From positions 2,872,001 through 2,936,000 of the forward strand of contig NZ_OY776488.1 of NCBI RefSeq assembly GCF_963675635.1: a stretch of 64,000 nt of DNA. The letters run 5' to 3'. Each line of letters opens with the position of its first letter. Position 1 is the first letter of the stretch. The notes under the pieces were generated by a model. The model saw only the letters and a list, made by a program, of their open reading frames with translations, was not told where the DNA came from and did no database searches. This DNA is from an uncultured Pseudodesulfovibrio sp. GTDB taxonomy: Bacteria; Desulfobacterota; Desulfovibrionia; Desulfovibrionales; Desulfovibrionaceae. This document shows positions 1-64,000 of the stretch, in pieces. The position numbers and the translations under genes are program-made.

Positions 1-582
1 GATAAGGAATCGGCCGTATTTGGTGTTTCGGGCATCAATAATGGAAACGACCCGGTCATCGGCGGTACGGAACTGACCGGAAAATTCTTTGGTCGAATAG
101 GAGAAATAGTCTCCCATCATGGCACGTCCAAAACGTGCTTCATGGCCGCGGTGAACAGTGAAATCCTTACGAATCACGATTTTTTTTGGTTTGCCGTCAT
201 CTTCAAGCTCTTCTTCCGGCGGCAACGTCTTGCGGGGGCTGATCTCAATCACATCCGGTTCCGGCTCGGGTGCCGGTTCAGGAGCGGGTTCCGGCTCCGG
301 GGGAGGTGGTAGTTCGTTCGCCAGGACCACGGTTTTGTCCATGGGGAGAGGTGCTGCAGCCGGCGGTTCTTTGAGATCAGCCAGCTCCGTCATAGGTTCA
401 GGAGCGGGTATTTTCTGCGGCTCCGGCATGGTGATGATTGGTTGCGGTTCTTCGACCTCGGTCAGGTCCACCTCCATGATATCCTCGGGCAGCAACGGTT
501 GAAGATCGACCGATTGCAGCAGCCCCACCACAAGAATTGCGTGGAAGAGGAGAGAGAGGAGCCAACTCAGGGCGTGTCGCAT
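1..582 (-). CDS. TonB/TolA-like energy transducer, C-terminus cut by window edge
   Basis: The reading frame starts at ATG 582 and runs off the left edge of the window. The N-terminus MRHALSWLLSLLFHAILVVG is a single membrane anchor. It is followed by an acidic, proline-rich stretch with Pro-Glu-Pro-Ala repeats at about residues 90-115, typical of TonB/TolA periplasmic spacers. The visible part after the spacer does not look like a standard TonB C-terminal domain. It lies 5 nt after the TolR-like gene on the same strand, so it should couple proton flow through the TolQR/ExbBD channel to the outer membrane. Whether it is TolA or TonB cannot be settled without the missing C-terminus. Confidence 0.7.
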   Translation of the reverse strand, partial: MRHALSWLLSLLFHAILVVGLLQSVDLQPLLPEDIMEVDLTEVEEPQPIITMPEPQKIPAPEPMTELADLKEPPAAAPLPMDKTVVLANELPPPPEPEPAPEPAPEPEPDVIEISPRKTLPPEEELEDDGKPKKIVIRKDFTVHRGHEARFGRAMMGDYFSYSTKEFSGQFRTADDRVVSIIDARNTKYGRFLI

Positions 583-587
583 GAGGA

Positions 588-1010
588 TTACTTTGTCTCT
601 TTTTTCGGATCAGCAGACTTCTCCGCCACGATACCCAGCCGGTCGATGCCTGCGCCTTTGATTTCACCCATAATCATGACCACGGTGCCATATGCCACGT
701 CTTTATCGGCGCGAAGGAAAAGCTGTTTTTTCTGTTTTGCGACCAATCGTTTCAGATGATCCTGCAATTCGTCCAGCCCCACTTGGTATTCGTCGAGAAA
801 TACTGTTCCGTCTTTCTTGATTGAGAGCACCAGATGCTCGGAGTCCTGCGGCAGGTTCTTGACCGTCTTGGTGATGGGTAGGTCTACTTCGACCCCCTGT
901 GTCATGAGTGGTGCCGTGACCATGAAAATAATCAGTAGCACCAGCATCACGTCCACGAAAGGCGTGACGTTGATCTCGTTGAGGAAGCCCCCGCCGGTCT
1001 TGATTGCCAT
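588..1010 (-). CDS. tolR: TolR/ExbD family biopolymer transport protein
   Basis: 140 residues, the usual TolR/ExbD length. There is a short cytoplasmic N-terminus, then one transmembrane helix at about residues 15-37 containing the family motif [17 protein letters not shown]. The Asp in this motif is the proton-carrying residue of ExbD/TolR. The C-terminal periplasmic domain is of normal size. The gene starts 8 nt after the TolQ-like gene ends and is followed at once by a TonB/TolA-like gene, giving a classical three-gene motor operon read on the minus strand. TolR is favoured over ExbD by the TolQ-like partner, but the two families are hard to tell apart by eye. Confidence 0.88.
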
Positions 1011-1018
1011 GGTCGCCC

Positions 1019-1723
1019 CTATCTCTTTTCCGTTTTGGAGGACCAGGTGATTTCACGTTCAGCCCGGTTCAGAAAAGCACCGGCGAAATCAATCATGCCG
1101 GTTTCGACTTCGTTCAGTTTGCCGAGGAAGTAATTGTAGAAAATGGTTGCCGGGATAGCGACCAGAAGGCCGATGGCCGTGGCGATAAGTGCTTCGGAAA
1201 TACCGGGGGCAACGGTTGCCAGGGCTGCAGACTGGGCGAGACCGATGGAGTGGAACGAATGCATGATGCCCCAGACCGTGCCAAACAGGCCGATGAACGG
1301 CGCCGCGTTTGCACAGGTGGCGAGGAAAGGAAGGTTGCGTGTCAAAATCCTCATTTCCTTGGTAATCCCCTGCTTGAGTACACGACGCAGAGTGTCCTTG
1401 ACGAGCAGCCGTTTACGTTCCTGGTCGACCTCTGCCTTTTCCAGCAGTCGGAATTCCTGTACGGCCAGGGTTGAAACCCGGGCTAGGGGGGAATGCTCTT
1501 TGTCTCCCAGTTTTTTGAGCCCGTTGGTCAGATCCTGGGCCCCCATAAAGGCGTCATACCCCTGCATGACTTTTTTCCGGGCCGAGCCAATGGTAAAAAA
1601 TTTGAAGAAGATGATGGTCCAACTCCATATGGACATCATGGCAAGGAAAATCATCACCAGCTTCACGGCAAGCGTTGCCCCTGACAAGAGAGTCAACATG
1701 TCGCTTTCAGGTAAAAAATTCAT
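1019..1723 (-). CDS. tolQ: TolQ/ExbB family proton channel protein
   Basis: 234 residues, matching the TolQ family. An N-terminal membrane helix at about residues 15-40 carries the TolQ-like segment [14 protein letters not shown] large cytoplasmic loop follows, then two helices near residues 135-160 and 175-205 with the signatures [17 protein letters not shown] and [21 protein letters not shown]. These are the conserved MotA/TolQ/ExbB channel helices. It is the first gene of the motor operon; with TolR it would use the proton gradient to support outer-membrane integrity or uptake. No unusual features were seen. Confidence 0.9.
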
Positions 1724-1997
1724 GGTGGTACCTACGGGGATTAGTGGTCAGTCGTTTGCTTTTTGCGAACCTTACGATGTCTGTAAACCCCGATAGCAAA
1801 GAATGCAAGGGGTAGTTCGGCTGGAAGGACTGTCTTTTCAGACGGTTGCAATTTGCTATCGTCGCAAGTGTATGAGTGCTTATGTCCTGTTGAGCTGTGA
1901 TAAATATTTGAAAAACCTTGTCGCAAAGATATGTTGCGCGTAAGAAATGGGGATAATTTTTAAAAACATCGTGTGCGCTGTTTGAGTGGAGGCGAAT

Positions 1998-4868
1998 TTG
2001 AAATTGTTGGTCTTGGCCGGAAAGAATGTGGAGTCGGCATCCATTATCCCTATGCTGCAGGGACATGATCATTCACTGGTTCATCTGGCATCTGTCTCGC
2101 GTGGGATTCGTCGTCTGGAAAAGCAGGAGACGGACTGTGTCATCCTTGTCCCAGACGAAGGGGATACCACTTGGGCTCGGGCGATTCGTCGTATCCGTAA
2201 GGAGTATGGGGTCCATGTCATTATCTTGATCGACGGGGAACATCAGGAAAAAGTCCTTTCTTTGGGGGGATTTGATTCTTTTCCCTATGATCACAGGATG
2301 CTGGGCAACATGTCCAGAAGCCTTCGACACTTGGAGAGCCAGTTGGCTCTGGAGAGACAGTTGGATCAAGAGCGAGCCCTTCATGAATGGATGGAGGAGA
2401 CAGATCGGCTCGGAAGTTGGGAAATGGACTCTCAGGGGCGGGTTCGGTGGTCAAAAGGTTTTCGTCGGATAATGGAACGAGGTTGTCACTCTCTTGATGA
2501 ATCATTCGATTCGATTCGGCCCTGTGTCCACCCTGAAGATGTTGAAGTGTTTGACCGGGCCAATGAAGCCACTTTTGAACAAGGATGGCCACTCGATTTC
2601 GAGTATAGAGTTGTTGGAAAAGATAATAAAATAAATTACCTGCATGTAAATCGAGAAATTGAACTGGATGACGCCGGCAAGATTCGTCGGGCGCACGGCA
2701 TGGCTCGGGACGTATCCCTCCAAAAGGAATTGGAGGAACTGCTTTTCCGCAGGGATGCCATTTTGCAGGTTTTGACGTCTTTTGCGGGTCGATTCTTGCG
2801 CAAGGCAGACTGGGAAGAAGGCATAAGCAATGCTCTCAATGAGTTGGGCAAGGTGGCGGATGTCACCAGAGTCTTTCTTTTCAGCAAGAACAACAACGAG
2901 TCCTCCGCCGAGACCCTGACGTTGAGCCATGAGTGGGTTGCTGAAGGAATCCCGAGCATTTCCGGAAAACCCGAGTTTATCAATCAAAGCTTCTCTCCTC
3001 AATATGATGCATGGCGTATACCGCTTCTCAGGCGCAAGATCATTTGCGGTCATGTCAAGGACTTTCGTAAAGGTGAACGGGCTTTTTTCGAAGCGACAGG
3101 AGCCAAATCCGTCATGGTCGTGCCGGTGTTTGCCGGGGATAGTTGGTGGGGCTTTTTGGGTTTTTCCGAACATCGGGAAGAACGGGACTGGCTCCCCGTG
3201 GAGATAGAATCCCTGACGCTTGCGGCTAATCTTTTCGGTTCGGCCATCTTCTATGGTCGCATGGGTGAAAAGTTGGTGTCCGCGAATCGGTCCGCAGAAG
3301 AGGCTTCTGCAATTGCGCTTGAGGCGAGCCTGTCCAAGTCCATGTTCCTGGCCAACATGAGCCATGAAATACGGACTCCCATCAGCGGGATTCTGGGCAT
3401 GGCCGAGATGGTGGTCACCACAGGCCTTACAGACGAGCAGCGGGAACATATGGACATGATTCGCGACGCCGCTCGCTCCTTGCTGAACATTGTCAACGAT
3501 ATCCTCGATATTTCAAAGATCGAGGCGGGCAAGATGGAACTCAAACCCGTGGATTTCGAGTTCCGGTCCGCACTTGAGACAAGCGTTCGGTCCTTTGGCC
3601 CGCAGGCCGATATAAACAATATCGTGTTTCGCTATTCTGTCAGCGAAGACGTGCCGATCATGCTTAACGGAGATTCCGATCGGGTGGGGCAGGTCTTATG
3701 GAATCTTTTGGGGAACGCCCTCAAATTCACGGAAAGAGGATTGGTTGAATTGACGGTTGATGCCACCTTGCGGGAAGCGGATCGAGTCTGCCTGCTGTTC
3801 AAGGTTCGGGACACTGGTGTGGGCATTTCTCAGGACAAGCTCGACAGTATCTTTGACAGCTTCACTCAGGCGGACAGTTCTCTTCGCAAGAAGCATCAGG
3901 GTACTGGCCTGGGGCTGACCATATCCCGGCAACTCGTCAATATGATGGGTGGAGAGATCGGCGTGGAGAGTGCCGTGGGATTTGGTTCCACTTTCCATTT
4001 CACGGCCTGGTTCGGTGTGGCAAAGGAACAGAAAGCGATAGAGCCGCTCAGGACTTCAACGCCAATGGCGCTGCATCTGAATATTTTGCTGGCCGAGGAC
4101 AACCCGTTGAATCGGAAGTATCTGACACATTTCCTTTCCATGTTCGGCCACACCATTACCACGGCGGAGAACGGTATCGAGGCGTTGAACATCCTTGAAA
4201 CAAAAGGAAAAAAAATCGACATTGTTCTCATGGATGTCCAAATGCCTGAAATGAGTGGCATCGAAGCCACTCAGGCTATCAGGGAGTCCGATGGAAAGCT
4301 GTATGATCGATCCATACCGATTATCGCTCTGACAGCCTACGCCATGAAGGGTGACAAGGAACGGATGCTGGCATCAGGCATGAACGATTATGTCAGTAAG
4401 CCTGTTGACATGCATGCGCTTTCGGACGCAATCGTTCGTTGTATGGGTAGCCGGCCTCCGCGAGAACGGGGTGGGGGGGCTGCCGCGGTCCAGACCCTTG
4501 AGGGCAGGACGGGCAAAGACGCCATCCCATTCACTCTTGATATGCAGGCTCTGATCAACAGGTTTGAAGGCAATATGACGTTGCTCAAGGATATTCTTGA
4601 TCTGTTCGTAGTCGAAGCTGAAGAAAAACTCACGAATCTTGATAAAGCTACTGGGATTCGTGATGCCAAGATGATGGGTGCTTCCCTGCACTCCATTACC
4701 AATATTGCCAGCCATGTGTTGGCTATGGAATTGGTCAAGAAATCAAGGGAATTAGAAAAGCGCTGTTATCTTGGTCAAGTGGACTCTGTGATAAGAGAAC
4801 TGGAACCGTTAAAGAATGGTTTCAAGAAACTGGTCAAGGCCGTGAGTGCCGAAGCTGTGAAGCTGTAA
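1998..4868 (+). CDS. Hybrid sensor histidine kinase with PAS, GAF, receiver and HPt domains
   Basis: About 956 residues. The order is a degenerate receiver-like N-terminus (about 1-115), a PAS domain (about 125-245), a GAF-like region (about 250-425), HisKA with FLANMSHEIRTPISGILGM (His near 455), HATPase (NLLGNALKFTE; GTGLGLTISRQL), a receiver (LLAEDNPLNR, phospho-Asp in VLMDVQMPEM) and a C-terminal HPt-like domain with LHSITN. No membrane segment is seen, so it is a soluble phosphorelay kinase. The HPt motif lacks the Lys usual after the His. GTGGAGG at 1986-1992 is best read as the ribosome binding site for a TTG start at 1998; a GTG start at 1986 is the alternative. Confidence 0.9.
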   Translation: MKLLVLAGKNVESASIIPMLQGHDHSLVHLASVSRGIRRLEKQETDCVILVPDEGDTTWARAIRRIRKEYGVHVIILIDGEHQEKVLSLGGFDSFPYDHRMLGNMSRSLRHLESQLALERQLDQERALHEWMEETDRLGSWEMDSQGRVRWSKGFRRIMERGCHSLDESFDSIRPCVHPEDVEVFDRANEATFEQGWPLDFEYRVVGKDNKINYLHVNREIELDDAGKIRRAHGMARDVSLQKELEELLFRRDAILQVLTSFAGRFLRKADWEEGISNALNELGKVADVTRVFLFSKNNNESSAETLTLSHEWVAEGIPSISGKPEFINQSFSPQYDAWRIPLLRRKIICGHVKDFRKGERAFFEATGAKSVMVVPVFAGDSWWGFLGFSEHREERDWLPVEIESLTLAANLFGSAIFYGRMGEKLVSANRSAEEASAIALEASLSKSMFLANMSHEIRTPISGILGMAEMVVTTGLTDEQREHMDMIRDAARSLLNIVNDILDISKIEAGKMELKPVDFEFRSALETSVRSFGPQADINNIVFRYSVSEDVPIMLNGDSDRVGQVLWNLLGNALKFTERGLVELTVDATLREADRVCLLFKVRDTGVGISQDKLDSIFDSFTQADSSLRKKHQGTGLGLTISRQLVNMMGGEIGVESAVGFGSTFHFTAWFGVAKEQKAIEPLRTSTPMALHLNILLAEDNPLNRKYLTHFLSMFGHTITTAENGIEALNILETKGKKIDIVLMDVQMPEMSGIEATQAIRESDGKLYDRSIPIIALTAYAMKGDKERMLASGMNDYVSKPVDMHALSDAIVRCMGSRPPRERGGGAAAVQTLEGRTGKDAIPFTLDMQALINRFEGNMTLLKDILDLFVVEAEEKLTNLDKATGIRDAKMMGASLHSITNIASHVLAMELVKKSRELEKRCYLGQVDSVIRELEPLKNGFKKLVKAVSAEAVKL

Positions 4869-4949
4869 CTTCCGTTGCAATTCGTTTCCTGAACACGTAG
4901 GCTCTGTCGATATTTTTCATTCTGGAAAAGGTCACGCAGGAGGTGGAGA

Positions 4950-5627
4950 ATGCTGGTCAGAGATTGGATGACAGTCAATGTCATTTCCCTGGGGGTGAAT
5001 TCGTCCGTTCTGGACGCTGCTGAATTTCTGCGTGAGAAGAACATCCGACAATTTCCTGTCATCGACAGCCAGGGCAAGCTGGTCGGGATTGTATCCGACC
5101 GTGACATCCGCGACGCCATGCCGTCAAAATTCATTCCCGGCGATCTCGTAACCGAACACGGAGGTGGGCTTTATACCCTGACCGCCAGCGACATCATGAC
5201 TTCGGACCCGATTAGCATTCATTCGGATGCCGCTATGACCGAGGTGGCCGAGATTCTTGTGAAAAACAAGGTTGGCGGGCTGCCTGTGGTAGACGGAGGA
5301 CAGTTGAAGGGCATCATCACCCAGGCAGATGTGCTTCGGTTCCTGTGTACGGCGTCAGGTTCTTTGCGGGGTGGGGCGCAGTTTGCGATCCGTATGGATG
5401 GGCGCCCGGAGCTTTTGGCCGAATTGCTGTGCGAAATAAGGAGCGTGGGAATAATATTCACCAGCGTATTCACGGCGCATGATCCTGTTCAATCCGGGTT
5501 TACCAATGCCTATGTCACCGTAGCAGACATGGGTGACATGTCTGTGGAAGAGATCGTGGGTATTCTTCAGGAAAAATACGAACTCCTTTTCTACGTGGTC
5601 GAGGGCGTGACCGTTGATATGGAATAA
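4950..5627 (+). CDS. CBS-pair protein with C-terminal ACT-like domain (AcuB type)
   Basis: 225 residues. Two CBS motifs are visible: MLVRDWMTVNVISL...QFPVIDSQGKLVGIVSDRDI at residues 1-55 and IMTSDPISI...GGLPVVDGGQLKGIITQADV at about 78-130. The C-terminal 80 residues read as an ACT-like ligand domain. Proteins of this build resemble AcuB and bind adenine nucleotides or related ligands to tune a partner. The start has a good GGAGGTGGAGA ribosome site just upstream. It follows the hybrid kinase by about 80 nt on the same strand and ends at a strong bidirectional terminator. A close paralogue lies at 22483-23157. Confidence 0.87.
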   Translation: MLVRDWMTVNVISLGVNSSVLDAAEFLREKNIRQFPVIDSQGKLVGIVSDRDIRDAMPSKFIPGDLVTEHGGGLYTLTASDIMTSDPISIHSDAAMTEVAEILVKNKVGGLPVVDGGQLKGIITQADVLRFLCTASGSLRGGAQFAIRMDGRPELLAELLCEIRSVGIIFTSVFTAHDPVQSGFTNAYVTVADMGDMSVEEIVGILQEKYELLFYVVEGVTVDME

Positions 5628-5651
5628 CTTTTTTTGATTGGATCAAAACGC

Positions 5652-5689
5652 AAAAAGCCCCGTTCGAACACGTTCGAACGGGGCTTTTT
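5652..5689. terminator. Bidirectional terminator between convergent genes
   Basis: An 18-bp perfect inverted repeat with a 2-nt loop, bounded by A5 on the left and T5 on the right. It separates the CBS-ACT gene (plus) from the receiver gene (minus). The symmetric A/T tails allow it to work in both directions. Confidence 0.93.
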
Positions 5690-5701
5690 ATTGCAATTCT
5701 A

Positions 5702-6070
5702 TCAATCTGCTAGCGCTTCATTGACCACGCGTATCAGCTTGCGGGTATCAATGGGTTTGGTGAAGGTGTCGACCACATCATAGACTTTTGCCAGTTCGAC
5801 AATGGCTTCTGGATTGAACGCCTCGCCACCGGAGATCGCGATGAATTTGTGGGAGCTGTCAGCCTTGATGAGCTCTCCCATAACTTGAAGGCCTCCCTTC
5901 TTTGGCAGAAAAATATCAATAATGGAGAGGTCTATTCGGGTGTCCTGGCAGATATGAATAGCCTCTTCGCCGTCAACGGCTTCAACGACGTTGTATCCCT
6001 CTGCTTCGAGTACTGACTTGAGTAACTCTCGGATCATAGGGGCGTCATCGACGACAAGTATGGTTTTCAT
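5702..6070 (-). CDS. Single-domain response regulator (CheY-like)
   Basis: 122 residues, a stand-alone receiver. It shows TILVVDDAPMIRELL at the N-terminus with the acidic pair, the phospho-Asp in DLSIIDIFLPKKGG near residue 52, and the Lys in TFTKPID near 105. There is no output domain. The start lies 1 nt after the stop of the hybrid kinase upstream, with AAGGAG inside the kinase 3' end, so the two are translationally linked. It probably accepts phosphate from that kinase's HPt domain or acts as a diffusible partner. Confidence 0.92.
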   Translation of the reverse strand: MKTILVVDDAPMIRELLKSVLEAEGYNVVEAVDGEEAIHICQDTRIDLSIIDIFLPKKGGLQVMGELIKADSSHKFIAISGGEAFNPEAIVELAKVYDVVDTFTKPIDTRKLIRVVNEALAD

Positions 6071-6071
6071 C

Positions 6072-8519
<2,448 letters not shown>

Positions 8520-8691
8520 AGCTCCCCTGAGCTTTCTCTGTGTGTGAAAGAATTTCGATATGATAAACAATATGAGAACATCAAATCATGGTCAATGATA
8601 AAGCTTTTCCTCTTGATGCAGCACTACGTATTCCGGCAGGGTTGCGATTTTCGGGGGTTTCCGTATCGTGGCTTCGGTCAGGAGGAGAGAT

Positions 8692-9561
8692 ATGGACTAC
8701 CAGGGGATGATCATACGTCCTCCCAGTGAAGCCGGGAGCATACTGCTGCAGGTTACTCTTGGGTGTTCGCACGGAAAATGCGCCTTTTGCGGTGCGTATC
8801 TGGATAAACCGTTTGGCATAAAAGATCGTGAAACAGTCCGTCGGGACATTGAGTTTGCCTCCATGAACTGTCAAAGGCAGCGGCGGCTCTTTTTGTGTGA
8901 CGGCGATGCTATGATCCTCCCGCATGAAAGGCTGACGGATATCCTTCGGCAGGTTCGGAAAAGTCTGCCATGGGTTACACGTGTGGGCGTGTATGCCAAT
9001 GCCAAGAGCCTTGAACGCAAGTCTGATTCCGAACTTTGCGAACTGCGGGAACTGGGGTTGGGGATCGTTTACATGGGGCTGGAATCAGGTGACGATTATA
9101 TCCTCAAGGCAATGAATAAGAATGGAGACTCTGCGTACATAGTGTCTCAGGGGCGTCGCGTGCGAGAGGCCGGGTTCAAACTCAATGTGACCGTTATCAA
9201 TGGATTGGGCGGCGTGGAACGCTCATCCGTTCATGCCCGTGAAACGGCGCGCGCCCTGAGTGAAATGGACCCGGATCAGATCGGGGCACTCAGCCTGATG
9301 CTGGTGCCGGGAACGCCGCTGCATGGGCAATGGGAGCGCGGTGAGTTTGCATTGCCTGATGCTTCAGGCATGTTGACCGAGATTCGAGAGATGCTGTCCG
9401 GGTTGAACCTGACTCGCGGCCTGTTCCTTGCGAATCATGCTTCAAATTATCTTCCGCTCAAGGTTCGGCTGCCATCGGGCAAACAGGCGGCTCTGGAACG
9501 TATTGATCTGGCCTTGTCAGGCAAGGCCTCTTTGACGCCAGAATCGTTGCGCCGCCTTTGA
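8692..9561 (+). CDS. Radical SAM protein of unknown substrate
   Basis: About 289 residues. The [4Fe-4S]-binding cysteines sit in TLGCSHGKCAFCGAY near residues 24-36, spaced C-x4-C-x2-C rather than the textbook C-x3-C-x2-C. Downstream are radical SAM core elements, such as GLGIVYMGLESGDDYILK and NVTVINGLGG. The protein resembles the HemN/Elp3-like COG1032 group with the GCSHNRCTFC signature, whose substrates are not defined. AGGAGGAG lies just before the ATG at 8692, so the eight upstream codons are not used. It is transcribed divergently from the hybrid kinase and convergently with the amidohydrolase. Confidence 0.85.
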   Translation: MDYQGMIIRPPSEAGSILLQVTLGCSHGKCAFCGAYLDKPFGIKDRETVRRDIEFASMNCQRQRRLFLCDGDAMILPHERLTDILRQVRKSLPWVTRVGVYANAKSLERKSDSELCELRELGLGIVYMGLESGDDYILKAMNKNGDSAYIVSQGRRVREAGFKLNVTVINGLGGVERSSVHARETARALSEMDPDQIGALSLMLVPGTPLHGQWERGEFALPDASGMLTEIREMLSGLNLTRGLFLANHASNYLPLKVRLPSGKQAALERIDLALSGKASLTPESLRRL

Positions 9562-9568
9562 GTTCCCG

Positions 9569-10771
9569 TCATTCAATGAATTCACCATCCTTGATAACCT
9601 GCAACGGGCTATTCAGACATTCCAGGCTGAGAGCGGGGTTGCCCTGTGTCACGATCATGTCTGCAACCATTCCCGGAAGCAGCCTTCCCCGGTCGGTAAA
9701 ACCGCACGCTGCGGCAGAGCCTTGGGTTGCGGCCCTCATGACATCAAGAGGCGACATGCCTGCTTTGCACAGCAGGCGCATCTCGCGGGACGACATGCCT
9801 GCATCCGTTCGCCTGTAGGGATAGTCGTTGCCGACAGCAATACGTCCACCCATGGCATGGAAAGTCCGGACAGGTTCGAAAAGGGCTGCCCCCTGCCACG
9901 GCGAACGGCTCAAGACATCCAAAGTGGGCGTCAGCACGATATCTTCCTGTTTCATGCGTTCCAACAAAGAGATATATTGAGCGATCGGCTGTTTGTCTTC
10001 AGTGAGAATGGAGCGGATTTGTCCATGGGTGTGCCATCGATGCGGGACGTGTTCTATCGAATGGACTCCGGCATTCAAAGCCGGTTCCAGACCGGAGAAA
10101 TCTTCCACATGACATCGGACTGTCAGGCCGAGCTTGCGGGCTGTATTGCAGATGGTTGCGGCCGTTCGGGCGTCGAATACAGGCCATGGTTCGGGTAGAG
10201 GCCCGGGCTCAAAAGAAATTTTGATCATAGTTGCGCCCTGCCCGGCCAGCATGGTCACCGCTTCGCGAGCCTCTGGGGGGGAGTTCACGATCAGGGCATA
10301 TTTGTGGTCATGGACAGGAAGCGGATACCCTCCGGGCGGGGTGAGCATGGGGCCGGTGAATCTTGCTGTGGCTGTGGTGCTCGGCGGAGACTCTGCCAGC
10401 AGGGGCATGGCCTCCATGGGTGATCCAACGTCACCGACGGCTGTAACGCCCCTCTTCAACCATCGTTTCCGTCGGTCCCCCGGAGCATGGATTCGGTGGC
10501 AATGGGCGTTGATAATACCAGGAAGAATAGTCGAGTCCGCAAAGTGCAGTACGGGACGATCCCTGATGGCATCGACAGGAACAATGTTTTCGATAAGCCC
10601 TTGGTGTATCAGGACTGCATGATCGTTGAGAGGGAGAGAACCTTCGCCTGTGAAAATACGTGCGGCAATGGCTGTCTTCCCCTTGGACATGGCGTCTGCC
10701 AGGGTTGGAAACGCAGGAGTGGCCCCGAGACCGATCAGCGAAAAGAGGAACTCGCGTCGGGTGAAGGACAT
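9569..10771 (-). CDS. Tat-exported amidohydrolase family protein
   Basis: 400 residues. The N-terminus SFTRREFLFSLIGLGATPAF is a twin-arginine signal, so export in folded, metal-loaded form is expected. The body is an imidazolonepropionase/prolidase-like amidohydrolase: metal-binding HxH in INAHCHRIH near residue 92, His in the middle region (VRCHVEDF; HSIEHVPHRWH), a terminal Asp in AVGNDYPYR, and the closing GRLLPGMVADMIVTQGNP typical of this superfamily. It would hydrolyse a cyclic amide, amidine or dipeptide in the periplasm; the substrate cannot be named. It stands alone between convergent and co-directional genes. Confidence 0.85.
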   Translation of the reverse strand: MSFTRREFLFSLIGLGATPAFPTLADAMSKGKTAIAARIFTGEGSLPLNDHAVLIHQGLIENIVPVDAIRDRPVLHFADSTILPGIINAHCHRIHAPGDRRKRWLKRGVTAVGDVGSPMEAMPLLAESPPSTTATARFTGPMLTPPGGYPLPVHDHKYALIVNSPPEAREAVTMLAGQGATMIKISFEPGPLPEPWPVFDARTAATICNTARKLGLTVRCHVEDFSGLEPALNAGVHSIEHVPHRWHTHGQIRSILTEDKQPIAQYISLLERMKQEDIVLTPTLDVLSRSPWQGAALFEPVRTFHAMGGRIAVGNDYPYRRTDAGMSSREMRLLCKAGMSPLDVMRAATQGSAAACGFTDRGRLLPGMVADMIVTQGNPALSLECLNSPLQVIKDGEFIE

Positions 10772-10791
10772 GGTGAAGAAACCGATCCTGT

Positions 10792-12042
10792 TTATTTTCC
10801 GGAGGTTGAAGTAGCAAAGAAGGTGTCAGCCCAGGTGAAGGCATGTTGATAGCTGACAGCAACGGTTCCGGGGAGCAGGTTCAACGCCTTGGCACGCTTT
10901 CCGACTTCTTCCCAGTCTGATTCCTCAATGGCTTTGGCCAAATCAATCCATGGGGAATATTTGGTCTTTTTGTTACACAGGGTGGCTTTGATTTCCTTGT
11001 CCACCGGAAGATGATCGGTAATTTCTTTCATGGGAATGTTGAGCATGGCGTCCAGCAGGGAGAAGAGCCCGACCATGAAGAGCTTGTCAGATTCATTTTC
11101 GTAGCCGCTTCCCAGAGCTGCTGTTTCAAAGAGCTTGGCTCGGTGTGCGGACAGGTATGCGAGTTCCATGGTTTTTTCTGAGGGAGCGAGGTCTGTGAGA
11201 ATGATGAGTCTGAGCCAGTTGCGGATAGGCTTCCATCCTGTCAGAACAACGGCCTGTTTGATGGATGTTACCGTGGTGGCAAAGCTGAAATTCGCGGAGT
11301 TGAGAAAGTTGAGTAAACGGTAGCTGATTGCCACGTCTGCTTCGATGGCCGGAGCCAGTGCGTCAAAATCAGGCTCGTCTTTTTCGATAATTTCGAAAAG
11401 CTTGAGACGTGTCATTTTGGAGGAATTGATTTTTCGGCCTGTTTCGATCAAGGGTTTCTTGAAGAAAAAGCCATGGAACAGGGTGAACCCGGCCCCTTTA
11501 GCCTTTTTCAGGTCTTCGTTGGTTTCAACTCGTTTGGCGATTATTCTGGATGGACCATATTTTTTGCTCTGCGTGACAATGGCCTGGAGGTCAGCTTCAT
11601 CCTTGTCTTTCATGTCGATGATCAATGTGTCGGCCAGTTCTGTCAGACGTTCACAGCCCGGTTTCCCTTCAAAGTTGTTGATGGCGAACTCATACCCGTC
11701 AATCAGCAGATCGCCGAGGGCGACGATAAGGGTGTCATCGGGGTCGGTCATTTCTTCGAGGATAATCATGGTCTTGTCCCAAGGGACTGCATAGGGGACG
11801 CCTCGAATGACGGCCTCAGGGGTAAAATGGATCAAGAGTCGGGCCTGATTGCCACACGCACCCCCGCAGAGGGGAAGGTTGGCTACGAGATTCATGGTGG
11901 CTTCGGAGTTGTCTGCAAATATGGCTCGAGAGGCATCTTCGCTGTCCCTGAAAAGCATCATGTAGCCCCAGGTTTCGTTGTTCGCGTCGAAGATGGGTTG
12001 TCGAGCCATAAAGACGGATTCGTAGGTGCTTTCCTTACCCAT
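10792..12042 (-). CDS. EAL-HDOD domain signalling protein (YuxH-like)
   Basis: About 416 residues. The N-terminal half starts VFMARQPIFDANNETWGYMML and reads as a YuxH-type EAL domain lacking the catalytic EAL triad (there is MLFRDS instead), so c-di-GMP hydrolysis is unlikely. The C-terminal half is an HDOD domain (AISYRLLNFLNSANFSFATTV; LTGWKPIRNWLRLII). Such proteins act as protein-interaction adaptors in motility and stress signalling. The start chosen at 12042 has GGAG six bases upstream, giving MGKESTYESV; the longer frame from 12102 lacks a ribosome site. Confidence 0.87.
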   Translation of the reverse strand: MGKESTYESVFMARQPIFDANNETWGYMMLFRDSEDASRAIFADNSEATMNLVANLPLCGGACGNQARLLIHFTPEAVIRGVPYAVPWDKTMIILEEMTDPDDTLIVALGDLLIDGYEFAINNFEGKPGCERLTELADTLIIDMKDKDEADLQAIVTQSKKYGPSRIIAKRVETNEDLKKAKGAGFTLFHGFFFKKPLIETGRKINSSKMTRLKLFEIIEKDEPDFDALAPAIEADVAISYRLLNFLNSANFSFATTVTSIKQAVVLTGWKPIRNWLRLIILTDLAPSEKTMELAYLSAHRAKLFETAALGSGYENESDKLFMVGLFSLLDAMLNIPMKEITDHLPVDKEIKATLCNKKTKYSPWIDLAKAIEESDWEEVGKRAKALNLLPGTVAVSYQHAFTWADTFFATSTSGK

Positions 12043-12264
12043 TATCATCTCCTTCGGACTGGCTTCGTATTTTGCGATGTTTCTGCACAGAGACCCTCTC
12101 AATAGATAGATAGTCGTGTCTGCTGTGTTTCGTCAACAACTTGAGTTGGGAAGAAATGCAGTGCTGTTCAGAACAGTGGGTTTGTTCTTCCCTCTTTGGG
12201 CCGAGTGTATTATGTGAACCTTGACTCTCCAACACGACAGAAACAGCCATGAGTGAGGTATAAT

Positions 12265-13068
12265 ATGCATATCGGAAAAGCCATACGTTTGGAAAGGATA
12301 TTCAATCGCGATACCAGGCGGACAATCATTGTTCCCATGGATCATGGGGTCACAGTCGGACCTATTGCCGGACTTGAGAAGATGCGGGACACGGTTACAA
12401 GTCTGGTGGCGGGTGGGGCCAACGCCGGTCTTGTACACAAGGGACAGGTCAAGCTCGGTCACCGCATGCAGGGGCGCGACTTCGGGTGCATTGTCCATTT
12501 GTCAGCCGGTACCTGTCTGTCTCCGTTTCCCAACCTGAAGCGGCTTGTGACGACCGTGGAGGAGGCCATTCGTCTGGGGGCAGACGGGGTCAGCGTCCAC
12601 GTTAATCTGGGCGACGAAACAGAGGGACAGATGCTGACCGATCTCGGCAAGGTTGCCGCTTCGGCCTCTGAATGGGGGATGCCGCTTCTGGCAATGGTCT
12701 ATGCCCGTGGCCCCAAAGTGGCTGATGAGTATGATCCTGATGCCGTGGCCCACTGCGCTCGTGTGGGCGCGGAATTGGGGGCAGACGTGGTCAAGGTCAA
12801 CTATCCCGGCGATCCCGAGAGCTTTGCCCGTGTTGTGGAATGTGCCTGCGTGCCCGTGGTCATTGCCGGTGGAGCAAAAATGAAATCTACTCGCGAATTC
12901 CTGGATATTGTCAGGACATCAATTGACGCCGGCGGCGCAGGACTGTCTGTCGGACGGAACGTATTTCAACATTCGAATCCGACACGGTTGGTGGAAGTCC
13001 TCAATCGTATTGTTCACGAAGGTTTCTCGGTGGACGATGCCGTGGAAGGGTACGAGGATATTCTCTAG
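12265..13068 (+). CDS. DhnA/ADH-synthase-like class I aldolase
   Basis: About 267 residues from the ATG preceded by GAGTGAGG. Motifs match 2-amino-3,7-dideoxy-D-threo-hept-6-ulosonate synthase: [13 protein letters not shown] (Asp of the active site), LAMVYARGP and the Schiff-base Lys in [12 protein letters not shown], with the phosphate-binding PVVIAGG and GLSVGRNVF. In archaea and Desulfovibrio this enzyme starts the alternative route to 3-dehydroquinate for aromatic amino acids. The usual partner (dehydroquinate synthase II) and aro genes are not next to it, so a fructose-bisphosphate aldolase-like role is possible. A terminator follows directly. Confidence 0.8.
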
Positions 13069-13086
13069 GCAGTTTTTCTCAATGAG

Positions 13087-13125
13087 ACAAAAGGCCCTGG
13101 CGCACATCGTGCCAGGGCCTTTTGT
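13087..13125 (+). terminator. Rho-independent terminator after the aldolase gene
   Basis: A GC-rich stem (ACAAAAGGCCCTGGC paired with GCCAGGGCCTTTTGT) ends in a T tract. It lies 18 nt past the aldolase stop codon. Confidence 0.93.
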
Positions 13126-13148
13126 TCGTTTTTTTGTTTGATCCAGTG

Positions 13149-13358
13149 TCATTTTTGGTGTTCGTCCGTCCCGTCTTCCTGCATGTGTCTTTTTGCATAC
13201 CGAGTTGTTGTCATGCCCTGCATGTGACCCTGTGTTTTGGTTTTGCCCGTGTTTCCCCTGTCCACGGCCGAAGACACCAGAATACCTCTGGATTCGAAGT
13301 CTCGAACCGTCGGAAGCCGTTGTGTTCCTTTGGTAATCATAAGCATGACTTGACGCAT
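13149..13358 (-). CDS. Small hypothetical protein, 69 residues
   Basis: A short, hydrophilic, Lys/Thr/Gln-rich protein with no recognisable domain (MRQVMLMITKGTQRL at the start). Support for it being real is an AAGGAT ribosome site seven bases before the ATG and a palindromic candidate operator only about 20 nt further upstream. Against it are the odd composition and lack of family resemblance. It faces the aldolase gene convergently. Function unknown. Confidence 0.4.
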   Translation of the reverse strand: MRQVMLMITKGTQRLPTVRDFESRGILVSSAVDRGNTGKTKTQGHMQGMTTTRYAKRHMQEDGTDEHQK

Positions 13359-13379
13359 ATGTGATCCTTTTGGACTTGG

Positions 13380-13406
13380 ATCGCACAGTAATACTGTATG
13401 TGCGAT
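13380..13406. promoter_or_regulatory. Palindromic candidate operator
   Basis: Perfect 8-bp arms ATCGCACA and TGTGCGAT are separated by 11 nt. The inner part holds a second near-palindrome CAGTAATACTG. It sits just upstream of the small minus-strand ORF at 13149-13358, where a repressor or activator site would be expected. The regulator is unknown. The following 13407-13600 stretch is AT-rich and shows no gene. Confidence 0.45.
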
Positions 13407-13603
13407 ATGGTTTTCTATAAATATCGAGTGAGTGATATATGGCTATGTCAGATGTGTTTGAATGTCCAGTTAAAGCTGGCTGTTTTTGTATGTAATGCCC
13501 TATTTTACTTTGAAAAAATTGTAAAATATTTTAAAAAATTTGGCTAAATACAGAGCCCTAACAGAGCTCTTTTGCCTTTGTTTCTGAGGTTACATTGCAC
13601 ATG

Positions 13604-13662
13604 CAAAGCAAAAGGCCATGTAATGCATCAACAAATGATGCATTACATGGCCTTTTGCTTTG
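13604..13662. terminator. Exceptionally long perfect hairpin, likely bidirectional terminator
   Basis: Two 27-nt arms (13604-13630 and 13636-13662) are exact reverse complements around a 5-nt loop ACAAA. The arm begins CAAAGCAAAAGGCCATG. It lies about 30 nt after the end of the minus-strand gene at 13692, so termination is the simple reading. The stem is far longer than termination needs. Confidence 0.8.
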
Positions 13663-13691
13663 TTACTCTATAAATAAAGAATCAGAAAAGC

Positions 13692-14093
13692 TTATTCGGT
13701 GCTGCTTTTAAAGACGAAAATCGGAAGTCGTGCCAATGTCTCCCATTCGCCTTCAGCTTGAATTGCAACGGCAATGACATGTCGGCCTTCGCTCTTAACC
13801 TGCAGGCCAGGGAGTTGGAAGTTCATTTTATGAAGCATGGTGCCTCCGGGAGTGATTTCTTGCATACCCAGTGTGATGGGGTCCCCGGTGGGCGGTATAA
13901 GACTCAATGAGACTGTAAAGGGTTTCTCTCCGCTTTTCTCCAAATCCCACAGGCTGGCGAAGAAGATTGGGGGCAACGTGGCCGGAAGGTCAGGGACCAC
14001 TGCGTGTTCAATGGTCCGAATAAAGGATGTTGAGCTCGATTCCTTGTCGATGATGAGGTCCGAGCAGATAAGTGCATAAATGAGTTCTGTCAT
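13692..14093 (-). CDS. Conserved hypothetical protein, DUF6941-like
   Basis: 133 residues, no signal peptide or membrane helix. The N-terminus YALICSDLIIDKESSSTSFI and the centre PPIFFASLWDLEKSGEKPFTVSLSLIPPTGDP resemble the small DUF6941 family of beta-rich proteins, which open with a similar ALLC-D motif; this match is from memory and is tentative. The role is unknown. It follows the HEAT-repeat gene by 13 nt on the same strand, so the two are probably co-transcribed. Confidence 0.65.
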   Translation of the reverse strand: MTELIYALICSDLIIDKESSSTSFIRTIEHAVVPDLPATLPPIFFASLWDLEKSGEKPFTVSLSLIPPTGDPITLGMQEITPGGTMLHKMNFQLPGLQVKSEGRHVIAVAIQAEGEWETLARLPIFVFKSSTE

Positions 14094-14106
14094 GGTGACT
14101 CCATTG

Positions 14107-15093
14107 TTACTGTGTGTGCATGGCGCCGGTCATGGATCGGCGCAATTCCTCTGGCAGCGTGTTCGCCAGTTCCGGGTCTATGCCGGTCAAAAGCAGAGCC
14201 GCGGCAACCTTCTGGCCTTCGGTGCCAGTTGCTAAAGTTGTCCTGAGTGCCGGTTCTGCAACCGTTCCCATGCGCGCCAGGGTATAGAGGGCTATGTTGC
14301 CCATGGGCGTTCCCGGTCTGGTTAACAGTCTGACCAGTGTGGGAGCGGCCTTGGCGCCGATGCGTGCGACTGGACTCTGACTGTCGGAAGTGCCGATCAG
14401 CGTCAGTTCGTGATAGACGAGCGCAGGGCTCGGGCCGATCAGGTCCAGGGTTTCACTGATGACATGCACGACCCGCATGTCGTCGTCCTTAAGGGCGTGG
14501 ATCAGGGCTGGCGCTGCCGACAGGGCATCATCCCCCATTTGACCCAGCAGCCAGGCCGCTTTAGCCTTGGCAAAGGGATCATCCATTTTCAGCATGGCCG
14601 TCAAGGCTGGAATAGCCGGTTTTCCCATTTTACTGAGGGCGAGAGCTGCGCCGTTACGGACGTGCTCGTTGGGGTGAAGCAGGAGGCGAGCAGTGGCTGT
14701 TGCTGCGGGTTCACCGATTTTAGCCAGTGCGTGCGCAGCCAGACTCCGAACTGTCGTATCCTTGTCGCTCAGGGCTTTGAGTAATCCCTGAGTTGCCAGT
14801 TCCGGTACAGGCATATAGGCCAGAGCAAGCACGGCTCCTCGTCGTTGCTCGGTTGTCCCGTTGTCTGTGATTTTCAGGAAGCATCCCATGCATCCTTGCC
14901 CGCTTTCAGAGAGAGCCTTGATCCCGGCAGCGCGTTCCGTCGAGTCCTGACTGTGAAGCATGGCTGCGATGTCAGAGGCCAGTGTCGTGTTCATCGTGTC
15001 AGCGGCCTGAACGGGAATGACCAGAAGTCCGATGAAAAGCACGATGAGTACACTCTGTTTGCCGATGGTCGTAAATTGTCGAAAGTCTAACAT
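14107..15093 (-). CDS. Exported HEAT-repeat protein
   Basis: About 328 residues from the start MLDFRQFTTIGKQ, which is preceded by AAAGGA. A signal peptide (SVLIVLFIGLLVIPVQAADT) is followed by repeated HEAT/PBS-lyase-like helices: GAVLALAYMP, RSLAAHALAKIGEPAA, RNGAALALSKMGKPAIPAL, AKAAWLLGQMG. These alpha-solenoids usually mediate protein contacts. It is expected in the periplasm. It probably forms an operon with the 133-residue protein downstream. The frame can be extended upstream to 15183 but this would bury the signal peptide. Confidence 0.8.
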   Translation of the reverse strand: MLDFRQFTTIGKQSVLIVLFIGLLVIPVQAADTMNTTLASDIAAMLHSQDSTERAAGIKALSESGQGCMGCFLKITDNGTTEQRRGAVLALAYMPVPELATQGLLKALSDKDTTVRSLAAHALAKIGEPAATATARLLLHPNEHVRNGAALALSKMGKPAIPALTAMLKMDDPFAKAKAAWLLGQMGDDALSAAPALIHALKDDDMRVVHVISETLDLIGPSPALVYHELTLIGTSDSQSPVARIGAKAAPTLVRLLTRPGTPMGNIALYTLARMGTVAEPALRTTLATGTEGQKVAAALLLTGIDPELANTLPEELRRSMTGAMHTQ

Positions 15094-15118
15094 GTGTATC
15101 CTTTGCAGAGTTAAAGGG

Positions 15119-15865
15119 CTACTTGCGGGACATGTCATTCCAGGCCCAGACAACTTTTCCGCCGATGGCGTGGGTGATTTCACCCTGGAAATCCTGTTTC
15201 AGCCGGTACGTCGTCGGGGGGTGAATACGGTTGTTTTCCGAGTAGAAAATCAATTCCAGATCTTCATCAAGGCGTCGTGTGTTGACGCGTTTGATGCTGA
15301 TTGATCCGTTGGAACCCGGTTCGCGGACGAGCATGATCTTACCGGCCGGACTGGGGTCTCTGTCACTTCGATCGACAATGATTATATCGCCGGAGTGCAG
15401 CGTTGGCTCCATGTGTCGCTCGCCTGCTCCGACCTCAACGGCAACCAGATTTGAGCGGAAGCGGATGGATTCCTGATGCCGCCAGACCAGTATCCAGCCT
15501 TCAATCTTGTCTTCGGGAATAAGGCCGGAGGAAACTGCGACTGCCGGTGAGGTCAACGGGACAGCCATATAATCATCTGATTGCGGTTCCGGTAGAGCCG
15601 CCTCTGATTCACTTGGGAACGGCAGGTTGAAACAGACTTCTCTTGAAGCATCCACCGGCTCGTCGCCGAAAAGAATTGACACGCCCACTTTGTCAAGAAT
15701 GTGTCCGAGAGATTCCGAATTGAGGCCTCGTTCCTTTTTCAGAAAGCGGTTGAGCTGGGATGGATCAACTCCGAGTTCGTCCGCCATACGCTTGTTGTTG
15801 GAGTATCGCTTACCAGGGCCGATGCGGTCGATGAGTGCTTGTCGCACCTCGTCGGTGAATCCCAT
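15119..15865 (-). CDS. Phage-type repressor with S24/LexA-like domain lacking the catalytic serine
   Basis: 248 residues. An N-terminal helix-turn-helix (NNKRMADELGVDPSQLNRFLKK, about 23-45) is followed by a linker and a C-terminal S24 fold (about 135-240). The expected nucleophile motif GxSMEPT reads GERHMEPTLHSGDIIIVD, with His in place of Ser. The Lys position (SISIKRVN) is kept. Known S24 repressors cleave themselves on RecA activation; this one should not be able to. It is divergent from DUF5675 and HTH genes of phage type across 157 bp containing an inverted repeat. It may be a domesticated phage regulator. Confidence 0.87.
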   Translation of the reverse strand: MGFTDEVRQALIDRIGPGKRYSNNKRMADELGVDPSQLNRFLKKERGLNSESLGHILDKVGVSILFGDEPVDASREVCFNLPFPSESEAALPEPQSDDYMAVPLTSPAVAVSSGLIPEDKIEGWILVWRHQESIRFRSNLVAVEVGAGERHMEPTLHSGDIIIVDRSDRDPSPAGKIMLVREPGSNGSISIKRVNTRRLDEDLELIFYSENNRIHPPTTYRLKQDFQGEITHAIGGKVVWAWNDMSRK

Positions 15866-15947
15866 GACATCCTCTTGTTGCGGTTAATGGTTGCCCTTGT
15901 TTATACAGCAAAGTTGGCAAATGTCTAAATGTATGTTGTAAAATTTG

Positions 15948-15966
15948 TTGACTTCCAAATAGTCAA
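15948..15966. promoter_or_regulatory. Inverted repeat in the divergent repressor/DUF5675 region
   Basis: TTGACT and AGTCAA flank a 7-nt spacer. The site lies between divergent starts at 15865 and 16023, where a cI-like repressor would bind. TTGACT could double as a -35 box. The surrounding 120 nt is markedly AT-rich. Confidence 0.45.
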
Positions 15967-16022
15967 ATAACTATATCTTGAAAAAATCAAATTGTATTTT
16001 GTCAAACATGGAGATCTAAACA

Positions 16023-16424
16023 ATGGAAACAGCAGATATTATTCGTTTGGAAAAAGGTGATGACGGGACATTCGGAGTGCTGCGCCTCAACGGGCAAATT
16101 ATGTGCATGACCTTAGAACCGCCGGATATGGGGAATCAGGTTGACGAGTCCTGTATCCCGGCTGGAGAGTATCTTTGCAGTCGCGTAGAGTCTCCCGCAT
16201 TCGGAAGGACCTATGAGATTGTCGACGTGCCGGGGCGTTCGCACATTCTGTTCCATCAGGGGAATGTGGTAGCTGACACTCGTGGGTGTGTGTTGCTGGG
16301 GAGAAATTTTGGCTTTCTTGACGGCTCTCGTGGAGTCATGCAGTCAAGGTCGGCCTTCCGGGAATTTCTGGATCGACTTGGCGGGCAGCAGTCGTTCGTG
16401 GTCAGGGTGGAAGAGGTATGCTGA
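16023..16424 (+). CDS. DUF5675 family protein (phage-associated)
   Basis: 133 residues. The pattern TFGVLRLNGQIMCMTLEPP, then CIPAGEYLCSRVESP, then HILFHQGNVVADTRGCVLLG is the DUF5675 signature. Members are common in phages and in phage-derived secretion or tail loci, where they are suspected to act on the cell wall or in the tail; biochemical function is unproven. It overlaps the following HTH gene by 7 nt and starts opposite the repressor. There are no capsid or integrase genes nearby. Confidence 0.83.
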   Translation: METADIIRLEKGDDGTFGVLRLNGQIMCMTLEPPDMGNQVDESCIPAGEYLCSRVESPAFGRTYEIVDVPGRSHILFHQGNVVADTRGCVLLGRNFGFLDGSRGVMQSRSAFREFLDRLGGQQSFVVRVEEVC

Positions 16425-16663
16425 AATCACAGGATATCTGCTTAAAAGGCGCGCGCGAGATATGTGATGCCGTTGGTGAGAATTCACGAAATATCATAGA
16501 GTTGGTCCGTGACAAAGGGCTGCCGGCCTGGAAGCGGGAAGACAAGGGCTCATGGCGGGCTCTTCCCGAAGATCTGCATCGCTGGATACGTGAACAGCGA
16601 GATCGGAACATCAGTAATTACGTGTTCCGGGAGCGTTGGGATACCCTTGAAGGCGATGAGTAA
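16418..16663 (+). CDS. Small winged-helix protein, candidate small terminase (Nu1-like)
   Basis: 81 residues. The core GAREICDAVGENSRNIIELV, then DKGLPAWKR, then WRALPEDLHRWIREQRD has the layout of excisionase/Nu1-type winged helices: a turn-helix, a 'GLPAWK' wing, and a closing helix. In lambda gpNu1 this fold recognises the packaging site. The gene overlaps DUF5675, giving a two-gene unit. With a terminase large subunit at 25062, a packaging role is possible but remains inference. It could equally be a transcription regulator. Confidence 0.7.
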   Translation: MLKSQDICLKGAREICDAVGENSRNIIELVRDKGLPAWKREDKGSWRALPEDLHRWIREQRDRNISNYVFRERWDTLEGDE

Positions 16664-16681
16664 GTCTTGTTTTAATTCGTT

Positions 16682-17986
16682 TTAAGGCAGTATTGAGATG
16701 AGGGAGACCGAGTCGAGCAGAGTCGTGGCGAGGTTGTCGATTTCCAGGCCAGGCTCCAGTGTGGTGATGGCTGTGGTTCCGATTATTTTTCGGCCATAGC
16801 CGTCGCCGATCTTGGTTTTGACGCCCCATATCGCGTGGAAAACCACAGGTTCATTGTCCCGGCTGCCAACGTAAAGCATGATGTGCCCCGGTTTGCGAAC
16901 CAGTGTCATGAAGGGGACGGCTGTTTCCAGAATCCGTTCCTTTTTTTCTTCGGGATCCAATCCTTCCAAGGATATCTGCGTACCGAATTCTATTTGTTTG
17001 CCGGAGTTGCGTGGCAGGAAGATGCCGAAGGCTGCCATGAGATCCATGGTCGTGGCCGAACAGTCTCGGTTTTCATACAGGCCGCCCCATCCGTATTGGA
17101 GGCCGAGCATGGTGTTCGCCAGTCTTGCAAAATTGGCAGGGGTGGCCGGGATAGGTGCTGTTTCCGTTGCCCCTTGAGGGAGGCTCGCATGGATGGCTAG
17201 TGCGTTTCCTTCACGATCACGTACTGGAATGATGAAGCTTTGTTCTGTGGTCCCATCGACGGGAATCAGTGTTCCGATGTGTCCGGTGAAGTGATAGTTC
17301 CCCTGGCTGTCGGTGACGGGAACAGAATCAGTGGTCAATGTGACATATGCTCCGGTGCGATACGCCTTGGCAAAGTCGGTGCCCACCCATGCTATGTCTC
17401 GTGCCTGTACCCAGCCGAAAGCGAATCTGGATTCCACAAGAATCCACGCTCCGTCGGCGCTGGCGTGGGAGGCATACAGTGGCGTCCCGGCCAGGATCAA
17501 TGAGTTCTGCATATAGTCGAAAGGGAAACCCTCGCCCGCTTCGTTGAAGTCGAAGAATGCCGGGTGATTGGTGGGGAGCACCCGCAGGCTTGAGTTTGTC
17601 ACGGTAATGGCCCGGCGCCCTATGGACGGATATGCCTCAACACGTGAAGCCTCGGTCATGTCGTGTATCCAGCGGGAGTCGCGGAGCAGGGTGTTTTCAC
17701 CGTACAATTTTTTACTGCCGTATACGGTGAGTCCCCAGAATGCCTCCTTTGCAGAAAGACTAGGTCTTGTCCTATCCCAGGGACCAAAATGCTCCTTTAT
17801 GAATTGAACGTATGCCTGGTGCTGTATTTCGGGAGATATGATCGGTGAGTTGACCGGCAGACCATGATACGCTCCAGTGTTCTGCTCCAGTTCGACCAGG
17901 TCCAGAACAGGGGCATTGGGGTCCTGTGCCGCGCAACCTGCCAGCAGGAGGAACGTCAGGACAAGCGCAAAGGTGTGCCGGATCAT
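16682..17986 (-). CDS. SH3-domain NlpC/P60 peptidase lipoprotein
   Basis: About 434 residues from ATG 17986. A lipoprotein signal (FALVLTFLLLAGCAAQ, lipobox LAGC) is followed by SH3-like segments (SLRVLPTNHPAF; GWVQARDIAWVG) and a C-terminal NlpC/P60 domain. The likely catalytic Cys is in YENRDCSATTMDL and the His in RKPGHIMLYVG. It would cleave peptidoglycan stem peptides at the outer membrane or periplasm. It starts 10 nt after the flavin reductase stop on the same strand. The three preceding minus-strand genes may be in the same unit. Confidence 0.88.
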   Translation of the reverse strand: MIRHTFALVLTFLLLAGCAAQDPNAPVLDLVELEQNTGAYHGLPVNSPIISPEIQHQAYVQFIKEHFGPWDRTRPSLSAKEAFWGLTVYGSKKLYGENTLLRDSRWIHDMTEASRVEAYPSIGRRAITVTNSSLRVLPTNHPAFFDFNEAGEGFPFDYMQNSLILAGTPLYASHASADGAWILVESRFAFGWVQARDIAWVGTDFAKAYRTGAYVTLTTDSVPVTDSQGNYHFTGHIGTLIPVDGTTEQSFIIPVRDREGNALAIHASLPQGATETAPIPATPANFARLANTMLGLQYGWGGLYENRDCSATTMDLMAAFGIFLPRNSGKQIEFGTQISLEGLDPEEKKERILETAVPFMTLVRKPGHIMLYVGSRDNEPVVFHAIWGVKTKIGDGYGRKIIGTTAITTLEPGLEIDNLATTLLDSVSLISILP

Positions 17987-17996
17987 TGTCAATCGC

Positions 17997-18572
17997 CTAC
18001 TTCTTCATGAATTTTTTGCCGATGCTGAATCCCTGTCCCACGAATTTGGAAACCGTATGATAGGCACGGGTGCCAGGGCTGAAAATCAGGGGAAGAACCT
18101 TGTCCGGGTCTGGGTGTTGGCCATCGATAAGTTTATCTTCGTCGCATTTGACGTCTTTGATTTCGCCTATGAGCAGAGTGTGGATGCCTTGTTCATAGGT
18201 GCCGGTCAGTTCGCATTCAATGATCAGCGGAAACTCTTCGATATACGGCGCGTTCACGCAGTCGCTCTTTGTCGGCGTCAGGCCGGTGGCTGCAAACTTG
18301 TCTTCGTTTTTGCCCGAGACCATGCCGAGGTAATCTGATTCAGCAGCCAGATATTCGGGACAGACGGATACGGTGAACGCCTTGTGCTTCATGATCCCCG
18401 CATATGTGTAGCGGGATGGACGCAATGAAACTGTCAGGCTTGCGGGATCAGAACTGCATATGCCGCCCCAGGCCGCGATCATGGCGTTGGGCTTGCCGTC
18501 TTCTGCGTAAGCACCCACTGCCCATACAGGGGTGGGTTGGGCCAGAGTCTTGGGGCCGAGTGATTTTTTCAT
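17997..18572 (-). CDS. Flavin reductase-like FMN-binding protein
   Basis: About 191 residues from MKKSLGPKTL, which has AAGGAG seven bases upstream; the long extension to 18716 runs into the neighbouring gene and is discarded. The body matches the flavin reductase-like split-barrel family: VGAYAEDGKPNAMIAAWGGICSS, then SLTVSLRPSRYTY, then FTVSVCPEYLAAESDYLG. Members bind FMN and reduce flavins or oxygen. It lies between a U32-like gene and an NlpC/P60 lipoprotein on the same strand. The partner is unknown. Confidence 0.87.
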   Translation of the reverse strand: MKKSLGPKTLAQPTPVWAVGAYAEDGKPNAMIAAWGGICSSDPASLTVSLRPSRYTYAGIMKHKAFTVSVCPEYLAAESDYLGMVSGKNEDKFAATGLTPTKSDCVNAPYIEEFPLIIECELTGTYEQGIHTLLIGEIKDVKCDEDKLIDGQHPDPDKVLPLIFSPGTRAYHTVSKFVGQGFSIGKKFMKK

Positions 18573-18637
18573 GATTTGCTCCTTGTATGTAGGCAAGTCT
18601 ATGTCATTTCTCCCGAAAGGGGAATGGCAGTCAGTGA

Positions 18638-19693
18638 TTACAATCGTGAAAGGCGAGATTCCGAGTGCTCCGCGACAGAGTGCATGATCCCTTCGCACCA
18701 TCCGCAGCCAAGACAATTCTTGTCGCAGGTCGTGACCTGGGTAAACAATTTTTCGGGCAAGCTCTTGTTGGGGATGGTTATCCGGTTGGCGAGATCCCCC
18801 ATGGCGTCCATGAGATCGAGCAGGTTGCCTGTATAGGAGCCGTCAATATAGGCGGTGATCGTGCGCTTGAGAAAAGTGATTCCCTTGGTGCGTCCGCACA
18901 GTTTGATGCCGTCGACCTGACCTTGGTACCAGAGGACATCCTCGGGGCGGATGAATGGCGAGGCGAGCATGAGGCCGGGGTCCTGCAACAGTCTGCGTAC
19001 ACAGCCGAGATCGCGGTTCATGGCAAAGGTCCGTTCGCGGCACAGCCCTTCATTGACCATTGATATATGCGCATCGTGGGCCGGTTTGTACGGACATTGG
19101 AGCAGGCAGCCTTCATTGGCCAGGAGGTGGATTTTGATTGTCGGGTAAAGGCTGCGGACTGCGTTGATGATCTTGTCCAGACGCGAAGGATTTCTGTTCA
19201 ATGCACGGTCCGGGACGATTCGGGACGGCGGCTTGAACATGGTTCCGTCGATCATGGTCAGCATGGCGAAGAGTCGTTCAGGGGAATCGAGCATGCAGTT
19301 GACGCTTGGCACTGCCTCCAAAGAGCTGACGAGCTCGGGGTGCGTGTCGGAAAGAGCCTGGAGAAAATACGGATCGGCGAAGATGACGCCTGAAAGGTCG
19401 GTTCTTTCGAGGATATGTTCAAGTCGGCGTGCGGTCTCATCCAGACAGGTCTTGCCGAAATAGCGTCCCGGCGCATGCAGTCTGGCATTCATGAGCACAA
19501 ATTTTTTTACGCCCGTGAGCGAAGAGAGGCCCTCGATGATTTTGTCCAGTCCCGGGCTTTTCATGCGGTGGCGGCTGTCGGCCAGTCGCTGGTCGTACAA
19601 AGAGAAATGGACCGATGCCAGCGAGGCTGCATGGCGGGCCAGGAATTCAGGATAGTCCCCGTCCGGGACAAAGGGAACATCAAAGGGAACCAT
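18638..19693 (-). CDS. U32-peptidase-like cysteine-rich protein
   Basis: 351 residues. A TIM-barrel-like body contains NEGCLLQCPYKPAHDAH near residues 200-215, resembling the conserved cysteine/His signature of the peptidase U32/YhbU group. A C-terminal Cys cluster CDKNCLGCGWC (about 325-335) suggests an iron-sulfur site, as in RlhA/TrhP-like U32 proteins. U32 proteins act in RNA hydroxylation or cofactor pathways rather than as true peptidases in several cases. The exact subfamily is uncertain. Transcribed with flavin reductase and near TrxC. Confidence 0.65.
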   Translation of the reverse strand: MVPFDVPFVPDGDYPEFLARHAASLASVHFSLYDQRLADSRHRMKSPGLDKIIEGLSSLTGVKKFVLMNARLHAPGRYFGKTCLDETARRLEHILERTDLSGVIFADPYFLQALSDTHPELVSSLEAVPSVNCMLDSPERLFAMLTMIDGTMFKPPSRIVPDRALNRNPSRLDKIINAVRSLYPTIKIHLLANEGCLLQCPYKPAHDAHISMVNEGLCRERTFAMNRDLGCVRRLLQDPGLMLASPFIRPEDVLWYQGQVDGIKLCGRTKGITFLKRTITAYIDGSYTGNLLDLMDAMGDLANRITIPNKSLPEKLFTQVTTCDKNCLGCGWCEGIMHSVAEHSESRLSRL

Positions 19694-19741
19694 AGTCTCT
19701 TTTCGCCTGTGCGTCCCGTTACGTCAAGAGGGTTTGGGAAA

Positions 19742-20179
19742 TCAACGTGTAGAGTTGTTGACCCAGTTTACAATGTCCTGAGCATTCATGGCACCTGGCT
19801 GGCGAGCAATTTCGTGCCCGCTCTTGAACAGGATCAGCGTGGGAACAGCCCTGACATTGAAGCGAGCCGCTATGGCCTGATCCGCCGTTGTATCCAGTTT
19901 AGCCAGGCGCACTTTGGGATGAAGGCGTTTGGCTGCGTCATCGAATTGAGGTCCCATCATCAAGCATGGACCACATGTAGGTGAATAAAAATCCACCAGT
20001 ACCGGGATGTCGTTTTTGGTTATATGGCGGTCAAAAGTCGTACCAACCAATTCAAGCGGCGTTGCTTCGAAAACCTTGGTTTTGCATTTGCCGCACACGG
20101 CTTCGGCTTCTCGTCCGGCATGGACGCGATTCAGAGCCCTGCAGGCCGGACAGACAATGAGTTTGGTATCAGCGGTCAT
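19742..20179 (-). CDS. trxC: Thioredoxin 2 (zinc-binding)
   Basis: About 145 residues from MTADTKLIVC, which has GGAGG eight bases before the ATG. Two N-terminal CxxC pairs (IVCPACRALNR and CGKCK) form the zinc ribbon that marks TrxC. The thioredoxin fold carries the active site DFYSPTCGPCLMM and the cis-Pro in VRAVPTLILF. It is a cytoplasmic disulfide reductase linked to oxidative stress. No operon partner is certain; the U32-like gene lies 49 nt downstream. Confidence 0.93.
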   Translation of the reverse strand: MTADTKLIVCPACRALNRVHAGREAEAVCGKCKTKVFEATPLELVGTTFDRHITKNDIPVLVDFYSPTCGPCLMMGPQFDDAAKRLHPKVRLAKLDTTADQAIAARFNVRAVPTLILFKSGHEIARQPGAMNAQDIVNWVNNSTR

Positions 20180-20236
20180 GGGTATTTCCTCCATTTCACA
20201 GAGTAATCATCATAAAATCAGGAGCAAGGGAATGTG

Positions 20237-20644
20237 TCATATAGGCAGGAACGATGCGGTTGCTCGAGCGACCTCCTGATCGCCGACTCGGGCGATACCC
20301 TCGACAAAAATGATGCGGCTGCCTCGTTTGACCACATGCGCTTCACATATGATGGTGTCATGGACCTGCGCTGGTCGAAGGTATCTGACATCCATGTCCA
20401 CGGTGGCTGTCCGTGTGCCTTGCGGGTTGCCGGCCAGTACAGCGTGAGCCATGGCTTCATCAAGCAGTGTCGCCAGAATGCCACCGGCTATCATGCCTGC
20501 GCCCTGAACCAGTTCTGGTTTGGCAGGCAGCCGTAAAACAGCCCTGTCCGGCTCGATCGTATCGACCTCGATGCCGAGAAAGGCAAAAAGCGGATTCACG
20601 GTCTGTGTTTTGTGGCGGACCTGTTCAAGGTAGACATGCGGCAT
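20237..20644 (-). CDS. PaaI-type hotdog thioesterase
   Basis: 135 residues. Single hotdog domain: helix with GAGMIAGGILATLLDEAMAHA (acidic residue of the 4HBT site), then TATVDMDVRYLRPA and a strand ending GVGD. PaaI-like enzymes hydrolyse acyl-CoA thioesters. The start overlaps the end of the upstream epimerase-like gene by 20 nt, so the two are translated as a coupled pair. The acyl substrate cannot be inferred. Confidence 0.85.
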   Translation of the reverse strand: MPHVYLEQVRHKTQTVNPLFAFLGIEVDTIEPDRAVLRLPAKPELVQGAGMIAGGILATLLDEAMAHAVLAGNPQGTRTATVDMDVRYLRPAQVHDTIICEAHVVKRGSRIIFVEGIARVGDQEVARATASFLPI

Positions 20645-21476
20645 GGTCGGCGTCCCTTTTTCCCTGTTCCAGCTGCGCTTTCATGGTTATCCGAATGCCG
20701 GAAAGGATCTCGATGGTCCTGTCAACGTCATCCGGGAATGCAGCTGGTTCCAATTCAAGTGTTATGTAGCGGTCATAGCCACGTTTGCCAAGCCGATGAA
20801 GGAAATTTTCCAGAGGTAGGCTGCCTTTGCCGGGCGTCAGGTGTTCGGTGTACCCGACGGCATCTGAAAAATGAACATTATACAGCAAATCATTCGGTAC
20901 TTTGTCGATGGCATGAAGAACGTCCCGACCGGAAACTCCCATGTGACATACATCAAATGTCAAGCCGACATTTTTGTCCCGGCATTGGGCCATGAGTTTT
21001 TCCAGCGGGTCTTTGGAAAAAGGTGATCCCTCTGCCCATGGCATGTTTTCCAGTGAAAACTGGATACGACCCTTGGCGTCAAGGAGCAGCGGCAGGTCGT
21101 ACGCTTTTTCGAACCAGCGATTCTGGATCATGTTGACGAGCTTTGAGCCGGGTGGGTGCATGGTGATGTGGTCGGCTTGAGGCAGCGAGTTGGCCAGAGT
21201 TGTCGTCGCTTTCCACGAATTGAGGTGTCCGCCCCAGGCGGACCAGTTGCGGAAAGGTGCGTGAAGGCTTCGTATGGGCAGGACTTCATCAACCTTTTCC
21301 AACCCCGATTCAGGGGTGAGCTTGGGGGAATTCATGATCAGTTCCATGCCCGCAAAACCAGCGTCCCGGCCGATGCGCGCTATGAGCTTCAGTGGGAGAT
21401 GAAAGAGGCACCCTGCCGAAAGCAGGATCTTGGGGCCGGTGTACCCGGTGGATTCTGCGTCCATGGCATAGACCAT
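20625..21476 (-). CDS. Sugar phosphate isomerase/epimerase family protein (AP-endonuclease 2 fold)
   Basis: About 283 residues. The TIM-barrel Xyl-isom-like signatures are GFAGMELIMN, SLHAPFR, VGLTFDVCHMG, YNVHFSDAVGY and YITLELEP; these carry metal ligands in the family. The reaction is not known: members act as keto-sugar epimerases, dehydratases or endonucleases. The start is uncertain. A TTG at 21503 and ATGs at 21476 and 21464 are in frame, and none has a good ribosome site. Coupled with the thioesterase downstream. Confidence 0.8.
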   Translation of the reverse strand: MVYAMDAESTGYTGPKILLSAGCLFHLPLKLIARIGRDAGFAGMELIMNSPKLTPESGLEKVDEVLPIRSLHAPFRNWSAWGGHLNSWKATTTLANSLPQADHITMHPPGSKLVNMIQNRWFEKAYDLPLLLDAKGRIQFSLENMPWAEGSPFSKDPLEKLMAQCRDKNVGLTFDVCHMGVSGRDVLHAIDKVPNDLLYNVHFSDAVGYTEHLTPGKGSLPLENFLHRLGKRGYDRYITLELEPAAFPDDVDRTIEILSGIRITMKAQLEQGKRDADHAACLP

Positions 21477-21738
21477 AAGCGAATTGAGGTCACAGGTAAT
21501 CAAATAATCGGGGAAGGGTGCAAACGGTCGGGTAAACGGCGATCCCGCTTGTGGACAAAGTCTGATGAGACAGGGTCGTCCATAATGCGGGAGATGTCCT
21601 GTCGGGGTCTGACCAAATGGAGTGCAAGTAAGAATACACCCCCGGTCAAATCAGACAATCCTGATGGATAACGCAGGTATCGGTAATTTATATAGTGTTT
21701 AATTCCAGTGTGAAAGAGATTCGTTGCTTATCGATCAG

Positions 21739-22125
21739 TTATTTTGTCGGAGACTTTTCGATGAGGTCTGCCAGAACGAGAGCCCATGACATATCTCGCT
21801 TGTTGTCTTCGGTCATATCGTCAAGAATCCATTCCTTGATAGGTTTGATGGCCGCCTTGAGCCGCGCTGGCCCCAGGTCATTGACTCGATAGGCGGCTTC
21901 CAGTCCGTTCAGGCAGAACTGGTCGAAATCGGTGTTCAATCCCCCCTGATGGTAAGCTACGATATCCCGGATTAGAAGCAGCCCGAAAACAATGGCTTCG
22001 ACTTCTGTATAATCGCGGCCCCATATCTCACCACCCCGAATTTTCGGTTGCTCCCGTGTAGGGGCGCGAGGTTCCCGTTTACATACCATCTGACGGAATT
22101 CTTCCAATGCAACGACATTACCCAT
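21739..22125 (-). CDS. Hypothetical helical protein
   Basis: About 128 residues from MGNVVALEEF, with AAGGAG five bases upstream. The protein is soluble, mostly helical, with no recognised domain. Sequence landmarks are GGEIWGRDYTEVEAIVFGLLLIRD and KPIKEWILDDMTED. It is monocistronic, and a CRP-family palindrome sits about 75 nt upstream, so expression may respond to redox, NO or cAMP-type signals. Function not recognised. Confidence 0.7.
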   Translation of the reverse strand: MGNVVALEEFRQMVCKREPRAPTREQPKIRGGEIWGRDYTEVEAIVFGLLLIRDIVAYHQGGLNTDFDQFCLNGLEAAYRVNDLGPARLKAAIKPIKEWILDDMTEDNKRDMSWALVLADLIEKSPTK

Positions 22126-22197
22126 GGACACTCCTTTCTCATTCTGAGTCATTCTTCTCTTCGGTAAGAGTCGTGTTTTGCTTTAGGGGGAATTCGC

Positions 22198-22215
22198 TGT
22201 GACATGAATGTCACA
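22198..22215. promoter_or_regulatory. CRP/FNR-family binding palindrome
   Basis: TGTGACATGAATGTCACA: perfect 8-bp arms around GA. It fits the CRP-type consensus TGTGA-N6-TCACA, which in Desulfovibrio is also close to the HcpR nitrosative-stress site. It lies 73 bp upstream of the ATG at 22125 on the minus strand. Confidence 0.75.
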
Positions 22216-22434
22216 CGCTGGGGTTGCCCCTTTTTTCGGCCGGTTGTGAATGACGATGGGTGGTCATATCGGCGTCCTTATACCAAATTATAACATTTAG
22301 TTACAAAGTGTAAGCTTATCGATTGACATGGGGATCGAGATGTGTCGCCATGGTACGGGCCTTTATATCCTGATTTTTCATGTCGACAAGGACTGTGCTC
22401 CGGAAGTGTGCTTTGCAGGTGTGGATGCGCCATG

Positions 22435-22458
22435 AAAAAGGCCGGAACATGTCCGGCC
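22435..22458 (-). terminator. Terminator of the CBS-ACT gene
   Basis: GGCCGGA and TCCGGCC pair around a 5-nt loop. On the minus strand the stem is followed by CTTTTTC. It lies just past the stop at 22483. Confidence 0.88.
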
Positions 22459-22482
22459 TCGTCGTGGTCAAGTGAAGGGATG

Positions 22483-23157
22483 TTACAGGACTGTGTGAAC
22501 CGGGTCCTTGGTCCAGTACTGGACCTCGAATTTCTCCGCCATGCCTTCCTGGAGGCGCTTGAATTCGGGCTTCTCCATTTCGCGGATGCGAATATAGACA
22601 TCTTTGCTGCTTTCGTTTTCTGAAACATTGTGTGTCATGATGTTCATGATCCGGGCATTGTTTGCCTTGAGGAAGTCGAGAACCGGGGCCAGACTGCCGG
22701 TTTCCGTGGAAACCTTGAGGCAGACCTGTTCTCCGCCTTCATAGACTCCGGTTATTTCAACCAGCACCTTGAAGATGTCGGTGTCGGTGATAATGCCGAC
22801 AACAACGTTGTTCTCATCCACCACGGGCAGACCGCCGAAATTGCCTTCCAGCATAAGAACCGCAGCTTTTTCAACGGTTTCGTCCGAGCGGATGGTCATG
22901 GGTTTCTTGGTCATGATATCCTGAATCTTGATCTCGGAGAGCAGATAATACAGCTCATGCATGTCCAGGGTCGTGGCCTTGGACGGAGATGCGTCCTTGA
23001 TGTCCCGGTCGGAGATGATGCCGACTATTCTGCCTTCGTCGTCAACCACGGGCACGCGACTGATGGATTTGTCTTTCATGATCTTCGAGGCCTTCATCAT
23101 GGAGCGATCCGGGGTGATGGTCACGACATCCTTGGTCATCCAGTTGGCTACGAGCAT
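22483..23157 (-). CDS. CBS-pair protein with ACT-like tail (paralogue of 4950-5627)
   Basis: About 224 residues from MLVANWMTKDVV, with AAGGAGGG before the ATG. Two CBS units (SRVPVVDDEGRIVGIISDRD and GGLPVVDENNVVVGIITDTD) are followed by a C-terminal region with EQVCLKVSTETGSLAPVLDF that reads as an ACT domain. Same architecture as the protein at 4950, but sequence differs in the ligand loops. Probably senses a nucleotide or amino acid. Single-gene unit with its own terminator. Confidence 0.87.
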   Translation of the reverse strand: MLVANWMTKDVVTITPDRSMMKASKIMKDKSISRVPVVDDEGRIVGIISDRDIKDASPSKATTLDMHELYYLLSEIKIQDIMTKKPMTIRSDETVEKAAVLMLEGNFGGLPVVDENNVVVGIITDTDIFKVLVEITGVYEGGEQVCLKVSTETGSLAPVLDFLKANNARIMNIMTHNVSENESSKDVYIRIREMEKPEFKRLQEGMAEKFEVQYWTKDPVHTVL

Positions 23158-23472
23158 ATAATTCCCTCCTTGATTTCCGGCCCACATTGACCAGTTACAA
23201 TCGATATTTCTTAACTATTCCATACAGACAACAACTCGTTTTGGCTAGCCCCATCATGACATGCCGGGTCATCTCCGACCATGGGCCGTTTTATGCGTGA
23301 AATTGTTTTGCGAGCGTCAGTTGTAAATCCTGTCAAGTTGATTCTTTATACGTATCAAGCGTTTTTAGTATGCAATCAATCCCATTTTCGGGATTTTCCG
23401 AAAACCGGGGGTAAGCTGTTCATCGAACCGGGGGCAATGGTTTTCACCCTCAAGATACTGGAGAACGATGCA

Positions 23473-23880
23473 ATGGCGATACCGCTTGTTGGTGCGGTGG
23501 CAGGGTTGCTGTCCATGGTTGTGGACGGCGTGTCCGGGCACTTTAAACGGAAAGAGGAATTGAAGAAGGCGGTCATGGAAAACCGTATGCGGTTGGCCCG
23601 GAGCGATCGTGAGTTCAACCATGAATGGGAAATGAAGCAGTTGGAAAATGTCGGTTGGAAGGATGACGTACTTTTTTTTGCCTGGATAGGATTTTTCATC
23701 TGGTCGGGAGTGGACCCTGAAGGGGCAGGGGAAGTTATCCGTTCCTGGGAAGGCCTGCCCGACTGGTTCCTGCAGGTTACATTCTGGATCGTGGCTGCCG
23801 TGCTTGGCGTCAAGAAGATCGGTGATTTCCTGCCCGGTGCTATGCGCGGCATCCGGGATGCATGGGGAGGCAGGAAATGA
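23473..23880 (+). CDS. Three-TM holin-like protein (GTA_holin_3TM type)
   Basis: About 135 residues from ATG 23473 (GGAG nine bases upstream; the frame can be extended to 23437 or 23281). A first hydrophobic segment IPLVGAVAGLLSMVVDGVSG is followed by a charged helix (FKRKEELKKAVMENRM), then two more helices: DDVLFFAWIGFFIWSG and FLQVTFWIVAAVLGVKK. This order resembles the Pfam family 'holin of 3TMs, for gene-transfer release', first described in the Rhodobacter gene transfer agent. It would make lysis holes in the inner membrane. Its stop overlaps the next start (ATGA). Confidence 0.75.
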   Translation: MAIPLVGAVAGLLSMVVDGVSGHFKRKEELKKAVMENRMRLARSDREFNHEWEMKQLENVGWKDDVLFFAWIGFFIWSGVDPEGAGEVIRSWEGLPDWFLQVTFWIVAAVLGVKKIGDFLPGAMRGIRDAWGGRK

Positions 23881-24089
23881 CAGCGCTGGAACGAGAAGAT
23901 TTGCAGGATTTACTCGTTCGTATCGACGAACGGGTCAAAGCAATTCAGGAAGATATCCGCGACATCAACGAGTCCCGGCGCTGTGCGGGTAATCAAGTTA
24001 AAATCCGGTCTTTGGAACGGGTTGTCTGGGGCTGTATGGCAACAGTGGCTGTCTTGGGAGCGAGGGTGCTGTTTGAGGTCGTGCAATGA
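23877..24089 (+). CDS. Small XhlA-like membrane protein
   Basis: About 70 residues. The N-terminal half is a charged coiled coil (LEREDLQDLLVRIDERVKA, then QEDIRDINESRR), the C-terminal half a single membrane helix (VVWGCMATVAVLGARVLFE). This coiled-coil plus tail-anchor layout is found in XhlA/hemolysin and phage lysis accessory proteins. The ATG overlaps the holin stop by 4 nt (ATGA), so the two are translationally coupled. Function as a lysis partner is inferred. Confidence 0.75.
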   Translation: MTALEREDLQDLLVRIDERVKAIQEDIRDINESRRCAGNQVKIRSLERVVWGCMATVAVLGARVLFEVVQ

Positions 24090-24094
24090 CGGTG

Positions 24095-25009
24095 TCAGGG
24101 GGTGGGCTTATCAAGATACCCGTCAAGCTGCTGCCGATAGAGTCTGGCCATGGCCTCGTCGCCTGTGGCGTCGGCAAGGCCGATCGCTCGCCGTACAGCA
24201 CTGATGGCTCCTGGCATGTCGCCACTACCGGCCAGCGCGTCGGCCAGAAGAGCCTGGAGGATGCTTCTGCGGGGTTCAAGGGCAGTAGCTCGTTGGAGGT
24301 CGGCGGCGGCTCTGTCGAATTGTCCGAGTTTCATGGACGCCTGAGCGCGGGCCATGATGATCTGACTGTTTTGCGAATCAAGAATGAATGCCTGACTCAG
24401 GTCGCGGAGGGCTGGTTCAAACTGTCCAAGAGACATGTAGGCCATGCCCCGCTTGTAGTTGGCGTCCAGATGAGCGGGGTCAAGGGCGAGAGCGTGAGTG
24501 TAATCGTCGATGGCTTCGTCCACGCGGCCCAGGCCGTCGTAACAGGTGCCCCGACGGACATACGCTTCGGCAATGGTCGGGTCCGCCTGAATAACCTGAG
24601 TAAAATCCCGTGCAGCACCGCTGAGATCGCCAAGCTGGAGCAGGGTGAACCCGCGCACGTAATGTCCCTTGGTATGATCCGGTTTGGACTGGAGCAGCGT
24701 ATCCGCGTCAGTCAACGCTTCGTCATACCGTTGCATCTCAAAAAACAACGACGCCCTGTAATACCGGGCTCCTGCCAAAGATGGATCAAGCTCCAATGCT
24801 CGGTTCAAGGAGTCGAGAGCCGCGTTTACATCCAGGAATTCACCGTCATGCATGAGCTGCATGGCTTGCCCCAAGGCATCGGCTGCCTCTGCCTGATGCC
24901 CCTGAAGTTCCTTTTCCTGGGCGGTCAAAGGGGGCGGTGCCGGCATTTTGCTCGTGCAGCTGACCGTCATGGCGATCAGAAGAAAGAATGTCAGGACGGA
25001 AAAACGCAT
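24095..25009 (-). CDS. TPR-repeat lipoprotein
   Basis: 304 residues. A signal peptide MRFSVLTFFLLIAMTVSC ends in a lipobox-like VSC, then TPR units in tandem: RYYRASLFFEMQRYDEALTD, AYVRRGTCYDGLGRVDEAID, ANYKRGMAYMSLGQFEPALR, ARAQASMKLGQFDRAAADL. It is probably outer-membrane-facing and acts as a scaffold. It sits inverted between the holin pair and the terminase gene, with 52 bp separating it from the terminase start. It is more likely a host gene than a phage gene. Confidence 0.87.
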   Translation of the reverse strand: MRFSVLTFFLLIAMTVSCTSKMPAPPPLTAQEKELQGHQAEAADALGQAMQLMHDGEFLDVNAALDSLNRALELDPSLAGARYYRASLFFEMQRYDEALTDADTLLQSKPDHTKGHYVRGFTLLQLGDLSGAARDFTQVIQADPTIAEAYVRRGTCYDGLGRVDEAIDDYTHALALDPAHLDANYKRGMAYMSLGQFEPALRDLSQAFILDSQNSQIIMARAQASMKLGQFDRAAADLQRATALEPRRSILQALLADALAGSGDMPGAISAVRRAIGLADATGDEAMARLYRQQLDGYLDKPTP

Positions 25010-25061
25010 TAACAGGAGATACCTTCAGGCGAACCGTCCGTCAACATAAGGAAAACGAAGA

Positions 25062-26348
25062 ATGACACATACTATGTATATACCACGAGAGTATCAGGCG
25101 AAAATCGAAGCATCACTTGCGCGGTTTTCTGTGCTGGTTTGTCACCGCAGGTTCGGTAAGACCGTGCTGTCGGTCAACAGGCTTATTCGTGCAGCCAGGG
25201 AAACAGGTCGGACGGATTGGCGAGGAGCTTACATAGCGCCTCTGTATAGGCAGGCAAAGACCGTAGTCTGGGACGAACTCAAACGATATTGCGGCCTCGG
25301 GCAGGACGACTGCACCGTGAAGTTCAATGAAACCGAACTGCGTGCAGATTTTGAAAACGGCGCGCGCATCCGGCTTTTTGGTGCCAACAACCCGGACAGT
25401 TTGCGTGGCATGTGTCTTGACGGTGTGGTGTTTGATGAGGTGGCCCAGATGCCCCACCGGGTCTGGACCGAGGTTATCCGGCCTGCTCTGTCTGACCGCA
25501 AGGGGTGGGCCTTGTTCATAGGTACGCCGCGCGGCAAAAACGCTTTGTATGAGATTTGGGAGAAAGCCAAGCTTGACCCGGATTGGTTTACAGCTATGTA
25601 TCGTGCTTCCGAGACCGGGATCATCAATCCGGATGAATTGTCTGCCAGCGGTCGGGAAATGTCGCCTGAGGAATACGAGCAGGAGTTCGAATGTTCGTTT
25701 ACTGCCGCCATTCGCGGAGCCTACTTCGGTCAACTCATGAGTGACGCCGACAGGGAAGGTCGCGTGACCAGTGTGCCGCTTGACCCGTCCATGCCCGTGC
25801 ACACGGCCTGGGATCTCGGTATGTCCGATTCCACGTCAATCTGGTTCATTCAGGCCAAGCCCGGCGGGACGTATGCGGTCATTGACTACTACGAGGCCAA
25901 TGGCGAGGGGCTGGATCATTATGCCAAGATACTGGATCAGAAGGGTTACAAATACGGTATGCACATCGCGCCCCATGACATCCGGGTACGAGAGCTTGGT
26001 ACAGGCAAATCGCGGCTGGAGGTGTCCCGCTCCCTTGGAATCCGATTTGATATTGCGCCGAACATTCCGATTCAGGACGGTATAAATGCTGTTCGTACGA
26101 TACTGCCGTGCTGTTGGTTTGATGAAAAGCGATGTTCTCTGGGCATCGAGGCTCTTCGGCATTATCGCAGATCCTTCAATGATCGGACATCCAACTTCTC
26201 CACCCGCCCGGTACATGATTGGACAAGCCATGCTGTTGATGGGTTCCGCTACTTTGCCGTGGGATTTCGTCAGCCCGACACGGGTCACAGGGCATCGAAG
26301 GCTTCAAACGACTATAATCCGTTCGGGAGGTCTTATGCCCGTTCGTGA
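25062..26348 (+). CDS. Terminase large subunit-like protein
   Basis: 428 residues, the usual length. ATPase: Walker A-like VCHRRFGKTVLSVN near residue 28, Walker B GVVFDEVAQM near 130, coupling motif ALFIGTPRGKN. Nuclease domain: HTAWDLGMSDSTSIWF near 250 and DWTSHAVDGFRYFAVG at the end, with the Asp residues of an RNase H-like metal site. This is a Terminase_6-type packaging motor. No portal, capsid or protease gene is adjacent. It ends in a 14-nt overlap with the GNAT-like gene. Composition looks like host DNA. Confidence 0.9.
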   Translation: MTHTMYIPREYQAKIEASLARFSVLVCHRRFGKTVLSVNRLIRAARETGRTDWRGAYIAPLYRQAKTVVWDELKRYCGLGQDDCTVKFNETELRADFENGARIRLFGANNPDSLRGMCLDGVVFDEVAQMPHRVWTEVIRPALSDRKGWALFIGTPRGKNALYEIWEKAKLDPDWFTAMYRASETGIINPDELSASGREMSPEEYEQEFECSFTAAIRGAYFGQLMSDADREGRVTSVPLDPSMPVHTAWDLGMSDSTSIWFIQAKPGGTYAVIDYYEANGEGLDHYAKILDQKGYKYGMHIAPHDIRVRELGTGKSRLEVSRSLGIRFDIAPNIPIQDGINAVRTILPCCWFDEKRCSLGIEALRHYRRSFNDRTSNFSTRPVHDWTSHAVDGFRYFAVGFRQPDTGHRASKASNDYNPFGRSYARS

Positions 26349-26706
26349 GTTGTTGCTTCGACCGGAAGTATTGTCCGGTTTTTCTGAAACTGGTAAATAT
26401 CGATGGCTTGAATTGTATGATAAGACAAATGTTTATGGATATTCCGCCATTGCAGAACATGAGGACATGCTGGAATTGCATGTGACTCTTGTGCAGTGGG
26501 GGAAGTGCGTTCGGCAGAGTCTGGAACAAGATGTGACGTGGCTTAAAGGAGAAGCCTTACGCCTTGGAAAGCGGCGAATCATGGGTATTCGCGCCAATGA
26601 CCAGGGACAGTTCGATGAACGGCTTTTCAAGTTCGCCGGATTGTTTGGTTTCACTGAAATGCACACGGTTCAAACGGCAACGCTTCGTGTTGATTCTGAG
26701 GAATAG
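26335..26706 (+). CDS. Phage-type GNAT-like protein (T7 gp13-like)
   Basis: 123 residues, ATG at 26335 with GGGAGG four bases upstream. The body has ELHVTLVQWGKCVRQSLEQD, then ALRLGKRRIMGIRAND, then FKFAGLFGFTEMHTVQTA. This layout resembles the short acetyltransferase-fold proteins of T7-like phages, some annotated gp13 or internal virion protein. Enzymatic activity is unproven. The start lies inside the terminase gene. A terminator follows 25 nt on. Confidence 0.65.
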   Translation: MPVRELLLRPEVLSGFSETGKYRWLELYDKTNVYGYSAIAEHEDMLELHVTLVQWGKCVRQSLEQDVTWLKGEALRLGKRRIMGIRANDQGQFDERLFKFAGLFGFTEMHTVQTATLRVDSEE

Positions 26707-26728
26707 TCATTGATGACCGAGAGTAAAC

Positions 26729-26762
26729 AAAAAAGGCGCCCACTGCGAATGGACGCCTTTTT
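26729..26762. terminator. Terminator between convergent GNAT-like and Asn-rich protein genes
   Basis: AAAAAGGCG pairs with CGCCTTTTT around an imperfect inner stem (CCA/TGG). A- and T-rich ends allow use in both directions. Confidence 0.85.
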
Positions 26763-26784
26763 CATTGGTCATGTTGGTCATGGA

Positions 26785-28938
26785 TTATGCGGCTCCGGCC
26801 ACGATGTCCCCGCCGATTCGTTCCGGGGCCGCGAAGTTCATGTTGATGTAGGACGAATTGTCAAAGACATAGGTGGGCGCTTCGTTCGTCACGATGTGCA
26901 TTTCGCGGGCATCCACCATGTTTGTGATGGAATTGTCTTCGGATACCCTGTTGAAATTGTTGGTCACTGACAATGATGTGGAATTGTCATTTTCAATGAT
27001 GCGTGTTTCCGGAAAGGCCATGGTCAGGTTGTGGTTTTCCACCACGTTGGTGTCGCTGTCGTCCACATAGGTTGTCTTGGCGTTGTTTTGGTCCACGAAA
27101 TTGAAGGTGGTGGATTGATCGATGTTCCGCGACTGGTCGAAGTTGTTTTCGGAGCTGAAGTTGTAGGCAAACGACATCTCGTTGTGCTCGTTGAGAATGG
27201 TGTCGTTGTTGCTCACGTGATTTTCAACGGAGTTGTCCTGTTGCGTGAAGTTGAAGATCGTGGACTGTTCCACATGACGTGAATTGTCGGTTTCGCTGAT
27301 GTGCGTGTCGTTGGTGTTCTGCTCGAAATTTCGGTTTTCCGTAAACGTGACGTCGTTGTCGGAAGTATAGTTGGTCTGTGAATTGTCCACCTGCTGCTGT
27401 GTGTACTCAGCACTATTCTGTACCATGGTGGAGTGGTCTTCGTTCCGGGTGACGGAGTTGTCGTTTGTCAACGTCAAATTCTGATTATTGACAAAGCTAA
27501 CAGAGGAATTGTCCACTTCGGTACGGTTGGTTGAACGGTCTTCGTTGGTGGTTTGGCTTGAGTCCACGTTGTGGATATTGACGTTCTCGGATTCGTTGGT
27601 GGTCTGTCGATTCTCGGAATTGTTGATTGTCTTGGAATTGTCCTGCTGGCTGACGATGTTGGTTTCGTTGTCCGTGACATGTTCCTGATTGGTGACCTGA
27701 TTGATCTGTTGCGTCTGCTGGTAATTTTCTTCCGTGCTCAGATCCTGATTGCGTGAAGTGGAATTATCCACATTGTTCTCAGTAAGATATCGGTCGCTTC
27801 TGTAGATGGACGAGTTCATGGACTGATCCAGAGAACGGTCCACAGATTCATTGTTGGTGGTCAGGTGCGACTGTTGGATATCCTGTGTCTGATCGATGTT
27901 CAGGGAATACTCGGACCGCATGTCGATATTGTTGCCGGGACCGTTGGAATCGTCAAAATTTACCTTGGGCGTTTCGTATGGTTCTGCATAGCCGTCTGCC
28001 GTTGGAATCCACGGCGCCATGGGTGTCTTCGGCGGCGAGTACGGCGCAGAGTGCTTGGTGTGATGCATGACATCGCTTGGCCAGCTTTGGGTGTGGCCGA
28101 AATACATGCCGTGCGGCTGGGTCAGCCTGAAGGCTTCGATGGTGCCGCCGGGCGGTATGGGGACATAGCCTGTCAAGGTAGGCATGGAAAATCCAACCTT
28201 GGGCGTCATGGGGACGGAACCCGCAGGAGTGATGGGCTGAATACCCATGGGCGGTGCGATTGAAACGTGGCCCGTTGTGTCAGCCGGAGGCCTTCCGGCT
28301 GGCTGGGACGGTGCTCCGCCGCCGCCACCAGATAAGCCTCCGCCGCCTGTTGACGGGGCAATGGCCGGCTTGCCCGATTCTGTGGAGATGGGCACGTTGG
28401 CCCCGCCGGACACGCCGCCGGAACCTGTGTTGTTCATGTTGATGGGGTTGGAACTGCCGGTCTGGCCTGAGCTGCCTGCGCCGGTGGATTGGCCGATCGC
28501 ATTGCCTCCGGTATTGCTCTGGACTGTACCAGCTCCACCGCCGCTGCCGATATGGGCTGCGCCGGTGTTGTTGGATGCGGTTCCGCCGCCTCCACCGCCG
28601 CCGATGTGCGACGCGCTGGAGCCTCCGCCCACTGTGCCGCCGCCAAATGAACCGCCGGCACTGCTCGTCCCGGCGAGGGAACCTCCGCCAAACGACGCAC
28701 CGCCAGACGCGCCCGCAAAAGCGCTCGCATTGCCACCACTGGTCGGGCTGGAATAGGGAATCCTGGCCATGGATGTGTCGATCATCACGCGTGCAGGAGT
28801 GGTGTCAATGGGCACATGGCCCGGTTCTCCCACAGCGATCTGACCGGGTGGTCCGGCCTGAAAAGAGCCTGCTGGTCCGGCTGTCACCTGACCGGATGGT
28901 CCGGCTACGATGAAGTCGGTAACGCTCGACATGGACAT
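26785..28938 (-). CDS. Gly-rich/Asn-Ser-rich repeat protein, tail-fibre-like
   Basis: About 717 residues from MSMSSVTDFIVAG, which has GGGGAGAG upstream; the 26 codons before it look untranslated. Residues 8-50 are GPxG-type turns, about 65-230 a Gly/Ser/Ala-rich linker, about 230-330 proline-rich. Residues 340-690 are Asn/Asp/Ser/Thr-rich with DNS triplets spaced mostly 17 or 25 residues apart (near multiples of 8). No Cys and no signal peptide were seen. The layout suggests a fibrous phage tail or spike. It is convergent with the terminase/GNAT pair. Adhesin is the alternative. Confidence 0.7.
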   Translation of the reverse strand: MSMSSVTDFIVAGPSGQVTAGPAGSFQAGPPGQIAVGEPGHVPIDTTPARVMIDTSMARIPYSSPTSGGNASAFAGASGGASFGGGSLAGTSSAGGSFGGGTVGGGSSASHIGGGGGGGTASNNTGAAHIGSGGGAGTVQSNTGGNAIGQSTGAGSSGQTGSSNPINMNNTGSGGVSGGANVPISTESGKPAIAPSTGGGGLSGGGGGAPSQPAGRPPADTTGHVSIAPPMGIQPITPAGSVPMTPKVGFSMPTLTGYVPIPPGGTIEAFRLTQPHGMYFGHTQSWPSDVMHHTKHSAPYSPPKTPMAPWIPTADGYAEPYETPKVNFDDSNGPGNNIDMRSEYSLNIDQTQDIQQSHLTTNNESVDRSLDQSMNSSIYRSDRYLTENNVDNSTSRNQDLSTEENYQQTQQINQVTNQEHVTDNETNIVSQQDNSKTINNSENRQTTNESENVNIHNVDSSQTTNEDRSTNRTEVDNSSVSFVNNQNLTLTNDNSVTRNEDHSTMVQNSAEYTQQQVDNSQTNYTSDNDVTFTENRNFEQNTNDTHISETDNSRHVEQSTIFNFTQQDNSVENHVSNNDTILNEHNEMSFAYNFSSENNFDQSRNIDQSTTFNFVDQNNAKTTYVDDSDTNVVENHNLTMAFPETRIIENDNSTSLSVTNNFNRVSEDNSITNMVDAREMHIVTNEAPTYVFDNSSYINMNFAAPERIGGDIVAGAA

Positions 28939-29014
28939 GGGTGTCTCTCCCCGCCGTGAGCAGACCTTCCATGGTCTGATTGATGCCCACAATAGGGCAT
29001 TCCGGCATATATAC

Positions 29015-29042
29015 AATATACGACCGGCAAAATGGCAGTCAA
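29015..29042 (-). promoter_or_regulatory. Sigma-70-type promoter for the Asn-rich protein gene
   Basis: On the minus strand, TTGACT (29037-29042) and TATATT (29015-29020) are 16 bp apart. A 6-bp hairpin, ATGCCC with GGGCAT, lies in the leader at 28982-28999. Confidence 0.7.
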
Positions 29043-29148
29043 GGTGTATAATTGTTTACTTGCCTGAATGAATGATTCGTGTCGATCGGACACAAAAAGA
29101 CGCGGCAGGTGGTACCCTGTCGCGTCTGAAAGTTCCTTGGTGCGGAGG

Positions 29149-29607
29149 TTAGAAGTCGGCGACGCTGTTGCCGAATCCGTTGGCGCGAGTCCCGCCGCCG
29201 ACAGATGTTCCTGAATTCTTCATCTTGGCTTCGAGAGCTTCGGACAATTGGTCACGCAGTTCCATTATCTGGTTCTGTTTTTCCTGTACCTGTGTCCGCT
29301 TCATTTTTTCGGGCAGATCGCTGTCTTCAATCGCCTGAACCTCCTGTTCCAGCTTTTCAATCTGCTTCTTGAGCATTTTGATTGTCTGATCCACGGGGGA
29401 TTCGTCGTCGCTCTGATTTGATTCACCCGATTCTTCAGGTGCGGCCAGGGCGCGCGCTTCGTCGGAGATGGTCACGGTATCCCCCTGAACCGGAGTCTTG
29501 ATCTCCTGGCTGGTCTCATCCACCGTTTTCTCGGCAGAGGGTGCGGGCTTGATACTCAAGGAATCCACAAATGCAGATGTCTGCTGTGCAAGTGATTCGA
29601 TAGCCAT
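29149..29607 (-). CDS. FlxA-like coiled-coil protein
   Basis: 152 residues. The middle VTISDEARALAA is a short motif shared by FlgM-like, FlxA-like and other Ser/Asp-tail proteins. A long coiled coil follows (KMLKKQIEKLEQEVQAIEDS, then QEKQNQIMELRDQLSEAL), ending in a Gly-rich tail. Likely a cytoplasmic or secreted structural partner. It sits between the fibre-like protein and the Pat gene, and could belong to the phage-derived set or to motility. Function not known. Confidence 0.7.
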   Translation of the reverse strand: MAIESLAQQTSAFVDSLSIKPAPSAEKTVDETSQEIKTPVQGDTVTISDEARALAAPEESGESNQSDDESPVDQTIKMLKKQIEKLEQEVQAIEDSDLPEKMKRTQVQEKQNQIMELRDQLSEALEAKMKNSGTSVGGGTRANGFGNSVADF

Positions 29608-29855
29608 GACAAAACGCTCCTTCTATATTGTCGATTTGACCTTCTCAATGGCTCTTATCGACAGAAAGAAGGGTTTCTTTAGGGCGCATGAGCGGTTTTG
29701 CTGTTTTTTGTCGGAATATCTTTATTGACCATGCAGGATTGTCTGCTCATTTTCCTCTTTTCCTGAGTCGTTTTTCATTCCCTTGTTGCCTGACCTATGG
29801 GAAACACGCTACCCTGCATCCATATATTCTGCACACATGTCATGCGAGGCACCAT

Positions 29856-32561
29856 ATGAGCGTCATCAATCTCGAATATCTCCTCAAGCCCAGATCCGTT
29901 GCGGTCATCGGGGCTACCAATGATCCACGCAACGCGGGCAATATTGTCATGCGCAATATCATGGCAGGCGGCTTCATGGGGCCGGTCATGCCGGTGTCCG
30001 ATCAGGCAGAGGCCATTGCGGGCGTGTTGACCCACCCTTCGGTCAAGCATCTGCCAAAGACCCCTGATCTGGCTGTGGTCTGTTCTCCTCTCGATCAGGT
30101 CCCGGAGATCATTCATTCTTTGAAGGAGCGGGGAACCAGGGGGGCTGTCCTTATGGGTTCCGGTTTTGCGTCCATGACGGAGGATGAGAGACTGGATGTC
30201 AAATCGACGATTCTCAGTATTGCCAAACCGCCGGAAATCCGGATTATCGGTCCAAAATCTCTTGGGTTCATGGTCCCGTCGCTCAATTTGAATGCATCCC
30301 TGGCCCACGGGTTTGTCGGTCCTGGAAAGGTCGCTTTCATTTCTCAGTCCGATTCGCTGTTTGCCACGGTTCTGGACTGGGCCATTGATAAGGGAATCGG
30401 GTTCTCTCACATGATCGCTTTGGGAAGCCGTATTGACGTAACCTTTGCCGATATTCTGGATTATCTGGGCTCAGACCCCCTGACTCGTTCCATCATGCTG
30501 TATGTGGAGTCCGTCAAGGACGCACGCGAATTCATGTCCGCTGCCCGGGCTGCATCGCGTAACAAACCCGTGCTGGTTATCCGGCCAGGTCAGGCTCTGG
30601 ATACTGTACTCGGAGACGTGAAGCTGCGCGAAACCGGTGATCTTTGGCTCATGGACGAAGTCTATGACGTGGCCTTTCGACGGGCAGGCATGCTTCGGGT
30701 GGCAGATATCGATGGGCTTTTTGATGCGGCACAGACATTGAGTACGCCGAGACAGGTCTATGGCAAGAAACTCGCCATTTTGACCAACGGCACTTCGGCA
30801 GGGATTCTCGCGGCTGATCGACTGATGAACGGAGGTGGTGAACTGGCACCGCTCTCCGATGAGACCGTCAAGGCAATCGACGGCGTACTCGGGAGGGAAA
30901 ACTGGTCACGTGCCAATCCTGTGGACATCCCGTTCAACGCTGACGGCAAGGCATATTCCGAAGTCCTCAAACTGCTTATCAAGGACAAAACCGCCAATGG
31001 CATATTGGTGATGCATGTGCCGTGGACTGCCCAGCCTGACAGGGAAGTGGCCGAGGCCCTGCGTGATTCGCTTAAACGGGTCAAGCGCATGGTGCTCACG
31101 GCCTGGCTTGGTTCAGGCGCGGCAGAGGATGCCCGTGATGTTTTCCGTAAGGCGGATATCCCTACCTACGAGACGCCGACTCAGGCGGTGCAGGCGTTTC
31201 TGTATATGGCTGAGTATCTGCGAAATCAGGAAATGCTCATAGAAACGCCGGATTCCCTGCCGACTGATTTTTTCCCGGACACCTCAGGAGCACGAACAAT
31301 TGTTCAGAAGGCGCTTGATGACGGGCGTGAATCCTTGACTGAACCAGAGGCCAAGGGGCTCCTCGCGGCGTATGGTATTCCCGTAGTCGAAACCCGTATC
31401 GCCGTGTCGGCCAAGGAGGCGGTTATTGCCGCTGACGCACTGGGGTATCCCGTGGCACTGAAGTTGCGCAGTCCTCAGATTCCACAGCCGTTCGATGTGG
31501 GCGGCGTGTTGCTTGATTTGGAGACCCCCGAGCGGGTTTGGGAGGGGGCAGCTTCCATTTTGGCCCGCTGCACTCGCGAGAGGCCCGATGCCTATATAGA
31601 AGGCTTTACGGTCCAGAAAATGGGACGCAGGCTCGGCGCGCACGAGTTGTCCGTGTCTGCCACGGTGGACTCGGTTTTTGGACCGATTATTCATTTCGGG
31701 CATGGTGGCATGGCGCGGGAGATGATTCAGGATCAGGCCTTGACCCTGCCGCCGCTTTCCATGTCTTTGGCCAAGGAGCTGGTGGGGCGTACTCGAATTG
31801 CGACCTTGCTTCGGGGCACTCCGTCCCAGTTGCCCGTGGATATTGACGATATTTGTCTGACCTTGATTCAGATTTCGCAGCTCATCGTGGACGTGCCGCA
31901 GATTATGTCCATCGATATCAATCCGCTTTATGCCGATTCCGAAGGAGTTCTCGCTTTGGGCGGGAAGATTGAAATTGCGCCGTTCGAAGGAGATGGTGAA
32001 GCCCGGCTTGCCATCCGGCCATATCCTCGAGAACTTGAAGAATGTGTGGTGCTCAAGACCGGGCGACATGTCACGTTGCGACCGATTCGACCTGAAGACG
32101 AGAAAACCCATCGGGAATTCTTATCCAACCTGACAGACGAGGACTTACGTTTGCGGTTCTTTGGTGTGGTTCAGCGTGACTTCGATCACAAGGACATAGC
32201 CCGATTTACCCAGATTGATTATGACCGGGAAATGGCGTTTATCGCCACAGCCTTGAACGAAAGGGGCGATCCGGAAACCCTGGGGGTCATGCGGACCAAT
32301 ACCAAACCGGATAATTCCGAAGCGGAATTTGCTATAGTGGTCCGTTCCGATCAGAAAGGCGCAGGCCTTGGTTCCATGCTGTTCCATAAAGGTATTCAAT
32401 ATACCAAGGAGCGGGGAACCCCTGTGCTGGAAGGACAGACCATGCTTGAAAACAAGGCCATGCAGGGATTATCAAAAAAATTCGGCTTCGTGATTACGCC
32501 GGACGAGCATGACGTGGATTTGGTGAATATGACGCTGGATATGGAGAAGGTGAAAATATAA
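29856..32561 (+). CDS. Pat-type protein acetyltransferase: acyl-CoA synthetase (NDP-forming)-GNAT fusion
   Basis: About 901 residues from MSVINLEYLL; GAGG lies six bases upstream, and the 56 codons before it carry no ribosome site. Order: CoA-binding domain (PRSVAVIGATNDPRN), succinyl-CoA-ligase-like domains (VAFISQSDSLFATVLDWA), ATP-grasp (about 480-690) and a C-terminal GNAT domain (HVTLRPIRPEDEKTHREFLS; GAGLGSMLFHKGI). This is the layout of PatZ/YfiQ, which acetylates lysines in metabolic enzymes. Whether the synthetase half is active cannot be told. The next gene starts 4 nt after the stop. Confidence 0.9.
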   Translation: MSVINLEYLLKPRSVAVIGATNDPRNAGNIVMRNIMAGGFMGPVMPVSDQAEAIAGVLTHPSVKHLPKTPDLAVVCSPLDQVPEIIHSLKERGTRGAVLMGSGFASMTEDERLDVKSTILSIAKPPEIRIIGPKSLGFMVPSLNLNASLAHGFVGPGKVAFISQSDSLFATVLDWAIDKGIGFSHMIALGSRIDVTFADILDYLGSDPLTRSIMLYVESVKDAREFMSAARAASRNKPVLVIRPGQALDTVLGDVKLRETGDLWLMDEVYDVAFRRAGMLRVADIDGLFDAAQTLSTPRQVYGKKLAILTNGTSAGILAADRLMNGGGELAPLSDETVKAIDGVLGRENWSRANPVDIPFNADGKAYSEVLKLLIKDKTANGILVMHVPWTAQPDREVAEALRDSLKRVKRMVLTAWLGSGAAEDARDVFRKADIPTYETPTQAVQAFLYMAEYLRNQEMLIETPDSLPTDFFPDTSGARTIVQKALDDGRESLTEPEAKGLLAAYGIPVVETRIAVSAKEAVIAADALGYPVALKLRSPQIPQPFDVGGVLLDLETPERVWEGAASILARCTRERPDAYIEGFTVQKMGRRLGAHELSVSATVDSVFGPIIHFGHGGMAREMIQDQALTLPPLSMSLAKELVGRTRIATLLRGTPSQLPVDIDDICLTLIQISQLIVDVPQIMSIDINPLYADSEGVLALGGKIEIAPFEGDGEARLAIRPYPRELEECVVLKTGRHVTLRPIRPEDEKTHREFLSNLTDEDLRLRFFGVVQRDFDHKDIARFTQIDYDREMAFIATALNERGDPETLGVMRTNTKPDNSEAEFAIVVRSDQKGAGLGSMLFHKGIQYTKERGTPVLEGQTMLENKAMQGLSKKFGFVITPDEHDVDLVNMTLDMEKVKI

Positions 32562-32564
32562 TCC

Positions 32565-33665
32565 ATGGATTTCCCTCCGATTTATCACCACACCGGGCTT
32601 GAATCGAATGGCGGAGCGACACGCGTCGCCCGTCTGCTTATTGCAGGTCTCAATAAGCGGAAGGTGACAACGAACCTGAGTTTCGAACTGGCTGAAAAGC
32701 TGGATGGAACCGCTATTTTGCCTGAAGATTTTGGTCGTTATCTGCCTGATATGGCCATGGGGCATGTTCATTGTACGGGGAACTGGCCCGCTCTGTTGGG
32801 CTCCATTCCGTCCCAAAGAAAAATCATCGTTACCCTGCATGATTGCGATCTGTTCACCGGGGGATGTCCTTATCCTTTGGATTGTCCCGCCCTCGAAGAA
32901 GGGTGCGCAGATCCCTGCCCGAGAAAATTCCCCGAATCCTCAGAAATCAGAAAGGCTAAGCTGGAACAGGTGCGACGACTTGAGCCGGTCTTGGTGTCCC
33001 CGTCCCGCTGGCTGGCCCGTTTGGCCCGGACTCATCTGCATCGAGCGGTGGCGGTGATTCCCAATGGCATTCCGTGGCCCAGTCGGCCATTCCCAAAAAG
33101 CGCGGCGCGACAACAACTTGGTATTCACCCTTCGGCCAGGGTTGCGGTGTTTGCTGCCCATGGAGGCATGACAGCGGCCTACAAGTCGGGTGATGCGTGG
33201 CAGGGACTTTGGCGACATCTCAAGGGGCAACTGCCGGAACTCGTGTGTTTTGCCGTGGGCGGGGACAAGGAAGAACGTCAGGGCGATCTCGTTGTCTGGC
33301 CCTATGTGGATCGCCGCAAGTTGTCGCTGCTCATGGCTGCTGCGGATGTGTTGTTATATCCTACCAAAGCTGACAATCATTCTTTGGTCATTCTGGAGGC
33401 CATGTCCTGTTGTCTGCCCGTTGTGTCTTACGCGGTAGGAGGTGTGCCGGAGCAGATTACGGACCGGGTTACCGGGTTGCTCGTGTCGCCGGGTGATCAG
33501 GCCGCATTTCTGGAAGCTGCCGTGACGATTCTGGCCGATCCTGTCATGATCCGCCAGATGGGTTTGGAGGCGTATTCATCCGGTCAAAAACGCTTTTCCT
33601 CTCAACGCATGATTGCAGGGTATATGCAACTCTATTCGCGAATACTCGAAAAGCATAATTCGTAA
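32565..33665 (+). CDS. Glycosyltransferase family 4-like protein
   Basis: 366 residues. GT-B fold: N-terminal SNGGATRVARLLIAGLNKRK, ValHDCD motif in IVTLHDCDLFTGGCPYPLDC, and C-terminal donor site with ADNHSLVILEAMSCCLPVVSYAVGGVPEQI. Cys-rich insertion (GGCPYPLDCPALEEGCADPCPRKF, in two parts) is seen in a subset of GT4 enzymes. It probably adds a hexose to a surface polymer. It follows the Pat gene by 4 nt and ends at a terminator. Confidence 0.88.
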   Translation: MDFPPIYHHTGLESNGGATRVARLLIAGLNKRKVTTNLSFELAEKLDGTAILPEDFGRYLPDMAMGHVHCTGNWPALLGSIPSQRKIIVTLHDCDLFTGGCPYPLDCPALEEGCADPCPRKFPESSEIRKAKLEQVRRLEPVLVSPSRWLARLARTHLHRAVAVIPNGIPWPSRPFPKSAARQQLGIHPSARVAVFAAHGGMTAAYKSGDAWQGLWRHLKGQLPELVCFAVGGDKEERQGDLVVWPYVDRRKLSLLMAAADVLLYPTKADNHSLVILEAMSCCLPVVSYAVGGVPEQITDRVTGLLVSPGDQAAFLEAAVTILADPVMIRQMGLEAYSSGQKRFSSQRMIAGYMQLYSRILEKHNS

Positions 33666-33668
33666 AAG

Positions 33669-33700
33669 AAGCCCCCCGCACCCTCCGGTGCAGGGGGCTT
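33669..33700 (+). terminator. Terminator after the glycosyltransferase
   Basis: AAGCCCCCCGCACC pairs with GGTGCAGGGGGCTT around CTCC. Lies just past the stop at 33665, in front of convergent pstA. Confidence 0.92.
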
Positions 33701-33716
33701 TCCACTGCGGGGGCGA

Positions 33717-34649
33717 TTAGGTCAGCTTCTTTCGCAGGTGTGACCTCAAAAGGATGGCAATGAGGTTCATGCCGAGTACCAGTGCCACCAGCACAAGAGA
33801 GGTGCCGTACTGGAGCGGAAGGGTTGCTTCGGGGTCGGTGGAGGATACCGAAAGCGAGTATATCTGGTATGGCAATGCCATTACTTCATCGAAGATGGAG
33901 GATGGGAGGGTTGGATTATAGCTTGCCGCAGCGGTAAACATGATGGCTGCCGTTTCACCCGCAGCACGGGAAATGGAGAGGATCGAGCCTGTCAGGATGC
34001 CGGGCATGGCTGAAGGAAGGACCACTCTGAAAATCGTCTGCCATTTGGTGGCGCCAAGGCCGAGTGAGGCCTCGCGATAGGTGTCGGGAACGGATCGCAG
34101 GGCTTCTTCAGAGGTGCCGATGATGACCGGCAGGATGAGCACTGCCAGGGTCATGCAACCCGCGGCAATGGACACGCCCATGCCAAGGCCGCCGAGGTCG
34201 CGAGAGGCCACGAAAAAGGCCATGCCGAACAGACCGAAGACAACGGATGGCACACCTGCCAGATTGTTGATGCACAGCCGGATGATGCGCATGAAGGGAC
34301 CGGGCATGGCGTATTCGTGGAGATAGATGGCGGCTGCAACGCCAAGAGGCAGGGCCAGTCCCATGGACCCGATGGACAGGTAGAATGTGCCTACGATGCA
34401 GGGGAAGATGCCGCCTGCAAGACCGCCTTCAGTCGGCTGTCCGGTGAGGAAATCCCAGGAAATGGCGGGCAGACCATAATAGACCATATAGCCGACGATG
34501 ATGAAGAGGGCGAGGCCATTGATGGCTACAGCACCTCGGAACAAACCGAACCAGACTTCCTGCGTGCATTTGCGTCGGAAGCGTGAGCCGGGAGTGTCCG
34601 GGATGTTGGAGCTATTGATGACCATGTCGTTACGAATCATTTCAGACAT
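33717..34649 (-). CDS. pstA: Phosphate ABC transporter permease PstA
   Basis: 310 residues, six predicted helices. The EAA-loop motif YREASLGLGATKWQTIFRVVLPSAMPGI sits near residue 195. The N-terminal region (VAINGLALFIIVGYMVYYGL) is a helix preceded by a short cytoplasmic start. It partners PstC to form the membrane channel for PstS-delivered phosphate. It lies 9 nt after pstC on the minus strand. No pstB or phoU follows in the window; the next gene is convergent. Confidence 0.93.
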   Translation of the reverse strand: MSEMIRNDMVINSSNIPDTPGSRFRRKCTQEVWFGLFRGAVAINGLALFIIVGYMVYYGLPAISWDFLTGQPTEGGLAGGIFPCIVGTFYLSIGSMGLALPLGVAAAIYLHEYAMPGPFMRIIRLCINNLAGVPSVVFGLFGMAFFVASRDLGGLGMGVSIAAGCMTLAVLILPVIIGTSEEALRSVPDTYREASLGLGATKWQTIFRVVLPSAMPGILTGSILSISRAAGETAAIMFTAAASYNPTLPSSIFDEVMALPYQIYSLSVSSTDPEATLPLQYGTSLVLVALVLGMNLIAILLRSHLRKKLT

Positions 34650-34658
34650 ATCCTTTTC

Positions 34659-35582
34659 CTAGAGGCTGGCAGAGCCGACTTGTTTGTATTTATGAGCGAT
34701 GTGATCGGCCAGAAGGTTGAACAGGAAAGTGATCAGGAACAGGGCCATGGCAATGGCGAAGAGCGCGAAGTAGTGCATTTCAAGACCAAAACTGGTCTCA
34801 CCCATTTCCGCAGCTATGGAAGCAGGCATGGGCCTGACGGGATCGAAGATGGAATCCGGTATGCGCGCTGCGCCGCCCGCCACCATGAGGACGACCATGG
34901 TTTCGCCAATGGAGCGGGACATGCCGAGAATGACGGCTGTGGACAAGCCGGACAGGGATGCGGGGAGTACCACGCGCCAGATGGTTTCAAATCGGGTTGC
35001 GCCCAGGGCGAGTGAGCCTTCGCGGAGTTCGGCAGGTACGGAATGAATGGAGTCTTCGGCAATGGAAGTGATGGTCGGGACCGCCATGAATGCGAGCATG
35101 ATGGACGCGTTGAGCATGTTCACGCCGAATCGGATTTCGAATACATCGAGAAGGATCGGTGCGACTACAGCCAGCCCGAAGAAACCGATGACGACGGATG
35201 GCAGGGATGCCAGCAGTTCGACCATGGGTTTGACTATTTCACGAACTTTGTGCGGCGCGATTTCAGCCAGGTATACGGCAGTCATTATGCCGAGTGGAAT
35301 GGCAATGGCCGACGAAATGAGCGTCACCCAGACAGATCCCATAATGAGCGGCAGGATTCCCCATTGGGGGTTTTCGGAAACAGGTTTCCACTGCCCTCCG
35401 AAAATGAAGTCGAAGAAGTTGATGCCCTTGACGTGTTCGCCCATGGCATCAAATCCCGTGAAGGTAGGGAGAGCCTCTCCAATCAGGAAATACATGATGA
35501 GGGCCAGTGCTATTATGGATGCACTGGCGGCGATCAAAAATCCGGCCTTGATGGCCTTTTCCTTGCGAGTACGCGCGAGCAT
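34659..35582 (-). CDS. pstC: Phosphate ABC transporter permease PstC
   Basis: 307 residues with about six helices. The start has FLIAASASIIALALIMYFLI; the coupling-loop motif is LREGSLALGATRFETIWRVVLPASLSGL. Together with PstA it makes the transmembrane channel. It is separated from pstS by 133 nt containing a 10-bp hairpin, so its expression can be lower than pstS. Confidence 0.93.
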   Translation of the reverse strand: MLARTRKEKAIKAGFLIAASASIIALALIMYFLIGEALPTFTGFDAMGEHVKGINFFDFIFGGQWKPVSENPQWGILPLIMGSVWVTLISSAIAIPLGIMTAVYLAEIAPHKVREIVKPMVELLASLPSVVIGFFGLAVVAPILLDVFEIRFGVNMLNASIMLAFMAVPTITSIAEDSIHSVPAELREGSLALGATRFETIWRVVLPASLSGLSTAVILGMSRSIGETMVVLMVAGGAARIPDSIFDPVRPMPASIAAEMGETSFGLEMHYFALFAIAMALFLITFLFNLLADHIAHKYKQVGSASL

Positions 35583-35608
35583 GAATTAAGCCTCTTTTCA
35601 AGCGTGAT

Positions 35609-35637
35609 CCCGCCGGAGTAATCAATCCTCCGGCGGG
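35609..35637 (-). promoter_or_regulatory. Intercistronic hairpin between pstS and pstC
   Basis: A 10-bp perfect stem CCCGCCGGAG/CTCCGGCGGG around a 9-nt loop. No clear U tract follows on the minus strand, so it more likely partly attenuates or stabilises pstS mRNA than fully terminates. Confidence 0.65.
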
Positions 35638-35714
35638 TGTTGTTTGCGTCTAATTCCCTAAAAATGTTCAGCAAGGTTTGAATGCACCGCTGCAATCAGA
35701 CCTTTGTGACAATG

Positions 35715-36524
35715 CTACTGCATGGGGACAAAGCCGACTTCGGCAATGATCTTCTGACCGGCAGGGGACATGACGAAGTCAATGAAGCTCTTGGTCTCGC
35801 CGGAGGGCTGACCACCGGTGTACAGGTTCAGGCCGCGAGACAGCGGGTATTCGCCTGACTTGCCGGTTTCAACCGAAGCGACAACGCCGTTTACGGTGAT
35901 GGCCTTGACCTTGGGGTTCAGGAAACCCAGACCGACGTAGCCGATACCTTTCTTGTTGCCGGAAATCTTGGCAGCCATGGCGGCGTTGGAAGGCATGCGG
36001 GAAACCAGATCAAATTCGTCTTCCTTCTTCATGACTTTTTTGTGCCACACTTCATAGGTGCCGGAGTTGGTCTCGCGGGAGAACAGGGCGATCATGCCCT
36101 TGTCGCCGCCAACATCCTTCCAGTTGCGGATCTTGTCCTGATAAATGTCCTTCAGTTGAGCAGTTGTCAGCGCGGAAACCGGATTGGAGGGGTGGACAAT
36201 GGGGACCAGACAATCCAGAGCGATGACAAACTGGACGGGTTCGATACCGTTGGCTTTGCATTTTTCAATTTCAGCGGGCTTCATGTCGCGGGACATCATG
36301 CCGATGTCGGCAGTCTTGTTGATGATGGCTTTGGCTCCGTCACCGGAGCCGGTTGCGGAGATGGAGAAATTCACATCGGAATGGTTTGCCTGGTAGGCGG
36401 CAACAAGTTTCTTCATGGCCGGGTCGACGGTAGTGGAACCTTTGACGCGGATGTCTGCGGCGTTAGCCAAAGCGGAGACGCTCAGAATTGCCAGTGCAAC
36501 AAATGCAATCAGGAGTTTTTTCAT
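35715..36524 (-). CDS. pstS: Phosphate-binding periplasmic protein PstS
   Basis: About 269 residues from MKKLLIAFVALAILSVSALA, with AAGGAAGG upstream; the frame extends to 36677 but the signal peptide fixes the start. Phosphate ligands are expected in VKGSTTVDP, SATGSGDGAK and SRETNSGTYEVW, typical of PstS. It delivers phosphate to PstCA. Its upstream region holds a Pho-box-like repeat. It heads a pst operon lacking pstB in this window. Confidence 0.93.
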   Translation of the reverse strand: MKKLLIAFVALAILSVSALANAADIRVKGSTTVDPAMKKLVAAYQANHSDVNFSISATGSGDGAKAIINKTADIGMMSRDMKPAEIEKCKANGIEPVQFVIALDCLVPIVHPSNPVSALTTAQLKDIYQDKIRNWKDVGGDKGMIALFSRETNSGTYEVWHKKVMKKEDEFDLVSRMPSNAAMAAKISGNKKGIGYVGLGFLNPKVKAITVNGVVASVETGKSGEYPLSRGLNLYTGGQPSGETKSFIDFVMSPAGQKIIAEVGFVPMQ

Positions 36525-36590
36525 CAGTGTGCCTTCCTTGAAATTATGTATAAAAAGTACAGTCCTCAATGACGTGTTGTGAATTAATAG

Positions 36591-36619
36591 ACCCGTCATG
36601 TTACGGTTTCGTGACGGGT
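36591..36619 (-). promoter_or_regulatory. Pho-box-like element upstream of pstS
   Basis: On the minus strand, CGTCACGAAAC and CGTAACATGAC follow each other 11 nt apart, resembling the CTGTCAT-type direct repeats of Pho boxes. The same bases also form an 8-bp inverted repeat ACCCGTCA/TGACGGGT. PhoB control is inferred. Confidence 0.5.
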
Positions 36620-36879
36620 AATCGAAAGGTGAGTGACAGTTCTTCGGGCAGCTTTGGATAGAGGCGTCTCCCTGCATTTTTTGAGTATCGGCTGTGGAGA
36701 GGATTAAACCGTGCTCGAAAATGTCCCTTTATATCAGTCTGCCATGCATCATGTGGATAAAGAGGTATCTAATGGGAAGGACTTCCCTTCGACAATTTTT
36801 TGGTCTTTCGAAAGACGTGGGTCTGAGAAACTGGACCACAGTTTAAGGTGGACGTAAGAAGCCTGAAGGCGGCTTTTTT

Positions 36880-37167
36880 ATGTCCAAGAAGAGAAGAATG
36901 TTCACTGCTAAATTTAAAGCCTGCGTAGCCCTCGCCGACCTATCTGGCGAGCACACTCTTTTCGATTTAGTCAGCAAGTATGGCGTTCATACCAACCAAA
37001 TATCCACTTGGAAACGACAAGCCAAAGAAGGTGTTGTCGTATCTTTTTCTGGTAAGGTAGAAAAGAGCCAGCAAATGGACGAAGCGCGTATCAAGGATCT
37101 GCACGCTAAGATCGGCCAATTTTTGATCGAGAAGGATTTTTTGCAACAAGCCTTCGCCAAAATTTGA
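36880..37167 (+). CDS. IS3-family transposase OrfA
   Basis: 95 residues. Helix-turn-helix RRMFTAKFKACVALADLSGE then DLVSKYGVHTNQISTWKRQAKEG and a leucine-zipper-like C-terminus (EARIKDLHAKIGQFLIEKDF). OrfA binds the IS ends and fuses to OrfB by frameshift. OrfB here is broken, so the element should be immobile. A second, more decayed copy lies at about 39675-39915. Confidence 0.88.
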   Translation: MSKKRRMFTAKFKACVALADLSGEHTLFDLVSKYGVHTNQISTWKRQAKEGVVVSFSGKVEKSQQMDEARIKDLHAKIGQFLIEKDFLQQAFAKI

Positions 37168-37179
37168 GATGCAAGCGAA

Positions 37180-37483
37180 GGTGTGAAGTTGATAAAGAGC
37201 ACCCGGAGCTCAGTGTTCGCCGACAGTGCAGAATCCTCAAGCTGCAACGCTCAACCAATTGTTATCAGACAATCGGTGAATCTCCGTAAAACCTGGAGTT
37301 GATGAAACGTATCGACAAGTTATTCATGGAGTTGCCGTTCTTCGGCTCACGTCAGATGCGCAACATCCTGCGAGATGAAGGACCTTTTGTTGGTTGTGGC
37401 CATGTGAGACGACTGATGCGCAAGAAACGTTTGATGGCAATCTACCAATGGCTGAGGACGAGTCAGCCGCATCAACAACACTA
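37180..37483 (+). pseudogene. Truncated IS3 transposase OrfB
   Basis: The recognisable stretch LMKRIDKLFMELPFFGSRQM, then RNILRDEG, then HVRRLMRKKRLMAIYQW is the N-terminal HTH_21 part of OrfB. The stop near 37483 removes the whole DDE integrase core. Upstream codons (37180-37295) need a frameshift to join. Non-functional. Confidence 0.8.
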
Positions 37484-37624
37484 GACGGCGCAATATCTGA
37501 TATTGTCCGGCTCAAAGTCGTCGCTCAATGGGCCAAAAAAGTGAACCCGCTTCTGGTGTTAAAAAACGAGGGCAGTGTGATATTTGTGTCTATATAAAAT
37601 GTAACAATTTTATATCGTTTCAAT

Positions 37625-38494
37625 TCACGGCTGTTTACGGGCAACCACAGCTAAGGACCCCCCCAGAGGGGGTCTGAGGCCCATTTTCATAATGCCACGC
37701 TCTAACCAGCATACAGATTTTAAGGTTAGGTTCACCATTCGTGGGATCATCATTTCACGTAAAGGGTCATAATCTTCAATAGCCTTTGGTGTTGTAAGCC
37801 GAGACGCATACATGAGTGGCAAAAGAAGAGAAAAGAAAGAACGGACCTCCAACACCTCTAACTGAGCTTGCCCCATTAACTGAATTAACCGTTTACTGTT
37901 GTAGCGTCTACGATGACAAGCATACTCATCCATACTACTCCACAGCCATTCATGCTGTGGGACAGTAAGAATAACGCATCCCCCTAGTTTAACGGACTTC
38001 GCCAGCATCCTCACGGCCTCAGCATCGTTGTCTAAGTGTTCGATTACATCGAAAGCGGCAACAATGTTAAACTCATTTTCATACGGCAAATCATGTATGT
38101 CAGCCTGTACCACTTCTGCCTGCGGCACTTTAATTTTCACAAGCTCAAGGGCATTTGTGTATAGTTCGACAGCAGTTAGTTTCATCCGAGGGAACTTGGC
38201 TCCTAAAGCCCACAGTACCCCACCGGTTCCACATCCAACCTCACAAAACGTGTGTGGATCAGGGGAAAATTTCTGTATCATTTCGGCAATAATACTATTT
38301 CGATGTTGAAACCAAAAATGGTCTTTTTCAATCTCAAAAAGAGTATTATGGCTATCAATAGGGAAGTGGCTGCTTTCTGTCGCCAAGTCAGGAGCGAAGT
38401 GTGGGGTTCCATTCTGAAAATCTGGCGAAAACGTGCATTCTAAACATCTGTACTTGTCAGTAAGTACGCCCGAGCAGGAAGGACAGCGGAGCAT
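37625..38494 (-). CDS. Class I SAM-dependent methyltransferase with N-terminal zinc ribbon
   Basis: About 289 residues from MLRCPSCSGVLTDKYRCLEC; this start lies 4 nt after the stop of the small transporter gene, behind GGGACGG. The N-terminus is a two-CxxC zinc ribbon. The methyltransferase core has EVGCGTGGVLWALG (SAM site), AFDVIEHLDND and a C-terminal hydrophobic stretch near LPLMYASRL. It probably methylates a glycan or lipid-linked sugar. AT-rich relative to flanking host genes. Confidence 0.83.
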   Translation of the reverse strand: MLRCPSCSGVLTDKYRCLECTFSPDFQNGTPHFAPDLATESSHFPIDSHNTLFEIEKDHFWFQHRNSIIAEMIQKFSPDPHTFCEVGCGTGGVLWALGAKFPRMKLTAVELYTNALELVKIKVPQAEVVQADIHDLPYENEFNIVAAFDVIEHLDNDAEAVRMLAKSVKLGGCVILTVPQHEWLWSSMDEYACHRRRYNSKRLIQLMGQAQLEVLEVRSFFSLLLPLMYASRLTTPKAIEDYDPLREMMIPRMVNLTLKSVCWLERGIMKMGLRPPLGGSLAVVARKQP

Positions 38495-38498
38495 GTCT

Positions 38499-38879
38499 TT
38501 ACCGTCCCAATGTGCTGACAATAAGTCCAATAACGATGAGACATAAGCCAATCATATTAAAAAACGATAAGCTCTCATTGAATAAAAATGTACTCAAGAC
38601 GACTACTGCAACGATGGTGGAACAGATAAACAAAGGATAAAGATGCGACAGGTCGTGTTTTGAAATAACGGCCATCCAAATCAGACCCGCCATAAAAGCT
38701 GCTACGATAGAGGAGAGTGCGAGGGGCTGTATAAGTTGGCTGACTAAAAACAACAACTTGGCTCCCACCTTACTTGGTATCTCAAGGCCCGTCATATGCT
38801 TTTTCATCGCCAGTTGAGCATAAACGGTCAGAAGGATAGAGAAGCTGAGCAAACTATAACCTGAACTAAGAAATTTCAT
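38499..38879 (-). CDS. Small four-helix EamA/ArnE-like membrane protein
   Basis: 126 residues, four helices: YSLLSFSILLTVYAQLAMKK, PLALSSIVAAFMAGLIWMAV, LYPLFICSTIVAVVVLSTFL, FFNMIGLCLIVIGLIVSTLG. Size and the FNESLSFFNMIGLCLI closing motif match the SMR/ArnE-F-type half-transporters that flip undecaprenyl-linked sugars. It is translated just before the methyltransferase. The glycan-export role is an inference from neighbours. Confidence 0.75.
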   Translation of the reverse strand: MKFLSSGYSLLSFSILLTVYAQLAMKKHMTGLEIPSKVGAKLLFLVSQLIQPLALSSIVAAFMAGLIWMAVISKHDLSHLYPLFICSTIVAVVVLSTFLFNESLSFFNMIGLCLIVIGLIVSTLGR

Positions 38880-40280
38880 TTAATAAAACCTTCACCTTGG
38901 AAAATGTCCTGAAAAACATTTCTATAACGAGTACAAGGAGTGATCCTTTCCTCTATACTCAAAAAAATAGATGGCAATCCACCATGGAATTCCACTAATT
39001 TTTTGACAAAAACTACACACGGAATTCACTTTTGGACCTGCCAACCTGTTACACACTGTCCTACACGATATGACTTTTTACATTTTCAAGAACAAATCGA
39101 CATTACCTACGTTCCATGAATTATTATGGTAGTGGATGTAGCCAGTTCAGAATTGATTACTTTGTAATCTAAAGTTATCGATAGCGTCGTGTCCACTTCG
39201 GAAATCGCTTTTATGCTTAAATCCGTTAAACTGAAATGTCTTTTGACGATTTAACAGATAGGAATATTCTTGCTCCTCCAGATGTGGGGCAACGGGAATA
39301 GAAAGTGGAGGATCTGCGGAAAGTTATTGCCGTACATCAAATTAAATATCTCAAGAGCTTTGTGCTGGAGATCTAGTTTCAGCTCGTTGTTCATGTAAAA
39401 AGTTATTTACGAGAGGTAGAATGGATCAAGTTTTTCTACGGGATATTGTTAGGCTGCAAAAAACAGTTGTTTTCTTCAAGTAAACCCTCATGTAATTGAT
39501 GGGTGCTCTTGAGTGTTATTCTGTAAAATTTTATATAACTTAAACAAATAAACATTAATGAATTACGATCGATTTTTATGTCATAATTAAAGACCTGTCA
39601 ATTGACGGTGCTGAGCCTGTCAGTGTGGCCTTTGGAATAGGTTGTTATGGTGGAGCCTTCCGACGAAAAGGGCTTCAGATGATGTCCACGAGAAGACTTT
39701 TTGCAAAGTTCAAGGCCCAAGCTGCACTTGGTACTTAGTTCAGCGAGTTGTCCTGCAAGTAAACCTCCTCAAACAAGTTTCGGCTTGGAAGCGACAAGCT
39801 GAAGATTTTATTCTTGGAGAGGTTTCCGGCAAGGCAAAGTCTTGGCAATTAAATAGTAAAGCTGAACACAGGGAACTACACACTAAGGCCGGCTAGTTGG
39901 TATTGAGGGTGCTATCTTTAAAAGCCCTTCTCATGGAGGTAAACTGTGAACTGAGGCGAAGGAGGGCGATTAATTCCATTAATCGCATAGGATATCGTCT
40001 CAATGTGTTGTGTTAAGAATATTAAGTCTGAGGTTTTACCATTCGCCCAAGGGCGAAAGTCGAATCAATTTGGGGCTCATGCGGTTGGTTGGCGAGCAAT
40101 TTATAAGAGCTCTTCAACTCATAATTTAGTCCTTTTCTTTACTCTCAATATCCGCTAGTTACAAAGTGTTTTAAGCCAAAGTGAATAGAAAACGTATATA
40201 TATAAACATGTTGAAAGCTCACGAAGTTCTCTCAAAAAGTCCTTCTGCATCAGTAAATATAAATGCTTTGAACTGGTAAA
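38880..40280. other. AT-rich gene-poor stretch with IS remnant
   Basis: About 1.4 kb with no intact gene. Apart from the decayed IS3 orfA at about 39675-39915, nothing recognisable was found on either strand. The low GC and stop-rich frames fit decayed imported DNA. Confidence 0.6.
39675..39915 (+). pseudogene. Decayed IS3 OrfA, second copy
   Basis: Fragments such as LFAKFKAQAAL and, in another frame, KQVSAWKRQAEDFILGEVSG and KAEHRELHTKAG line up with OrfA at 36880. Several stops and frame changes break it. It shows that more than one IS of this family was present here. Confidence 0.72.
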
Positions 40281-40976
40281 ATGTCAAAAAAAATAGCCAT
40301 ATTACAATCAAACTACATACCCTGGAAAGGGTATTTTGATATGATAAACTCAGCTGACGAATTTATCATTTTTGATGAAGCCCAATATACTAAAAACGAT
40401 TGGCGCAACCGAAATCAAATTAAAACAGTAAATGGCCTTCTCTGGTTAACAATTCCAGTCCGCCGCCATAACCTGCAGCAGAAGGTTTGTGAGACAAGAA
40501 TATCCGATAAGTGCTGGCGTAAAAAACATTGGAAAACACTTCAAGGGTGCTATGCTAGGACTCCTGGATTTAAGCTCTACAAAACAATTTTCGAAGAGCT
40601 CTATATGGGGTCAGATGAAGTCCTTTTGAGTAATATCAACGTTGCTTTTATTTGTGCAATCTGTGCACTATTGGATATTAAGACAACGATTGTTCCACAA
40701 TCTGGAGTAGACTTTGGATCAGGCAAGACAGAGCGCTTGATCGAGGTTTGTAAAACAACAAATGCAGACACCTACCTCTCTGGGCCTGCCGCTAAAAACT
40801 ACTTAGACGAGGACCTTTTTGAGAAGTCTGGCATATCGCTAGAATATATGGACTATTCAGGATATGAAGAATACTCGCAACCCTATCCTCCTTTTGCGCA
40901 TAATGTAAGCATTCTGGATGTGCTGTTTAACTGCGGAAAAGATTCACCACGGTATTACAAAAAAAAGGTAGATTGA
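40281..40976 (+). CDS. WbqC family protein
   Basis: 231 residues. The start KKIAILQSNYIPWKGYFDMI and the DEAQYTKNDWRNRNQIKT stretch are the WbqC signature; the centre has the YLSGPAAKNYL motif. WbqC-like proteins are found in O-antigen loci; their enzymatic role is not settled. It heads a chain of at least seven plus-strand genes, with a stop-start overlap (TGATG) to the GT2 gene. Codon use is AT-rich. Confidence 0.88.
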   Translation: MSKKIAILQSNYIPWKGYFDMINSADEFIIFDEAQYTKNDWRNRNQIKTVNGLLWLTIPVRRHNLQQKVCETRISDKCWRKKHWKTLQGCYARTPGFKLYKTIFEELYMGSDEVLLSNINVAFICAICALLDIKTTIVPQSGVDFGSGKTERLIEVCKTTNADTYLSGPAAKNYLDEDLFEKSGISLEYMDYSGYEEYSQPYPPFAHNVSILDVLFNCGKDSPRYYKKKVD

Positions 40977-41908
40977 TGAAATTATCCATTGTTTCAACAT
41001 TATATCAATCAGCTCCATATATAAAAGAATTTGTTTCCAGAATATCAAAGTGCGCAACTGCACTTTGTGGCGAGGACTTTGAAATAATCCTCGTCAACGA
41101 CGGTAGTCCAGACAACTCGCTGGAAATAGCTCTAAAGGAGCAGCAGACTTCCAAACATATAAACGTAATCGACTTAACTAAGAATTATGGACACCATAAC
41201 GCAATTATGGCTGGGCTGAAATATACGCAAGGAGAATTTGTTTTTCTCATTGACATTGATTTGGAAGAGAAGCCTGAAGAGCTAGAACGCTTTTGGAAAA
41301 AGATAAATGAAAAGGATTCCACTTCACTTGTTGTTGGCATTCAAGAAGAGCGTCGGCAACAAGGGGTGATCAAAGATTTTATCAACAATACTTTTTACGC
41401 CTTATTTGACCACTTGACCGGGCAGCTCGTCGATAAAAACGAGATGGTAATACGCTTGATGAAACGCAAATACGTGGAGTGCTTGCTTCAATATGATGAA
41501 TATTACATATTCCTGCCTGGAATATGGAACGATGTCGGCATGCAAAAAGAGTTTCTCATCTGTGAAAAAAGTATCGACTCCCCAAGTTCTTATTCTTTGA
41601 AAAAAAAGGTTTCGATGGCTATTAACGCCATTACTTCATTTAGCAATCTGCCTCTTTATTATATATTCTTTTTCGGTTTTTTCATCCTTTGTCTCAGCAC
41701 TGGATACGGCTCATATATTTTTTTACGGAAAATACTTTTCGGGGTCGAACTTGGGTGGGCGTCACTCATTATTTCGGTTTGGTTTCTTGGCGGGGTTACA
41801 ATCGCAGCAATTGGATTGTGCGGAATCTATCTTTCAAAGATTTATTATGAAGTTAAGAAACGCCCGCGGGTATTGGTCCAACAGGAATACCTCACAAAAA
41901 AAGATTAA
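40976..41908 (+). CDS. Family 2 glycosyltransferase with C-terminal membrane helices (GtrB/DPM-like)
   Basis: About 310 residues from ATG 40976, overlapping the WbqC stop. GT2 core: LSIVSTLYQSAPYIKEFV, FEIILVNDGSPDNSLEIA, FVFLIDIDLEEKPE (DxD-like). Two C-terminal helices near YYIFFFGFFILCLS and LIISVWFLGGVTIAAIGLCG anchor it. Such enzymes transfer a sugar to polyprenyl phosphate. It would feed the flippase-like protein at 38499. Confidence 0.88.
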   Translation: MKLSIVSTLYQSAPYIKEFVSRISKCATALCGEDFEIILVNDGSPDNSLEIALKEQQTSKHINVIDLTKNYGHHNAIMAGLKYTQGEFVFLIDIDLEEKPEELERFWKKINEKDSTSLVVGIQEERRQQGVIKDFINNTFYALFDHLTGQLVDKNEMVIRLMKRKYVECLLQYDEYYIFLPGIWNDVGMQKEFLICEKSIDSPSSYSLKKKVSMAINAITSFSNLPLYYIFFFGFFILCLSTGYGSYIFLRKILFGVELGWASLIISVWFLGGVTIAAIGLCGIYLSKIYYEVKKRPRVLVQQEYLTKKD

Positions 41909-41978
41909 TATTATTAACAATAGCATGTCCCCAACACTGAGGTCATAGTCAGCAACAGTCCTTTTCAAAGGAGGGAAT

Positions 41979-42905
41979 TTGATAATACCAAACATTCAAG
42001 ACGTAAAAAATGGTTTGGAAAAATATGATTTTCCACGCGACATTATTGTGGAAGCGACGAGGCACTGTAATTTGCGGTGTATTATGTGTCCCTATCCAAT
42101 TCTGAAAAGGCCTAAGGGGGTCATGGAATTCAGTCTCTTCAAAAAGATAGTTGATGAGACAGCCCAGAAAGACACAGATACAAAGATCTGGCTAGCCATC
42201 ATGGGAGAACCTTTGCTGATTGGTGAGAAGCTCATAGAATTCATTTCATATGCGAAGCAGCAAGGCATCAAAAACGTCAATCTCAACACCAACGCAGTGT
42301 TCCTTTCCGCAGAGATGGCGCAAGGACTGATTGATTGTGGACTTGATCGCGTGATAATCAGCATTGATGGGGCTACCGAAGAGTCTTATAATAAAATCCG
42401 GCGCGGTGGTGATTTCAACAAGGTCTGCTTCAATGTTGAAAGGATGCTTGAATTGCGCGAAGCCTCGAACAGTTCCACCCCTGAAATAATCGTCCAATTC
42501 ATCGAGATGGAAGAGAACGCAGGTGAAGCAGAGACGTTTAAAGAACACTGGTTAAAACGTAACGCGGTCGTAAAAATACGACCCAAGTTGGGTTGGGGAG
42601 ACGCTGTTAACTCAGCAGTCCTTGACCAAACTGCGGAGAGTACGGAAAGATTTCCTTGCGCTTGGCTTACTCGTACAGTTTCAATTCACTGGGATGGATC
42701 GTTTGCACAATGTGACGCAGACTACGAAGGAACATATTCTCCTGGAGATTTGAATCACCAAACCATAGAGGAAGTTTGGAAGGGTGAAATAGCCAAACGC
42801 AGCGAGAAACACTGGAGCGGCGACTTTGATTTTTTGCCTTGCAAAAACTGCAAAGACTGGCTGGCAGGTCGTTCATACTTTTACTATCCAGCAAAGGACC
42901 TCTAA
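41979..42905 (+). CDS. Radical SAM protein with SPASM-like C-terminus
   Basis: About 308 residues, TTG start at 41979 with AAAGGAGGG three bases away. Radical SAM CxxxCxxC is in ATRHCNLRCIMCPYP near residue 31. The C-terminal SPASM-like cysteines are in AWLTRTVSIHWDGSFAQCDAD and LPCKNCKDW. In glycan clusters such enzymes dehydrate or epimerise sugars or modify peptides. It adjoins the methyltransferase with no gap. Substrate unknown. Confidence 0.85.
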   Translation: MIIPNIQDVKNGLEKYDFPRDIIVEATRHCNLRCIMCPYPILKRPKGVMEFSLFKKIVDETAQKDTDTKIWLAIMGEPLLIGEKLIEFISYAKQQGIKNVNLNTNAVFLSAEMAQGLIDCGLDRVIISIDGATEESYNKIRRGGDFNKVCFNVERMLELREASNSSTPEIIVQFIEMEENAGEAETFKEHWLKRNAVVKIRPKLGWGDAVNSAVLDQTAESTERFPCAWLTRTVSIHWDGSFAQCDADYEGTYSPGDLNHQTIEEVWKGEIAKRSEKHWSGDFDFLPCKNCKDWLAGRSYFYYPAKDL

Positions 42906-43742
42906 ATGACCATTTCAAGAGATGATGTTTTGAAAGCAAATGTTGAGTTGCATTCAAAATTATCAAATGTATATAAAGAAACAGAACCACACTACCGTCC
43001 AGAAAACAGAGCAAAAGTTTCTAAGACTATCAAGGACCTCTGTTCTAAAGCGGGTAATGAACGATTGCTGGATGTAGGGTGCGGCATGGGGTTCATTATT
43101 GATTTGGCAAAAGCGCATGTTAATCAGATTGATGGTATTGACATAACAGAAGCAATGCTTGGCAAAGTAGATTGCTCATCATGTAGCTGCGATATAAACG
43201 TACAAATAGCTGAGATTGAATCTGCACCGTTTGAAGATGAGTCCTTCAACCTTGTCACGGCCTACGCGGTTCTTCACCATCTGCATGAATTAAAACCAGC
43301 CTTTCAAGAAATCTATCGAGTTTTGAAACCTGGTGGAGTTTTTTATTCTGACACCGATCCGAATTATTATTTCTGGGAAGCAATGAAAAACTTGGCTCCA
43401 GATGAGGATTATTCTGCCCCTGTTCAGCGGGAAATAGATGCAGTCACGAGCAAGGATAAAGAGCTGGAAGAAAAATTTGGCGTTGACCCCATACTTTTGA
43501 ATACTGCCGAAGTATTGAAACATGATTCAGGCGGATTCAAAGCGGAAGAGTTGACGAAGGAGCTTTATGAAATCGGCTTTTCAAAAGTTGATGTGAGCTA
43601 TGAATGGTATGTGGGAGAAGCACGCGTAATCCACAGCGACGATACTGTTGAATGCGCCGCCTCAATTCGAATGATTCTAAATGAGCTTCTGCCACTGACG
43701 AAACATTTATTTAAATATCTAAAGATTGTCGCTGAAAAATGA
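42906..43742 (+). CDS. Class I SAM-dependent methyltransferase
   Basis: 278 residues, start directly after the radical SAM stop. SAM motif I LLDVGCGMGFIIDLAK near residue 54, acidic loop GIDITEAML, and SFNLVTAYAVLHHLHELK. It has a Trp/Tyr-rich tail. Its stop overlaps the next start (ATGA). It probably methylates the sugar or small intermediate produced by this operon. Family assignment is firm, target is not. Confidence 0.85.
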   Translation: MTISRDDVLKANVELHSKLSNVYKETEPHYRPENRAKVSKTIKDLCSKAGNERLLDVGCGMGFIIDLAKAHVNQIDGIDITEAMLGKVDCSSCSCDINVQIAEIESAPFEDESFNLVTAYAVLHHLHELKPAFQEIYRVLKPGGVFYSDTDPNYYFWEAMKNLAPDEDYSAPVQREIDAVTSKDKELEEKFGVDPILLNTAEVLKHDSGGFKAEELTKELYEIGFSKVDVSYEWYVGEARVIHSDDTVECAASIRMILNELLPLTKHLFKYLKIVAEK

Positions 43743-44566
43743 TTACTGCCAACCATTCATTTTCCGAACTTAAACAGGCGAGCTCTTCTCATTCCGGGCC
43801 GAATATAGCATTGCTTCCAGTTGGTTGCATCGAGCAACATGGTCCTGTTTTGCCTATGGCTACAGACACCCTGATTGCTACCGGCGTATGTGAAGAACTA
43901 GCTCGGCAACTGGAACTACAAAAGACCAATGCCGTTACATACCCTGCTATCGCTTATTCTCCATCTCGAACAAATTTGTGCTATCCGTACTCCACAAGTG
44001 TCAGCGAGGATGCATTCCGGCAATACCTGAAAGATATATGTGAATCACTCCTGCTCCACCAATTTGATGCGATATTCATTGTTTGTGCTCATGGCCCAGC
44101 AGAGCCGTCTGTAACGGAAGTCGCATGCCAATTGAATTTCGCAAGTTTCAAGGGCAGAGAACAAACGGATTTCTCGCCTGTTGTTTTACTAGGCGTTTCG
44201 GAACTGACTCCCCTTTTTGCATCTACCTCCAAAAGTACTCCCGGTCGTCATGCTGACTGGAGAGAATTTCTTCTACTCTTTCACATTTTAGGCCGGAGCT
44301 ACTTCACTCAAGAGAGACTTTTGACTCTGAAAAACGTGCATGATTCATTTTTGAAGCAATCATCATGGGAGCCTTCCTATATCGGAATCCCTCTAGAATT
44401 TAGATCTATAGAAGGAGTAATTGGTTCCCCACTTCCTTTGGAAAGCGAGGAAGAGTACGAACAACTTAGTCTGTGCATCTGGGGAGAAATAATTACCCAT
44501 TATCTGTCTCGCATAGAGCAAATCCTCATAGATATTTGTATTGAGGAGTCAGGTCTTGCTACATAA
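43739..44566 (+). CDS. Creatininase family protein
   Basis: 275 residues. N-terminal metal motif LLPVGCIEQHGPVLPMATDTL (Glu, His, Asp) is present. The usual NGHGGN reads VCAHGPAEP and the HAGExET stretch reads GRHADWREF, so the remaining metal ligands are altered. Family members are amidohydrolases such as creatininase, ArfB formamidase and MftE. ATGA overlaps link it to the methyltransferase before it. A hydrolytic step on an amide in sugar synthesis is a guess. Confidence 0.83.
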   Translation: MITANHSFSELKQASSSHSGPNIALLPVGCIEQHGPVLPMATDTLIATGVCEELARQLELQKTNAVTYPAIAYSPSRTNLCYPYSTSVSEDAFRQYLKDICESLLLHQFDAIFIVCAHGPAEPSVTEVACQLNFASFKGREQTDFSPVVLLGVSELTPLFASTSKSTPGRHADWREFLLLFHILGRSYFTQERLLTLKNVHDSFLKQSSWEPSYIGIPLEFRSIEGVIGSPLPLESEEEYEQLSLCIWGEIITHYLSRIEQILIDICIEESGLAT

Positions 44567-45119
44567 AAAATTTTTGATATATGGCTCACAAGACTTTGGA
44601 CAGGTTGTAAAAAATATTGTGGCAGACACTGGTAATGAGTTTGCTGGGTATATCGACGACTTTAACAAAGGGAAAGATATTCTTGGAACGTTTGCACAAA
44701 TACAATCAAAATATGCGACAGATGAATACTGTATAGCTCTTGCAATTGGTTATAATAACCAACCCCTTCGTTTAGAAATTTTTAAAAAAATCATTGCGTC
44801 AGGATTCCAGTTGCCAGCCTTGGTACACCCGCATTCATACGTGTGTAAAACATGCACCGTCGAGGATGGAGTCATTATTATGGAAAATGCTATCATCTCA
44901 TACCGGGCAAAAATTGGGGCAACGTCTGTTCTTTGGCCTGGGTCTGTGATTAGCCACGACTCAACCATCGGTAAAAATTGTTTTATTTCTCCCAATGCGA
45001 CGATTTGCGGCTTTGCTAAAGTTGGCGACTCTTGCTTCGTTGGCGCTGGAGCCGTGGTTGTAGATCACAGAGAAATGGCACCTAATACTCGCTTGAAAGC
45101 ATTAGAAGTACACAAATAG
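44556..45119 (+). CDS. NeuD-like hexapeptide acyltransferase
   Basis: About 187 residues, TTG start at 44556 with GAGGAG seven bases upstream, overlapping the creatininase stop by 11 nt. N-terminal Rossmann-like FLIYGSQDFGQVVKNIV and a left-handed beta-helix with VEDGVIIMENAIISYRAKIG then GKNCFISPNATICG. It resembles NeuD/PglD sugar O- or N-acetyltransferases. With the aminotransferase downstream it would acylate the new amine. Confidence 0.83.
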   Translation: MLHKKFLIYGSQDFGQVVKNIVADTGNEFAGYIDDFNKGKDILGTFAQIQSKYATDEYCIALAIGYNNQPLRLEIFKKIIASGFQLPALVHPHSYVCKTCTVEDGVIIMENAIISYRAKIGATSVLWPGSVISHDSTIGKNCFISPNATICGFAKVGDSCFVGAGAVVVDHREMAPNTRLKALEVHK

Positions 45120-45186
45120 TTTTACCGACTGCATTAAAATAATTTTAGTCAAAGCGTAACAAGTTGGACTAGGAGTTTTTTAGTTA

Positions 45187-46314
45187 ATGAAAATACCTTT
45201 TAATAAACCCTTTATCGTTGGGAAAGAATTATACAACATTGCGCAGGCCGTAAGCGCAGGCAAGCTCGCCGGAGATGGTGACTTCACGCGTAAATGTAGT
45301 GAATGGCTTGAGCAAAATCTTCAAGGTTCAAAAGCTCTGTTGGTTCACTCCTGTACAGCCGCATTGGAAATGGCTGCTATTCTGGCAGGCATCCAACCGG
45401 GAGATGAAGTTATACTCCCATCATATACATTCGTTTCAACTGCAAATGCATTTGCATTACGAGGGGCTAAACTCGTCTTCGTCGATATTCGTCCAGACAC
45501 GATGAACATTGATGAAACTCAAATTGAAAAGTTTGTTACCGCTCAAACAAAGATTATTTGTCCTGTTCACTATGCTGGCGTCGCTTGTGAGATGGACGTG
45601 ATTATGGACATTGCACAACGACATGGTCTTCTTGTTGTGGAGGATGCAGCTCAAGGCGTTGGTGGAACATACAAAGGCAAGCATCTAGGTACGATAGGCC
45701 ACTTTGGGTGCTATAGCTTCCATGAAACCAAAAATGTTATTTCCGGTGAAGGCGGAGCTCTCATGATCAACGACGAGCGATTTGTTCAACGCGCGGAAAT
45801 CATTCGAGAGAAGGGGACTAACCGCAACGCCTTTTTTCGAGGTGAAGTGGATAAATATTCTTGGGTTGAAATTGGATCAAGCTATCTGGCTTCGGAACTC
45901 ACAGCTGCCTTTCTTTACGCTCAGTTGGAAGAAGCTGAATGTATTAATGACACTCGCCATTGTATTTGGAATCGTTATTATGAGGATTTGAGATCGCTTG
46001 AATCCCAGGGCTTTATTCGCCTGCCGAGTATTCCTGAAGGGTGTACGCATACAGCCCATATGTTTTATATACTGTTGAACGACCTCCAAACAAGGCAAGA
46101 TCTGATCAATCATCTGAAGTTACGAGGTATTCACTCCGTTTTTCATTATGTTCCCCTTCATTCTGCCCCAAAAGGCAGGGAACTTTCTGACTATCGCAAA
46201 TTACCAGTCACAGACGATTTGTCGGACCGATTATTACGGCTGCCATGTTATTTTGAGTTAGACGAAGAATCTCAAAAATTCGTGACATCCAGCATCTATG
46301 AATTCTTCGCTTAA
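45187..46314 (+). CDS. rffA: dTDP-4-amino-4,6-dideoxygalactose transaminase-like (RffA/WecE)
   Basis: 375 residues, matching RffA. DegT/DnrJ/EryC1 fold: LLVHSCTAALEMAAILAGI, GDEVILPSYTFVSTANAF, EDAAQGVGGTYKGKHLG and the PLP Lys in SFHETKNVISGEGG. C-terminal HMFYILLNDL and HYVPLHSAPKG are RffA-like. It converts a 4-keto-6-deoxy sugar nucleotide to a 4-amino sugar, a Fuc4N precursor. Last gene of the main island operon. Confidence 0.9.
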   Translation: MKIPFNKPFIVGKELYNIAQAVSAGKLAGDGDFTRKCSEWLEQNLQGSKALLVHSCTAALEMAAILAGIQPGDEVILPSYTFVSTANAFALRGAKLVFVDIRPDTMNIDETQIEKFVTAQTKIICPVHYAGVACEMDVIMDIAQRHGLLVVEDAAQGVGGTYKGKHLGTIGHFGCYSFHETKNVISGEGGALMINDERFVQRAEIIREKGTNRNAFFRGEVDKYSWVEIGSSYLASELTAAFLYAQLEEAECINDTRHCIWNRYYEDLRSLESQGFIRLPSIPEGCTHTAHMFYILLNDLQTRQDLINHLKLRGIHSVFHYVPLHSAPKGRELSDYRKLPVTDDLSDRLLRLPCYFELDEESQKFVTSSIYEFFA

Positions 46315-46969
46315 ATGCTAATACTTCCAATTAATAACTAGCCCCACAAGACGGATACAAATATCAAGGAGTATACAAGCGGATCCGACTGTTGGACTAC
46401 CGAGTAGTTTTTTAGGTGGGCACCTTAAGTAGTTACGAAGGTGAAGTTGGGCGAGAGGTGGATACCTCCTTTGGATTGGGTCGCGCTTGAGAGAGTGCCC
46501 CGGGATGGGCAGTCCCCCCCCCGAAAATTAGTAGTTCTGAAAAGTAGAGTCTTCGTATTCTAACGAGCGCGGATTGTGGTTGCAGATACGGGAAAGGCGG
46601 GGTAACCGCTGCCTGACTTAGAGGCATTAATGTCGTTCTAATACCTATGAGACCTCTGCCCAGTAGCCCTTTTTTGAAAAGTCACTGTTGGCAAAGATTG
46701 TTACCGTAACTTCTTCATCATAGTATAACCGTCGCGTTCTTACCATATAGGCTATTTTTTAACAGAATCACCATTTGAAAAGAGAGATATTGAGTCTTAG
46801 CTTGTGTGCGGATATATCTACACACTGAGAATTAAAAAATCATATTGATTTTAGTCTGTTTTTTAAAAATCAATAATGTTGAAAAGGATTCATGGCACCT
46901 CAGTTGCCAGCAGCATGTATGTGTCTGCTTCTCTCTGGCGCTAGATTTATTCAAAAGGAATTGTCAGAT
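46315..46969. other. Stretch without recognised gene
   Basis: About 650 nt. No convincing CDS or RNA gene. It has a nine-C run at 46514-46522 and decayed-looking sequence. The end may hold the promoter of the membrane protein at 46970. Confidence 0.5.
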
Positions 46970-48910
46970 ATGCTTACTCGTTGCTTTGCGCTTCTAGGCA
47001 CAACTCTTGCGCTTATCGTTTTTACAATCGTTTTAGTGTTTGATCAAAGCCAACTGGATACTAGCTACTTACATCCTGTTTACCATAACTTTTTGGGATT
47101 CAACAGCAGGCCACAAGTGCACGCCCATATGTCTATGGTATTGAGCATTATCCTCTTGGGTTTTGCTTTAGCATGGGGGATTATTCCTGCTGACCGTCTG
47201 GAACGTTTCAGACATTTTAGCGTGAACTTTGTTCGCGGAGTTGAACGATTATTCCCTTTTGTTCTGGTTTGCTTATTCTTCTGGAGCCTCTTCGATAGAT
47301 TCAATACAGGTCGAGACAAGTGGCTACTTGGCTTCGCAATTACCATGCTTACGGTGATCCTGCCTCGTTATATCTCAAAACTTAGGGAAAATGGGGACCG
47401 TTTTTTCTTGTTTCTTATAATTGTAGCTACAACCCTTACTGCGGGGCTCACACTCTGGCACCCCGCGGTTTTTCCCAACTTGAACGGAGTGACTGAATGG
47501 CACGTAGGCAGCATCCTCACTCCTATGAACCAATTTACAGCTGAATTGGAATTTGGAAAAGAAATTGCACACGCCTATGGCATACTTCTACCGGCATTTT
47601 TTGGACAGCTCCAGAAAATTACAGGCTGGTGGACCTTTGGCGAACAGTTCACCCTGCTGTATATAGTCGACCTAGTTTATTTGATCATGTCTGTTTTAGC
47701 ATGGAGAATGTGGAATGACAGGCATATGGCCTATCTGGTTGTCCCGCTTCTTTTTGTTTTCCCTTTTCTTTACTCTTACGAAACACTTATTACAGTGAAC
47801 CATTCATCTCTTCGGTTTTTTAATTTTGCACTTATACCATTATTGGTTCTATCAACTCGAAATCTTCCTTACCAGGTCTTGGTACTTGGCTTTTTGACCG
47901 GAATAAGCCTTTTCATCAACCTTGAGACAAGCATTGCCTTAACCGGCGGAATGCTCGCCTACGCACTTACCATTCACTCCCCTCGTAGCATATTGAAAAT
48001 ATTGTCGTCCTTTCTTGCTTGGGCTCTATCCACTGCTGCAACAGTATTAACACTAGTCTTTCTATTGTATGGCGACATTCAAGTGTTCATTGATTCTTTT
48101 ATGTGTATTTTTGCATTTTCACAGGGATTTGCGGGGCTTGCATTAGAATTTCACGCTATTTTTGTTCTTATATCGACGCATGCTATCTACACTGTCTTTA
48201 GATGCTTCATTGTTTGGAGAAGAGGACCATTATCCCAAAAACAGCGATTTACTTTTTTTGTATCGACAACACTCTTAGTCTGGATAGCGTATCAGATGGG
48301 GCGTTCAGCAGAGGTTCATACTGAGACTTTCTACTCAATGTATGTATTCCTTTTGATCACTGCCATTGATGTCCGTCGATTTCGATTGTTTTGGAAGACG
48401 ACATTCAATAGGCAAAATTTCCGCCTCTCCTTCATCCTGTGTGCAGTATTAATCGTCGTTCTCCCGTCAGGCAGCTACTTTACGCTGAAAGCGGCTAGTA
48501 CTTATAAATGGGCAATTCCCCAAGACGAAATGGTCGATTTTGGTGGCATAACCATAGCGAGCGAAACTGCAGATATGCTGCATTCACAGATCGATTATTT
48601 GAATAAAACAAAGCATGATGACGTTCTTGTTTTATCGGGGTTTTCTTACATTATTCCCCTTGCTGCACGGTATTATCCCAAGAATTCTTTCACTAATTTG
48701 TTCTCGGAAAGTATTCTGGTTTCTTCTTATCAGAAAAACCTGCATAGGATTTTAACTCAAAGACCCAAATTGATTTATTTTGACGCGATAGAGGATAGTT
48801 TTATTTACGATCAATTGGAATTCAATAAGCAAGTTCGTAGGGACATCAGCAAGTATTACGCCCCTTCTAAAACCGTTTCTGGATGGGAAATATGGGAATT
48901 AAATTCGTAA
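46970..48910 (+). CDS. Polytopic membrane protein, glycan-related
   Basis: About 646 residues from MLTRCFALL (AAAGGAA upstream); an ATG at 46892 is the alternative. Some twelve hydrophobic helices are spread over residues 1-510, for example GTTLALIVFTIVLVFDQ, MLSIILLGFALAWGIIP, SFLAWALSTAATVLTLVFLL. The C-terminal 150 residues are soluble. There is no recognised catalytic motif. Location in the glycan island suggests a polymerase or lipid-linked glycosyltransferase. Clearly AT-rich. Confidence 0.75.
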   Translation: MLTRCFALLGTTLALIVFTIVLVFDQSQLDTSYLHPVYHNFLGFNSRPQVHAHMSMVLSIILLGFALAWGIIPADRLERFRHFSVNFVRGVERLFPFVLVCLFFWSLFDRFNTGRDKWLLGFAITMLTVILPRYISKLRENGDRFFLFLIIVATTLTAGLTLWHPAVFPNLNGVTEWHVGSILTPMNQFTAELEFGKEIAHAYGILLPAFFGQLQKITGWWTFGEQFTLLYIVDLVYLIMSVLAWRMWNDRHMAYLVVPLLFVFPFLYSYETLITVNHSSLRFFNFALIPLLVLSTRNLPYQVLVLGFLTGISLFINLETSIALTGGMLAYALTIHSPRSILKILSSFLAWALSTAATVLTLVFLLYGDIQVFIDSFMCIFAFSQGFAGLALEFHAIFVLISTHAIYTVFRCFIVWRRGPLSQKQRFTFFVSTTLLVWIAYQMGRSAEVHTETFYSMYVFLLITAIDVRRFRLFWKTTFNRQNFRLSFILCAVLIVVLPSGSYFTLKAASTYKWAIPQDEMVDFGGITIASETADMLHSQIDYLNKTKHDDVLVLSGFSYIIPLAARYYPKNSFTNLFSESILVSSYQKNLHRILTQRPKLIYFDAIEDSFIYDQLEFNKQVRRDISKYYAPSKTVSGWEIWELNS

Positions 48911-49056
48911 CTTCAAAATCTGTTTGAAATGAGTTTCAATGCAAAGCCTTGTCTTCTGTGATTGAACTATAGATCAAGGCATTCTCTCGGTTTTTGAAAA
49001 TTATCCAGAGAGGACTTTTTTCCTATTGGTGGGCCTACAAGTGGGGACTTTACACC

Positions 49057-50289
49057 CTAGAAGCCGGATTCCTCTTTAAAAAAGTGTGTCGTCACAATCT
49101 CGGCTTCATCGCCGGGGAGGATGGCTTCGCCACTTTGAAGAATCGCCAGGCCGTTGGCTTGGGAGAGACCGACCATGGGAGGGACTTCTTTGCCTGCAAG
49201 GGGGGTGGCTATGAGCTGTGAGCCATGCATGGTCAGCGTGCACTGGACGAACCACTCACTGCCGGGACGTGCGCTGATCCCTTGAGTGAACCGGGCCAAG
49301 ATTGGTTCGGTCTGATCTGGCAGTCCGCGCAAACGGCGGATGACGGGCAGGATGAGCGCGTGGAAACAGGCATGGCCTGCGGCGGGTGGTCCGGGCAGTC
49401 CGAAAAGCAGAGTGTTGTCGCGAATGGCGGCAAAGACATGCCGTCCCGGTCGAATGTCCACTTCTTCAAACAATATGGAGAATCCGCTTTCAAGTGCTCC
49501 TGTGCGGGCAAAATCCCGTTCGCTCCGGCCTGTGCCGCCGGTGGTCACAATCAGTTCTGGCTGCGTGGCTTGGGAGAGTATCGAAATTAGTCTGTTTTTG
49601 TCATCGGGGACGACCGTTGCTTCTGTGACAACAGCACCGCTTGATTCGAAAAGGCCACGTTGCAGGACGAGATTGTCTGCTGGAAAGCGATTCGGGTCAT
49701 CATGGATTTTTGGGTCGATCAACTCACTGCCCAGAGCAATAAGCCGCGCCGTTGGTTTGGGATGGACCATGATCTGCCCGGTCCGGGTGCGGGTCATGAC
49801 TGCCGCAGCCTGAGGGGAGATAATCCGCCCCTGTGGGGCGATCATTGCCCCCGCATCAATTTCTCCTCCGGCAGCCCGCACGAACCAGCCTTTGCGGACG
49901 GGTGTACGGATCACGATAACTGATCCGTCAACCTCAACGTCTTCTTCCGCGAGTACGGAATCTGCGCCCTCAGGCACGGGGCCGCCAGTCAGCACCCGGG
50001 CTGCGTCTCCTGGTTTCAGGGGAATCGGGTTTCTGGATTCCGCTTGTATAGCCTGTTTGATTTCAAGACGAACGGGCTGCAAAGCTCCCGCCCGCTTGAT
50101 GTCTTCTGCACGCAGAGCATATCCGTCCCTGACGGAGCTGGCCTGCTCCGGAACCTGACAGACAGCGGTCACAGCCTCGGCGGTCGCGTTGCCAATCCCC
50201 TCAGATGGTGGCATTGCCACAGGACTCATGGGGGAGATTTGCGTCAACAGGTTGCGAATTGCACGTTGGCGGGAAATGATGCTGCTCAT
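49057..50289 (-). CDS. moeA: MoeA-like molybdopterin molybdenumtransferase
   Basis: 410 residues. Domains: residues 1-150 with SVRDGYALRAEDI and DAARVLTGGPVPEGADSV; the MogA-like domain with LIVTTGGTGRSERDFA; a C-terminal beta barrel. MoeA inserts molybdenum into molybdopterin-AMP. The usual GGVSVGDYD reads GGTGRSERDF and the PGNP reads LPGPPAAG, so it is a divergent member. Transcribed away from mobB, 145 bp apart. Confidence 0.87.
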   Translation of the reverse strand: MSSIISRQRAIRNLLTQISPMSPVAMPPSEGIGNATAEAVTAVCQVPEQASSVRDGYALRAEDIKRAGALQPVRLEIKQAIQAESRNPIPLKPGDAARVLTGGPVPEGADSVLAEEDVEVDGSVIVIRTPVRKGWFVRAAGGEIDAGAMIAPQGRIISPQAAAVMTRTRTGQIMVHPKPTARLIALGSELIDPKIHDDPNRFPADNLVLQRGLFESSGAVVTEATVVPDDKNRLISILSQATQPELIVTTGGTGRSERDFARTGALESGFSILFEEVDIRPGRHVFAAIRDNTLLFGLPGPPAAGHACFHALILPVIRRLRGLPDQTEPILARFTQGISARPGSEWFVQCTLTMHGSQLIATPLAGKEVPPMVGLSQANGLAILQSGEAILPGDEAEIVTTHFFKEESGF

Positions 50290-50434
50290 AACGTTCCTTG
50301 TGGTCGAAAGTTCGGGTTGAATGAGAGTGGCATTGGGCTGGATTGATGTAAAGAGTCGTAGTTTTTTCTTTGGGCTTGCTTATACTGATTTTTCCTGCCA
50401 AAAGGACCAAAATTTGACAATAGTGAGGTTGTTA

Positions 50435-50974
50435 ATGCATCCGCAAATCATATGTGTCGTTGGGAAAAAACAATCCGGTAAAACCACGTTTATTGAAAAA
50501 CTGTTGCCTGAGCTGAAGGCTCTCGGGATTGCTGTGGGCGCGATCAAGCATGATGCCCACTCGTTTGAAATGGACCATGAAGGCAAGGACTCCTGGCGGC
50601 TCAAACAGGCCGGGGCTGAAACTGTAGTCATTTCTTCTCCTGACAGAGTCGCCATGATTAAAAGCGTGGACCACGAAAATACCCTGTCCGAATTGGCGGA
50701 AAGCCTGTTCATAGGCAAGCATATGGTTTTGGCTGAAGGGTATTTCAACTCTGACAGCCCAAAAATCGAGATATATCGTGGTGATGTGCATCAAAATCCC
50801 TTGTGTACCCGACAAAATCAGGAAGACAAGAAGCTCATAGCCATGGTCTGTGATCGGGGTGTGGATGCGGATGTTCCCAGGTTTGGTCTTGATGATGCAA
50901 AGGATGTTGCCGGTTTTCTCGCACGGAAATACCTTGGATGGGTCCACAGTGGCATGTGGAGTAGCGAAGAGTAA
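50435..50974 (+). CDS. mobB: MobB, molybdopterin-guanine dinucleotide biosynthesis protein B
   Basis: About 179 residues from MHPQIICVVG, with GTGAGG six bases upstream. P-loop CVVGKKQSGKTTFIEKLLPEL near residue 9; then VGAIKHDAHSFEMDHEGKDS typical of MobB. It supplies GTP-binding help for MGD cofactor synthesis needed by formate dehydrogenases and related enzymes. Divergent from moeA. Confidence 0.9.
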   Translation: MHPQIICVVGKKQSGKTTFIEKLLPELKALGIAVGAIKHDAHSFEMDHEGKDSWRLKQAGAETVVISSPDRVAMIKSVDHENTLSELAESLFIGKHMVLAEGYFNSDSPKIEIYRGDVHQNPLCTRQNQEDKKLIAMVCDRGVDADVPRFGLDDAKDVAGFLARKYLGWVHSGMWSSEE

Positions 50975-51073
50975 TCGAGTCGCTTCATGTCGCTGTAGCC
51001 GGTCGCTGTTTTAGCGTTTTCCTTCTCTTATTTGCGTTTCCCTGGTTGACAGATTTCTTTGGGCCTCGTAGTG

Positions 51074-51092
51074 CTCTAAAGAATCTTTAGAG
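51074..51092. promoter_or_regulatory. Palindrome upstream of the chemoreceptor gene
   Basis: CTCTAAAGA and TCTTTAGAG flank a single base. It lies 60 bp before the start at 51153, next to a TTGACA at about 51047. Regulator unknown. Confidence 0.4.
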
Positions 51093-51152
51093 TATTGATT
51101 GTCCCGTAGGTATGCGGGCGGTCTTTCCCGGCAACCAATCAGGGTGGTACGC

Positions 51153-52787
51153 ATGTTCAATCCGAAGAAGGTCCCTTTCCGTTTCAAGCTCGTCAGCGGT
51201 GTTGTTTTCATGGTGGCTGTTACGGCCATTCTTCTTGCCGGCGGCATTATCTATCAAGTCAACTCCGTTCTCGACGGATTGACGCTCGATCAGACGAGCC
51301 GGGACAGTGTTATCAATGGTGTCCTTCTGATCAGTGGCATCATCGTTACCTGTGGGATAGTGGCTTCGTTTCTCGGCGGAGTCATTCTGGTCAGGACTTT
51401 GATCCGGCCGTTGACCAACCTGTCGGCGTTCACTCACGAAGTCGCCAAGGGCAACTACAACGCCACTATCCATTATGAAGCCAAAGACATCATCAGCAAA
51501 ACCATTGATGCCGTGCAGGACATGACCGCGGATTTGAAAACCAAACTTGGCATGTCGCAGGGATTGCTGACCAACATGACACAACCCTGCGTAGTGGTTG
51601 ATCAGGATGAAATCATTACCTTCCTGAATCAGCCGGAACTCGACCTGCTTCAAATAGATGATCCGCCTGAAAAGTTTATTGGTATGCATATGGCTGAATT
51701 TGTCTACGGTGACCGAACTCGGTCCACCATGCTCGGTCAGTGCATGCGGGAGGATAAGGTCATTATAGGTCAGGCTACGGCTGGTGAGGGTCGCAAAGGG
51801 CGTCCGTATCATCTGCTCGTTGACATTTCGCCCATCAAGGATCTGGACGGCAAGATCGTCGGTGCCTTTACCATTTTGACCGAAACGACCGAAATAAAGC
51901 AGAGTGAAGAAGAAGCGAGGCATCAGCATGAACTGCTCATGGAAACAGCCAAGGAAGCCGAGTCCATAGCTGACCAGCTCGATGCTGCGTCTTCAACTCT
52001 GTCGCAGCAGGTGGATGAGGCCAGCAAGGGCTCGGATGTTCAACGGGACCGGGCCAGCGAAACAGCGACAGCCATGGAGCAGATGAACGCCACGGTCCTT
52101 GAGGTCGCCCGAAATGCCTCGGACGCTTCCAACAACGCGGAGGAAATGCGTGGCATAGCTGAAGAGGGGGCTGAGCTCGTCCATCAGGTGGTCGGGGCAA
52201 TTCAGGGCGTCGGCACTCGTTCGGAAAAGCTCAAAGAATCCATGGCCGGCCTGGATCGGCAGACCGAAGACATCGGTGCCATTATGCAGGTCATTGACGA
52301 TATCGCGGACCAGACCAACCTGTTGGCCTTGAATGCCGCCATCGAAGCCGCCCGTGCCGGTGAGGCCGGACGCGGGTTTGCCGTGGTTGCAGACGAAGTA
52401 CGTAAACTGGCCGAAAAAACCATGGATGCGACCAAGAAAGTGCACGATGCCATTCAGTCCATCCGTAAGGGTACCCGGGAAAATGTTGCGGCTACGGAAG
52501 ATGCGGTCGTTTCTATTCAGCAGTCCACGGAACTGGCGTCCAGAGCGGGTGAATCCATGCAGCGCATCCGTGAAAGCGTGGATATGGCCGCTGATCAGAT
52601 TCGCTCCATTGCCACAGCTGCGGAAGAACAGTCTGCTACCAGTGAGCAGGTCAACCGCGCAACTGACGAGATCAACACCATTTCAAGTGAGACGGCCCAT
52701 GCCATGGGCGAATCCAGAACGGCATTGAATGATCTTTCGTCGCTGGCGGCTTCGCTCAAAGAGTTGATCGGGCGCATGCAGTCTTAG
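51153..52787 (+). CDS. Methyl-accepting chemotaxis protein with a very short periplasmic loop
   Basis: About 544 residues from [11 protein letters not shown]. Helix 1 ([19 protein letters not shown]) and helix 2 ([20 protein letters not shown]) are only about 20-25 residues apart, so there is no periplasmic ligand domain. Next are HAMP, a PAS domain (about 135-255) and the MCP signalling hairpin [20 protein letters not shown], then [20 protein letters not shown]. The PAS is the likely sensor for an internal or membrane signal. Confidence 0.92.
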
Positions 52788-52833
52788 GCACAGCCCACTT
52801 CTCTTTCGTCGGGACGTGAGGTATGTTCTCCCA

Positions 52834-53811
52834 ATGACAAAGACACTCATCACCGGCGGTGCCGGATATATAGGTTCCCATGCGGCCAAAGCGCTGTCTT
52901 CCTTGGGACGTGAAGTCGTGGTTTTGGATTCTCTGGTGGCGGGTCACCGTGATTTCCTCAAATGGGGTGATTTTGAACAGGGCGATCTGGCTGATCCTTC
53001 CTTTTTGAAAGATGTTTTTTCCCGGCACGACATCGGCGAAGTCCTCCACTTTGCCGCGTTTATTGCCGTGGGGGAGTCCGTGGCAAAGCCGGATATCTAC
53101 TACGGCAACAACGTTCGCAATACCTTGAACCTGTTGGACGCCATGCTTGAGGCGGACGTTAAACGCCTGGTGTTTTCGTCCACGGCCGCAGTGTATGGTG
53201 AGCCTGTCACAGATATTATTGCCGAGGACCACCCACTTTCACCACTGTCTCCCTATGCGTGGTCCAAACGGATGATTGAGCAGATTCTGGCTGACTATAG
53301 TCATGCCTATGGCCTTGAGCACGTCTGTCTGCGCTATTTCAATGCAGCCGGCGCGGACCCGGACGGTGAGATCGGCGAGCGACATCAGCCGGAAACGCAT
53401 CTTATTCCGCTTATTCTGCACGCCGCGCTCGGCTTACGCGACAATATCACCATTTTCGGTACGGATTACCCTACCCCGGACGGTACGTGTCTGCGGGATT
53501 ACATTCACGTGACTGATCTGGCTGATGCACATGTGAAGGCGTTGGATTATCTGGAGTCGGGCGGTGTGTCCCGTGCTTTCAACCTTGGCAATGGCAACGG
53601 GTTCTCGGTGCGCGAGATTATTGACGTGGCGCGAGAAGTGTCGGGCCGTGATATCCTGGTGATCGAATCCGAACGCCGACCCGGCGACTCTCCGGCTTTG
53701 GTCAGCTCGGCCAGAGCCGCTCGTGAAGTGCTTGGATGGAAGCCGCAGTTCGGTGATGTGCGAGACATAGTGCATACCGCCTGGGAATGGCATCAGAAAG
53801 ATCTGGCGTAA
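52834..53811 (+). CDS. galE: UDP-glucose 4-epimerase GalE
   Basis: About 325 residues from MTKTLITGGAGYIGSHAAKA (GxxGxxG NAD site at the N-terminus). Catalytic Tyr/Lys in SPYAWSKRMIEQ near residue 145 with FSSTAAVYGEP before it, and FNAAGADPDG and the C-terminal PGDSPALVSSA typical of GalE. It interconverts UDP-glucose and UDP-galactose for glycans. A GTG start six codons earlier (52816) is possible. Stand-alone gene. Confidence 0.93.
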   Translation: MTKTLITGGAGYIGSHAAKALSSLGREVVVLDSLVAGHRDFLKWGDFEQGDLADPSFLKDVFSRHDIGEVLHFAAFIAVGESVAKPDIYYGNNVRNTLNLLDAMLEADVKRLVFSSTAAVYGEPVTDIIAEDHPLSPLSPYAWSKRMIEQILADYSHAYGLEHVCLRYFNAAGADPDGEIGERHQPETHLIPLILHAALGLRDNITIFGTDYPTPDGTCLRDYIHVTDLADAHVKALDYLESGGVSRAFNLGNGNGFSVREIIDVAREVSGRDILVIESERRPGDSPALVSSARAAREVLGWKPQFGDVRDIVHTAWEWHQKDLA

Positions 53812-53879
53812 CTCCTTTTAAAGGAGCCTTCAGCCGCCGTTCTCTTTCTTTCCCTTGATTTTTTGTTCGTATTGCGAAG

Positions 53880-53902
53880 TCCCTCGGCGTAGGGATTTTT
53901 TT
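53880..53902 (+). terminator. Terminator downstream of galE
   Basis: TCCCT pairs with AGGGA around CGGCGT, followed by seven T. It lies about 70 nt after the galE stop. Confidence 0.7.
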
Positions 53903-54008
53903 GAAAAACGTAGGCAAAGGCTACATGGGATTCGCAACGCTCTCGGTCTGAATTCACTGAAGGCTCTGTTCCTCTTTGGTTGCGAATTTCAAATCAAATC
54001 GAGTCGGC

Positions 54009-54752
54009 TTATTCCAAGGTTAATTGCGTCAGCTTGGGCAACATGGTGCCTGCCTTGCCTTGCAGGAAATAGTCGCTCGTGGTGTAGCTGTAGTCTGTGT
54101 CGTGGAGGTTGATTTCAATGAGTGTCCCTCCGTGCTTCTTGACTATGTAAGGGATGCGTCCCGCCGGCATGACCTGTCCTCCTGTGCCAATGATCAGACA
54201 GAGGTCCGATTGTTTGGCAAGGTCCGTGGCAGCGCGGTGCACCTCGGAGGAAACACCTTCTCCAAAAAAGACAAAATCCGGTTTGAGCAGGCCGCCGCAT
54301 GCCGGACACGACGCGGGAAGTTTGTCCAGAGGGATGGAGTGGGAGTCGAAGAACATGCGACACTTCATGCATTGCATACGTCTGGTGGAACCGTGGTATT
54401 CGTGCACGATCGTGCTTCCTGCCGCCTGATGCAATGAATCTATGTTTTGCGTGACGATTCCGGCGAGTTTCCCCCTGTATTCCAGTTCAGCAAGGGCAAA
54501 GTGGGCTGGATTGGGCTGGGCCCTTCCTATCATGTCGAAGAATATTTCTTTCAAAAGCGGCCAGACTTCATCCGGGTGCCGTTTGAAATACCCTTTCTCA
54601 AATTTTTCAGGGTCATGTTTTGACCACACCCCACCCGGACCGCGAAAAGGTGGTATGCCAGACTCCACGGAAATGCCCGCGCCGGTGAAAGCCATGGCGC
54701 AGCGTGCGTTTTTCAATGCCCGAGCCGCATTCTCCAGAGCGTGGTTGGACAT
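54009..54752 (-). CDS. cobB: Sirtuin (SIR2/CobB-type) NAD-dependent protein deacylase
   Basis: 247 residues. NAD motif MAFTGAGISVESGIPPFRG near residue 20, IVTQNIDSLHQAAGS (catalytic His in VHEYHGS), a four-Cys zinc module (CMKCRMFF...CPACGG), and IIGTGGQVMPAGRIPY. It removes acyl groups from lysines using NAD. With the Pat-type acetyltransferase at 29856 it may balance protein acetylation. Seven nt separate it from the upstream gene. Confidence 0.93.
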   Translation of the reverse strand: MSNHALENAARALKNARCAMAFTGAGISVESGIPPFRGPGGVWSKHDPEKFEKGYFKRHPDEVWPLLKEIFFDMIGRAQPNPAHFALAELEYRGKLAGIVTQNIDSLHQAAGSTIVHEYHGSTRRMQCMKCRMFFDSHSIPLDKLPASCPACGGLLKPDFVFFGEGVSSEVHRAATDLAKQSDLCLIIGTGGQVMPAGRIPYIVKKHGGTLIEINLHDTDYSYTTSDYFLQGKAGTMLPKLTQLTLE

Positions 54753-54758
54753 GGCGTC

Positions 54759-55211
54759 CTATTGCCCGACAGCGGAGAGATACAGGTTGCCGTTGGGATT
54801 AAGCCTGACGCTGAAGATAGCGGCCCATCGCTCAAAGCACTGTTCTTCCAGTTGAGGGGGAATGTCCAGAAAGGAACGGGCTACGGGGATTTCCGCCAGA
54901 ACGCTTGTGCCCTTGACGAAAGTCAGGCTCCATGAATCCGGGGGGATGCTTTTCCCCTTGTAGGGGCGGCCCAGTCTGTTCTTGAGAGAGTGGTCAACGC
55001 CCGGCATGAGAATGCAGACGACATCCCAATCATAGTATTCCATGAGCGCATCCAGAGAAAAGGTATCCCCGGCGTGCGCTCGTTGATTCTCGACGGCTCG
55101 CACAAAGCGGTCTTCCATGTAGTCGTCGGTGTAGTCGAAAAAATAGATGGTGGCGAAGGCCACGATGAGTCCCGCGAAAACAGCCAATGCGCTTTTTATC
55201 TTCATGTGCAT
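54759..55211 (-). CDS. Hypothetical membrane-anchored protein
   Basis: 150 residues, GGGAG six bases before the ATG. N-terminal hydrophobic segment (IKSALAVFAGLIVAFATIYFF) is a signal anchor; the rest is periplasmic, with EYYDWDVVCILMPGVDHSLK and a C-terminal RLNPNGNLYLSAV strand. No family recognised. It lies just before cobB on the same strand and may be co-transcribed. Confidence 0.75.
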   Translation of the reverse strand: MHMKIKSALAVFAGLIVAFATIYFFDYTDDYMEDRFVRAVENQRAHAGDTFSLDALMEYYDWDVVCILMPGVDHSLKNRLGRPYKGKSIPPDSWSLTFVKGTSVLAEIPVARSFLDIPPQLEEQCFERWAAIFSVRLNPNGNLYLSAVGQ

Positions 55212-55467
55212 GGGGATCTCCCAGGTTCGATTGCTCCCAGCTTGCTGTTCTTATTATCATTAATATGGAACTGTCGGCAAGGTCGGTCAAATGTGCGGTT
55301 TTGGACCTTGGAGAGATTTCAATCAGATGATACAATAGTTGGCAAAACTGCTGCTGATGTTTTCGATGTTTTCAACAATATTGTAATTAAAATTTCATTA
55401 TTGCCAGTTTTGTAAAGAGTTTTTCGTACTAAAATGTAGAAACATAGCAAATGCTACCGTTTATTTT

Positions 55468-55483
55468 TGGCCTCCATTTTGCA
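55468..55483 (+). promoter_or_regulatory. Sigma-54 promoter of amtB
   Basis: TGGCCTCCATTTTGCA fits the -24/-12 consensus TGGCAC-N5-TTGCW with GG and GC in exact spacing. The amtB ATG lies 23 nt downstream, behind GCCGGAGG. Points to nitrogen control by an NtrC-like activator. Confidence 0.8.
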
Positions 55484-55506
55484 AAGAGACGTGCCGGAGG
55501 TGTGAA

Positions 55507-56709
55507 ATGAATATTGCTGATAATGCTTTTATCCTTATATGTGCTGCTTTGGTCATGTTTATGACTCCAGGGCTGGCGCTTTTTTATGGTGGACTTGTCC
55601 GCTCGAAAAACGTTCTTGCGACCATCATGCAGTCGTTTGTCATGTTGGGACTGGTGTCTGTTTTGTGGGCGGTCATTGGATATTCTCTTTCATTCGGGAC
55701 CGACATCGGTGGTTTGATCGGTGGATTCGATTTTGCTTTTTTAAATGGTGTTGGCATGGATAACGCTGGTTCTCCCGCTGAGAATTTGTCCCATCTGACG
55801 TTCATGATATTTCAGTGCATGTTTGCAGTCATCACTCCCGCGCTTATCTCCGGTGCATTTGCCGAGCGCATGAAGTTCGGTGGGTTCATGCTTTTTTCTG
55901 CATTGTGGCTGTTGTTGGTCTATACCCCCATGTGCCACTGGGTGTGGGGTGGCGGCTGGATGGGGGAGATGGGTGCTCTGGACTTCGCAGGAGGTGCAGT
56001 CGTTCATATGAGTTCCGGTGCGGCGGCACTGTGTTGTGCCATTCTTATCGGTAAGCGCAAGGGACATGGTTCTACGGCTTTCATCCCGCACAATCTGCCT
56101 ATGACCATCCTTGGCGCGGGTATTCTCTGGTTCGGCTGGTTCGGCTTTAACGCAGGCAGTGCACTGGCCGCTGACGGTCTGGCTGCCAATGCTTTCGCAA
56201 CAACACATTTCGCCACGGCTGCGGCTGCTCTGTCCTGGATAGCTGCGGAATGGGCGCACGGCGGCAAGGCAACGACTCTGGGAGCGGCTTCAGGTGCTGT
56301 TGCCGGATTGGTCGCCATCACTCCCGCCGCCGGATTCATTACGCCCATGTGGGCTATCGTGCTTGGGCTCGGGGCTGGTGTCATCTGTTACGGCGGTATT
56401 ATGCTCAAGAACAAATTCGGGTATGATGACGCACTCGACGTGGTTGGTATTCACGGCGTTGGCGGAACCTACGGCGCATTGGCTACCGGGGTATTTGCTA
56501 CGATCGGTGCAGAGGGGCTGATAGCCGGTAACGCACAGCAGCTTTGGATTCAGTTTGTGTCCGTGGTCGCCACTTGGGGATTCTGTTTTGCCATGACGTT
56601 CATTATTTTCAAGGTGGTGGATGGAACTGTAGGCCTCAAGGCCAGCAATGAAGAGCAGGACAAGGGCATGGATATTGCCGAGCATTCCGAAACCGGATAC
56701 CAGTGGTAA
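55507..56709 (+). CDS. amtB: Ammonium transporter AmtB
   Basis: 400 residues with about eleven helices. Family signatures: LALFYGGLVRSKNVLATIMQ, YTPMCHWVWGGGWMGEMGALDFAGGAVVHM (His of the pore pair), LWFGWFGFNAGSALAADG, and GVHG-type GIHGVGGTYGALATG with the second pore His. It conducts ammonium and is shut by GlnK. First gene of amtB-glnK, under a sigma-54 promoter. Confidence 0.95.
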   Translation: MNIADNAFILICAALVMFMTPGLALFYGGLVRSKNVLATIMQSFVMLGLVSVLWAVIGYSLSFGTDIGGLIGGFDFAFLNGVGMDNAGSPAENLSHLTFMIFQCMFAVITPALISGAFAERMKFGGFMLFSALWLLLVYTPMCHWVWGGGWMGEMGALDFAGGAVVHMSSGAAALCCAILIGKRKGHGSTAFIPHNLPMTILGAGILWFGWFGFNAGSALAADGLAANAFATTHFATAAAALSWIAAEWAHGGKATTLGAASGAVAGLVAITPAAGFITPMWAIVLGLGAGVICYGGIMLKNKFGYDDALDVVGIHGVGGTYGALATGVFATIGAEGLIAGNAQQLWIQFVSVVATWGFCFAMTFIIFKVVDGTVGLKASNEEQDKGMDIAEHSETGYQW

Positions 56710-57063
<354 letters not shown>

Positions 57064-57075
57064 TAGAACACCGTT

Positions 57076-57222
57076 TTCGGCCCGATAGTGTCATGGGCCG
57101 AAGCAGCCGGGTATATGCGAGGTTTGAGAGTCCCTGCGCCCACCCGGTGCTTGCTGGCCGTCCCCCGCACGGCTGGCCCATCGGTCGGGAGAGAGGAAAG
57201 GCTCCCGACCGATTTCTTTTTT
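57076..57222 (+). ncRNA. Structured leader with three hairpins and a terminator-like stem ahead of glnD
   Basis: Successive stems: TTCGGCCC/GGGCCGAA (57076-57102), GCCGT/ACGGC (57157-57173), and ATCGGTCGGGAG/CTCCCGACCGAT (57180-57213) followed by TTTCTTTTTT. The last is an excellent terminator, but it lies 45 nt before the glnD start. This could attenuate transcription into glnD or end glnK mRNA. Not matched to a known riboswitch by eye. Confidence 0.6.
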
Positions 57223-57259
57223 GTCAGACAGGATTCAATGACATCAGCAGGTGAGACGT

Positions 57260-59863
57260 ATGCCGCCAGATATCCATTTACCACCATCAGCCATTACGCT
57301 GAAAGAGATGAAGGCCGATCTGTGGCGACGGGCAGAAAAGGGGAGTGTGGGTGGTTTTGCCTGGGAATACACTCACCTTGTGGATCAGTATTTTGGTCAG
57401 CGTGTCCAGGAAATCGGTCCGCAGAAATTTTCGTTTGTCCTCGTGGCCGTTGGTGGATATGGTCGTGGCAGACTCTGTCCCGGTTCGGATGTGGATATTC
57501 TGGTGCTATTCAAACGTCGAATTCCCTCTGGAGCCGATGTCTTTGTCCAGAAGCTTCTCTTTCCACTCTGGGATCTTGGTTTTGATCTGGGTCACGGTGT
57601 GCGCACCGTGGCAGATTGTACCTCCTTGGCGAAAAAGAATTTTCAGGTTCTCGCCTCACTTATGGATGCCCGTCCACTGGCTGGAGATGCAGCGGTTTTC
57701 GAATCGTTTCGAGCCACATTCAATACCAAGGTGTTGAAAAATGCCGGTCGCACCTTTGCGGAGAGTCTGCGTGAGCACAATGAAACGCGCCTTGCTCAAT
57801 ATGGTGACGCCTCTGGTATGCTTGAGCCTGAACTCAAAAACGGGCTGGGTGGGTTGCGTGATGGACAGCAGGTGGTCTGGCTGAGTCGCGTTCTTGAAGC
57901 TCTGGAGATTGCTCCGGTCTTTCTCCCTGAGGAGCTGAACAGGCTGCGCGACGATCAGGCGTTTCTCAACAGGGTGCGGACAGCTCTGCATCTCGCGGCG
58001 GGGCGCAAGAATGACCGGCTCTTTTTTGATCTTCAGCCAGCGACTTCTCAACTCATGGGTTTTTCTTCCGTGAAAGCGTCTCCTGAAGACAGGGGGCGCG
58101 GGGTGGAATTTTTCCTTTCTCGGCTCCATCAGGCCATGACCCGTATCAAAACCATGCGTAAGGCACTATTTCAAGAACGTTTTGTCAACAGTGATCCACG
58201 CTCTCTTCCCGTTGTGGCATTGCCATCCGTTCAGGCCACCCCCGAAGGATTGTGCTTCAAGGAACCGGCAAAAGTGACGGCCGACATCGTGCTTGAAGCC
58301 TTTCTCGAATCCGCACGGATCGGTATCCCCCTGACCTGGGGCGCGCGTCGGCTTGTCAGGAACAATCCGGGCCGGTTTGCCGCCCGCCTTATTGATCGTT
58401 CGGAAACGCTGTCTTCGCTGGTCAGCATCTTCAGGGCACCGCATGGGAGTGTGGCCTGTGAAGGGTTGCTTGAAACTCGGTTGCTTCCGGCGATTTTTCC
58501 CGAGTTCGGTGATGTTGAATTCCTCATACAATTCAATGATTACCACGTCCATCCTGTTGGCCGACACACCATGAACACTGTGTCCCTGCTCGCTGGATTT
58601 GTCGCGGATGGTACAGGGTGGGCCGGAGAAATGGCGTCGCGTGTGAAGGATACAGACGGTCTTGTCCTTGCCGGATTCTTTCACGATCTGGGCAAGGGTG
58701 AGCCGAATCACTCCCTGGCAGGCGCTGCGTTGGCACGGGATGTTCTGGAACGATATGGATGTAATGCAGCGCGAACCGATGAGGTGGCTTTTCTGGTTGA
58801 GCATCACCTTTTGTTGCCAAAAACAGCGACCAGACGCGATCTGTCTGATGAGCGAGTGGCGGCAGAAGTCGCTGCGACCGTGGGTTCCGTGCAACGTCTG
58901 GATATGCTGCAACTGTTGTCGTTGGCTGATTCCATGGCTACAGGCCCCCGGGCTTGGAACAGTTGGACACAATCCTTGTTTTCGGAGTTATATTTCAAGG
59001 TCGCCAATTTATTGCAGCACGGGCCGTTTGCGAGGCCTGACGCGGCGAGGCGGTTGAATGAAACCCGTCAGAAAGTGCTTGAAGTGACATCAGGGTTGGA
59101 TGCCGAATTTGTTGCCGCTGCCGTAGACGCCATGCCTACCCGTGCGTTGCTGGCATTGGAACCAGCGGTTTTGGGCGCACATATCTCACAAGTAAAGGAG
59201 TTGTGGGATATGGTCGCAGCAGAACGTGTTCGTGCTCTGTCGGGTGAGGGCGACAAAGGAATCAACAGTATTAAAACAGCGCCTGGACGTGTCGCGTTGA
59301 CCACAGAACTGACCATGGCGGCTGTGGATCAACCGGGATTATTTGCCATTATGGCCGGGGCCATCTCCCTGCACGGACTGAATATTCTGGCGGCGGACAT
59401 CTTTACTTGGAAAGATGGAACGGTGGTGGATGTTTTTACTGTCAACGAGCCTAAAGAACGGGTTTATACAGAGGAACTCTGGTTGCGTATAAGCCGAACC
59501 ATCAGTCGTGCCATGATCGGTGAACTGGATCTGGCGGCACGGCTTGAGGCTCGACGCAACTCTCCACTTGTCATTGGGCGAAATGGGCCGAAGCTGGCCC
59601 CACTTGTTTCAGTGAGTAATGCAACGAGCGATTTTCATACCGTCATTGAAATCGCGGCAACAGATCGAATCGGTTTTCTTTTTGATATGGCCCGGACTCT
59701 GGCAGAGTGTGACATATCCATTCGGTTGGCAAAAATCACCACCATCAAGGGGCGGGCTGCCGATGTGTTTCATGTGCTTACAAATGACGGTCAGCGGCTA
59801 CTTGATGAAAACCGAATTGAGACTGTGAAGAAGGCTCTGCTGGCGGCGGCCGCCTGTTCCTGA
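57260..59863 (+). CDS. glnD: GlnD, PII uridylyltransferase/uridylyl-removing enzyme
   Basis: About 867 residues from ATG 57260 (AGGTGAG upstream; a GTG at 57251 is less likely). Nucleotidyltransferase motif GGYGRGRLCPGSDVDILVLF, GlnD/PII helical linker, HD domain (HPVGRHTMNTVSLL; AGFFHDLGKGEPNHS; VEHHLLLPKTA) and two C-terminal ACT domains (VDQPGLFAIMAGAISLHGLN; ATDRIGFLFDMARTLAECD). It uridylylates GlnK in low nitrogen and removes UMP when glutamine binds the ACT domains. Confidence 0.93.
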   Translation: MPPDIHLPPSAITLKEMKADLWRRAEKGSVGGFAWEYTHLVDQYFGQRVQEIGPQKFSFVLVAVGGYGRGRLCPGSDVDILVLFKRRIPSGADVFVQKLLFPLWDLGFDLGHGVRTVADCTSLAKKNFQVLASLMDARPLAGDAAVFESFRATFNTKVLKNAGRTFAESLREHNETRLAQYGDASGMLEPELKNGLGGLRDGQQVVWLSRVLEALEIAPVFLPEELNRLRDDQAFLNRVRTALHLAAGRKNDRLFFDLQPATSQLMGFSSVKASPEDRGRGVEFFLSRLHQAMTRIKTMRKALFQERFVNSDPRSLPVVALPSVQATPEGLCFKEPAKVTADIVLEAFLESARIGIPLTWGARRLVRNNPGRFAARLIDRSETLSSLVSIFRAPHGSVACEGLLETRLLPAIFPEFGDVEFLIQFNDYHVHPVGRHTMNTVSLLAGFVADGTGWAGEMASRVKDTDGLVLAGFFHDLGKGEPNHSLAGAALARDVLERYGCNAARTDEVAFLVEHHLLLPKTATRRDLSDERVAAEVAATVGSVQRLDMLQLLSLADSMATGPRAWNSWTQSLFSELYFKVANLLQHGPFARPDAARRLNETRQKVLEVTSGLDAEFVAAAVDAMPTRALLALEPAVLGAHISQVKELWDMVAAERVRALSGEGDKGINSIKTAPGRVALTTELTMAAVDQPGLFAIMAGAISLHGLNILAADIFTWKDGTVVDVFTVNEPKERVYTEELWLRISRTISRAMIGELDLAARLEARRNSPLVIGRNGPKLAPLVSVSNATSDFHTVIEIAATDRIGFLFDMARTLAECDISIRLAKITTIKGRAADVFHVLTNDGQRLLDENRIETVKKALLAAAACS

Positions 59864-59934
59864 CCGCACGCGTGGCCAAATGAGTCTTTACTTTTTTGGA
59901 CGGAATCGTAGAGTTGAAAAAAAGAGGACTTTTC

Positions 59935-60561
59935 ATGCCCATCAGGATACGTATCTTTTCCGATTTCGTCTGACCGTTCTGTTATGTCGGCACGGGAATT
60001 GTCGACCATCTGAAGAGCGAATTTGATATTGACGACGTATGGGTCCCGCATGAGCTGCACCCGGAAACTCCCATACAGGGGAAGCCCATGACGGAGTTCT
60101 TCAGCCAGTTTGATATCGATCAGGTCGTCACGACCTGCAATCAGCGTGGCAAACCATATGGTCTTGTCTTTCGCGATATGGCATGGTTGAGCAATACCCG
60201 TCGTGCTCTTGAAGCGGCAGAGTATGCCCGGGAGCAAGGTGTTTATCACGCTTTCCATCATGCGGTGTTCAAGGCCTGTTTTACGGACGGAAAGAACCTC
60301 GGTGACATGGGTGTGCTGTTGGACGTGGGAGACTCCTGTGGTTTGAATCGGATGGGACTTCAAGTGTCTCTTGAAGAAAAACGGTTCGCCAAACAGGTCG
60401 ATAAGGGATCGGAATCAGCACGCGCTGTCGGGGTCACCGCCTTGCCGACGTTTATTGTCGAAGGGTTGCCGCCCATAACCGGAGCTGTGCATGAGGATGT
60501 CTTCCGCAAGGCTCTGCAAAAGGTGGTCGACCAAGAAAATGGATCTTTTGAAAGCGAATAA
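59935..60561 (+). CDS. DsbA-like (FrnE-type) selenoprotein with in-frame UGA/Sec
   Basis: About 208 residues, ATG 59935 behind GAGG. The frame continues through TGA 59971-59973 (codon 13). The local reading FSDFV-U-PFCYVG puts Sec where DsbA/FrnE proteins have the first Cys of CPFC; C16 is the resolving Cys. A 7-bp stem-loop follows. Downstream ORF: KPMTEFFSQFDIDQVV, then GLPPITGAVHEDVFRKAL typical of the DsbA/2-hydroxychromene-isomerase fold. Without recoding only 60088-60561 would be called, missing the active site. Thiol-disulfide oxidoreductase role is inferred. Adjacent to asparaginase. Confidence 0.88.
59986..60006 (+). promoter_or_regulatory. Candidate bacterial SECIS element
   Basis: GUCGGCA (59986-59992) pairs with UGUCGAC (60000-60006) through one G-U pair, giving a 7-bp stem with loop CGGGAAU. 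The loop begins 19 nt after UGA, in the range for SelB-binding SECIS, and holds GG. Confidence 0.75.
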
Positions 60562-60590
60562 CTGCAACAAACTGCAACAATGGATAGTGT

Positions 60591-61586
60591 ATGCCTAAAG
60601 TTTCTGAAATAGCGGTGTTTTTTACAGGTGGGACTATTGGAATGTCGCCTGTTGCAGGTGCGCCGGGAGTGGCTCCGGGTGGTAACTTTGATCAGCTCCT
60701 CAAGCAGCTTGTTCCCCAAGGTGAGAACATCGCCCTGCGCCCTGTCTTGTGGTCGGACAAACCCAGTCCGCACATGACGCCGTCCGACATGTTTCAGCTT
60801 GCCAGAGATGTTGAGGCGACATTGAATGAAGAGAGTGTGATAGGAGCCATTGTCCTGCACGGAACCGACACACTGGTCGAAACTGCCTACATGTGTGATC
60901 TGGTCATTGATTCGGACAAGCCGATAATTTTGACCGGGTCCATGCGTTACTATTCCGAGTCCGGGTATGATGGTATCAGAAATCTGACTAATGGTATCCG
61001 CGCGTGCATGCTTCCCCTGCCATCGGGGGTGGGAGCCTGCATCTTGATGACGGATCGTATTTTTTCGGCCCGTGAAGCGGTCAAAGTCAACTCGTTGAAT
61101 GTGGACGCGTTCGAGTCTAGAGAAGCGGGTGTCGTCGGGTACGTGGCCGGTGAGTCCGTTGTGTTGGCAAGGCGGCACTCCACACCCAATCGGCGGCGCA
61201 AGATCAGCCCGGAATCCATTGATGCACACGTGGCACTTATTACTGCTTATACGGGAATGGACCGATCATTTATCGATCATGCTAAAAGTGTTGGTATGAA
61301 AGGGATTGTCATTGAGGGTTTTGGTGCAGGGAATATTCCGCCTGCTGCTGTGTCCGGCATTGAAGACTGCCTGAATGAAGGTGTCCCCGTGGTGTTGGCA
61401 ACCCGGTGTATCGAAGGTGGTGTCTGGCCTATATACGGCTACCCTGGCGGTGGGGCTGATCTGGAAAGCAGAGGGGTTATCTCCTGCGGAAGATTGGGAG
61501 GACCTAAAGCGAGAATCCGACTTATGTGCGCTCTGGGACTGACTTCCAATATGGATGAAATTCGCAGGCTGTTTGAGGAATTGTAA
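60591..61586 (+). CDS. L-asparaginase
   Basis: 331 residues. Two nucleophile motifs: VFFTGGTIGMSP (first Thr near residue 12) and IVLHGTDTLVETAYM (second Thr near 90), plus ILTGSMRYYSES. The region around residues 200-260 and the end are typical of the family. It hydrolyses asparagine to aspartate and ammonia. Whether it is type I or II is not clear; no signal peptide, so probably cytoplasmic. It follows the selenoprotein by 30 nt and may be co-transcribed. Confidence 0.92.
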   Translation: MPKVSEIAVFFTGGTIGMSPVAGAPGVAPGGNFDQLLKQLVPQGENIALRPVLWSDKPSPHMTPSDMFQLARDVEATLNEESVIGAIVLHGTDTLVETAYMCDLVIDSDKPIILTGSMRYYSESGYDGIRNLTNGIRACMLPLPSGVGACILMTDRIFSAREAVKVNSLNVDAFESREAGVVGYVAGESVVLARRHSTPNRRRKISPESIDAHVALITAYTGMDRSFIDHAKSVGMKGIVIEGFGAGNIPPAAVSGIEDCLNEGVPVVLATRCIEGGVWPIYGYPGGGADLESRGVISCGRLGGPKARIRLMCALGLTSNMDEIRRLFEEL

Positions 61587-61841
61587 TTTTCAGCTGCTGC
61601 CATGTCTTTTTGACGCCTTTCCGTTTTGGAGAGGCGTTTTTTTTGTAATGCGGGTTTGCAAACGCGTTGAGTTCAAAACCATGTCAAGACGCTTTTCTAT
61701 GCCAATCGCATGCTCTTTTATGACATTCGTTGACATTTCTGACTGTTGGCAAAAAACCGTGGTAGCTTTGTCACGCTTACGGCCTGAGTGCCGGGCAAAC
61801 GGGATGTGGTGCTTCAACGAATGAAAAGAGAGGTAGTGACA

Positions 61842-62426
61842 ATGGCGACGAGTGTAATTGAAATCTGCAACAACGCCCTGCTTGATCTGGGTGAAGATGT
61901 CATCATGTCCCTTGGCGACAATTCAAAGGCGGCAGGCCTGTGCAATCATCGCTGGCCCGCAGTACGAGACGCAGTGCTGCGTTCCCATCCCTGGAATTGT
62001 GCCATGGCGCAGGCCGAACTGGCTGCCGGGGCAACGGCCCCCTTGTGGCGATGGGAGTACAAGTACAATCTGCCAGTGGATTTCCTGCGGATCATTCAGG
62101 TGGTGGGGGCGAATGGTGAAGAGGTCCGGGATTGGGAAATCCAGTCCAATATTATTTTGTGTGACGAGGAAGCGCCTTTGTTTATCTCCTATGTGCGCTG
62201 CGAAGCAGACCCCAAGAAGTATGATTCCCTGCTGTCTGAGGCCCTGTCGGCGCGTATGGCTGCGACTCTAGCCTATCCGCTTTCCGGGTCCACATCGTTG
62301 GCCCAGACGTATTGGAAGGTCTATCAGGACAAGTTGACTGAAGCTCGAGGGGTGGATGCGCGTGAAGGCGTACCTGAATCCGTCATTTCCAAGAACTGGC
62401 TCGGGGCCAAGCTCGGGGCAAGATAG
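61842..62426 (+). CDS. T7-like tail tubular protein A/adaptor
   Basis: About 194 residues from MATSVIEICNNALLDLGED, with AGAGG eight bases upstream. It shows NNALLDLGED, CNHRWPAVRDAVLRSHPWN, WRWEYKYNLPVDFLRIIQV, and EALSARMAATLAYPLSG, the pattern of podovirus tail tubular/head-tail adaptor proteins. No other phage gene is adjacent; flanks are asparaginase and rsmB. It likely belongs to a dispersed particle gene set. A terminator follows directly. Confidence 0.78.
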   Translation: MATSVIEICNNALLDLGEDVIMSLGDNSKAAGLCNHRWPAVRDAVLRSHPWNCAMAQAELAAGATAPLWRWEYKYNLPVDFLRIIQVVGANGEEVRDWEIQSNIILCDEEAPLFISYVRCEADPKKYDSLLSEALSARMAATLAYPLSGSTSLAQTYWKVYQDKLTEARGVDAREGVPESVISKNWLGAKLGAR

Positions 62427-62440
62427 AAGACAGTCTCATG

Positions 62441-62472
62441 AAAAAGACCCCGGCGGTTGTCGGGGTCTTTTT
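62441..62472 (+). terminator. Terminator after the tail-like gene
   Basis: AAAAAGACCCCG pairs with CGGGGTCTTTTT around an 8-nt loop, ending in T8. It also separates the convergent rsmB. Confidence 0.93.
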
Positions 62473-62513
62473 TTAACACATGATTCGCTGAAAAGCTCAG
62501 TTGATTCTGTTGG

Positions 62514-63788
62514 TTAGTCTACCTTCAGCAAAGTCGCATAAAAGAATTCGTTCAGTGGTGAGTTTGGTGGAGTGGTCCACTCTTTCTTGACAGAAACCTT
62601 TGGGTGCGCCGAGACAAACCGTGTTATCAACCCTTCGTTTTCTTCCGGGTTCAGAGTGCAGGTGATGATGGCAATCACGCCCCCCGGCAGTATGTGGTCG
62701 TATGCGTTTTGCAGGATTTCCGTCTGAAGTCGGGTCAAGTCGACCAGATCGTGGGGTTTGCGTTTCCACTTGGTGTCAGGTCGGCGCGACAGTACGCCAA
62801 GCCCTGAACACGGAAGGTCAAGCAGGATGGCCCCGGGTTTTTTGGGCGGTGAGTCCGTGGCTGCATTTGCTACAAATGTTTCTACGTCAGGTAGTTCGCG
62901 TTTCAGAGCTTCTAAACGGCCTCTGTGCGGATCTGATGCGAATACGGACAAGTTTTTTTCGAGTAATATCCGTGTTTTTCCGCCGCGTCCGGCGCAGGCA
63001 TCCCAGATAGGGCCGGTCCAGGTTTCGGGATCGAGCGCCTCCACAGCCTGACGGGCAGCAAAAGATTGTCGGGACATGGGCGGATCAGGCTCTCCTTCGA
63101 ACGAAGTGCCTGCAGGCAGGGCAAAACTCATACCTTCGATGTCGATGATTTCTGGCCAACCTGCGATGACGCCGTAAAGCTCTTCAGCTTCGGGATGTCC
63201 ATACAGGTTGAAGCCGAGAGCCGGTGCCTTGAGTTGTGCTTCAAGATACAGGGTGGCGTCTTTTTCGCCGTATTCCCGCCACCACATGTCTACCAGCCAT
63301 TGCGGGCAGGAGTACCAGCGGCTGAGGAATTCTGGCAATGAGGCATCTTTGCGGAAATAATCCGGGTCATGCGCGGTGTCGCCCAGTTCGGAAACCCGCC
63401 TGAGGACGGCGTTGAACAAACCGGCAAGTCGTGCTCCCGGTTTGGATTTGGAAAATTCCACGGCCCAGTCCACGGATGCGTAGGCCGGAACTTTGTCGAG
63501 GAACAGGATTTCGTAGGCAGCCACTCCCATGGCAAGACGCATTTTAGGTGTGAGTTGACCTGGGTCTTTGAGAAACCTGGATAACACATACTCAATGCGT
63601 TTTTTGAAACGGAGATAGCCGTAAGAGAGTTCAGTGGCGAGACCCGCGTCGCGGGGATCGATTTCGCCGGAAGAAAGCGCCACATCAAGAGCAGCCTGGA
63701 TGTCCTGCTTGTTCATGAGGCAGCGGAAAAGTGCTTCGAGTGCCACCTGCCTCGCCGGAGGAAGGGGCTTTATGGAACGTGCTTGCAT
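62514..63788 (-). CDS. rsmB: RsmB-like 16S rRNA m5C methyltransferase
   Basis: 424 residues. N-terminal NusB-like domain (about 1-150), then the SAM fold: IWDACAGRGGKTRILL, LLDLPCSGLGVLSRRPDTKW (Cys motif IV) and IAIITCTLNPEENEGLI (motif VI with catalytic Cys). RsmB methylates C967 of 16S rRNA. Stand-alone gene, with a terminator-like stem on the left. Confidence 0.9.
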   Translation of the reverse strand: MQARSIKPLPPARQVALEALFRCLMNKQDIQAALDVALSSGEIDPRDAGLATELSYGYLRFKKRIEYVLSRFLKDPGQLTPKMRLAMGVAAYEILFLDKVPAYASVDWAVEFSKSKPGARLAGLFNAVLRRVSELGDTAHDPDYFRKDASLPEFLSRWYSCPQWLVDMWWREYGEKDATLYLEAQLKAPALGFNLYGHPEAEELYGVIAGWPEIIDIEGMSFALPAGTSFEGEPDPPMSRQSFAARQAVEALDPETWTGPIWDACAGRGGKTRILLEKNLSVFASDPHRGRLEALKRELPDVETFVANAATDSPPKKPGAILLDLPCSGLGVLSRRPDTKWKRKPHDLVDLTRLQTEILQNAYDHILPGGVIAIITCTLNPEENEGLITRFVSAHPKVSVKKEWTTPPNSPLNEFFYATLLKVD

Positions 63789-63849
63789 TCAGGAATGATT
63801 ACTCTCAAAAGGGCCGTTGTGCAAGCTGCATGTTGCCTTCACTCATGGG

Positions 63850-63910
63850 AAAAGCCTCCCCGTCTCAATGATTTCTGTATTCAATACCATCGGGAGGGAA
63901 GGCTTTTTAT
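63850..63910. terminator. Terminator-like inverted repeat
   Basis: AAAAGCCTCCCCG pairs imperfectly with CGGGAGGGAAGGCTTTTT. It lies between the rsmB start region and the minus-strand gene ending at 63930. Confidence 0.7.
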
Positions 63911-63929
63911 TTCGATACGGCGAGTGAGT

Positions 63930-64000
63930 TTATTCAAATACTTTCTTGGCTGCATCGGCTGCGTCATCAGCGGCCTGATCAAGTTGTTTCCCTGCTTTTT
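63930..64000 (-). CDS. C-terminal end of a small Ala/Asp/Lys-rich protein, cut by window edge
   Basis: Only about 22 codons are visible, ending KAGKQLDQAADDAADAAKKVFE before TAA. The Ala/Asp/Lys heptad-like pattern resembles small lipoproteins such as YtxH-like or entericidin-like proteins. The rest lies outside the window. Confidence 0.6.
   Translation of the reverse strand, partial: KAGKQLDQAADDAADAAKKVFE

Follow-up and report, generated by a model that had tools for sequence, protein, structure and literature searches.

A DsbA/FrnE-like gene of an uncultured Pseudodesulfovibrio with a probable selenocysteine codon at its active site, and the Sec/Cys alternation of its relatives

Described selenoprotein and FrnE relatives

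DsbA-like selenoproteins of COG2761 with the active-site motif UxxC (U represents selenocysteine, x any amino acid) were reported in 2005 as nine sequences from the Sargasso Sea, and the family was described there together with SECIS elements (PMC1088965). A DSBA-like selenoprotein is recorded for Desulfovibrio desulfuricans, among others, in a 2006 paper, where the balance between loss and gain of selenocysteine (Sec) is already a published theme (PMC1794560), while the GOS data contain 'DsbA 1' with the motif UxxC and the figure 63 (PMC2398784). A listing of 2016 gives 41 and 45, taken here as organisms and sequences (PMC5029168), and two Asgard sequences of the DsbA-like selenoprotein family are also reported (PMC11227280). 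A 2026 review places 'DsbA-like protein form 1' (PF01323, UxxC) among the selenoproteins 'predicted with high confidence', outside the experimentally verified group (PMC13188914). Dsb is not mentioned in the available portion of the deep-Sep paper (PMC12013277).

The gene analysed here was proposed from its letters, with the remark that DsbA-like selenoproteins are known in some bacteria, which the literature since 2005 bears out for the COG2761/PF01323 family with UxxC. Compared by description, it has the same domain and motif as that family, for which SECIS elements are likewise described, with no difference in kind, and it shares the family by name with the protein listed for D. desulfuricans, also a sulfate reducer (PMC1794560). 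It fits as another member of a family first recognised from its sequences some twenty years ago, which is an expected result and one useful for annotation. Among the NCBIfam models that have a Sec form, the closest is NF041057 (Rcas_1661 family thioredoxin-like (seleno)lipoprotein, a DsbG-like selenoprotein). It describes a different family: the protein scores 29 bits over residues 77–196 only, where the cut-off is 190, and membership is rejected.

The best match by both sequence and fold is FrnE of Deinococcus radiodurans (PDB 5cnw, 5co3, 5cp1 and 5xwh), which is predicted to be a cytoplasmic thiol oxidoreductase, acts in vitro as a disulfide isomerase and reduces insulin, and gives a cadmium- and diamide-sensitive phenotype when mutated (PMC8945050). 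A role in regeneration has been proposed for its C-terminal CX4C motif, which occurs in many FrnE proteins but not in those of S. roseofulvus and D. maricopensis (PMC8945050), so that CX4C does not define the whole FrnE subfamily. The active site CP(W/F)C is common to FrnE and the protein studied here, except that FrnE has cysteine where the latter would have Sec.

The gene, its product and the decoding machinery

The window, i.e. the whole stretch of 64,000 nucleotides that was analysed, carries the DsbA/FrnE-like gene at 59935–60561 on the forward strand, from an ATG at 59935 to a TAA ending at 60561, with 208 codons open when the in-frame TGA at 59971–59973 is read as Sec. The read-through product of 208 residues starts with MPIRIRIFSDFVUPFC, where UPFC (residues 13–16) places the putative Sec13 at the first position of the UxxC motif. 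An AGAGGA at 59923–59928 is a probable ribosome binding site, in keeping with the sequence-only reading, which had called the site good. That reading had also put the TGA exactly on the first Cys of a CxxC active site, and the alignment with FrnE sets it on the first Cys of CPWC. The resolving Cys and the downstream motifs, which it had considered intact, are so: Cys16 (TGT, 59980–59982) is invariant in a 12-row alignment and protein conservation is kept past the TGA. Besides C16, the invariant positions of this alignment include S9, D10, C/U13, P14, G19, W36, E40, H42 and P43, as well as Pro171 (60445–60447), the expected cis-Pro, which we take from the thioredoxin fold to face the active site.

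The read-through protein matches PF01323 (DSBA) with 89.9 bits over residues 5–195 (gathering score 25.6) and reaches no model at cut-off in NCBIfam, which is used in NCBI annotation. The solved FrnE of D. radiodurans is matched by sequence over residues 3–198 (E-value of the PDB FrnE chains 1.8e-16), and SCO1869 of Streptomyces coelicolor is matched by sequence as well. An AlphaFold2 model, with Cys substituted for Sec, has a mean pLDDT of 93.9, and in fold it comes closest to the D. radiodurans FrnE structures (TM 0.83–0.89; 5cp1 0.89) and SCO1869 (3gl5, 0.86), followed by kappa-class glutathione transferases. The model places a strand at residues 3–9 and a helix at residues 14–26, so that the FrnE fold has its active site close to the N-terminus; the first strand begins at residue 3 and leaves no room for a signal peptide, which points to a cytoplasmic enzyme. 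The C-terminal CX4C, proposed to serve regeneration in D. radiodurans FrnE, is absent from the 208-residue protein, and its regeneration should therefore differ from that of D. radiodurans FrnE.

The host genome, a single contig of 3.52 Mb, encodes the complete selenocysteine machinery, with selB at 383 bits (curated cut-off 242), selA at 609 bits (curated cut-off 268), tRNA-Sec (selC) at 81.8 bits (gathering score 47) and selD at 335 bits (curated cut-off 125). All four genes named by the sequence-only reading, which had taken an absence of selB or selC as the mark of a plain nonsense mutation, are thus present above their cut-offs. Of the 36 genomes of the genus, 34 have selB above cut-off, and the two misses are drafts of 82% completeness. 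The selD match of the host itself (contig C1, 2543451–2544380) contains one in-frame TGA and is probably a selenoprotein; besides the DsbA/FrnE-like gene, the genome therefore probably encodes one or more further selenoproteins.

The hairpin downstream of the UGA

Downstream of the UGA lies a candidate SECIS apical hairpin (59986–60006, forward strand) with a 7-bp stem (59986–59992 paired with 60000–60006) and the loop CGGGAAU (59993–59999). The stem begins 12 nt and the loop 19 nt past the TGA; the 7-bp stem and the GG in its loop had been described correctly beforehand, while the 19 nt of spacing, which had been assigned to the stem, separate the TGA from the loop. Published criteria for bacterial SECIS elements comprise a loop of 3–9 nt, a stem of 4–16 bp, a G in the first two loop positions, a UGA-to-loop distance of 16–37 nt and a minimum free energy of at most -7.5 (PMC13188914). 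The 7-bp stem, the 7-nt loop, the 19 nt and the -8.1 kcal/mol of the hairpin alone agree with all of these values.

Agreement with these criteria is, however, not rare by chance: among 2523 TGAs of the window in any frame, 174 are followed by a rule-fitting stem of at least 7 bp and 3 by one of the exact geometry. The RNA folding that had been suggested as a check does return the hairpin, while its stability does not clearly exceed that of shuffled sequences. A 50-nt fold reaches -15.2 kcal/mol (z -1.42; 23 of 200 shuffles as good), the 27-nt hairpin has a z of -1.56 (18 of 200 as good), and a 40-nt fold has a z of +0.34 (118 of 200 as good). Single-sequence stability is therefore rejected as proof of the element, since both the shuffles and the window TGA counts are unremarkable. 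A search of the whole window with Rfam gives nothing at the gathering score, from which we take no evidence against a SECIS.

The comparison of relatives, rather than the stability of one sequence, carries the SECIS claim. In the 17 Sec rows of the genus (the 25 genus rows were used after removal of G320, a near-copy of G321), codon +6 after the UGA is GGC in 17/17 and codon +10 is GTC in 17/17, codon +5 is only GTC or ATC, and the wobble base within the loop (+8) varies. Synonymous codon identity in these rows is 0.79 over codons +5 to +11, against 0.49 before and 0.45 after. The seven Cys rows of the genus are relaxed at codons +5 to +7, and over the whole stretch they show a small contrast (0.68 against 0.60–0.61).

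Pairing in the stem register 15–21/29–35, counted over 49 Sec rows, amounts to 93%, against 15–54% for alternative register starts, save one at 81%. In this latter register the UGA-proximal codons pair with the loop region, and minimum energy favours it in some rows; it may compete with the SECIS hairpin. Changes on both sides of a pair are seen in the same 49 rows, where at pair 18–32 A-U replaces G-C in nine rows and U-A replaces it in one, and at pair 20–30 U-A replaces C-G in nine. For either pair the rows changed on both sides belong to one supported clade (eight placed there by the tree, which does not include G167), so the nine rows represent few events. A change from A-U to G-C at pair 21–29 occurs in G128 and G331, both of the genus.

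Covariation within the 24 near Sec rows alone is judged thin, five of the seven stem pairs being invariant there, and the wider set of 49 rows gave more. In a shuffle control on the 24 rows, the paired percentage is reached by 1 of 500 shuffles and the covariation score by 3 of 500, while the covarying cells are reached by 26, the number of covarying pairs by 70 and the number of pair types by 461 of 500. Slid versions of the stem pair in 15–57% of the cells, against 95.5% for the stem itself. The six inner stem pairs are kept in 24/24 Sec rows of the subfamily and in 2/9 near Cys rows, a count that excludes the six rows outside the subfamily (G204, G206, G166, G240, G210 and G007). Codon freezing, the preferred register, the both-side changes and the damage in Cys rows together indicate, on the comparative record, evolutionary constraint on the SECIS.

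Selenocysteine and cysteine in relatives

Homologues of the protein are patchily distributed. In the family sample, 35 of 149 genomes match at an E-value of 0.001, many of the matches being weak and partial; a 12-row profile matches, at 1e-12, 54 of the 348 class genomes and 25 of the 36 genus genomes, with no match in the other 11 of the 36, and 91 of 395 genomes of the phylum sample at 1e-15. At the active-site codon the 54 class genomes, taken by the best match of each genome only, contain 28 TGA and 26 Cys codons and no other residue; the unrelated residues at codon 13 that the sequence-only reading had named as contrary evidence thus occur in none of them. This tally comprises 39 loci read by a motif that requires TGA or Cys before Pro (27 TGA, 12 Cys), one locus read as TGA by eye (L165 of G167) and 14 more distant loci read without any motif, all of one other genus and all Cys (14/14). 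The motif is passed by 39 of 40 class loci, L165 being the sole failure, and by 29 of 29 phylum loci. The genus loci have 18 TGA and 7 Cys (n = 25), and the further phylum loci, from the best-scoring 29 of the 91 matched genomes, have 21 TGA and 8 Cys. This alternation between TGA and Cys goes beyond chance, unlike the stem taken alone. With Cys in 7 of the 25 gene-bearing genus genomes and no match in 11 of the 36, Sec, and even the gene itself, is dispensable in relatives.

A broader pattern scan yields 80 named loci (39 TGT, 34 TGC and 7 TGA), which are motif-picked and make no fair census; the single pattern used contained CPFC, so that Cys forms are favoured. One of the seven TGA loci (L122) is a motif mis-hit, and the six plausible forms that remain (L082, L083, L084, L088, L092 and L101) have TGA at the same FrnE-like active-site position, within UPWC or UPFC. 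Five of these are in Chloroflexi- or Dormiibacterota-labelled genomes and one is in Rhodospirillales.

A TGA lies one base from TGC or TGT, and Cys stands at this codon in 26 of the 54 class genomes, so that a plain nonsense mutation (a pseudogene) or a Cys codon misread in sequencing has to be weighed; it is rejected as extremely improbable, since the TGA recurs in independent genomes (28 of 54) across the genus, other genera of the family and other families, while the protein stays conserved behind it and the genome holds the full Sec machinery. The real product could instead start at the ATG at 60088, which opens a clean ORF of 157 residues, without the active site. The sequence-only reading expected standard callers to report this short gene, and without Sec an ORF finder does give 157 residues at 60088–60561 in the same frame. 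Such a restart is nonetheless very unlikely to give the real product, for the residues upstream of 60088 are conserved in the 12 rows (the set from S9 to P43), and the predicted fold uses the strand and helix that would be lost, an FrnE without which is unlikely to be stable.

Some read-through is possible at any UGA, and UGAC is a weak stop context, so a near-cognate or suppressor tRNA might insert another amino acid and the enzyme would be no selenoprotein. This account deserves hardly any credence, given that the UGA occupies the position of the catalytic Cys, that nothing but Cys alternates with it in the 54 genomes, that a SECIS-like hairpin accompanies it and is damaged in 7 of the 9 near Cys forms, and that selB is so widespread in the genus (34/36). 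The locus is, on comparative grounds, very probably a functional selenoprotein gene for an FrnE-type oxidoreductase, whose UGA is decoded through SelB and the hairpin. Ribosomes would decode UGA 13 as selenocysteine, with SelB docking on the hairpin, 13 to 33 nt past the UGA, and supplying Sec-tRNA-Sec. The product would be a thiol-disulfide oxidoreductase of the FrnE type (DsbA fold), located in the cytoplasm and having the active site U-P-F-C. The selenolate of Sec13 would act as the nucleophile attacking substrate disulfides, in the reductase or isomerase direction, Cys16 would resolve the intermediate, and a thioredoxin-type donor would presumably reduce the spent enzyme. Where UGA is taken as a stop, gene callers drop the catalytic end of this DsbA/FrnE-like enzyme, and by extension mis-annotation of the gene is probable in its relatives as well.

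Changes between Sec and Cys are repeated in the protein trees, with at least 7 changes, 6 of them forced by well-supported branches, in a tree of 39 rows and 14 changes, 8 forced, in a tree of 78 rows. Within the genus, two well-supported cases are G327 (Cys), sister to G128 (Sec), and the Cys clade G317/G319/G329/G337, which has the Sec pair G332/G340 as its sister; two more cases are possible in G318 and G333. All seven Cys-form genomes of the genus have selB, so the loss of Sec is not simply a loss of SelB. It is likely that this one genus has undergone several switches from Sec to Cys (two well supported, up to four) with selB retained, and that hairpins persist at varied stages of decay, also in G129 outside the genus; the direction of the switches is deduced from how the rows nest rather than from a rooted test. 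If so, the genus forms a natural series in which to ask what makes an enzyme keep or lose Sec while the machinery stays. Its natural Sec and Cys versions, with selB in the genomes of both, would offer a clean comparison of selenium with sulfur in one active site. The locus of G129 (L015) has a Cys codon (TGC) together with a hairpin that retains the six inner pairs, and its two sisters in the tree have Sec; its sequence suggests a probable recent change from Sec to Cys.

An L-asparaginase gene (60591–61586, forward strand; PF00710/PF17763) begins 29 nt downstream of the selenoprotein gene stop and stands beside it in 24 of the 25 genus loci, and co-transcription of the two is plausible, while a functional link is only putative. 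Upstream lies a GlnD-like uridylyltransferase gene (57251–59863, forward strand; by Pfam), the C-terminal part of which is next to the selenoprotein gene in 13 of these 25 loci. Neither L-asparaginase nor GlnD is found within the reach of the search, about 1500 bases on each side, at 14 other loci. Elsewhere in the window, a loose scan picked an in-frame TGA at 29127 (forward strand) in a CxxU motif (CRVU), with a possible 8-bp stem and about 80 open codons after it, which is likely due to chance. The region 61788–62426 (forward strand), flanked by the asparaginase gene and by one with NusB/RsmB domains, encodes a 212-residue protein that has no Pfam hit and matches PHROG 394 (phage tail protein) at an E-value of 6.5e-52, and this protein may be part of a prophage remnant.
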